Source of the DNA: Pseudomonadota bacterium
GTDB taxonomy: Bacteria > Pseudomonadota > Gammaproteobacteria > Pseudomonadales > Moraxellaceae
Assembly (NCBI GenBank): GCA_021804355.1
Contig: JAJZHP010000015.1
Span: 1-35,411 of the forward strand
Direction of reading: 5' to 3'
Length of the DNA stretch: 35,411 bases
Shown: positions 1 through 35,411 of the stretch, piece after piece
Layout: each line of letters begins with the position of its first letter
Position numbering within the stretch: the first letter of the stretch is position 1
Notes under the pieces: model-generated
Seen by the model: only the letters and a program-made list of their open reading frames with translations
What the model was told of the DNA's origin: nothing
Databases searched by the model: none
Made by a program: the position numbers and the translations under genes

Positions 1-1395
1 AAGATCCGATATCTTGGTCAGGTAGCCTGCCTCATTCAGGTGTTCGATGTTCGCAGTGGCGGCTACGCTTCGCAAGCAGCAGAGCTCCTAAATGACCGAG
101 ATTTGTGGGAACGTGTGGTCAATACTCTCTCCTGTTCCTGCCAGCAGGCCTGCCAAAAGTGCCTCTTGGGCTTCGATACGCGATTTGAGGCAGAGCGCTT
201 GGACCGCCTAGCAGCTCTCGACTGGGTGAATTCTGCCTGGCTGGATTTGCTGGCAGTACCAACAACCAATCAGGTGTTCGAGACTGGAACACAGGCCGAG
301 ACAGCGTCACTGCTGGAGGCCGTGGAGCGCGAGCTAGCCAAAGGCGTCTTTGAGGCTGTCGCCATTACGATGGCGGGCTCGCCTGACCAGTGGGATCTGG
401 CTAGGGCCCGCTATCTTCGCAATCGGCTCCATGCCTGGCGGACCCGCGGCTTAGCTGTTCACCTGCGGTTGCCCGCCGGTGTGCTGCTGTCGATCAGCGA
501 CTTGGACCGCCAGCATCTGGCTGCTCTGGCGCAGAGTGATGTGGCAGTGGAAACCCTCGATGTCACTGATCTCGCCAATGGATTCCGGCCAGTCATTGGC
601 TTGAAGACCGGCAACCGTTGCCTGACCTGGGCTAGTGACAACCTTGGTATGGTGATTCCCGATCGCTATTGGGGCACCCAGCCTGACGGCTACAAACTCC
701 TACGCGGAGACCTTATTTGGCAACACCCTCAACAGCGTCTTTCGGCAGAGTCTCTGACGCCACCTGTGCCAGAATGTGTCGTCGCCATCGAAATGCATCA
801 TGAGCTGGATGGTCAGCTACAGACCTTTGGCAAGCGGTTCTGGACTCACCTCGCCTCCCAGGTGCCTACCATTCAGCGCATCCTTAATGGCGAGGAGAAA
901 ATCGTCGAGATTACCTATGAGGATCGCTACGTTCGCAATCCGGCTACGGCAGCGACAGTGATGCTCGTTCTATATGAGGCTGCACGCTTGGGAGGCCCCG
1001 TGAAGTCGCCCAGCATTTTGGTCCGAGGTATTGCCTTCCACCGTGATGACAATCGCAGCCAGTACCAGTGCTGGCACGACTGGCAAGATGAACAGGCCCG
1101 AGATGTGGCAATCCAGGCAGCTTTCGAATATTGCGGACTGAAGGCCGCGGTGAAGAGCCAGCCGGCGCTACCCCATGGCCGGACACTGACGCTCAAGCTC
1201 GAATCAGGTTGCAGCCTGACTATTCAGCTAGATCAGGGATTCTCCTACTGGGAAGTGGTGTCGGACTCGCGCCAGCGGCAGGTGTCTACCTTCAAATTCC
1301 ATGCAAAGGAGATAGGCAAGGAGTTGGCGGAACTTCGAATTAATCTCAAGGGTCAGGACGACACCCCAACACAGATATATGTGAAACGGCAGTAA
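1..1395 (+). CDS. C-terminal part of a large helicase-like protein (5' end outside window)
   Basis: The frame is open from base 1, so this is the last ~464 residues of a longer protein. The GTG at 40 is only an internal codon. Near the start there is a Cys cluster of the form CxC-x3-C-x2-C (about 133-162) followed by CLLGFDTRFEAERLDRLAAL. Such a cluster resembles the zinc-binding end (MZB/DUF1998-like) of large DEAD/DEAH helicases in defence and DNA-modification islands. Further motifs are ITYEDRYVRNP (about 907-940) and, near the end, HGRTLTLKLESG then LDQGFSYW. From memory these recall the tail of DpdJ-type helicases of the 7-deazapurine DNA-modification clusters, but I cannot confirm this without a search. 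The helicase motor domains would lie to the left of the window. The gene looks GC-richer than the core genes and abuts the 3' end of guaA, an island integration site, so horizontal acquisition is likely. A helicase or defence role is inference. Confidence 0.55.
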   Translation, partial: KIRYLGQVACLIQVFDVRSGGYASQAAELLNDRDLWERVVNTLSCSCQQACQKCLLGFDTRFEAERLDRLAALDWVNSAWLDLLAVPTTNQVFETGTQAETASLLEAVERELAKGVFEAVAITMAGSPDQWDLARARYLRNRLHAWRTRGLAVHLRLPAGVLLSISDLDRQHLAALAQSDVAVETLDVTDLANGFRPVIGLKTGNRCLTWASDNLGMVIPDRYWGTQPDGYKLLRGDLIWQHPQQRLSAESLTPPVPECVVAIEMHHELDGQLQTFGKRFWTHLASQVPTIQRILNGEEKIVEITYEDRYVRNPATAATVMLVLYEAARLGGPVKSPSILVRGIAFHRDDNRSQYQCWHDWQDEQARDVAIQAAFEYCGLKAAVKSQPALPHGRTLTLKLESGCSLTIQLDQGFSYWEVVSDSRQRQVSTFKFHAKEIGKELAELRINLKGQDDTPTQIYVKRQ

Positions 1396-1410
1396 ACGAC
1401 TGTCGTCGTT
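1395..1410 (+). terminator. Small hairpin just after the helicase-like gene
   Basis: AACGAC (1395-1400) and GTCGTT (1405-1410) pair around a 4-base loop, overlapping the stop codon of the upstream gene. No T-run follows, so terminator activity is uncertain. Confidence 0.25.
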
Positions 1411-1474
1411 GTGCCCATCAACCCATTAAGTGGACACTATTTTCACGGCCTTAGGTAAGGCTCCAGCGATCGCG

Positions 1475-1541
1475 GTAGGAATGGGCATTACTGCCCACCC
1501 CCCGCACAGATCCGTACGTGCAGCATTACCGCATACGGCTC
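1475..1541 (-). mobile_element. 3' end of a group II intron (domains V and VI), remnant
   Basis: On the minus strand, 1541 to 1509 reads GAGCCGTATGCGG then TGCTGCACGTACGGATC. This is very close to bacterial group II intron domain V (GAGCCGUAU...GUACGGUUC): the lower helix pairs, with an AC bulge on the 3' side. It has one G-A mismatch where the family usually has G-U. A second hairpin follows at about 1503-1475: TGGGCA and TGCCCA around a GTAA loop, extended by GGGG/TTCC, then CTAC. This fits domain VI and a 3' intron end. No bulged branch-point A is evident, as in some hydrolytic (class C-like) introns. No reverse transcriptase or domains I-IV are seen between here and guaA (only 77 bases), so this is a truncated copy. 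It has the same orientation as guaA, just downstream of its stop; class C introns favour such sites after terminators. Confidence 0.6.
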
Positions 1542-1618
1542 CTGCCTGCCGTTGATTGAGTAGTTGTAGCGGAATGAGAATGCTCCGGCCCGTGTGACAG
1601 CCATTGCCAGACGTGTGA

Positions 1619-3196
1619 TCATTCCCACTCAATAGTTGCCGGGGGCTTGGAGGAGACATCATAAGTCACCCGGGAGACCCCATCTATCTCATTGATGATG
1701 CGATTGGAGACCAATTCAAGCAGCTCATAGGGTAAATGCGCCCACCTAGCTGTCATAAAATCAATGGTTTCCACGGCGCGTAGTGCAATCACCCACGCAT
1801 AACGACGTGCATCGCCTACCACACCGACAGAACGTACAGGCAGGAATACAGCGAAGGCCTGGCTGGTTTTATGGTACCAACCCGCCTTGTGCAGCTCTTC
1901 CAAAAAAATATCATCTGCTTTACGCAGCACCTCGGCATATTCGCGTTTGACCTCACCCAGAATACGCACGCCCAGACCTGGTCCTGGAAAGGGGTGACGA
2001 TGCACCATATCATAAGGCAAACCCAAGGCCAGCCCCAGACGCCGTACTTCATCCTTAAATAGCTCGCGTAGCGGCTCAACCAGTTTTAGCTTCATGGTCT
2101 CAGGTAGTCCACCCACATTGTGATGCGACTTGATGACATGAGCCTTACCGGTTTTGCTAGCTGCCGATTCGATAACATCCGGATAAATGGTGCCTTGCGC
2201 CAGCCAGCGTACATCACTCAATTTGGCAGCTTCTGCATCAAATACTTCAATAAAAGTACGACCTATAATTTTGCGCTTGGCCTCGGGATCTGATACCCCC
2301 TCCAAACGCTGCAAGAATAGATCTGCGGCATCCACCCTGACCACGCGCACGCCCATATGCTGGGCAAACATGGCCATGACATGATCACCTTCATGCAAAC
2401 GCAGTAGCCCGTTATCCACAAAAACACAGGTCAGACGATCACCGATAGCGCGATGCAACAAGGCTGCCACCACCGAGGAGTCCACACCGCCTGATAGTCC
2501 CAGCAAAACTTGATCTTCGCCCAGACGTGCACGCAATGACGAGACCGACTCTTCTATGATGTTCTCTGCCGTCCATAAGGCATCACAAGCACATACCTGA
2601 TGCACAAAACGTTCAAGCAAACGCATACCTTGGCTGGTATGCGTTACTTCAGGATGAAATTGTACCCCATACCAGCGCCTCTGCTCATCACTCATGGCAG
2701 CAACGGGACACGTAGACGTCGATGCCGTCGCTTTGAATCCCGGCGGCAGGCTAGTCACCTGATCACCATGACTCATCCAGACATCGAGCAGTGCTACACC
2801 CTGATCATCAACACGATCTTCAATACCCTGGAGCCAGTTATCGGGAGCCTTGATCTGCACGGCTGCATAGCCAAATTCACGCTTTTCACAGGACTGCACC
2901 CTGCCCCCAAGCTGTTGCGCCATGGTTTGCATACCATAACAAATGCCTAGCAGCGGAACACCTGCCGTAAAAACAGCCTCAGGCGCACGCGGAGTATCCT
3001 GCAGAGTCACCGATTCCGGGCCTCCTGAGAGGATAATACCGCGAGGAGCAAAATCTTTGATTTCCTGTTCAGACATATCAAATGCCCTCAACTCACAGTA
3101 AACCCCCAACTCACGCACGCGTCGTGCAATCAATTGGGAATACTGTGAGCCAAAATCCAAAATCAGAATTTTGTGGGCATGAATATCAAGTGTCAT
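1619..3196 (-). CDS. guaA: GMP synthase (glutamine-hydrolysing)
   Basis: Makes GMP from XMP, glutamine and ATP in the cytoplasm, the last step of guanine nucleotide synthesis. The N-terminal class I glutamine amidotransferase domain shows [17 protein letters not shown], the nucleophile region GICYGMQ and the His/Glu of FHPEVTH. The ATP pyrophosphatase domain follows with the P-loop [17 protein letters not shown], then the dimerisation domain ending in TIEWE. An open frame extends to a GTG at 3211. I chose the ATG at 3196 because it gives 525 residues, as in E. coli, and leaves 7 bases after the preceding small ORF. It is the last gene of the guaB - small ORF - guaA operon. Its 3' end (GAGTGGGAATGA at 1619-1630) is the conserved segment used as an attachment site by many genomic islands, and foreign-looking DNA lies directly beyond it. 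Confidence 0.97.
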
Positions 3197-3203
3197 AACG
3201 TGC

Positions 3204-3350
3204 TCATTCACGGGATTGAGGAGGAAGGAAAGTCGAAGATGACTGACGGTTCCTGGCCATCAGCCAGACCAAGCCTACATGGCTGGCCACGACCAGCAAG
3301 ACCACGAGCAGCAGTGCCCACCAGCCATAGTTCAACAAGAAATCCAGCAT
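3204..3350 (-). CDS. Small single-span membrane protein between guaB and guaA
   Basis: A 48-codon frame starts with ATG at 3350, two bases after the guaB stop (TAA GT ATG), and ends in TGA at 3206-3204, seven bases before the guaA ATG. It fills the guaB-guaA gap exactly. A GGGG run in the end of guaB lies at Shine-Dalgarno distance. The product begins [11 protein letters not shown], followed by a strongly hydrophobic stretch ([19 protein letters not shown]) of about 20-23 residues. It ends in a short polar tail with Arg and Ser (ARNRQSSS...PPQSRE), suggesting N-terminus out, C-terminus in. No known family is recognised. Placement, start context and a clean transmembrane segment support a real gene. 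Its function is unknown; a role near purine synthesis is only suggested by position. Confidence 0.6.
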
Positions 3351-3352
3351 AC

Positions 3353-4885
<1,533 letters not shown>

Positions 4886-4899
4886 CGCAATCACGATGG

Positions 4900-6828
4900 C
4901 TACCCGTGATCAGGCGGCACCTCCGCACTGCAATGATGGTCCATGGCAGGTCGCAGCACACTTAAATCCGGACTGTTACGGTAGGGGTCATCGGGAATAT
5001 ATCCAACATTCAGGACACCCCAGTCATACAACATGCATACCGTATTGGCCAGTACAGGCGTGGGGACGGGGTCACCACCCTGACGCCAGTCTTTAGCCTG
5101 AAGCTCAAATATGGTTTTCCTCAAGCCTTGCGGAAAGGCTTTGACATGATCAAATAAATCACGATAAAAACCGGAGTGATAGTCGGCTTGCTCCATATAC
5201 GGCATGGCTTCAATGGCCGTGTAATCAAACTCAGCCAGCGATGACTCTAGCGACTGGGCATACCATGTTTCAGCTTTTTTATGCAGCACCACCTGAGCAT
5301 ATAGATTACGCGCCGTCAGCAACCCGGGATGATCAGCACGCAACCGCCGCGCCATGTTCAGAGCCAAGTTATCCAGCGCATCCGTCTTTAACAACGTCCA
5401 CATGGACAGCCATTCAGGATGCAGCCGGATTTCAGCCACGCTACCAGGCATCCCCCAAGACTGATAACTCAATCGGGCAAACGTGCTGTCGTCCTCAAAA
5501 TCAGACAAGGTAATGTCATCATGAAATAAGACGCCATTGAAATAGGCATGGCGCCCTAAATCAGTATACATATCCCTGATGACGCCTTTAGCCAAAGAAG
5601 AAAAGGGTGACAACCTAGGATACCCGGTTGCCACATAATTAGGTTTGTTGGGTAAAGTGACCACCACATCCTGAGCTGCCCGATCACTTTGTGGAAGTTG
5701 CCATGCCAGTAAGGGCATCCAGGCATAGACATGCCTGACCTGGGTGAGTTGCCTGATCGACCAGGCCACATGATTGAACAGATCCTGCCTGACCGGGAGG
5801 TGATGATTAGGAAAATACACAGCATCCGCAGCACCATTGCCATCGGGGTCGGCAAAAGCCTGCAGGTACACCGTATTGACATCACTGTCGCGTACCCGTT
5901 GCAACAATTTTTGCAGATTGCTGGCCTCCTGAGCAGGATTGGCATCATAAACATAGTCGAGATTGACATGCATGACACGAACAGGCCCATGCCTACTCGT
6001 CTTCTCATCAACCTGCATATCATGCTCAAGCTGCCAAGGGGAGATGCCGTTATCCACGATATGCTGCAAAATACGACGTTTCCCACGCGCATCCAGCAAA
6101 CCCTCATGCCCTAAACCCAGGCTAAGCCCTAAGCTTGCAGCGATCTGCGTGCACACTTCATTGAAATCACCACCAGGCCACATGATGATATGGGGATGTA
6201 GCCCCAGCCGCTGCTCAAAAAGCTGCTTACTTCGTTGTAAGTCATCATAAATCCTTGCCCGGTAAGCTTTCTCGGATTCATATCCTGCCTGACGGCCCAA
6301 CCAGGCTCGTGTCGTTGCTGCAGGCTGCCTATCTCCTTGCGGATCCCCAGGCAGCGGCATATCCAGTTTATCTCCCTCCACGGCCAAACTTACCATAGGA
6401 TCTTTAGCCAGCTCTTCAATATCCGTCCAACTTAAGTAACGCCTGTCATGATCCCTTAACTGATGACCTACCACACCTACCACGGCAGGCACATGCAGCA
6501 CATGCAAGATGGGCAATACTTCATGCATAAACAAGGGGCCGGGAGCATCAAAGCAAACAATGACTACCTTGCTAGGATGCGCAGCAGCCTGCTTGTCATT
6601 CCAAGCATCCCATCGTTTGAATAAATAACCGTTATTTTTTAATTCATTCAACTGCCGTAGTAACAGGGTGGGACTCACCCCCTGACCGGAGGCTGATGGC
6701 TGAGATATGGCTGAAATTTGTGGGTAACGCAAGACCAAAGGTTCAGCCCCTGCTGTCCGTGCAGACAAACCCAAAATCACAAGACACCCCAGGCAGAGCT
6801 GATAATAGATAGTTGATAAAGTCATCAT
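4900..6828 (-). CDS. PgaB-like exported protein: degenerate polysaccharide deacetylase plus GH153-type domain
   Basis: The architecture is that of PgaB/IcaB-type poly-beta-1,6-N-acetylglucosamine processing enzymes: signal peptide (cleavage probably after ARTAGA), a CE4 NodB-like domain (about 30-270) and a C-terminal glycoside hydrolase domain (about 285-620). The C-terminal half is well kept: VNLDYVYDANPAQEASNL, TVYLQAFADPDGNGAADA, YAWMPLLAW and FHDDITLSDFED. The N-terminal half looks inactive. The usual FDD is FDA (VIVCFDAPG), losing a metal-binding Asp, and the region where family members carry SHxxxxH reads SLAVEGDKLDM with no His. Deacetylation is therefore doubtful while glycan cleavage or binding may persist. 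Only TTG precedes at 6837; the ATG at 6828 is preferred (642 residues). No pgaA, pgaC or pgaD lies nearby. It sits upstream of guaB in the same direction, with its own promoter region near the DUF4124 gene. Confidence 0.8.
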   Translation of the reverse strand: MMTLSTIYYQLCLGCLVILGLSARTAGAEPLVLRYPQISAISQPSASGQGVSPTLLLRQLNELKNNGYLFKRWDAWNDKQAAAHPSKVVIVCFDAPGPLFMHEVLPILHVLHVPAVVGVVGHQLRDHDRRYLSWTDIEELAKDPMVSLAVEGDKLDMPLPGDPQGDRQPAATTRAWLGRQAGYESEKAYRARIYDDLQRSKQLFEQRLGLHPHIIMWPGGDFNEVCTQIAASLGLSLGLGHEGLLDARGKRRILQHIVDNGISPWQLEHDMQVDEKTSRHGPVRVMHVNLDYVYDANPAQEASNLQKLLQRVRDSDVNTVYLQAFADPDGNGAADAVYFPNHHLPVRQDLFNHVAWSIRQLTQVRHVYAWMPLLAWQLPQSDRAAQDVVVTLPNKPNYVATGYPRLSPFSSLAKGVIRDMYTDLGRHAYFNGVLFHDDITLSDFEDDSTFARLSYQSWGMPGSVAEIRLHPEWLSMWTLLKTDALDNLALNMARRLRADHPGLLTARNLYAQVVLHKKAETWYAQSLESSLAEFDYTAIEAMPYMEQADYHSGFYRDLFDHVKAFPQGLRKTIFELQAKDWRQGGDPVPTPVLANTVCMLYDWGVLNVGYIPDDPYRNSPDLSVLRPAMDHHCSAEVPPDHG

Positions 6829-6875
6829 GCAGTCCAAGGTAGGCGTATCGCTTCGCTAGCGTCAAGTGAAAATCT

Positions 6876-7286
6876 TTACTGACCACCATCCAAAGCAGCT
6901 TTTTGTGCATCAGGTATCTGCCCGGCTGTGACTGCTGCCGCCTTGGCCTTATCCTCATCGGATTGCAAATGATGTACATACTGTGTAAATGCACCGCCAG
7001 CCTGTGACACCGTATCGACAGCAGAAACAGGCGGAGTTACCGGCTCAGGACCGTACATACTATCCAGATTGGGCATATGACGTGTGTCCACGCTGACTTT
7101 ATGAGCTCCTGCATGAGGCTGGCTGGAAAAATGGGTCACTCCATCAGCATCCTGCCAACGGTAAACCTGAATCTGCTTGCCTGTAGCCGGCTGATTGGAT
7201 TTATCCGTCACCACCGTTTTGGCAGGCTGCATAAGCCAATAGGCCAGCGGCAGGCACAATAAAACAACCAGCACAATATTCTTCAT
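6876..7286 (-). CDS. DUF4124 domain-containing exported or membrane-anchored protein
   Basis: A 136-residue protein with an N-terminal hydrophobic segment (NIVLVVLLCLPLAYWLM), followed by a DUF4124 signature: YRWQDADGVTHFSSQPHAGAHKV at about residues 41-65. The C-terminal half is Ala/Gln-rich and low in motifs. DUF4124 proteins are small periplasmic proteins of proteobacteria with no settled function. The start is backed by GAGG 7-8 bases upstream of the ATG. The gene is divergent from xseA; its start codon overlaps the -35 hexamer of the xseA promoter. It precedes the PgaB-like gene in the same direction with a 47-base gap, so the two may be co-transcribed. Confidence 0.75.
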   Translation of the reverse strand: MKNIVLVVLLCLPLAYWLMQPAKTVVTDKSNQPATGKQIQVYRWQDADGVTHFSSQPHAGAHKVSVDTRHMPNLDSMYGPEPVTPPVSAVDTVSQAGGAFTQYVHHLQSDEDKAKAAAVTAGQIPDAQKAALDGGQ

Positions 7287-7314
7287 GACAGCCTCACGAC
7301 TTGTTTTCTACAAT
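7285..7314 (+). promoter_or_regulatory. Promoter of xseA, overlapping the divergent gene's start codon
   Basis: ATGACA (7285-7290) and TACAAT (7309-7314) are separated by 18 bases; each matches five of six consensus bases. Transcription would start near 7321. This rules out the upstream ATG at 7285 as the xseA start and favours the one at 7348. Confidence 0.55.
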
Positions 7315-7347
7315 GGACACCATGGCCACCACCGGCAACCCAGTCTT

Positions 7348-8745
7348 ATGCCTACATCTGACATCCTGAGCGTCACCTCCCTCAACACCTTAGCAAGAGA
7401 CCTTTTGGAAGGTCAGTTTGCCCATGTCAAGGTGGAAGGCGAAATCTCCAACCTCAGCCAGGCTAGCTCAGGCCATCTGTATTTTACACTCAAAGATGCC
7501 CAGGCACAGGTTCGAGCAGCGATGTTTCGCTCTCGCCGACAAAACCTGCGGCTACAACCCGCTGATGGCATGAAAGTACAAGCTCATGGACATCTCAGTC
7601 TCTACACCCCTCGCGGCGACTATCAACTCATCGTTGAAAACATGGTTGCAGCAGGCGCAGGAGACCTGCAGGCAGCTTTCATCAAGCTCAAGGAAAAGCT
7701 GGCTACCGAAGGTCTGTTTAACCATAAACGACCTTTGCCCTACTTACCTACCCAGTTAGCATTAATTACTTCTCGTCAGGGAGCGGTTCTGCATGATGTA
7801 CTTAGTATACTTAAACGACGTCATCCTGCCCTGGCGGTGACATTAATGCCTGTCCTGGTCCAGGGAGAACAGGCAGCTCCGATGATCATTCAGATGCTTA
7901 ACCGTATCCATGCGTCATCAGGATTTGATGTTGTGCTTATTTGCCGCGGCGGTGGGTCCCTTGAAGATCTTTGGGCATTCAACGATGAGACCCTGGCTCG
8001 AGCCATTCGGGCCTGCCCTATTCCGGTCATCAGTGCCGTTGGCCATGAAACTGACTTTACCATCGCTGACTTTGCGGCAGACCTCAGGGCCGCTACTCCC
8101 TCAGCTGCAGCTGAGATACTTAGCGAAGGAGCACTGCGACTGCATCAGCAATTGCAGCAACTGGCCCAGCGTATCACCCGCCCACCCCGCCAGATCAGAG
8201 ATCACGGACAGCGGCTTGATCAGTTACAACAACGTCTTATGCAAGCCTGGGTGCATCTGTACCGATTTCATAAAGATCAGTTCAAACAGCACATGACGCG
8301 ACTGCAGAACCAGCACCCTCAACAAAAACTGCGTCACCAGCAGGAACAACTGAAAGCCATCTATGCCCGGCTCGAACTTGGCATGGATCGCTCGCTGATC
8401 ACCAGGCAACATGCTTATCGCATGTTTTGTCAACGTTTTGTATCCATGAACCCTGCAGTGCGACTACATAGCTTACGTGAGCACTTTATTCGCCAAAAAA
8501 ACCAGCTACACAGCATTTTTCCTGCTCAGCTAGGACAAGCAAGAACCCAGCTGGAATTTTTGGCTCATCGCGCTCATATCGCCAGCCCCTTGACGACCCT
8601 ATCCCGCGGCTATGCCATTCTTGAAGGACCGCATGGTATCGTCCGGCAAGCTCATGACGTGCATGTGGGGGATGAGATTTATGCCCGCCTTCACGAAGGC
8701 CATCTATCACTGCGTGTACTTGACACCGATAAAGGCGACCGATGA
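7348..8745 (+). CDS. xseA: Exodeoxyribonuclease VII large subunit
   Basis: Catalytic subunit of ExoVII, which degrades single-stranded DNA to oligonucleotides in both directions. It has an N-terminal OB-fold (FAHVKVEGEISNLSQASSGHLYFTLKD), then the core with LALITSRQGAVLHDVLSILKRRHP, ICRGGGSLEDLWAFNDETLARAI and SAVGHETDFTIADFAADLRAATPSAAAE, then a long helical region and the C-terminal LSRGYAIL motif. A longer frame from 7285 exists, but the promoter at 7285-7314 and family N-termini favour the ATG at 7348 (465 residues). xseB is not adjacent. The stop overlaps the start of the M23 peptidase gene (ATGA), so the two are translationally coupled. Confidence 0.95.
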   Translation: MPTSDILSVTSLNTLARDLLEGQFAHVKVEGEISNLSQASSGHLYFTLKDAQAQVRAAMFRSRRQNLRLQPADGMKVQAHGHLSLYTPRGDYQLIVENMVAAGAGDLQAAFIKLKEKLATEGLFNHKRPLPYLPTQLALITSRQGAVLHDVLSILKRRHPALAVTLMPVLVQGEQAAPMIIQMLNRIHASSGFDVVLICRGGGSLEDLWAFNDETLARAIRACPIPVISAVGHETDFTIADFAADLRAATPSAAAEILSEGALRLHQQLQQLAQRITRPPRQIRDHGQRLDQLQQRLMQAWVHLYRFHKDQFKQHMTRLQNQHPQQKLRHQQEQLKAIYARLELGMDRSLITRQHAYRMFCQRFVSMNPAVRLHSLREHFIRQKNQLHSIFPAQLGQARTQLEFLAHRAHIASPLTTLSRGYAILEGPHGIVRQAHDVHVGDEIYARLHEGHLSLRVLDTDKGDR

Positions 8746-9578
8746 AACAACACCCCCTGCTACTGTTAGTTACGCTGACCTGTATTCCGGCCTGGTCCCT
8801 GCAAGCTGATGCCGTCAACGGAGGTATTGCACTTATCCCTTTACCCGACTCATCGATAGCTCCCGAAGTTTGGTACCACGGACAACGTGTTTTGGTTACA
8901 GGCCATGATGGGCATTGGCAAGCCGCGGTAGGCATACCGTTATCACAATCAGCTGGCGATGATTATTTGAATATCACCGGGTCTAGCAACAAGATTCCCT
9001 TTACCATCAGCCATCGCGACTATCCCGAGCAGCATATTTTTCTAAACAATACCCATCAGGTCAATCCAAGCCCTGATGAACTTTCACGCATACACGGTGA
9101 GCTCAAACAAGAACTGGACGATTTTGCAGTCTTTGATGGAACGGTTGATCCCCATGCTCTGAACCTGACTAAACTCCCGGTTAAGAGCAACCAGGTATTG
9201 AGTGCCTTTGGTCTGAAGCGTTTCTTTAATGGTGAGCCCCGTGCGCCCCATTCTGGCCTGGATCTTAAAGCAGCCGAAGGTGAACCGGTAACGGCTCCAG
9301 CCAGCGGCCGGGTATTGATGACCCGGCAGCTTTTTTTCAATGGCAATACCATCATGCTGGATGAAGGACAGGGTCTGATCAGCATGTACTGTCACTTAAG
9401 CCAGATCAGCGTGCATGAAGGACAGCTCATCCAAGCAGGGGATTTATTAGGGTATGTAGGACACACCGGACGAGCAACAGGCCCGCATCTGCACTGGTCC
9501 GTCAGTCTGAACGGGGTTCGTGTCGACCCGCGTTTGTTACTGACCCCAGCCCTGAACGCCAGCCTGTTACCTCACTGA
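8742..9578 (+). CDS. Exported M23-family metallopeptidase (LytM/NlpD-like)
   Basis: A 278-residue protein with a signal peptide (MKQHPLLLLVTLTCIPAWSL). The N-terminal half is a beta-rich domain (about 25-105). The C-terminal M23 domain keeps its zinc ligands: HSGLDL (His and Asp, about residues 171-175) and the HxH of GPHLHW near 252. Active M23 enzymes cut peptide cross-bridges in peptidoglycan, and this one retains the full ligand set. It starts inside the xseA stop (ATGA) and its 3' end overlaps that of the convergent DUF445 gene by 7 bases. A peptidase-after-xseA pair is seen in other gammaproteobacteria, as far as I recall. Confidence 0.9.
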   Translation: MKQHPLLLLVTLTCIPAWSLQADAVNGGIALIPLPDSSIAPEVWYHGQRVLVTGHDGHWQAAVGIPLSQSAGDDYLNITGSSNKIPFTISHRDYPEQHIFLNNTHQVNPSPDELSRIHGELKQELDDFAVFDGTVDPHALNLTKLPVKSNQVLSAFGLKRFFNGEPRAPHSGLDLKAAEGEPVTAPASGRVLMTRQLFFNGNTIMLDEGQGLISMYCHLSQISVHEGQLIQAGDLLGYVGHTGRATGPHLHWSVSLNGVRVDPRLLLTPALNASLLPH

Positions 9579-10816
9579 AAACCCACAAGGAACTGGATCC
9601 ACCCAGCAATAAAACCAAAAATACCGCCAAGAACCACAATGATCCACTCATCCTCCTGAAATGCCGGCCGTAACAAATCCTGAAACTCCGCAGGTGTCAT
9701 GGCTTTCATACGCACAGAGAATATACGAGCGATCACGGCCGCGCGATCTTTATTAAATGCAGGGTCCTGCAAAGGCTCCAAGGATTTCTTGGTAGCCATA
9801 TCAACCACCGTACGCTTTAAGTCTGCATAGCCCTGTGGCCCCACCGTCAGCTGTATGGCCGTGCGAACCACACCACCATCCAGCAGTGGAGAAAGATGAC
9901 GCTTAATCATGGCGCGCGTTCTGTCCGAACGCTTGCCCGTCATCATCTCTGTCATGATATGACCGATTGTCATCATCTCTTCCGTGGATAGTTGAGAGAA
10001 TTTTTCAGCCACGTCATCTTGTCGTTTCAGGAACACGCCCTGCAGCTTCCATGGACCTATATAAACCGGATTAAGTGGCCTGAACACCATATTGATCGCC
10101 ACCCAGTTCGTCATATAGCCCAAAGCTGCGCCATACAGGGGAAGTCCCCAGTGGTAGGGCCAGAAGTTCCAGCAAACCATCTGCACCGTACCGAATATCA
10201 AACCTATCCACATAGAAGAGTTGACGACGAAAGCGATTTCATGATTACCCACTTCCTGAAATGTCCTGACCATCAAGCCCTTGTCAGCTTCAAGCCGGCT
10301 CACCACCATATGCTTGAGATCCATCAGGTCTTCAATATTTTCACTCATGTCCTTAACGAGTTTATCCATAACCTCAGGCAACTGACGTCGAACCCGTGCA
10401 TAAACACGCTTCTTGATCGCATTGGGCAGATTTTCCCAGAGCACATGATTTTTTTCATTCATGATCTCATCGATAAAATCTTCGACGTTATTCAGCAGTT
10501 CATTGCTGATATGCCGTGCAATAACCTGTGGTTCCATCTCCCGAAAGACTTCATCGAGCGTACCTAGTTTGGCCAGGGTATTATCTACCGTAATCGCAGC
10601 CATTTTAGCTGCCTTACGCGGAACTATGCCTTGCCATCCTATCCAGGGCTTCCAGATACCCACAAACTCCAGAGGGTAGAAAACCATCTTCATGGCAAAC
10701 CAGACATGAACCCATGTAACGATCGCCGCCACAAACGGAATACTGACAAACGCCCAAAATTCGTGTTGGTGATGGAGATAAATACTATGCCCCATCGCTA
10801 AAAGGCTATCCCACAT
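9572..10816 (-). CDS. DUF445 family membrane protein
   Basis: A 414-residue protein with hydrophobic segments near the N-terminus (FWAFVSIPFVAAIVTWVHVWFAM), in the middle (SSMWIGLIFGTVQMVCWNFWPYHWGLPLYGAALGYMTNWVAINMVF) and at the extreme C-terminus (WIIVVLGGIFGFIAGWIQFLV). The repeated motif of the family, GxxTNWxAxxMxFxP, appears as GYMTNWVAINMVFRPLNPVYIGPWKLQGVF, with a looser N-terminal copy (VWFAMKMVFYPLEFVGIWKPWIGWQGIVPRKA). Between them lies a charged helical region. DUF445 proteins are inner-membrane proteins of unknown function. It is transcribed alone, with 145 bases to der upstream. Confidence 0.85.
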   Translation of the reverse strand: MWDSLLAMGHSIYLHHQHEFWAFVSIPFVAAIVTWVHVWFAMKMVFYPLEFVGIWKPWIGWQGIVPRKAAKMAAITVDNTLAKLGTLDEVFREMEPQVIARHISNELLNNVEDFIDEIMNEKNHVLWENLPNAIKKRVYARVRRQLPEVMDKLVKDMSENIEDLMDLKHMVVSRLEADKGLMVRTFQEVGNHEIAFVVNSSMWIGLIFGTVQMVCWNFWPYHWGLPLYGAALGYMTNWVAINMVFRPLNPVYIGPWKLQGVFLKRQDDVAEKFSQLSTEEMMTIGHIMTEMMTGKRSDRTRAMIKRHLSPLLDGGVVRTAIQLTVGPQGYADLKRTVVDMATKKSLEPLQDPAFNKDRAAVIARIFSVRMKAMTPAEFQDLLRPAFQEDEWIIVVLGGIFGFIAGWIQFLVGFQ

Positions 10817-10909
10817 AATGTCTCAATCGTTGTATGAGCAGACGACTCAGGATGCCTGTCTATTCCCTGACACCCCCCGAATAACTCTAAATAATATCAG
10901 CTTTTCATG

Positions 10910-10933
10910 GGCTTAAACGAATTATTTTAAGCC
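10910..10933 (-). terminator. Hairpin between der and the DUF445 gene
   Basis: GGCTTAAA (10910-10917) and TTTAAGCC (10926-10933) form an 8-bp stem with an 8-base loop, 29 bases after the der stop on the minus strand. No T-run follows, so this may be a weak or factor-dependent terminator. The rest of the 145-base gap holds nothing else I can name. Confidence 0.35.
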
Positions 10934-10961
10934 GACAACCGACTGCTTACCTTGCTTCAGA

Positions 10962-12347
10962 TCATCTGCCTTTGACAAATCGCAGGAGCCGCTTACGTTT
11001 TGTAACCTGACGCTGGGTCAAAACCTGAGGTTTATCCTTGAATGGATTTTCCCCCGACCTGAACTCCATACGAATCGGCGTCCCCTCCAGTCGCAATTCG
11101 CGCCGAAATACATTCTCCAGATAGCGCCGGTAGGGAGCAGGGATATGTTGCGTCTGATTACCATGAAAAATAAACGTGGGAGGAAAATTACCTCCCATAT
11201 GACCATAACGCAGCTTGATGCGGCGACCATGCACCAAAGGAGGCTGATGTGCTTCCATGGCATCCTCTACCAAGCGCGTAACTTCAGCAGCGGTAACACG
11301 CCGACTAGCCGCCTCATACGCTCTGTGCACCGAGGGGTAGAGTTCACCGACTCCTGTTCCATGCCGCGCTGAAATAAAATGCACACGCACATAATCCACA
11401 AAGCCAAGCCGACGATCCAGCTCCTGACGAACAATTTGTTTATCGTAATCGCTCATGCCATCCCATTTATTGATGGCAAGCACTAAGGCTCTTCCTGCTT
11501 CGAGCGCATAACCTAACAAGTGCAAGTCCTGATCAACGATACCCTCACGGGCATCCAACACAGCAATCACGACATGGGCATCTTTGATAGCCTGCAAGGT
11601 TTTGATCACTGAGAACTTTTCCACGACCTCATCGACCTTGCCCCGTCGCCGCACACCTGCCGTATCAATCAAGGTATAGGGCTTACCATGGCGCTCGTAC
11701 GGGATATAAATGCTATCGCGGGTGGTCCCTGGCATATCAAACACCACCACGCGATCCTCACCCAGCATTCGATTAACCAGCGTGGACTTACCCACGTTAG
11801 GTCGCCCAACCACGGCTATGCGTATACCATGTTCTTGTTCTGTGGATAGCTCAGTTTCAGGAACTTCCGCCAGTACCTGACTGACAAGATGCAAAATACC
11901 TCGACCATGGCTCGCTGCTATGGCATACATCTCGCGAAACCCCAGCCCAAAAAACTCGGACATTCCGGTACTTTCATCCATGCCATCCACTTTATTGACG
12001 ACCAGAATGACACGCTTTTCCTGAGACCTGACTTCCTGTGCTAATGCCTGATCTGCCGACGTTAAACCGGCACGGGCATCCACCATAAAAAAAAGAATAT
12101 CAGCTTCACTCATGGCTGCTCGGGACTGTTCAGCCATGCCTATTTCGATACCTGCCTCTCCCTCGCCTAATCCGCCCGTATCGATAACGATAAAACTTCT
12201 GCCTTCTACACGCGCATCTCCATACTTTCTATCTCGGGTCAATCCCGGAAAATCAGCCACCAGGGCATCACGAGTACGCGTCAGTTGATTAAACAAGGTT
12301 GATTTACCAACGTTGGGTCGGCCAATCAGGGCAATAACAGGTCGCAT
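10962..12347 (-). CDS. der: Ribosome-assembly GTPase Der (EngA)
   Basis: Essential GTPase that helps mature the 50S ribosomal subunit. It has two tandem G domains, each with its P-loop: [16 protein letters not shown] near the N-terminus and [15 protein letters not shown] from about residue 180. DTGGLGEGE and [13 protein letters not shown] are the G3 motifs, NKVDG and NKWDG the G4 motifs. The C-terminal KH-like domain (about 350-440) follows, with [22 protein letters not shown], and a basic tail. Length (461) is typical. AGGTGA lies upstream of the ATG, which is 4 bases after the bamB stop, so the gene belongs to the bamB operon. Confidence 0.97.
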
Positions 12348-12351
12348 GGAT

Positions 12352-13515
12352 TCACCTAGATTTCTGGAGGGTCAGACCGACAACCCGGCCACCCTCACTT
12401 TGCAGATAGATATCGCTACCATCGACGACGGGAGGTGATTGAAACCCACCTGTCCTATAAAAGTGGGAACGACCTAGCCAGTGTCCATCCAGCGCAGAAG
12501 CCACATGCACCCAACCCTGAAAATCAGCCACGAGCAGCATACCGTCTAGCTGAACAGGAGCTGTTAAACGTCGACCTCGCAAATCCGACTGCTTCCATAC
12601 CGACTTTCCTGTGGACACATCAATAGCTTCAATCACACTGTCTTCATCCACAACAAACACATTACCTATCCCCAACCCTATACCTTGCCAGGATGAAAGG
12701 CGGTAATCCCAACGATGACGGCCATTATCCGGATCAATAGCCGCCAACCCTCCATGGTAACTGACGGCATAAAGTGTATCGGCATCCACCGCCAGATCAC
12801 CATCAACGTCATTCATACGCTCAAGTTCAGTCCGCCCCTGGGAATCAACCACATGCGTGTCCCATAACGGATCACCGGTCTTGCCATTAAAAGCAAGGAG
12901 ACGCCCATCACCCGTGCCCATCACCAGGGTTCCATTCACCCAGATCGGCTTGGCCATGCCATGTAACGACAAGGAAGGCACAGAGGAATCAACGCTCCAG
13001 CGTACTTTTCCTGTCAGTCGATCCAAAGCGTAGAGCCGACCATCATTGCTGGCCACGAACACGCTCTCAGCGGTTACCAAGGGCTCTGACATCGGAGTAC
13101 TGGCCAAAGAGGCAGTCCAGAGAGCCTGTCCATTCTTGCTAGCATAAGCAAGCACGCGGCCATCCACGGTCCCCATGACAGCCACGCCATAGCCGGCATC
13201 CACGCCTACACTTAATAACGCATGGCTATGTACCCGCCATTGCCGTTTTCCAGTGGCGCGATCATGCGCCTCCAGCGTTCCATTGCTGGAAGCAACCAGT
13301 ATTTGCGATGCACTGACGGCAGGGCGCAACAACAAAAAACGACCATGATTACCGTCACCAATACGAAATGACCATAGCTTATGAACCGTCACCGTCGAAT
13401 TAACTAACTTAGGCAGAGGATTGGGTTTGATTTCCTTGGGCTTATCCGAGCTGCAGGCAGCCATGAACAAAGCACATCCACCCAACGCCAGTAATGTCAG
13501 GTGTTTCAACCTCAC
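12352..13515 (-). CDS. bamB: Outer-membrane assembly lipoprotein BamB
   Basis: Lipoprotein of the BAM complex that inserts beta-barrel proteins into the outer membrane. It has a lipoprotein signal peptide ([16 protein letters not shown], acylated Cys in MAACSSDK) and then an eight-bladed PQQ-type propeller. Repeated blades are visible, for example [63 protein letters not shown] and [16 protein letters not shown]. The start is GTG at 13515, overlapping the yfgM stop (GTGA), with GGAG six bases upstream. 387 residues is the usual length. Confidence 0.95.
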
Positions 13516-14198
13516 GAGGCAGGCACTCCCTGAGCTGGAACATCCTGGGGCTTAATGCCTAAATCAGCCATTTTCATATTAAGTAAGGGTCTGGGAGGCA
13601 ATTTAGCAGCTACCAGAGCATCCTTGGCTGCCTGATAAGAGGCATGAGCCTTATCCAGATTTTTAGCCTGTACCCAGGCATCACCCTGCAACTCCAGAGA
13701 AGATGCCTGGTAAGCTGGATCCGTGATGGCCTGAGCCTGTTTGATCGCAGCTTCTGTCTGTCCTTGCGCCAGCAACACTTGCGCCAGGCGCAAATGCGTC
13801 AACGCTGCCACTTGAGCATCAGGCGTATGAGCCAGCACTTCATTAAGCTGTTTGGTAGCTTCATTCAGATCGCCATGGTCCACCGCTTTACGGGCCAACA
13901 TCCAACGCGCAAGATTGGCGTAGCCACTATTAGGCTGGCTGGCGATAAGTTTATGGGCATCCGACTGCAGGGCCGTATTATGTGCAGCATCACCAGCCTG
14001 ATCCTGCTCATAATCCATCATGACCTGCTGAAAATGCATAGCTCCTTCTTCCTGAATCTTACGTTGATGCACCTGCCAGTATCTCCAACCAGCAAACGCT
14101 ACGGAAGCTATCAGTAACAGGGACAAAACAGCATTACCATAATCTTCCCAGAATGCCTTAAGGGATTCGATCTGCTCTTCTTCTGAATAATGACTCAC
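13512..14198 (-). CDS. yfgM: YfgM-like tetratricopeptide membrane protein
   Basis: A 228-residue inner-membrane protein: short cytoplasmic N-terminus (EEEQIESLKAFWEDYG), one transmembrane helix (AVLSLLLIASVAFAGWRYW, about 23-41), then a periplasmic TPR-like domain (Ala-rich helices, DLNEATKQLNEVLAHTPDAQVAALTHLRLAQVLLAQ). In E. coli YfgM binds the Sec translocon with PpiD and aids handling of exported proteins. The start is GTG with AAGGAG ten bases before. It overlaps bamB by four bases and follows hisS by 40 bases. Confidence 0.9.
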   Translation of the reverse strand: MSHYSEEEQIESLKAFWEDYGNAVLSLLLIASVAFAGWRYWQVHQRKIQEEGAMHFQQVMMDYEQDQAGDAAHNTALQSDAHKLIASQPNSGYANLARWMLARKAVDHGDLNEATKQLNEVLAHTPDAQVAALTHLRLAQVLLAQGQTEAAIKQAQAITDPAYQASSLELQGDAWVQAKNLDKAHASYQAAKDALVAAKLPPRPLLNMKMADLGIKPQDVPAQGVPAS

Positions 14199-14238
14199 AG
14201 CACTGCAACTCCTTCAGTATGTTTTAATATCCTACCCC

Positions 14239-15516
14239 TCAGAGGGCAAAATGGGCTCGCAGCCATACGACGGCTTCTTCTTGACTCATGACTTCCTGAT
14301 CACGCTCTTCTCTTAACCATTTGATGGTTACACGGCCTGTGGCCATTTCATCTTCGCCTAATATCAGGGCAAATCGAGCGCCACTCCGGTCAGCTCGCCG
14401 AAACTGGCTCTTAAATCCCCCTCCTCCCATGTGTACTAAAACTCGCAATCCTGTCAATCCATCACGAATTTTTTCCGCCAGAACCAAGGCTGCTCCTGAA
14501 TACCCCTCACCTTGTCCTAGCACCATGACATCTGCTTGCCGGGACACCTGGGCTTCTGTCACTTCCTGACACAATAGAATCAGTCGTTCCATACCCATCG
14601 CCATACCGACAGCTGGCGTAGGACTCCCTCCCAACTGGGCAACCAATCCATCGTAGCGGCCACCTGCACACACCGTACCCTGGGCGCCCAGAGCGGTTGT
14701 CACCCACTCAAACACGGCACGATTGTAATAATCCAAGCCACGCACCAAGCGAGGGTTGACACGATAAACGACTCCAGCCTTATCTAAAAGAGCCCGTAAG
14801 GTAGCAAAATGTTCAGCCGCAGCCTCATCCAGGTAATCCGCGAGTATAGGGGCGTTATTCAATACCTCCTGCGTAGCGGGATGCTTGCTATCCAGTACTC
14901 GCAAAGGATTGCTATCTAAACGCCGCTGACTGTCCTCATCCAGCACCGAGCGGTGTATATTCAAATAATTAACCAGGGCTTGACGATAACTGACACGGGC
15001 ATCGGCATCCCCCAGGCTATTAATTTCCAGATGAACATGATCTGCGATGCCTAACGCCTGCCATAATCGAGCGCAGACCAAGATCAACTCGGCATCGATA
15101 TCCGGGCCACTCAAGCCGAGCGACTCCATACCAAATTGATGAAACTGCCGATAGCGCCCTTTTTGCGGCCTTTCATAACGAAACATAGGTCCGGAGTAGT
15201 ACAGTTTGGCCGACTGATTATGCAGCAACCCATGCTCCAGGGCTGCTCGCACACATCCGGCTGTACCTTCAGGACGCAAAGTCAGAGATTCTCCCCCACG
15301 ATCAGCAAAGCTGTACATTTCCTTTTCAACGATATCCGTCACTTCACCGATGGCACGCGCATAGAGAGGGGTCATCTCTACCACAGGTAAACGTATCTCC
15401 TCGTAGCCATAAGCCATCGCTGTATCACGTAAGATGTCTTCGACCCGTTGCCACCATCCAGTCATGGTCGGCAAAATATCATTCATGCCACGAATAGCTT
15501 TAATGCTTTCATTCAT
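14239..15516 (-). CDS. hisS: Histidyl-tRNA synthetase
   Basis: Class II aminoacyl-tRNA synthetase that charges tRNA-His. Motif 2 is visible ([21 protein letters not shown]), as are the histidine-specific segments [15 protein letters not shown] and [13 protein letters not shown], and motif 3 ([13 protein letters not shown]). The C-terminal anticodon-binding domain spans about 325-425 ([26 protein letters not shown]). 425 residues is typical. Its ATG overlaps the ispG stop (ATGA). Confidence 0.97.
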
Positions 15517-16634
15517 GCCGATGCACTTTTCATAATGATCTTTTCATCCTGCTCTGCCTGCTGCTTGATCTTGGCCCGAACCAAGCGTTCGACTTCATCA
15601 ACAATATCTTCCGTCGCAATCAGGTGACTTTTATCGCCGCCTAAGTACACCAAGCTGCGAGGACTAGCTCCACATATACCGATATCTGCTTCCCGAGCCT
15701 CTCCGGGGCCATTGACCTTACACCCGATTACAGCAACATCCATAGCTAGTCTGACATCTTCCAGCCTGGCCTCAAGAGCATTCATCACGCGGATAACATC
15801 GAATTCCTGACGTGAACAACTAGGGCAAGCAATGAAATTTATTCCATTGGAACGCAGACCCAGACTTTTCAGGAGATCAAACCCTACTTTGACCTCATCT
15901 TCTGGAGGTGCTGCTAAGGATATTCTCAAGGTATCGCCTATGCCTTCCAGCAGCAGTGCCCCTAAGGCTACGGCTGATTTTACGGTGCCTGAGCGAAACA
16001 CCCCTGCTTCCGTAACTCCTAAATGCAAAGGCTGTTCAATCTGTGATGACAGCTGGCGATAAGCATCCAGGGTCAAAAAAACACTGGAGGCTTTGACACT
16101 GACTTTAAATTCCTGAAAATTCATGCGATCAAGAATATCGATATGACGTAGCGCCGACTCAACTAAAGCCGCCCCTGTAGGTTCACTGTATTTTTTTTGC
16201 AAATCCTTTTCCAGCGAACCGGCATTCACACCGATACGCATAGAAATACCTAGATCTCTTGCGCAATCGACAACTTCACGCACCTTATCATCCGCACCTA
16301 TATTGCCTGGGTTGATGCGAAGACAGTCTGCGCCAGCACGAGCAGCCGCCAGCGCAATACGGTGATCAAAGTGTATATCAGCGATCAAAGGCACTTGTAC
16401 GGCCTGACGTATGCGGGCAAGCGCAGCCGCTGCATCCAGACTTGGCACCGACACACGAATCATGTCTGCACCTGCAGCGACACAACGCTGAATCTGCGCT
16501 ACCGTGGCATCCACATCACAGGTATCGGTATTGGTCATGGTTTGCACGGTGATGGGAGCATCACCGCCCACAGCAACACTCCCCACCTGAATTTTACGGG
16601 TCTTGCGGCGTTTGATAGGGCTCAGCATATGCAT
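15513..16634 (-). CDS. ispG: 4-hydroxy-3-methylbut-2-en-1-yl diphosphate synthase
   Basis: [4Fe-4S] enzyme of the MEP isoprenoid pathway, converting MEcPP to HMBPP. The N-terminal TIM barrel shows [17 protein letters not shown] and [11 protein letters not shown]. The C-terminal cluster domain has the Cys ligands in [13 protein letters not shown] and [19 protein letters not shown]. 373 residues fits the bacterial form. GAGG lies seven bases before the ATG. It overlaps hisS and follows rodZ by 9 bases. It depends on the ISC machinery encoded upstream. Confidence 0.97.
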
Positions 16635-16643
16635 AACAGGGCC

Positions 16644-17621
16644 TCAGGGTTGTATCGTCAAATCGGCAACATGATCATGGGTGTGACTCGTCAAATCTAT
16701 CAACTTGTCCTGAACTGACAGCGTCACATTCTCCGCATTACCCACTCGCACATGCCAGGGCGCCATGCCTTCTACCGACAGATTTTCTCCAGCATGATGT
16801 AAACCCTCAGCCTGAAGATGCCCCTGTGCATCGGTCACGCGAATCCAGGCATCACCCTTCAGCTGTATTTGCAGCGCTGACTTGGTGATAAGCCCGGCTG
16901 CCTCGGCAGCAGGGGCCGCCACAGGTTGGTCCCCCGTCACCGGCATCGTCGCAACCACAGCGGGCTTAACTGCAGCCATGGCAGCAGCATTAACCACGGG
17001 CACGACTGGCTGCGTTACTGCTGCAACGCCTGCACCCTCAGCTGTCGCCGTATGGTTCGATAGCGTCAAGGGCAATGCAACCGGCGCATTGACTGCGGCG
17101 CCAGCATCAGGTGTGGCCTCAGTCACATCGCGCACATGCATTTTTTCCAGTGCGGGCCCCGGATTAAATGATTCATGGGATGACCAGATAAAAGCGCCTG
17201 CCACCATCAAGATCAATATACCGGCGGAAACCATCCAGAGCACCCTGGATACCTGCCGTCTTGGGCTACGCGCAACCTGTCCAAGTAACAACATGGGATT
17301 AGTACTATGATCGTTAGTTTCAGGCTGACGAGCTTCCAGGGCCTGATCAAACTTGGCAACCACATCATTCTCATCCAGATGCAACAGACGAGCATAAGAG
17401 CGCATATAACCGCGAGCAAACACGGCCCCCGGCAAAACATCATAGTTATCCGACTCGATGGCTTCAATAAACCGCAATGACAGGTTGAGTTCCGTGCCTG
17501 CCTGCTCTTGAGTCATACCTCGCAGTTCCCTGGCCCGGCGTAATCGTTGCCCCGGCATAAAGTTCAAAAAAGCATCGGTCTGGTCACGCGCCGTGGTCAC
17601 TTTATTTTCAGCAGTCTGCAT
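16644..17621 (-). CDS. rodZ: Cell-shape protein RodZ
   Basis: Bitopic membrane protein that links MreB filaments to the wall-elongation machinery. An N-terminal Xre-type helix-turn-helix occupies about residues 24-90 (RLRRARELRGMTQEQAGTELNLSLRFIEAIE...YDVLPGAVFARGYMRSYARLL). One transmembrane helix follows (VLWMVSAGILILMVAGAFIW, about 128-147), then a long Ala/Pro/Val-rich linker. The C-terminal DUF4115 beta domain contains ALQIQLKGDAWIRVTDAQGHL. GAGGA eight bases before the ATG supports the start. Its place between pilW and ispG is the usual gammaproteobacterial one. Confidence 0.95.
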   Translation of the reverse strand: MQTAENKVTTARDQTDAFLNFMPGQRLRRARELRGMTQEQAGTELNLSLRFIEAIESDNYDVLPGAVFARGYMRSYARLLHLDENDVVAKFDQALEARQPETNDHSTNPMLLLGQVARSPRRQVSRVLWMVSAGILILMVAGAFIWSSHESFNPGPALEKMHVRDVTEATPDAGAAVNAPVALPLTLSNHTATAEGAGVAAVTQPVVPVVNAAAMAAVKPAVVATMPVTGDQPVAAPAAEAAGLITKSALQIQLKGDAWIRVTDAQGHLQAEGLHHAGENLSVEGMAPWHVRVGNAENVTLSVQDKLIDLTSHTHDHVADLTIQP

Positions 17622-17651
17622 AATAAATTCCTCTTTCCCTTCCTAGGGCGA

Positions 17652-18419
17652 TTAATTTCCGACCACTTTCAGATAGCTGGCGTACTCTGGACTCTGTGGA
17701 TAAAGATGCTTTAGAGCCAATGCCAGGCTAGCCAGCTTATTTTGATCCCCGCTCCAACGCGCCAGTCGCCAGCCCAACCATAGCCCTCGGGCTGAGGATG
17801 GCTGTGATCCCATTAAGGTCAAATAGGCCTGATAACCTGCCTGAGCATGTACATAGTCGGCTTCATCAAATAAAATCTCGGCATATTCCAAGGTTGCTAC
17901 CGGCAATTTAGCATTGAGATTCAGCGCCCGAAAAAAAGCATTTTTTGCTTCAGGTGTCATCTTTCTCTGTTCATAACAGAGCCCCAAATTCTCGAAGGCA
18001 GCATCGCGATGTTCATAACCCACATTTTGACTGGCCTTGGCAAAACGATCACAAGCCTCTTCGAATTTTCCCTGATGAAACAAAAACGTACCAAAGTCGT
18101 TTTGTGCCTGACCATTGGCAGAGTCCATGCGGACGGATCTACGGAAGTTTTTATCGGCACGCGCCCAATCACCTTCGCGAGCATAAACCAAGCCTAAGCC
18201 GTTATAAGTTTCAGATACATCCGGATCCAGTCTGCGTGCCGCTTCCAGTTCAGCCTGTGCTTTCTCCAAATCACCCATTTGCAAATAATTCATACCCAGA
18301 ACATTGCGTATACGCGCAGCTTCAGCCAAATCTGTCTTATCTGACGGGGGTAACGTCGATACGCAAGCGCCCAGCATGCACGCGAGTCCCAACAGGGTAG
18401 AGCGCACTAAACCATTCAT
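17652..18419 (-). CDS. pilW: Type IV pilus biogenesis lipoprotein PilW/PilF (TPR)
   Basis: Outer-membrane pilotin that helps secretin PilQ assemble. A lipoprotein signal ([19 protein letters not shown]) leads into TPR repeats such as [56 protein letters not shown]. The frame is open for 32 further codons upstream into rlmN. I chose the ATG at 18419 because it overlaps the rlmN stop (ATGA), has GGAGG nine bases before it and starts a clean signal peptide (255 residues). No other pilus genes lie in this window. Confidence 0.92.
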
Positions 18420-19552
18420 GAAGAGCCTCCCGAAATCTCTTGTACCGCCACTCTTTGCTGCCATCGCTGCGAACGTCTCGTCTTGTCTTGTACCTGTCCT
18501 ACCAGCTGACCGCATGCGGCATCGATATCATCACCGCGAGTACTTCGCACGGTACATGTCAGCCCGGCATCCTGAAGAATTTTCTGAAAAGCCAGCACAG
18601 CCTCTCGCGAGGATCGTTGATAGGGGGCATGGGGAAAAGGATTAAAAGGAATCAGATTGATCTTGCTGGGGACATCATTTAATAAGCGCAAGAGTTCTCG
18701 CGCATGCTCAGGCTGGTCATTAACGCCTGCCAGCATGACGTACTCCATGGTAATCCGCCGCCGTCCTCCATCAGGACCCTGATAGCGTTGGAGATATCTG
18801 CGACAGGCAGCCATCAGCTCACGCAAGGGATAGCGACGATTGACGGGAACCAGTTCATTACGTAGTGCATCATTGGGTGCATGTAGCGAAACCGCCAAAG
18901 CAACATCCAGCGCCTCCCCCAGACGGTCCATCATCGGCACCAGCCCAGAGGTTGAAACCGTCACTCGACGCTTAGAGAGCCCATAACCCCAGTCATCCAG
19001 CATGATATTAAGCGCAGGAACCACAGCATCAAAGTTAAGCAAGGGTTCTCCCATCCCCATCATGACCACATTGCTGACTGCACGAGGAGCATCGCCCTGA
19101 TCACGGCGGCATGCAATAAAAACCTGACCAATGATTTCCGCCGAAGTCAGATCTCTTTGAAATCCCTGTTTTCCTGTTGAACAAAAACTGCAATCCAGAG
19201 AACAGCCCACCTGCGATGAGACACAGAGTGTCCGTCGATCCCCATCAGGAATCAGTACCGTCTCAATCCGAGAACCTCCATCGAGCTCCAATACCCATTT
19301 ATGAGTACCATCAGCAGCCGTATGCTCATAAACAACCGAAGGTGGACGCACTTCAGCCACCTCAGCTAACTGCAAACGAAGGTCTTTGGCGATATTAGTC
19401 ATCAGCTCAAAGTCCGTGACCCCGCGCTGATGTATCCATTTCATGACTTGTGAGGCACGAAAGCGCGCCTGCCCCATGGAGGCAAAAAATGATTCCATAT
19501 CCGGCAAGGTCATTCCTAACAGATTGACCTTGCCCTGTTCTACATTTATCAT
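18416..19552 (-). CDS. rlmN: Dual-specificity 23S rRNA/tRNA adenine-C2 methyltransferase RlmN
   Basis: Radical-SAM enzyme that methylates A2503 of 23S rRNA and A37 of some tRNAs. The cluster motif CSLDCSFC (CxxxCxxC) is followed by [11 protein letters not shown]. Also visible are [25 protein letters not shown] and the C-terminal [16 protein letters not shown] with a catalytic Cys. The open frame reaches 19633, inside ndk. The ATG at 19552 ([14 protein letters not shown]) fits family N-termini and gives 378 residues. A gap of 62 bases separates it from the ndk stop. Confidence 0.95.
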
Positions 19553-19614
19553 TTTATTCGACCGGTTGCTACACCAATTATGTCGATGGTCACCCCGAGA
19601 GATGACCCCAAACT

Positions 19615-20046
19615 TCAGCGTGTGCGGGGGCACAACTCCAAAGCACTGAAAAAATAGCTGATCTCACGCGCTGCTGAAACCGCAGAATCCGAGCCATGCA
19701 CTGCATTTTCATCAATGCTTTGTGCAAAATCAGCACGCAAGGTACCCGGAGCTGCCTTCTTAGGATCTGTAGCCCCCATCAAATCACGATGGCGCTGTAC
19801 AGCATCTTCGCCTTCAAGCACTTGTATCATGACCGGACCGGAAGTCATAAATGCGACCAGATCAGGAAAAAATGGACGAGCGGCATGTTCAGCATAAAAG
19901 CCTTCCGCTTCTGCTCTCGACAGGTGCTTCATCTTGCAGGCCACAATAGCCAAACCCTGCTGCTCGAAACGAGCCAAGATCTGGCCAATCACATGTTTGC
20001 CCACGGCATCGGGCTTGATGATCGATAATGCACGTTCAATCGCCAT
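19615..20046 (-). CDS. ndk: Nucleoside diphosphate kinase
   Basis: Transfers the gamma-phosphate of ATP to other nucleoside diphosphates. The sequence is canonical: [20 protein letters not shown] at the N-terminus and the active-site His in [17 protein letters not shown]. 143 residues matches the family. GGAG precedes the ATG. It has its own likely promoter (20102-20107) after the isc operon and heads the rlmN-pilW-rodZ-ispG-hisS run. Confidence 0.97.
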
Positions 20047-20072
20047 TTAACTCTCCAACATTATTCAAAACA

Positions 20073-20089
20073 TGAAGCCATCGGCTTCA
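20073..20089 (-). terminator. Hairpin in the iscX-ndk gap
   Basis: A perfect 7-bp stem (TGAAGCC / GGCTTCA) with a 3-base loop; on the minus strand TGTTTTG follows. It could end the isc operon transcript. It lies downstream of the putative ndk -10 box, so in the ndk leader it would also form in that mRNA. Confidence 0.45.
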
Positions 20090-20101
20090 AGGGACGTGGC
20101 G

Positions 20102-20107
20102 ATTATA
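20102..20107 (-). promoter_or_regulatory. Putative -10 box of the ndk promoter
   Basis: The minus strand reads TATAAT (20107-20102), a perfect -10 hexamer, 55 bases upstream of the ndk ATG. An A/T run lies before it, but no good -35 hexamer is seen at 16-18 bases. Confidence 0.45.
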
Positions 20108-20163
20108 CGCAGGTTTTTAAAAATTCCTATGACCGTCTATCAAAGCTTGCTCATCTTTAGAGA

Positions 20164-20361
20164 CTAATTTTTGTATTCTTCGATCCAGGCCATTTGTATG
20201 GCCTCCAACAAACGTTCACCACAATGAGACTCACTATCCTCGAACTCGGGCAAAGCAAGCACCCATTGCATCAAATCGGTAAATCGCAAAGTCTTGGGAT
20301 CCATCTCAGGATATTGCTCCAGCAAGGCCAAGGCGATGTCCTGGCTATCCGTCCACAACAT
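20164..20361 (-). CDS. iscX: IscX, small Fe-S assembly modulator
   Basis: A 65-residue acidic protein that binds IscS and iron and tunes cluster assembly. The family pattern is clear: W-x-D-SQDIALALLEQYPEMDPKTLRFTDLMQWVLALPEFED and the end EAIQMAWIEEY. It is the last gene of the isc operon, 14 bases after fdx, with AGGAG before the ATG. Confidence 0.95.
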   Translation of the reverse strand: MLWTDSQDIALALLEQYPEMDPKTLRFTDLMQWVLALPEFEDSESHCGERLLEAIQMAWIEEYKN

Positions 20362-20375
20362 GAGCTAACTCCTAA

Positions 20376-20714
20376 CTAACTGCCTTCCTTTGCGTGATTG
20401 ATGCTGTATCGAGGTATCTCCACCACCAGATCTTCGCGCCCCATTCTAGCCTGACAGGACAAACGGGAGTCAGGCTCCAAACCCCAGGCCTGATCTAGCA
20501 AATCGGCTTCCAGGTCATCCATGTCAGTTAATGAGCTTCCGCCCTCTCGCACGATGACATGACACGTCGTGCAGGCACAGGCCCGGTCACAGGCATGTTC
20601 AATTTCTATATGCTGCCGCAAGGCTGCATCACAAATAGACTCCCCCTCATCCGCTTCGATCACAGCACCTTCCGGACAAATGTCCTGATGAGGAAGTATT
20701 ACAATCTGCGGCAT
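20376..20714 (-). CDS. fdx: ISC-type [2Fe-2S] ferredoxin
   Basis: Adrenodoxin-like ferredoxin supplying electrons for cluster assembly on IscU. Cluster ligands are in ACDRACACTTCHVIV (Cx5Cx2C) and the fourth in SRLSCQARMG. 112 residues is the usual size. It sits between hscA (22 bases) and iscX, with GGAG before the ATG. Confidence 0.96.
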   Translation of the reverse strand: MPQIVILPHQDICPEGAVIEADEGESICDAALRQHIEIEHACDRACACTTCHVIVREGGSSLTDMDDLEADLLDQAWGLEPDSRLSCQARMGREDLVVEIPRYSINHAKEGS

Positions 20715-20736
20715 GCCTTACACTCCTGTACCATGA

Positions 20737-22584
20737 TTAACGTTCCAGTTGATCAATACTTTGACCGGATAACGCCCTGCGTACCCCTGCATCCATACGT
20801 CTGGCAGCAAAGTCCTGACTGGATGCACTCAGTTGTTCTGTCAATGCCAGCACCTGGGGGCTTTTATTGTCAATGGCCACTCGCAGTTGCCGCATCTGCG
20901 CTTGCAATAACTGTCTTTGCTCCTGAACCAACAACAGGTCACCATCTTCAGCTAAAGCCGATGTGACGGCTTCCAGCAGACGTTCCGCTTCCACTCGCTG
21001 CTCAATCTGCTGTCTTTCCTGTTTATCCCGTTCCGCCTGCTCAAAAGCTGTACGCAACATCATCGTAATCTCTTCTTCACTGAGACCATACGAAGGTTTA
21101 ACACGCACTTCCTCACGCTGACCGGAAAGCGAATCCTGGGCAGAAACGGATAACAAGCCATCAGCATCTACCTGAAACGTCACAAGGACTTTCAAGGCCC
21201 CCGCTACCCTGGGGGGCAGACCGCGTAACTCAAACCGCGCCAGTGACCTGCAATCGTCAACTTTTTCCCGCTCGCCCTGCACGACATGAAAAGACATGGC
21301 TGTCTGCCCATCTCTGTAAGTCGTAAACTCCTGAGAACGGGCAGCGGGCAGGGTAGAGTTACGCGGTAAAAATTTCTCAACCAACCCCCCCATGGTCTCT
21401 AGCCCAAGAGACAGGGGCAATACATCCAACAACAACATTTCAACGTCAGGTTTATTACCCACGAGAATATCAGCTTGACGCGCTGCGCCCAACGCCACCA
21501 CACAATCTGGATCCAAATGGGTTAGAGGCTGACGCCCTAACCATTGGGCAACACGCTGCCTCACCAGGGGCATACGCGTTGAACCGCCCACCATGACCAC
21601 TTCACGAATATCGCTCACTTCCACGCCAGCATCTCGCATCGCTCGCCGAACACAGCGCAGACTTTTCTCTACCCAGGGAGCGGCGATCTCTTCGAGCATG
21701 GTTCGGGTCAGCTCTCCCTTCCACAGCCTTAAGACCAAAGCAACCGTCTCCTGATCTGATAGAGCATGCTTGGCTGCCCTGGCCGCCATGCGAAGCGCAA
21801 AAGACTCTTCGTCATCAAGATGCTCAATCCCTGACTGCGCCTGGACCCAGGCGACCAGAGCATGATCTATATCATCTCCACCTAATGCCGTATCTCCTGC
21901 TGTAGCCAGTACTTCGAAGATACCCTGCTGCAGTCGCAATACGGACACATCGAGCGTTCCGCCACCCAGGTCATAAACCAGATGCAGGCCTTCTGCACCA
22001 TGATCTAGGCCATAGGCGACAGCGGCCGCTGTCGGCTCACTCAACAGCCGCAATACCGTCAACCCTGCCAACCTCGCAGCGTCACGGGTAGCTTGGCGCT
22101 GGGCATCATCGAAATAAGCGGGGACCGTGATAACACAACCTACCGCAGGTCCGGACATGACTAGTTCAGCTCGCCTAGCCAGTACTTTCAGGATTTCAGC
22201 TGAAATTTCGACCGGAGATAACCACCCTGCCCGAGTTTTCAGGCGCAAAGCACCTTGCTGAACCTGCAATTCCTGTAACCATCGCCCCTGACCTTCCACT
22301 TCAGACAAAGAGCGTCCCATCAACCTCTTCACCGAGGCTATGACATTGACGGCATCGTAACCCGCGGCTTCAAGGGCTGTCTGACCCACCTCCATGCCAT
22401 GCTGCCCAACATGAACGACCGAAGGCAGCAGGACCTGACCTTGCTCATCGGGTATTACCTCAGGCCGCCCGTGCCTGACCGTCGCCACCAGGGAATGTGT
22501 AGTTCCTAAATCGATACCTATAGCCAGTCGGGGAGCGGAGCGTTCGCGCGCAGTCCCCGGCTCTGAAATCTGTAACAATGCCAT
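20737..22584 (-). CDS. hscA: Hsp70-type Fe-S chaperone HscA
   Basis: Specialised DnaK homologue that, with HscB, releases clusters from IscU. ATPase motifs [31 protein letters not shown] and [16 protein letters not shown] lie in the N-terminal ~380 residues. The substrate-binding domain follows ([30 protein letters not shown]), then a helical lid. 615 residues matches E. coli HscA (616). The ATG overlaps the hscB stop by one base (TGATG). Confidence 0.97.
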
Positions 22585-23087
22585 CAGGATTCCTCATCCA
22601 GTTGGTCAATACGTTGTTCTATTTCTTGCAATAGCCGGTGATAGAACTGCAAATGGGCATGACGGGAACGAGCATGAACAGCATTTACCTGAGTCAAAGC
22701 CTGTTCAAACTCCCTGGCCTCATGATCCATATCATGACGCAACTGTGCACGCAGAGCTTCAAATTGCCTTAATTGTTCAGCACTTTCCAAATGTTCGCGC
22801 CAAGCTATCTGCTGCATTAAAAACTCAGGGCTTAAATTCACCTCACCTTGATCCATACCCCGTAAAGCCAGCAAATGCCCCGCACGCAACACCGGAGAAC
22901 GTAACACTCTCCAGGCCTCATTGATATCAGAAGCCATAACCAAAGCACGATGCTGTTCTTCCGGGGAAAACCCGGCATAACGATCAGGATGATGCTGGGA
23001 CTGCAGCCGCTGATAAGCCTGCCGTACAGCCTGTTCATCGACAAAAAAGCTTTCGGGAAGATTAAACAGGTGAAAATAATTGAGCAT
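22584..23087 (-). CDS. hscB: J-domain co-chaperone HscB
   Basis: Binds IscU and stimulates HscA. The N-terminal J domain has the HPD motif ([14 protein letters not shown], about residue 33). The C-terminal three-helix domain for IscU binding follows ([27 protein letters not shown]). 167 residues is normal. It lies between iscA and hscA with 14-base and overlapping junctions. Confidence 0.96.
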
Positions 23088-23101
23088 GCCACGCCTCGGG
23101 C

Positions 23102-23425
23102 TTAAACCGTAAAACTTTCACCACAACCACATTCACCAGTTTTGTTCGGGTTATTAAACTTAAATCCCGAGTTTAGTCCTTCCTGAACAAAATCCAGTTC
23201 CGTGCCATCCAGATACACCAGGCTTTTAGGATCCACAATAACTCGAACACCAAAGGACTCAAAACTTTGGTCTTCCGGATTACATACATCGACAAACTCT
23301 AAAATATAGGCCAAGCCCGAGCAACCGCTGGTTTTAATACCCAAACGTATACCTTCACCCTGCCCCCGCTCTTTTAAAGAGGCTGCTACATGCCGAGCAG
23401 CTGCTTCCGTCAGACTGATACCCAC
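23102..23425 (-). CDS. iscA: A-type Fe-S carrier IscA
   Basis: A-type carrier passing clusters or iron to client proteins. The three ligands are present: Cys in [10 protein letters not shown] and the pair in GECGCGESF at the end. 107 residues matches the family. The start is GTG at 23425, one base after the iscU stop, preceded by GGAGAG. Confidence 0.96.
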
Positions 23426-23426
23426 C

Positions 23427-23819
23427 TTACTCTCCCGTTACGGATTGCTTTTGTCGGTAATCAGCAACCGCCGCCCTGATGGCATCTTCTGCCAGCACCG
23501 AACAGTGTATCTTAACAGGCGGCAAAGCCAATTCTTCCGCAATATGTGTATTACGAATGGTCAGGGCCTCGTCCAAAGTCTTACCCTTAACCCATTCCGT
23601 GACCAAGGAACTCGAGGCAATGGCCGAACCACAACCATAGGTCTTGAACTTGGCATCCTCAATGACACCCTCGCCGTTGACCTTGATTTGCAAACGCATC
23701 ACATCGCCACAGGCAGGAGCCCCTACCATCCCTGTCCCCACGGCCAGATCTTCTTTCTCTAGACTGCCCACATTACGGGGATTTTCATAATGATCCAATA
23801 CTTTTTCGCTGTAGGCCAT
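23427..23819 (-). CDS. iscU: Fe-S cluster scaffold IscU
   Basis: Scaffold on which IscS sulfur and iron form [2Fe-2S] clusters. Cluster Cys residues appear in [21 protein letters not shown] and [12 protein letters not shown]. The HscA recognition motif LPPVK directly precedes the last Cys. A strong GGAGG precedes the ATG, and 18 bases separate it from iscS. Confidence 0.97.
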
Positions 23820-23837
23820 GATGGCACCTCCACCAAT

Positions 23838-25061
23838 TCAATGAGCAACCCATGCAACCGATTTTAAATCGACGCCTTCTTTGTACATATCCCACAGCGG
23901 AGACAACTCACGCAACCGACTAACGGCGTGCCGCACATGACCTATAACCTGATCAATATCTGCCTCTGTGGTAAATCTTCCTAAACTAAAACGTATGGAG
24001 CTATGCGCCATCTCATCCGACAACCCGAGAGCACGCAAGACATAGGAAGGTTCAAGACTGGCCGATGTACAGGCTGAACCTGATGATACAGCCATATCCT
24101 TAAGCGCCATGATCAACGATTCGCCCTCGACAAAATTAAAACTGATATTGGCCAGCCCCGCTATACGTTGTAGCGGATCCCCGTTAAGGAATACTTGCTC
24201 CAAAGACTGAAGCCCTTGCCAGAGACGTTGTCGTAATAATAGCAACCGCGCCTGCTCAGTTTGCATTTCCAGCCCAGCCAAGCGAAAGGCTTCACCCATA
24301 CCTACGATTTGATGGGTCGGCAGGGTTCCTGACCGCATGCCGCGCTCATGACCACCACCATGAATTTGTGCCTCAATACGCACGCGCGGCTTGCGACGCA
24401 CGTAAAGCGCTCCCACCCCCTTCGGGCCATAGGTCTTGTGGGCAGAAAAACTCATTAAATCAACAGGCAAAGCCTGCAGATCAATAGCAACTTTGCCCGT
24501 AGCCTGAGCCGCATCCACATGCAAAAGTATGCCCCGAGCACGGGTCAACTGACCTATAGTGGCTACATCAGTCAGTGTGCCTATCTCATTGTTGACCAGC
24601 ATCAGCGACACCAGGATGGTATCTGCACGCAAAGCCTGCTCAACAGCAGCTGCGTGTACCAATCCCGTACCCGGCTCAGGGTCCAGATAAGTGACTTCGT
24701 AACCTTCGCGCTCCAGCTGACGGCAAGTATCCAGCACCGCCTTGTGCTCAATACGTGAGGTCACTATATGCTTACCCTTACCATGATAAAAGTGCGCAGC
24801 ACCCTTGATAGCTAAGTTATTGGACTCTGTCGCCCCCGAGGTCCAGACAATTTCCCGCGGATCTGCATTGACCAAAGACGCCACCAATTCCCTGGCTTCT
24901 TCCACCGCTTCTTCTGCTTTCCAGCCATAAACATGCGAGCGCGAGGCTGGATTGCCAAAGTTTCCATCCAGCGTCAGACAATTCATCATTTTAGCGGCAA
25001 CACGAGGATCGACAGGCGTAGTAGCCGCATAATCCAGATAGACAGGCTTATTTGTAACCAT
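23838..25061 (-). CDS. iscS: Cysteine desulfurase IscS
   Basis: PLP enzyme that takes sulfur from cysteine for Fe-S clusters and thio-modified tRNA. The PLP lysine is in [13 protein letters not shown] and the catalytic Cys loop is [21 protein letters not shown]. The N-terminus [15 protein letters not shown] is canonical. 407 residues is close to E. coli IscS (404). It lies 44 bases after iscR. Confidence 0.97.
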
Positions 25062-25105
25062 GAATGACTCCCAACGACCAGATAGCGAAATGCGCTACCT
25101 GACGG

Positions 25106-25594
25106 TTAACCTTGAATGAGCGTCAGACGCGACGAATCAACGTCTGGCTTGCTAATTTGCCGGGCCAGCTGACGCTCAGCCACCACCTTGATCTCATGAC
25201 TATCTACCAGCTGCTGCAAGCTGATAGCCGATAAAAAACCATGAATCTGCCTGCTGAGATCCATCCATAATTCATGGGTCAGGCAGGTCAAACCTTCTTG
25301 GCAGTCACCTTGACCACCACAACGCGTCGCGTCAACAGACTCATCAACAGCATCAATGATTTCTGAAATAACGATAGAAACGCCCGGCCTGCTCAACTGG
25401 TAACCACCACCAGGACCACGCACACTACCTACCAAATCAGCTCGTCGCAATCGCGCGAACAGTTGTTCAAGATAAGAGACCGAGATCGACTGCCTCTCCG
25501 ATATATCAGCAAGACTGACAGGGCCATAGCTCCCGTGCAATGCCAGATCCAGCATAGCAGTCACTGCATATCGCCCCTTCGTTGTCAGACGCAT
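25106..25594 (-). CDS. iscR: Fe-S sensing regulator IscR
   Basis: Rrf2-family regulator that represses the isc operon when it carries a [2Fe-2S] cluster. The winged helix spans about 1-80 ([50 protein letters not shown]). Ligand cysteines are in [15 protein letters not shown], with His nearby in LTHELW. GGAGG precedes the ATG. A matching operator sits just upstream at 25637-25661, indicating autoregulation. Confidence 0.97.
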
Positions 25595-25636
25595 GACAAC
25601 CCCTCCATCTTCATAAACTCATGTGGATACCATGCC

Positions 25637-25661
25637 ATAACCTACTAATTTAGTCAAGTTT
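25637..25661 (-). promoter_or_regulatory. IscR type 1 binding site at the iscR promoter
   Basis: Read on the minus strand, the 25-base site contains CTTGACTAAATTAGT and ends GGTTAT. Compared with the type 1 IscR consensus (ATASYYGACTRWWWYAGTCRRSTAT) I count 22 of 25 matching positions. The embedded TTGACT could be the -35 hexamer, as in E. coli. No convincing -10 is seen at 17-19 bases. The site overlaps the last codons and stop (TAA, 25652-25650) of cysE. Confidence 0.7.
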
Positions 25662-26429
25662 AGGCGCGTCATCACGCACTACCGCAAAATCCTCTGAATT
25701 CAACGCTGGAGGGACTTCATCATTAAAATCTCTGCATAATCCTTGCAGTGCCTGACACATGGCATCCATACGCCTGTCGGTAGCCTGCATATGATCCAGC
25801 AAAGACCGTATGGCAATAACTACAGGGTCTGGCATATCCGCTGCCGCACCATAAGCCTGAAAGCCAATACGACGCGCATAATCCAGTCTCGCCTGCTCGT
25901 GAGGGTCTCCGGACTTCAGGATGATTCTGCCTGGATTGCCCACTACAGTCGCCCCCTCGGGGACTGCTTTGGTCACCACAGAGTTAGATCCAATACGGGC
26001 CGCCGCACCGACAATGATCGGCCCCAAGACTTTTGCGCCCGCTCCCACCACCACCCCGTTTTGCAGGGTAGGGTGTCGCTTACCCTTGTTCCAGCTGGTA
26101 CCGCCCAGGGTAACGCCGTGATAAAGCGTCACATCATCGCCAATCTCAGCTGTTTCACCTATCACGACGCCCATGCCATGATCAATAAAACAACGACGAC
26201 CTATACGAGCACCCGGGTGAATCTCTATGCCCGTCAAAAACCTTGATACCGTGGACAACCAGCGCGCGAGACCCAGCAATCTCCATTGCCATAGGCGATG
26301 TGCCATACGATGAAAAATCAAAGCATGAATACCCGGATAATTGAGTAAAATCTCCAAGGTATTACGAGCCGCCGGGTCACGATCAAACACCGAAGCGACA
26401 TCTTCACGTAATTCGCGCCATAGACTCAT
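25650..26429 (-). CDS. cysE: Serine O-acetyltransferase
   Basis: Makes O-acetylserine, the direct precursor of cysteine. An N-terminal helical domain ([32 protein letters not shown]) precedes a left-handed beta-helix of hexapeptide repeats ([63 protein letters not shown]). The catalytic His is in IDHGMGVV. 259 residues. Cysteine feeds IscS encoded next. The strong AAGGGGG precedes the ATG, which is 10 bases after trmJ. Confidence 0.94.
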
Positions 26430-26439
26430 GCCGACCCCC

Positions 26440-27204
26440 TTAATCTTTCACCTGACGACCCAGCTGATGCTGAATATCCTTCAACATTCCGCGCATCATG
26501 TTATGTTCCATCCTATCCATACGAATACGACTGAACATACGCTTGACGCGGACCATTAACTGACGCGGATTCTCAGCAGACAAAAAACCTATCTGTATCA
26601 GCACTTGCTCAAAATGTTCGTAAAAAAGCTGCATCTCAGCCCCGCTTACCAAGTCTTCATCCCAACGCGCTTCGCCTAAAGGCATACGCGCTGATGCCTC
26701 AATACCCTCACCTTGTTGATGGGCATGCGCCATGCGCAACTCATAGGCCAGGACCTGTAAGGCTGCCGCCACATTCAGGACACCATACTCAGGATTGGAG
26801 GGAATACTGACGTGATACTGACATAGATGCAGCTCTTCATTGGTGAGCCCTCTATCCTCACGCCCAAATACGATGGCCACCTCGCGAAACTCAGATTCTT
26901 GCGCCAGTAAAGCCGCTCCCTGACGAGCCTCTAGATGAGGCCAGGGGATATGCCGCTGCCTAGCGCTGGCTGCTACCGCCAGCGAAGTATCTGCCAAGGC
27001 TTCTTCAAGACTACCCACGACCCGCGCTGTTGCCAATAAATCAGCAGCACCTGAGGCCATCGCTGTAGCCTCAGCATGAGGAAACAGCTTAGGGGTCACC
27101 AGAAAAAGCTGAGATAATCCCATGGTTTTCATGGCTCGAGCTGCAGCACCAATATTCCCTGGATGCGTGGTCTGAACCAGCACCACACGAATTCTGTCCA
27201 GCAT
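26440..27204 (-). CDS. trmJ: tRNA (cytidine/uridine-2'-O-)-methyltransferase TrmJ
   Basis: SPOUT-class enzyme that methylates the 2'-OH of residue 32 in certain tRNAs. The N-terminal half has [32 protein letters not shown]. The SAM knot motifs are [17 protein letters not shown] and [26 protein letters not shown]. The C-terminal extension typical of TrmJ follows (about 165-254). GGAG precedes the ATG. It is the first gene of the minus-strand trmJ-cysE run and diverges from suhB. Confidence 0.95.
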
Positions 27205-27329
27205 GGCATCTCCATCAGCTCACTCATATTAAGCGCACTATGTTACCACCATCATCGTTGGGGAAGCATTCCTTAGCATAGAATCTGTTATCATGAGGGT
27301 ATTCGCTTCTACATCAGGTTCTTTTTTCC

Positions 27330-28121
27330 ATGCAGCCTACCCTTAATATGGCTCTACGAGCCGTACGCTCTGCCGGCGAGACCATTGCCCGCGCTTACGA
27401 ACGACGTGAAAGTTTCGAAGTTATCCAGAAAGGCGTACACGACTACGTTACCGAGATAGATCGCAAAGTAGAACAGATGATTTTTCAGCACTTGCGTCAG
27501 ACTTACCCGGAACATGGGTTCCTCGGCGAGGAAAGCGGCTCATCTAATACGAACAGTGAATTTCAGTGGATTCTCGATCCTCTCGATGGCACCACCAACT
27601 TCATTCATGGTTTTCCGCAATTTGCCATCAGCCTGGCCCTGAAAGTCAAAGGGGTAACTGAAGTCGCTATCGTTTATGACCCCTTACGGCGTGAAGAGTT
27701 CACCGCTGTTCGAGGCCGAGGAGCCAAGCTCAATAATCAGCGACTTCGCGTCAGTGCTGCAAAAGGGCTACAGGACTCGCTGATAGGCACAGGCTTCCCA
27801 TTCCGGCCTGAACAAATGTCGGGCATGGACCGCTACCTCACGAGCTTTAAAGAAATTGCCGCGCAGAGCGCTGGTTTACGTCGCGCTGGAGCTGCTGCCC
27901 TGGACTTGGCTTATGTAGCAGCGGGCAGACTGGACGGATTTTGGGAATCAGGTTTATCTATTTGGGATATGGCTGCTGGTGACCTGCTGATCCGTGAGGC
28001 GGGCGGTCTGGTCACCGACCATCAGGGAGGTTTGGGTTATTTGAATAATGGTCAAATCGTGGCTGGCCCTCCCAAGGTCGTCAAAGCATTGCTTACTATT
28101 CTGGCTTCAAGCGCTGCCTGA
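27330..28121 (+). CDS. suhB: Inositol monophosphatase family protein SuhB
   Basis: Mg-dependent phosphatase; in E. coli SuhB also joins the rRNA antitermination complex. Family motifs are GEESG, ILDPLDGTTNFIHGFPQFAISLAL and the C-terminal SIWDMAAGDLLIREAGG. 263 residues. The Shine-Dalgarno is weak (AGG, 11 bases before the ATG). The 125-base divergent gap to trmJ has no clear promoter beyond a TATCAT at 27289-27294. The 3' end overlaps the convergent diguanylate cyclase gene by 15 bases. Confidence 0.95.
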   Translation: MQPTLNMALRAVRSAGETIARAYERRESFEVIQKGVHDYVTEIDRKVEQMIFQHLRQTYPEHGFLGEESGSSNTNSEFQWILDPLDGTTNFIHGFPQFAISLALKVKGVTEVAIVYDPLRREEFTAVRGRGAKLNNQRLRVSAAKGLQDSLIGTGFPFRPEQMSGMDRYLTSFKEIAAQSAGLRRAGAAALDLAYVAAGRLDGFWESGLSIWDMAAGDLLIREAGGLVTDHQGGLGYLNNGQIVAGPPKVVKALLTILASSAA

Positions 28122-28125
28122 AGCC
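28103..28125. terminator. Hairpin spanning both stop codons of convergent suhB and the GGDEF gene
   Basis: GGCTTCA (28103-28109) and TGAAGCC (28119-28125) pair around a 9-base loop. The suhB TGA (28119-28121) and the opposing stop (28107-28109) both lie within the stem. It could act as a bidirectional terminator, though no T-run follows on either side. Confidence 0.4.
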
Positions 28126-29093
28126 TCTACCTCCGGGGTGTACAGGGTCACCAAATTACGCCCCCCTTCTTTGGATCGGTACAAGGACTTATCTGCACGT
28201 TCTATCCATGCCTTGGTGTCCTCTACGCCAAGAACAACGGGCGCCACACCCAAGCTAATGGTGTAACGAATTTCAACACCTTCGTGCAGTACCGTTTTCT
28301 TCTCAATATCTGCACGCAGACGCTCAGCAAATATCATGGCTCCTTCTGCATCTGCACCCACGAGTATGGCGGTAAACTCTTCTCCGCCATAGCGACCTCC
28401 TATATCCGTCTCTCGCAACTGCTGCCGCAATGCTGAAGCGGTCACCCGAATGACTTCATCACCTGCTTGATGACCATAGGTATCATTGACACGTTTAAAG
28501 TGATCAATATCAAACATAACCAAGGTGGCTTGCAAACTCTGGTTACGCTGCCAGCGTTTAAACTCTCGAACCAGACATTCTTCCCAATAACCCCGGTTGT
28601 AAAGCTGCGTCAAACGATCTGTCCGGCTTAGCCGTTCCAGTTCCTGATTCGCCGTCATGAGCGCCTTGCGACTAACCGCCACATCGGTAACGTCATAGAC
28701 CATCACACCCATATGTTTGACTTCCCCGTTCACTGAAGTCAGGGGAATCATGCTGACATTCTGGTACATAAAATCTGAACGTCCCGTAATGGGACGATAA
28801 TTGGAGAAGCGAAATATGTAAGGCCGTTGCTCCCAATTCGTATAGACCTGCGTTTTCAACAAAAAGACCGAGCGAGTTTTTTGTCTAAACCAGCCTTCTT
28901 GTACATCGGGGAAAACTTCGAATAAGGACCTGCCCTGGACAGATCGAGCTTGTTTGCCGCTGTGATTTTCCATAAAGGAATTCCACAGACATACGTGATA
29001 ATTTTCATCTAGCACCAGCAAACCAACATCGAGGGTTTGCAACAAACCCATCATCCAATGGAACTCTTGAAGGTCTATGCTGCTATGGTTCAT
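28107..29093 (-). CDS. PAS-GGDEF diguanylate cyclase
   Basis: Predicted to make cyclic di-GMP from two GTP. An N-terminal PAS domain spans about 15-140 (GLLQTLDVGLLVLDENYHVCLWNSFMENHSG). A short coiled linker follows, then the GGDEF domain (about 155-315). Metal and base contacts are in MFDIDHFKRVNDTYGHQAGD. The active site is GGEEF (236-240), with an intact inhibitory RxxD (RETD, 227-230) five residues before, so product feedback is expected. There is no signal peptide or membrane segment. The ATG overlaps the stop of the upstream response regulator (ATGA), so they are coupled; the regulator may control this enzyme. Confidence 0.92.
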   Translation of the reverse strand: MNHSSIDLQEFHWMMGLLQTLDVGLLVLDENYHVCLWNSFMENHSGKQARSVQGRSLFEVFPDVQEGWFRQKTRSVFLLKTQVYTNWEQRPYIFRFSNYRPITGRSDFMYQNVSMIPLTSVNGEVKHMGVMVYDVTDVAVSRKALMTANQELERLSRTDRLTQLYNRGYWEECLVREFKRWQRNQSLQATLVMFDIDHFKRVNDTYGHQAGDEVIRVTASALRQQLRETDIGGRYGGEEFTAILVGADAEGAMIFAERLRADIEKKTVLHEGVEIRYTISLGVAPVVLGVEDTKAWIERADKSLYRSKEGGRNLVTLYTPEVEASGSA

Positions 29094-30100
29094 GCAACCT
29101 CCACCAGATAACCAGCCTTACGCTGCAGCACAGGCAAAGACTCCTCCGTAAACAATAAAAGTAAATCACACCGGATATTATGACCTTCAATCACATAACT
29201 GATTTCTATGGCCAGCGTACGCTGCCATCGACTGGCGTTATGTTTAAACAAATCGGCAAAATCAAGATGACGCCCCAAAATTACCGGATGACTGCTACTA
29301 AAGGCCACATCCAGCTGCTCTGACAACCCTTTAGCGAAGGCTCCAATCAGAATACTGGCAACATCCATGACCATTTCAGCTTCAAGCGTTGGCGTCAACT
29401 CTTCCTGATAGCCCAGCAAATCAGCAATTTCGCGGTAGGACGAATCATGCACAATCAACAAGCCCTCGCCGCGTATACCTTCCCCGATCAAACCCTGACA
29501 AACAGCCGAAAACGTATCTTGTCGGGCGGCTAAGGCCAGAGCCATTTGTAGTTCGCTGACCTCCAGAACATTAACCTTGGGAATAGGCAACTCGACAAAA
29601 ACTTGCAGCAACTCAGCCAGCAAGGCTGCAGCGCGTCCCATGGCTACGTTGGCTACCTCCCGCAAAGCATCAAAGCCCTGCGGCGTTGTTGCCTTGGTGT
29701 CAATGGTTAAGGGCGGTGTCCACTCGCCACGCAAGCTAAATAACCCAAACTGCTCCTGAATCTGATCAAGCCGCTCCTTGCTTACTGGCTTTTTAATAAA
29801 GTCATAAGCTCCGAGTTTTCGGGTACGATCAACGGCTTCCGCCTGTATGTCTCCTGAAACAACAACCACGATGACAGGAAGATCGCAGCGCTGAATTTCC
29901 TCCAGAGTTTCATAGCCATCTTTGACCGGCATATTGAGGTCAAGAAACATAACATCGACGCCTCCAGTCTGGATTTTCTCCAGAGCCTCAGCACCATTGC
30001 CAGCAAAATCCACCACAATATCCCAAGTTTCAGGCAGTGCTTTCGCCAACTGCTTGCGTGCCATGGCAGAATCATCGCATATTAAAACATGACAGCTCAT
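29090..30100 (-). CDS. Response regulator: receiver domain plus CheC/CheX-like domain
   Basis: The receiver domain (about 1-120) has the acidic pair D9/D10, phospho-acceptor D54 in VMFLDLNMPVKDGY, S82 and K104 (FIKKP). The C-terminal half (about 140-330) resembles CheC/CheX/FliY phosphatases. The first motif DxxxExxNx22P is intact (D144, E148, N151, P174); the second copy is degenerate (EMVMDVASILIG, no Asn in place). It may dephosphorylate its own or another receiver. The frame is open to 30166, but GAGGTG five bases before the ATG at 30100 and the fit to receiver starts decide for 30100 (336 residues). No DNA-binding domain. It is followed by a diguanylate cyclase overlapping by four bases. 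Confidence 0.85.
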   Translation of the reverse strand: MSCHVLICDDSAMARKQLAKALPETWDIVVDFAGNGAEALEKIQTGGVDVMFLDLNMPVKDGYETLEEIQRCDLPVIVVVVSGDIQAEAVDRTRKLGAYDFIKKPVSKERLDQIQEQFGLFSLRGEWTPPLTIDTKATTPQGFDALREVANVAMGRAAALLAELLQVFVELPIPKVNVLEVSELQMALALAARQDTFSAVCQGLIGEGIRGEGLLIVHDSSYREIADLLGYQEELTPTLEAEMVMDVASILIGAFAKGLSEQLDVAFSSSHPVILGRHLDFADLFKHNASRWQRTLAIEISYVIEGHNIRCDLLLLFTEESLPVLQRKAGYLVEVA

Positions 30101-30169
30101 GCCCACCTCAATTGCATAGATCTTTGCATTCCCTCCAGTTAAGACGAAGAAGCCCGTTATCTCCACCTT

Positions 30170-32278
30170 TTAACCAGATTTATGCACATACCATCCAATC
30201 AGCACTAAAACGATCAACAAGACCACCCCAGCATAGATTATCCAGGGCTGGCGTTTTTCAGCATAGGGGTCAATCAATGAACGCTCCGCACCTGGAGGCA
30301 GCTGTGCCAATTGAGTCAGCGAGGTTCCAAAAGCGATATTGATGCGTGCCCGGGTATTGATAGCCCAGCCATTGCCCTCAAGTATGGGCCCCAGATTACG
30401 GCTATGCAATTTGAACCACGCCATGATCATGCTAGGCCCCGATATGAGCGCTAATACCCCAAAAAATGCCATCGGCATCTGCCAGATATGCAAGGCAAGA
30501 AAACCTGTCAAGACCGAGGCCAAAGCCGTTCCAATTGCTCCTAAAGCCAGCCCTATCGCGGCAAAAATACCTGCAAACCGGCCTACGTCAAAAGCAGCAG
30601 CGGGAGCAGCAGCCGTAGTAGGCAAAGATTTGGTTGCGTTTTCCAGACTTTTCGTAGCGGACTGCTCAACCGATTGCTCGCGAGCTCGCGCAATTTTTTG
30701 TATCTGATCGGAAAACATACGGCCTAATCGTCGATAGGGTGTCCAGAAGGCTTCCCTTACACTGATCGGATTTTCAATGAGACGAATGACTTTGGCATCC
30801 CAATCTCTTCCTTGTCGATCATAAAAAATAGCATGTCTACCCACCATGATATCTCCGGCATCTCCGGCGGTCACAGCAGCTACTATCGTTTTATCAGTCT
30901 CGCCTGCCCGGCTGATTTGGCAGTAAATCAAATAGGTATGACTCAACCCCGCCAAATTTGCATGCTGCGCCAAATTCTGGACCTCAACACATAAATCACA
31001 GCTGCGGCTATCGAGATAAAGCCTACCCGCCTGGAATACCGCCAGATCACGACGGCCATAAAAATCACGCAGGGACACAAAGTTATACAGGAAGCTGACC
31101 AGATAACGTTGATAATGCAGCAGCTTGTCGACTTCCATGATGGCATCGGCCGCAGCTTGAACAGCAAGGTCTGCGGCTAATAATTCCTGCAGACGTGACT
31201 CAGCGCCCGATTGCAGCCAACCATCCAACTGTTCTTTGGGCAAATCAAGAAACAGCTGTGGCTTTTGTGACAGCCAGTCAGCATGACGCTGCATAATATT
31301 TCTAACATAGATCCAATCAGAAAAATTGACTTGTCTGCGACTCCCCAACAGGGGCAACAATACCTGCTGCTCCAGATCATACATAGCTTGTTGCCAGGCT
31401 GGATTAAGACCCTGATCCAGTGATAGCTCTGACTTGGCATGTACATGAGCTAACGGCAAGTCTGCAGCTTCTGTCACATCTACAGATAGTGTTTCTGTAG
31501 CCAAGTGGGTAAAGCTTGCTTCCTGGCTATTTAACAGAACGGCTGCTCGCGTATCAAAAGCTGCTAATCGACACCGAGCAAAATAATCATCAACCTTGTC
31601 TCGCACCCTGTCAAAGATCGACCAGGCAAGATCCATGTCAACGCCTTCGTGTAATGGCTTGGTCGTCCACCAAGCACTGGTGTCTCGCACACGATCAAAA
31701 AATACCTGCAGGATCTCTGCCTGGATGCCTGGTTCACCGCTGCGATCTTCTACCTGTCCCTGAAGAGCCATCATCAGGCGAATCAGCTGCTCCAGTTCTG
31801 CATCGTTTACCATATTGACCGGAACAATCCCATCACCGTTAGCATGATCCGGAGGAAACAGGCGAGCGCGATCCAGCGTGTGTTCGAGCCGCAAATTTAC
31901 TTCGTCTGCCAACCCCAGCATGTGACGCAGCTTCTCTGCCGACTCCAATAACCGTGCCCCGGTGGGATGATCAGAATTTAGCGCACTTAAAGGCAGCTGA
32001 TCTGTATTAAATAACAAATCAGGATCTCGCAAAGCCTGGACGACAAAGGAGGCTGCAGCCAATACTTCCGGCACTCGTATGCGTCCATCATGATCGCTAT
32101 CTAAGTAGGCCAGGGTGATGGCATCAAAACACAATCCACGGGTCGGACAGGACAACGTTGCCCACAGCTTGGGATCAAGCTCACTCAACTGACGCAAATC
32201 CTCACCACAATCAATGCGAACTTGATCAAAACCACCTGAACGATGAAAGCGCCAAACATGGGTATCGGGAATGGGCAT
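30170..32278 (-). CDS. EF-hand protein with C-terminal membrane segments, function unknown
   Basis: A 702-residue protein. A perfect 12-residue EF-hand loop is at 60-71 (DSDHDGRIRVPE: D1, D3, D5, G6, I8, E12), suggesting Ca2+ binding. A second, degenerate loop (DHANGDGIVPV) lies further on. A large soluble region runs to about 560. Three hydrophobic segments follow (FAGIFAAIGLALGAIGTALA onward, MPMAFFGVLALISGPSMIMAW, WIIYAGVVLLIVLVLIGWYV), the last ending five residues before the C-terminus. The frame is open 23 codons further upstream. I chose the ATG at 32278, one base after the hydrolase stop, with GCAGGA upstream. I recognise no assigned function, though similar EF-hand membrane proteins occur in proteobacteria. 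A 69-base gap leads to the response regulator. Confidence 0.75.
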   Translation of the reverse strand: MPIPDTHVWRFHRSGGFDQVRIDCGEDLRQLSELDPKLWATLSCPTRGLCFDAITLAYLDSDHDGRIRVPEVLAAASFVVQALRDPDLLFNTDQLPLSALNSDHPTGARLLESAEKLRHMLGLADEVNLRLEHTLDRARLFPPDHANGDGIVPVNMVNDAELEQLIRLMMALQGQVEDRSGEPGIQAEILQVFFDRVRDTSAWWTTKPLHEGVDMDLAWSIFDRVRDKVDDYFARCRLAAFDTRAAVLLNSQEASFTHLATETLSVDVTEAADLPLAHVHAKSELSLDQGLNPAWQQAMYDLEQQVLLPLLGSRRQVNFSDWIYVRNIMQRHADWLSQKPQLFLDLPKEQLDGWLQSGAESRLQELLAADLAVQAAADAIMEVDKLLHYQRYLVSFLYNFVSLRDFYGRRDLAVFQAGRLYLDSRSCDLCVEVQNLAQHANLAGLSHTYLIYCQISRAGETDKTIVAAVTAGDAGDIMVGRHAIFYDRQGRDWDAKVIRLIENPISVREAFWTPYRRLGRMFSDQIQKIARAREQSVEQSATKSLENATKSLPTTAAAPAAAFDVGRFAGIFAAIGLALGAIGTALASVLTGFLALHIWQMPMAFFGVLALISGPSMIMAWFKLHSRNLGPILEGNGWAINTRARINIAFGTSLTQLAQLPPGAERSLIDPYAEKRQPWIIYAGVVLLIVLVLIGWYVHKSG

Positions 32279-32279
32279 A

Positions 32280-33248
32280 TCAGATTCCTGCATGAAAGTG
32301 TGACAAAAAGAAACGTAATCGATGCTCCCAGGGCTGGCGCAACTCATTGGACTCGTTTACCAATTGATGACTAGCCTGTTGCAATAAAAGAATTTGCGCT
32401 CGTGGAAACTGATGGCGAATGTAGGTGAGGTTATATCTCCAGTCAACCGTTTGATCCTTCTCCCCCTGAATGACCTGAATAGGGAGTGAGGAAACAGGCA
32501 TCTTTCTCATACGTCGCTCCCAGGCCAGCATGGCACCCACCCACTCCATGCATAAACTTCTGGGCTGAAGAGGATCTTTATGCAAGACAAAATCAAGAAA
32601 TTCAGTATCCGAGCTGTTCTGTCGAAACTTTCGTGGTGTACGTTGCAACCAACGACCCAGACCATAATATGAACTACGAGCCAGCTGGAATGCAGCTGGC
32701 CGAACTAAGGGAGCCCACAAAAATAAGCCTTGAAACCCTGATGCTACCCCTCGCTCCATGACCTGTTGCAGCAGGATACCTCCCCCTGTGCTTTGCCCCA
32801 GACCCAGCCAGGGCTGAGGAAGTTGCGAACCCAATAGCTGTTGTAATCCCATCAAAATTTTCTGATAACTGGAAAAATCATCAATACAGGCCGGCTGACC
32901 ACTCGATAGGCCATGTCCTGGCAAATCAACTGCAATCACTTCATAGCCTGCTACCAACACAATCTCTAACACATGACGATAGAGGGCGACATGATCAAAC
33001 AAGCCATGCCACAACCACACGGTACCCCTGATCTCCTCAGTTAAAGGCCGCATACGATAAAGAGCCAACTGCCACGGGGAGAATGACCAACGATATAAAG
33101 AGCACCGACCTGACAGACGATGCAAACCGTAATACTCGAAAAACCGAGTCTGTTCTGCCGTTAATTCAGTTTCAGATGCCGCAGAGGCCCAAGACACTAG
33201 CTGCTTTTTTAACTCATCAGGTTGAAATGACATACCTGCATGACTCAT
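32280..33248 (-). CDS. Alpha/beta hydrolase (monoacylglycerol-lipase / S33-like)
   Basis: A 322-residue serine hydrolase. The oxyanion region is VWLWHGLFDH, the core VIAVDLPGHGLSSG, and the nucleophile elbow GQSTGG (S153). The likely acid is D265 in QGEKDQTVDW and the His is H294 in LQQASHQLVNES. Features resemble Hydrolase_4 (lysophospholipase/monoglyceride lipase) proteins. No signal peptide. The start at 33248 lacks a clear Shine-Dalgarno; the Met at 33233 is an alternative. First gene of the minus-strand operon with the EF-hand protein, response regulator and cyclase. The substrate is unknown. Confidence 0.85.
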   Translation of the reverse strand: MSHAGMSFQPDELKKQLVSWASAASETELTAEQTRFFEYYGLHRLSGRCSLYRWSFSPWQLALYRMRPLTEEIRGTVWLWHGLFDHVALYRHVLEIVLVAGYEVIAVDLPGHGLSSGQPACIDDFSSYQKILMGLQQLLGSQLPQPWLGLGQSTGGGILLQQVMERGVASGFQGLFLWAPLVRPAAFQLARSSYYGLGRWLQRTPRKFRQNSSDTEFLDFVLHKDPLQPRSLCMEWVGAMLAWERRMRKMPVSSLPIQVIQGEKDQTVDWRYNLTYIRHQFPRAQILLLQQASHQLVNESNELRQPWEHRLRFFLSHFHAGI

Positions 33249-33391
33249 TTAGAAACGCTAAGCCTAACTTACCATCAACGGATGCCATTCACAAAACACC
33301 CAGGGTGGAACTACACCAACATACGCACATGCCTTGTTACCGCATCAAATACAACACACAATTACTTCATTATTGATGCCTCGCGGCACTC

Positions 33392-33604
33392 ATGAGAACT
33401 GCGGCAACGATTGAAGACGCTCTGTATGAACAGGCGTAGGAAGTGACTGACCCCGCTATGGACAAGGCTGATCTATTTTGTGAAGCCATCAAAATCTTTG
33501 TATGTGTTCAGGCGGCTAAGCGACTGGCTGCCCTGGGCGCATCCTCGCCCAAAATAATGAAGATTCCCCGCCATCGCTCGGATGATAAACAGCGTTCTTG
33601 TTGA
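33392..33604 (+). pseudogene. vapB: VapB-type antitoxin, interrupted by an in-frame stop
   Basis: The frame from ATG 33392 reads MRTAATIEDALYEQA, then TAG (33437-33439), then EVTDPAMDKADLF to VCVQAAKRLAALGASSP, ending KIPRHRSDD... with TGA at 33602-33604. Every segment matches the short VapB antitoxin pattern (MRTTVTIDDxLYEQA...DKADLFREAIKTFVxVQAAxRLAALGG...IPRR), so one stop codon at position 16 breaks an otherwise complete 70-codon gene. Translation reinitiation at an internal Met cannot be excluded but would lose the DNA-binding N-terminus. It overlaps the vapC start, as in working pairs. Confidence 0.8.
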
Positions 33605-33683
33605 TACCTCGGTATGGGTTAATCGTAAGCATCCAGCGCAGACACCTCGGCTGCTTAGGCATGGTTGGTTAGTGGTTGCTTGA
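33582..33683 (+). pseudogene. vapC: VapC-type PIN toxin, truncated after about 33 codons
   Basis: ATG at 33582 overlaps the end of vapB. The product starts MINSVLVDTSVWV, the hallmark first strand and catalytic Asp of PIN-domain VapC. It continues with weak resemblance (PRLLRHGWLVV) to a TGA at 33681-33683. A full VapC is about 130 residues; the other catalytic acids are missing, so no active toxin is made. Confidence 0.75.
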
Positions 33684-33727
33684 AGCCGTGCAGTGGCCGC
33701 GTAGCGGCAGGAGTTCATCGAGACTGT

Positions 33728-33904
33728 CCCCTATCTCCTGAACGAGCCCTTGAAGTTCTGCGCCGTATTCAGCAACACAGCATTAAACTTAACCATGTCG
33801 CACCGGTCTCCGGTCTGTCGTCTATTACGGAGGAACAAGCCAAAGTATTCCAAGCCCTGAACATCAAAAAACCCTCAGCCAGTGAGCAAATGACCCTTTT
33901 GTAG
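33728..33904 (+). pseudogene. C-terminal fragment of an IS1634-like transposase
   Basis: The frame ending in TAG 33902-33904 encodes PLSPERALEVLRRIQQHSIKL, then GLSSITEEQAKVFQALNIKKP and a final MTLL. From memory this is the typical end of IS1634-type transposases (ERALxxLRRIQxHxI...ITxEQxxVFxAL.xKKP). No catalytic core is present; what precedes it belongs to the vapC remnant or is unassigned. Confidence 0.6.
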
Positions 33905-33909
33905 GGTAG

Positions 33910-34062
33910 CGTCAAAAACAAAATATCAATGAAATCAAGGTTGATTTTCGCGAGGCTGCGGAACTCGGGGGCGCTATAGGCGATGCCATTCATGCCGTGT
34001 TGTGTGCAGCAGGCTACAACCTGATGTTCTTGCTACGGATGATCAGGTTTTTTTGTGCCTGA
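33910..34062 (+). pseudogene. C-terminal fragment of an IS5-family-like transposase
   Basis: The frame ending in TGA 34060-34062 encodes GGAIGDAIHAVLCAAGYNLMF then LLRMIRFF. This matches the conserved end of IS5-type transposases (GDxxNAxLCxAGxNLRxLLRxI). Only the last ~50 codons remain. The near-direct repeat GGGT(A/G)GCGTCAA lies on both sides. Confidence 0.65.
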
Positions 34063-34149
34063 ATTTTATGGCTGACCGTAGGGGCTCATTCACACCTATC
34101 TGTACGAAAATACCCAAGGGTTACTTGGGGTGGCGTCAATGTTAGAGCG

Positions 34150-34171
34150 AACATACCCCATGGGGTATGTT
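34150..34171. promoter_or_regulatory. Perfect 22-bp palindrome, possible operator
   Basis: The half-site AACATACCCCA is followed directly by its exact reverse complement. A run of four C, AT, four G flanked by TA-rich arms resembles operators of the CsoR/RcnR/FrmR/CstR family (TACCCC-N-GGGGTA). No such regulator or target gene is in the window. The nearest gene is the lipoprotein gene that ends 23 bases away on the minus strand, so a terminator stem is the alternative, though no T-run follows. TGACGTCA lies next to it at 34176-34183. Confidence 0.4.
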
Positions 34172-34193
34172 GACGTGACGTCATTTGAATTTT

Positions 34194-34793
34194 TCAGGAC
34201 CGACTAATTAGCAAGTCTGGAAATTTTTTATTGATCACAATCTTATGGATGAGATCATTGACGGCTAGCGGAAGAGCCTTTGCTGTTTTGTTGCATGCAA
34301 TATGTGCTATAAAACTTGAATAAAATACATAGTGTTCATTAACTGCCAGAGTTTTTCCATTACTTGAATGAAGCTCAAGGGATAGATTCCAGTAGCCGTT
34401 TGTGTTGAAAAAATTAGGCAAAATTAGGAAACGAAAAAAATCGTGACTAGATGAAAAATTAATTTCGCTAAGTTTGCCTGTAAGGATGAGATTTGAATCT
34501 CCCGATTTAATCCCGCCTGCACCAAGGACTTCCTGTTCCAGAGCTCCTCTTACAAACGAGGCAAAGGTCATGCCGTTTGGGGGGGATATCGGACCTCTGC
34601 CACGGCAAAAGTCGGAGATATGACTCGGTTGCGTGAAATCTCCTATGGAAATATTGCTAATTTTAATGGTCGCCAGTGCTGCCTGATTCGCAGTACTTGG
34701 TTTGTAGACAGGCGATACTGTGGCGCATGCGCACAATAGAACAGATAGATTCAAAACAGCTACTGCTGAAAGTAGGCGACTAAATTGCAACAA
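34194..34793 (-). CDS. Small predicted lipoprotein, conserved hypothetical type
   Basis: A 199-residue protein starting at TTG (34793), with GGAG five bases before. The signal peptide runs LLSAVAVLNLSVLLCA and the lipobox LCAC gives an acylated Cys23 (Cys at -2 is unusual). The mature part has ATIKISNISIGDF, then SFVRGALEQEVLGAGGIKSGD, WNLSLELHSSNGKTLAV and a Cys-Ala-rich end (AHIACNKTAKALPLAVNDLI). From memory such patterns occur in a family of small proteobacterial lipoproteins of unknown role. It is AT-rich and rich in Lys/Asn/Phe compared with the core, suggesting recent acquisition. No function is proposed. Confidence 0.65.
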   Translation of the reverse strand: MLQFSRLLSAVAVLNLSVLLCACATVSPVYKPSTANQAALATIKISNISIGDFTQPSHISDFCRGRGPISPPNGMTFASFVRGALEQEVLGAGGIKSGDSNLILTGKLSEINFSSSHDFFRFLILPNFFNTNGYWNLSLELHSSNGKTLAVNEHYVFYSSFIAHIACNKTAKALPLAVNDLIHKIVINKKFPDLLISRS

Positions 34794-34887
34794 TGTATCT
34801 CCAGAAAATTTGACTGATTATTTAATTAATACCCCTAGGCTCCTTTACATTAGTGGATAATTTATAAAGGCGCAATTAGTAACACTA

Positions 34888-35411
34888 TTAGAAGAAACTT
34901 GCAATTGCTATAAATGTAGCGATCGCAGCAATTGTTGTTTTTTCATTTCTGGATAATCCATTGTTTTTCCCAGGGTTACTTAGTTGGATGCTGGGTTGAC
35001 CAGATCCATATCCATTTATTTTAAGACCGTGACCACTGAGTGATACCGTTGGTTGGCTCTCCGGACCACTAGATGTTATTTTTATCGTATCCCCATTATT
35101 ACCTGACAGTATAACGCTAACTGATCCGTTGTTGAAGTTTGCTGTGCCTGTATTTGATCTTGTCACAGTCTGGTGAGTATTTTTTGCTTGATGATGCTCA
35201 TTATAGTTCTGAAGTTTATTTTTTGGGGTAAATGGATCATAGTACTTCCAATAATATGGACTATGGAGATCAGAACTAACAGCATGTGTCATCAGCAACT
35301 CGAAACTCCATGAATACCAGCAGATTGAAATTCCTGTTTTTATCGGTAGTGCTGCCTGATGGGTTGAGATTTTTTGCGTAGTATCACAAGCTGACTCAGG
35401 CATCTTCTTCA
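34888..35411 (-). CDS. Gly/Ser/Asn-rich protein with hydrophobic C-terminal tail (5' end may lie outside)
   Basis: The frame is open to the window edge. Met codons occur at 35403, preceded in frame by two Lys codons and a partial xTG, so the real start may be just outside. The N-terminal ~75 residues are Tyr/His/Ser-rich without a clear signal peptide. The middle part (about 85-150) has repeated short beta-type phrases ending in Ser/Gly: SVSVILSGNNGDTIKI, PTVSLSGHGLKINGYG, PSIQLSNPG. The last ~17 residues (TTIAAIATFIAIASFF) form a hydrophobic tail ending at the stop, like a tail anchor. No family recognised. The DNA is AT-rich like the lipoprotein gene 94 bases downstream in the same direction, so they may be co-transcribed. 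Confidence 0.5.
   Translation of the reverse strand, partial: KKMPESACDTTQKISTHQAALPIKTGISICWYSWSFELLMTHAVSSDLHSPYYWKYYDPFTPKNKLQNYNEHHQAKNTHQTVTRSNTGTANFNNGSVSVILSGNNGDTIKITSSGPESQPTVSLSGHGLKINGYGSGQPSIQLSNPGKNNGLSRNEKTTIAAIATFIAIASFF

Follow-up and report, generated by a model that had tools for sequence, protein, structure and literature searches.

The gap between guaB and guaA in the window (the whole stretch of 35,411 nucleotides analyzed) holds a 48-codon ORF which, judged from its sequence and that of its relatives, looks like a real, lineage-restricted gene for a small membrane protein. With moderate confidence, we regard it as a coding gene for a single-pass inner-membrane protein, coupled to GuaB, with a helix that likely assists or regulates a larger membrane protein. 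The ORF is found at the same place in six genomes of the family, and nucleotide changes among its copies spare the amino acid sequence.

Organization of the guaB-guaA region

In the first-pass annotation the ORF, whose strand was not given, had been described as filling the operon gap precisely. This is borne out. The ORF lies on the minus strand, starts at 3350, 2 nt past the guaB stop codon (which ends at 3353), stops 7 nt before the guaA ATG, and specifies a product of 48 aa. The features of the region are:

1619..3196, minus strand: guaA (GMP synthase), ATG start at 3196
3194..3206, minus strand: ORF stop, 7-nt spacer and guaA ATG, without a clear Shine-Dalgarno sequence before guaA
3204..3350, minus strand, stop included: 48-codon ORF for a predicted single-pass membrane microprotein, with ATG start and in-frame purifying selection
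3255..3323, minus strand: hydrophobic helix, residues 10-32 of the ORF, from hydropathy; predicted helix 2-38
3261..3293, minus strand: conserved part of the helix, with the pattern V-V-x-(S/T)-H-x-(G/L)-L-V-x-L at residues 20-30, from alignment A2 (6 sequences)
3351..3355, minus strand: guaB stop codon with the 2 nt that precede the ORF ATG, a putative stop/start coupling junction, from spacing comparison
3353..4831, minus strand: guaB (IMP dehydrogenase); relatives suggest the ATG at 4819 as start

The longest possible guaA ORF begins at a GTG at 3211 and overlaps the small ORF by 8 nt; the ATG at 3196 is taken as the start because the guaA starts of relatives align with it. The order guaB then guaA, in the same direction, is that of the ordinary guaBA operon, in which the two genes are separated by a short or overlapping spacer; in the genus of the window the spacer is instead a coding gene.

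A gene on the minus strand (window 4900-6837), which we take from its sequence type to be a PgaB-like deacetylase, lies between xseA and guaB; in G067 (locus L080) xseA adjoins guaB, with no PgaB-like gene in between. Just past the 3' end of guaA, on the plus strand (43-1395), resides the C-terminal part of a DruE3-like protein of the Druantia defence system (PADLOC E 3.7e-84), the gene running off the contig edge. A match to the Rfam group II intron RF00029 (47.2 bits; 1469-1543, minus strand) falls in the interval separating the 3' end of guaA from the DruE gene. As guaA is mentioned in papers on integrated elements, this region may be an island boundary.

Evidence for coding

Besides the genome of the window, the set contains a single genome of this genus, G001, in which the ORF is intact and has the same length, the same spacings and 83% identity. 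The window copy (G000) and the G001 copy differ at 22 nucleotides within the ORF, and only 8 of 48 residues are changed, against 14.1 expected when the same nucleotide changes are placed at random in the ORF (permutation test, p = 0.0019); 61% of the permuted versions gain an internal stop. The dN/dS ratio between the two genomes is about 0.18 for the ORF, 0.007 for guaB and 0.033 for guaA. The ORF shows the synonymous bias of a protein-coding frame and is constrained, but is evolving much faster than the GuaB and GuaA enzymes.

Copies found in a second genus, g13, behave similarly. The dN/dS ratio ranges from about 0.07 to 0.36 in the five pairs for which dS is finite; the remaining pair, G073/G092, is saturated at synonymous sites. 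The permutation p is 0.028 or less in all six pairs. Across genera, three of four permutation comparisons give weak results (p = 0.06, 0.30, 0.007 and 0.33 for the four), and homology at this distance therefore rests on position, motif and profile score. On the sense strand the signal is confined to the frame of the ORF. One antisense frame is also low in change (p = 0.0012 for G000/G001, 0.0078 for G026/G092, 0.046 for G073/G092); this frame holds three and two stops in G000 and G001, respectively, and its signal is read as the mirror of third-position change. Comparison of guaB-guaA gaps and dN/dS ratios among relatives, the check set in the first-pass annotation, showed that close relatives retain both the frame and the helix, and that purifying selection acts on the ORF.

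Distribution among genomes

The 3' side of guaB was compared in 41 stretches, the window and 40 loci. Both guaB and guaA are visible in 37 of these, guaA falling outside the stretch in G088, G023, G007 and G062. The ORF resides 2 nt after guaB in five of the 37 gaps (G000, G001, and G026, G067 and G073 of genus g13), and is missing from the other 32. A profile made from these five copies (alignment A1) was run on 348 genomes of the family, and matched six at E up to 0.001. The sixth copy, in G092 (E 2.2e-21), was detected by the whole-genome profile and not by position; it also sits between guaB and guaA, 4 nt after guaB, the spacing being 2 nt in the five other copies. The ORF is hence carried by four of nine g13 genomes (G026, G067, G073, G092). 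It is absent from the visible guaB-guaA gaps of G013 and G084, and from the 120 bases between guaB and the contig end in G088; the profile search was negative at E 0.001 in G058, which is cut inside guaB, and in G079, in which guaB was not found and the profile gave a weak match only (E 0.064). A contig scan returned the single locus L009 (JABEVH010000054.1), probably the same record as G001 and not counted as a further genome.

At the order level, 14 of 390 genomes matched at E up to 0.01, namely the genome of the window and 13 with weak, partial matches; translations of seven of the 13 were read, and in none does a protein of suitable length carry the motif. At the class level, four of 369 genomes matched at E up to 0.005, again the own genome plus three weak matches; in the two of these three translations that were read the motif is not in a small protein. 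No credible match was thus seen beyond the family in the sampled order and class genomes, nine of the 16 weak matches having been read, and no relative of the ORF was found in 46 pattern stretches of viral contigs. With matches in only six of the 348 genomes of the family, and a loss in at least one relative, the ORF is not a general part of purine operons.

Repeat-like, partly self-complementary sequences occupy the guaB-guaA gaps of G004, G030, G012 and G061, and are found 3' of guaB in G088 (loci L027, L032, L033, L035 and L042); at this place other genera have the ORF or nothing. These sequences look like dispersed repeats.

In a tree of concatenated guaB and guaA the genus of the window (g1) groups with g3 (ultrafast bootstrap 100), and g13 is placed elsewhere, the deeper branches being poorly supported. 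As the ORF is missing in g3 and g5, it is either ancestral, with several losses, or has moved between g1 and g13. At least one loss, by clean deletion, is visible: in G084, which the tree places as sister to G092, the ORF is deleted, and both the end of guaB and the hairpin described below, which lies downstream, are retained. Missing from most of the family, and deleted in G084, the ORF is dispensable.

Features of the predicted protein

A single strong transmembrane helix had been proposed for the ORF product, and predictions agree. The maximum Kyte-Doolittle mean over 19 residues is 2.64, and the AlphaFold2 single-sequence model is one helix spanning residues 2-38 (mean pLDDT 84.1); with no more than about 50 residues, the product thus has one predicted transmembrane helix. 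The positive C-terminal side, also proposed, is weak: residues from 29 to the end carry a net charge of +2 in the window copy, the values for the six copies being +2, +1, +2, 0, 0 and +1.

Eight residues are invariant in all six copies (M1, W10, V20, V21, H24, L27, V28 and L30; alignment A2). Six of the seven invariant residues after M1 fall, within 70 degrees, on one face of the helix centred near H24. The helical periodicity of conservation, measured as a moment over six sequences, is only suggestive (p = 0.09). The C-terminal tail is variable, and is the least conserved part of the protein.

Expression signals and probable coupling

The start context noted in the first-pass annotation is present, but moderate in strength. 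In the genus of the window the anti-Shine-Dalgarno duplex upstream of the ORF has -6.2 kcal/mol, a value reached by 9.3% of 3000 random window positions; in g13 it has -2.2. The duplex before guaA is -2.4 kcal/mol in the genus of the window, where 49% of random positions reach this value, and -3.3 to -3.5 in g13. In the window's genus guaA may need coupling to the ORF for its translation. In g13 the ORF and guaA are separated by 48-88 nt containing a GC-rich hairpin; the constant association of the ORF is thus with guaB and not with guaA. From the spacing, the microprotein is probably made in step with GuaB, via stop/start coupling.

In g13 the hairpin and the T-rich stretch after it (together ACGGGGC..GCCCCGTTCG) precede guaA, and they are kept in G084 despite the loss of the ORF; the loci with the hairpin 5' of guaA are L028, L039, L041, L076 and L040. 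The hairpin is terminator-like, and could lower guaA relative to guaB. Scans of the 1300-5200 interval of the window gave five promoters versus 4.1 in shuffles and one terminator versus 3.4, with no clear excess of either.

Relation to known families and systems

The microprotein belongs to none of the Pfam, NCBIfam or PDB families searched. The Pfam families DUF4381 (18.5 bits, curated cut-off 27.2) and Phage_holin_3_6 (16.8 bits, curated cut-off 28.4) resemble it in the aligned hydrophobic helix, but were matched by only one and two of the six members, respectively, and below the cut-offs. In NCBIfam the best score of the window protein is 12.7 bits versus a cut-off of 80, and the best E over all six members is 0.026, none exceeding the cut-off; no PDB chain matched below E 0.34, and PADLOC gave nothing above cut-off for the microprotein. 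Nothing in the titles and abstract openings of open-licence papers on IMP dehydrogenase, on guaB/guaA or on small ORFs in operons describes this ORF.

KdpF and MgtS are small single-pass inner-membrane regulators in E. coli and, as AcrZ, have about 50 residues or fewer. The ORF product is similar to the three proteins in size and in the single predicted helix, but no sequence relation to a named family was found, and its gene follows guaB instead of lying beside a transporter. Small single-helix inner-membrane regulators, such as E. coli AcrZ, the partner of AcrB, are often overlooked in annotation, according to two papers (PMC7267776, PMC11539335). The ORF product is rated as a lineage-specific small membrane protein, a kind already known.

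Proposed role and alternative explanations

The ORF would encode a single-pass inner-membrane protein of 45-51 residues. Ribosomes finishing guaB would restart 2-4 nt further on and, in the genus of the window, finish 7 nt short of guaA. The helix would pack in the membrane against a postulated larger membrane protein, as an accessory or regulatory helix, through a face carrying W10, V20/V21, H24 and L27/V28. By analogy with AcrZ-like regulators, an accessory part of this kind seems its likeliest function.

The same gene arrangement might be explained by a coupling or leader peptide, the act of translation carrying ribosomes from guaB to guaA and the amino acid sequence being irrelevant. The ORF bridges the gap with spacers of 2 and 7 nt in the window's genus, where guaA lacks a clear Shine-Dalgarno sequence, and guaA begins right at the guaB end in five genomes without the ORF (G003, G017, G028, G075, G081). 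Yet the sequence is not free to vary, and selection at the amino acid level disfavours a pure leader peptide; the long spacer and hairpin of g13, moreover, leave no coupling to guaA in that genus, and we regard this explanation as unlikely. A chance ORF within an intergenic spacer is very improbable: purifying selection in the frame of the ORF and a conserved position in six genomes stand against its shortness, the weak Shine-Dalgarno sequence in g13 and its absence from most relatives, and the substitution pattern contradicts it. Hardly credible, too, is a programmed frameshift or readthrough by which GuaB would gain the helix as a C-terminal membrane anchor. The ORF starts 2 nt past guaB, and its reading frame continues without a stop for a number of codons 5' of the ATG (63 aa open), but each of the six copies begins with an ATG of its own where the N-termini align, and the frame relative to guaB is not constant, the change from +2 in five copies to +4, another frame, in G092 arguing against a programmed fusion.

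Alternatively, the protein might anchor GuaB (IMP dehydrogenase) to the membrane or regulate it, its C-terminal tail lying in the cytoplasm. This fits the location of the ORF immediately after guaB in all six copies and the hairpin which separates it from guaA in g13; genes so tightly coupled often act together. The tail, however, is the part able to touch GuaB and the least conserved one, and nearly all relatives have guaB without the ORF. Neither speculation of the first-pass annotation, a tie between GMP synthesis and the membrane or regulation of a transporter, finds specific support here. Three GuaB/GuaA columns track the presence of the ORF, no more than the 0-28 seen in nine control pairings of arbitrary clades, a weak test. 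A GuaB tether is in our judgement quite improbable, and we prefer the accessory or regulatory helix described above.

Significance

The small protein, produced by stop/start coupling at a constant ratio to GuaB, could bind this enzyme or a purine transporter and so link guanine-nucleotide synthesis to the inner membrane; we give this a low probability. Membrane-borne control of GMP synthesis is not described in the titles and abstract openings of the open-licence literature searched. If the microprotein touches GuaB or a purine transporter, GTP supply would be subject to a new layer of control; if it does not, it would be one more lineage-restricted small membrane protein on a housekeeping operon. 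Either way it adds an apparently unclassified microprotein family, supported by selection, within a core metabolic operon, and microprotein genes of this sort can be recognized by combining sequence and gene-order comparison.

Follow-up and report, generated by a model that had tools for sequence, protein, structure and literature searches.

The window, a stretch of 35,411 nucleotides, is a single contig of a 2.6-Mb draft genome. Its minus strand carries four consecutive ORFs in the order lipase, membrane protein, regulator and cyclase (Table 1), and thus all four minus-strand genes listed in the preliminary description are present in the sequence. The two overlapping or nearly abutting junctions that it reported were also found: the lipase and membrane protein genes are separated by 1 bp, and the regulator and cyclase genes overlap by 4 bp (ATGA). 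The middle junction, between the membrane protein and the regulator, is a 69-bp gap. The longest ORF of the membrane protein starts at 32347; ATG at 32278 was selected as the best start because the homologues begin there. Similarly, ATG at 30100 is the best start of the regulator, since its homologues begin with MSxxVLICDDS, and the GTG at 30166 yields an upstream extension that crosses the conserved spacer. On the other side of the block, the 3' ends of the cyclase gene and of suhB (27330-28121, plus strand) overlap by 15 bases (28107-28121).

Table 1. Features of the four-gene block and the evidence for their assignment.
Feature	Coordinates	Strand	Evidence
BipL-like alpha/beta hydrolase (putative lipase), 322 aa	32280..33248	-	NF052543 match, PDB matches, invariant triad
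EF-hand membrane protein, 702 aa, unnamed family	30170..32278	-	invariant EF-hand ligands, hydropathy, AlphaFold2
Spacer between membrane protein and regulator	30101..30169	-	conserved element CTTAACTG, here with GAGG next
Response regulator, REC (~1-118) + CheC/CheX-type domain (~140-336)	29090..30100	-	Response_reg, CheC structures, predicted structure
PAS-GGDEF diguanylate cyclase, 328 aa	28107..29093	-	GGDEF, PAS_4, GGEEF, RxxD

The first gene encodes a Hydrolase_4/Abhydrolase domain protein that matches monoglyceride lipases in PDB (2.8e-08 to 1e-07). The lipase-type catalytic residues S153 (GQSTG, a GxSxG motif), D265, and H294 are invariant in 14 homologues, and there is no obvious export signal. 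The protein scores 275 bits with the NCBIfam model NF052543 "phospholipase BipL", below the cut-off of 450 bits, and therefore it is a relative of BipL rather than an equivalog; no lipase in any of the 61 genomes of the family exceeds this cut-off. In most genera of the family the lipase occurs alone, mostly as one strong match. In Pseudomonas aeruginosa, BipL affects biofilm matrix production, and its catalytic serine is needed (PMC10597414). By analogy with this role, a biofilm theme for the combined four-gene block is plausible.

The membrane protein belongs to no Pfam or NCBIfam family. It contains one canonical EF-hand loop (residues 60-71, D60-x-D62-x-D64-G-R-I-R-x-x-E71) with liganding residues invariant in 17 homologues, and in the AlphaFold2 model (mean pLDDT 76.9) the loop is flanked by helices 53-59 and 69-82. 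Weak Pfam EF-hand matches were obtained for 5 of the 17 relatives, and the NGDG motif (147-150) is invariant in all 17. The EF-hand is thus predicted to bind calcium. Comparison of the protein with PDB, both by sequence and by fold, yielded nothing significant; the top-scoring folds (helical toxin stalks, Z 5.3) do not exceed what helical proteins are expected to reach by chance, and a weak MFS match (0.019) was set aside as a reflection of transmembrane composition. The protein is 84% identical, over part of its length, to one from a "Pseudomonadales bacterium" MAG. It represents a conserved family that is unnamed in Pfam and NCBIfam and has no match among solved structures. The hydropathy profile lacks an N-terminal hydrophobic segment and features a pair of transmembrane segments at ~565-625 and a C-terminal one at ~678-701. 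Judging from hydropathy and positive charges, the N-terminal ~550 residues, including the EF-hand, are most likely cytoplasmic, and this predicted location weakens the earlier idea that calcium in the envelope serves as the input.

The regulator combines a strong Response_reg match (5.1e-24) with a weak CheX/CheC match. Its receiver residues D9, D10, D54, S82, and K104 are invariant in 16 homologues, and its predicted structure matches the receiver fold with Z of about 19. The C-terminal domain matches solved CheC structures (E 9e-06 and 1.7e-04); among the 16 homologues, Pfam CheX was found in 11 and CheC in 5, the match of the window's own protein being weaker and below gathering. Residues E148, N151, P172, and P174 of this domain are invariant in the 16 homologues, E148 and N151 forming the catalytic Glu-x2-Asn motif. 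As the second CheC motif is degenerate, a single active site is predicted. The phosphatase-like output previously ascribed to the receiver protein is thus a CheC-type domain with a catalytic motif. A fold search with the model of the regulator listed receiver domains only, and therefore membership in the CheC class rests on sequence.

In the CheC/CheX/FliY class, an asparagine and an acidic residue are inserted into the receiver site and drive hydrolysis (PMC3035606). The invariant receiver residues, together with a single CheC-type motif, fit a self-resetting switch, and self-dephosphorylation would be the simplest reading of invariant residues fused in one protein. Alternatively, the CheC-type domain could have a binding function, like that of FliM. 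In that scenario it would serve for docking or output, phosphorylation would alter PAS binding, and E148 and N151 would be structural; the degenerate second motif is what one would expect then. We find this scenario rather unlikely, given the invariance of E148 and N151 in diverse homologues, the position of P174, which matches the Asn-x22-Pro spacing of the CheC signature, and the loci where the CheC part is a separate gene beside a CheY-like gene, an arrangement that fits an enzyme acting on the receiver.

As noted previously, the block lacks a histidine kinase, none being encoded within the four genes. Inspection of the locus tables by eye revealed no recurrent kinase-like neighbour, and the genome encodes about 44 HATPase domains over the cut-off.

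The last gene of the block encodes a diguanylate cyclase with GGDEF (2.6e-41) and PAS_4 (8.8e-07) domains. In agreement with the preliminary description, its GGEEF active site is intact, and so is the RxxD inhibitory site, which reads RETD and lies 5 residues upstream of GGEEF; both sites are conserved. The genome encodes 31 GGDEF matches, and thus this cyclase is one of many. A gene encoding a PAS domain directly follows the regulator gene in 54 of 54 examined locus records (6 four-gene loci, 20 loci from the order, and 28 from the class, with one genome represented twice), which are a subset of the regulator matches in the order and the class. In eight of these loci (L097-L100, L103, L154, L158, and L166) the partner consists of PAS only (about 143-161 aa), the PAS half being kept also in homologues without GGDEF. 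On the regulator tree, the partner changes between the GGDEF and PAS-only forms at least six times, and a single PAS-only clade was rejected (p-AU 1.9e-107). By this reconstruction, the GGDEF half is lost at least six separate times with the PAS half retained, which suggests that the obligate partner of the regulator is PAS and not the cyclase activity. Since PAS persists in the loci without GGDEF, it is also the most likely target of the regulator. The original proposal that the regulator gates the cyclase is hence refined: the partner that is always kept is PAS, while the GGDEF half is repeatedly lost. If the regulator indeed works through PAS, c-di-GMP would be one possible output.

Variants of this gene pair were also observed. 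Two regulator loci are present in one genome (G062, loci L102 and L103), one with PAS-GGDEF and the other with PAS only. In five loci (L095, L110, L111, L178, and L179) the regulator is split into adjoining CheY-like and CheC-like genes followed by PAS-GGDEF.

The phylogenetic distribution of the genes separates the block into two parts. The EF-hand protein has matches in 20 of the 61 genomes of the family. The four-gene order lipase, EF-hand protein, regulator, cyclase is observed in all eight sampled genomes of three genera, g1, g2, and g93 (the block is divided between two contigs in one genome and is cut off within the cyclase gene by a contig end in another). Eleven genomes of genera g94, g100, and g101 contain the lipase and EF-hand protein only, with no regulator at E<=1e-30. 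The twentieth match (G195:C364:3-365; loci L042 and L091) is a fragment of 120 residues located where a contig ends, and no lipase match accompanies it; it comes from genus g4, whose other sampled members lack the EF-hand protein, and may be a contamination or a partial copy. The EF-hand protein was found in 14 of 369 gammaproteobacterial genomes and in 11 of 299 genomes of the phylum sample, both counts including the family of the window; outside the family it is an orphan. The regulator pair is far more widespread: in the order, 57 of 146 genomes have regulator matches at E<=1e-20, receiver-only matches included, and in the class 34 of 369 genomes have them at E<=1e-50. The pair of regulator and PAS genes occurs without the lipase and EF-hand protein in 20 of 20 locus records from the order and 28 of 28 from the class. 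The gene-neighbourhood survey of the EF-hand protein, set beforehand as a test, thus gave a divided answer, with tight co-occurrence in one clade and none outside it.

On this comparative evidence, the four-gene block is a junction of two older modules, one comprising the lipase and the EF-hand protein, and the other comprising the receiver–CheC and PAS–GGDEF proteins. Of the single four-gene circuit postulated at the outset, the conserved gene order stands; against a single circuit, each module occurs alone. The circuit would be one pathway in which the EF-hand protein senses calcium or the envelope state and, together with the lipase, feeds it into the regulator and cyclase. Such a pathway could account for the canonical invariant EF-hand loop and the gene order conserved in three genera, and has a parallel in the known calcium-activated diguanylate cyclase CasA (PMC8576532). 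However, in most genomes each half stands alone, the predicted location of the EF-hand is the cytoplasm, and the halves are connected neither by a common domain nor by a fusion, which makes this pathway the least probable of the explanations considered. Control by calcium or by the envelope state is not supported.

The four-gene loci form one supported clade both in the EF-hand protein tree (100/100) and in the regulator tree (100/99). Thus, the two trees fit a single formation of the block. No upstream flanking gene is common to genera g1, g2, and g93, and downstream the convergent suhB gene is common to g1 and g93 only. The block is kept even at EF-hand protein identity of down to about 55% and lipase identity of down to 43-51%. 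Evolution of the regulator and cyclase is much slower than that of the lipase and EF-hand protein: the path length between the window and locus L074 is 0.24 for the regulator and 1.08 for the EF-hand protein. Therefore, the same constraint does not act on both halves.

The spacer between the halves has a conserved feature of its own. The 8-base element CTTAACTG is present in all eight spacers of the three genera that were compared (the window and loci L014, L073, L074, L076, L077, L078, and L079) and in 0 of 2000 shuffles, most of the spacer being otherwise diverged. Among 179 loci, CTTAACTGNAGG occurs only in those with this spacer between the EF-hand protein and regulator genes. An interpretation of the element as part of a small leader peptide was rejected, as there is no open frame in L077. 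In scans for sigma-70 promoters and terminators, sites were no more frequent than in shuffles. The four genes are probably co-transcribed as one unit; however, because the 69-bp gap harbours a conserved element, the regulator and cyclase genes may be transcribed from a promoter of their own.

A different explanation is that two unrelated operons happened to abut in one lineage and have since been passed on by vertical descent, without being linked in function. Such simple inheritance is compatible with the single origin and with the different rates of the halves, and the gap carrying its own element agrees with it. Yet the block has been kept across three genera while its neighbours changed and its lipase diverged to 43-51% identity, which argues for selection on the arrangement. 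We therefore regard a chance neighbourhood as unlikely, slightly more so than a docking role of the CheC-type domain.

The explanation that we favour, with modest confidence, is that the four-gene block, probably a single transcription unit, was joined once from two older modules in the ancestor shared by three genera of the family to which the window belongs, with the REC-CheC/PAS pair functioning as a phospho-switch co-expressed with a lipid module. A kinase encoded elsewhere would phosphorylate D54 of the receiver, and the CheC-type domain, via E148 and N151, would hydrolyze the phosphoryl group, either in cis or between protomers. The invariant residues and the mechanism of the family lead us to infer that the D54 signal resets itself. 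The PAS domain encoded by the next gene would then sense the state of the regulator through direct contact; such contact is expected because the adjacency is invariable and PAS is kept in the loci that have lost GGDEF. PAS would, in this lineage, relay the state to the intact GGDEF domain, setting local c-di-GMP. The other two genes would constitute a membrane-lipid module, in which the lipase is paired with a membrane-anchored EF-hand protein with a predicted cytoplasmic EF-hand. Placing the modules together would lead to co-expression of lipid remodelling and the c-di-GMP switch, their biochemical coupling being only putative.

If the above is true, a receiver carrying a phosphatase-type domain of its own, always with the PAS gene adjacent, would make a compact timed switch and a distinct mode of c-di-GMP control. 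In the open-licence literature searched, we found no description of the REC-CheC + PAS(-GGDEF) module, and within that literature the block is an undescribed variant that combines known signalling parts; the interpretation given in the preliminary description is partly supported. A bolder generalization, which we consider doubtful, is that Gammaproteobacteria generally use REC-CheC with PAS as an undescribed phospho-switch, in which a receiver that dephosphorylates itself has a PAS protein as its obligate partner and the cyclase domain is an optional output that has disappeared at least six times. In three genera, this switch would have been connected to a lipase and to an EF-hand membrane protein representing a new family, forming a lipid- or calcium-linked c-di-GMP circuit.

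Comparison with known systems shows both common and distinct features. BipL (PA14_04030) of Pseudomonas aeruginosa is the best family match of the lipase, with the Ser-Asp-His residues conserved. BipL restrains the biofilm matrix (PMC10597414), and the window's lipase is a putative enzyme by sequence; unlike BipL, it pairs with an EF-hand membrane protein and falls short of the family cut-off. CasA of Vibrio fischeri is a calcium-responsive diguanylate cyclase that senses via its own N-terminal sensory domain (PMC8576532). In the four-gene block, likewise, a c-di-GMP output lies close to what may be a calcium input, but here the EF-hand resides on a separate, predicted cytoplasmic protein, and its link to c-di-GMP is only putative. 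With the CheY-P phosphatases CheC, CheX, and FliY, the regulator shares one intact Glu-x2-Asn motif, a homologous fold region, and a receiver as the predicted target; in contrast to them, its CheC-type domain is fused or adjacent to its own receiver, and the partner is PAS(-GGDEF) rather than flagellar or chemotaxis proteins. Finally, as in the REC-GGDEF proteins PleD and WspR, a receiver would control a predicted GGDEF enzyme with an RxxD feedback site. Unlike in PleD and WspR, REC and GGDEF here belong to separate proteins predicted to join via PAS, the receiver carries a phosphatase-type domain, and GGDEF is dispensable.
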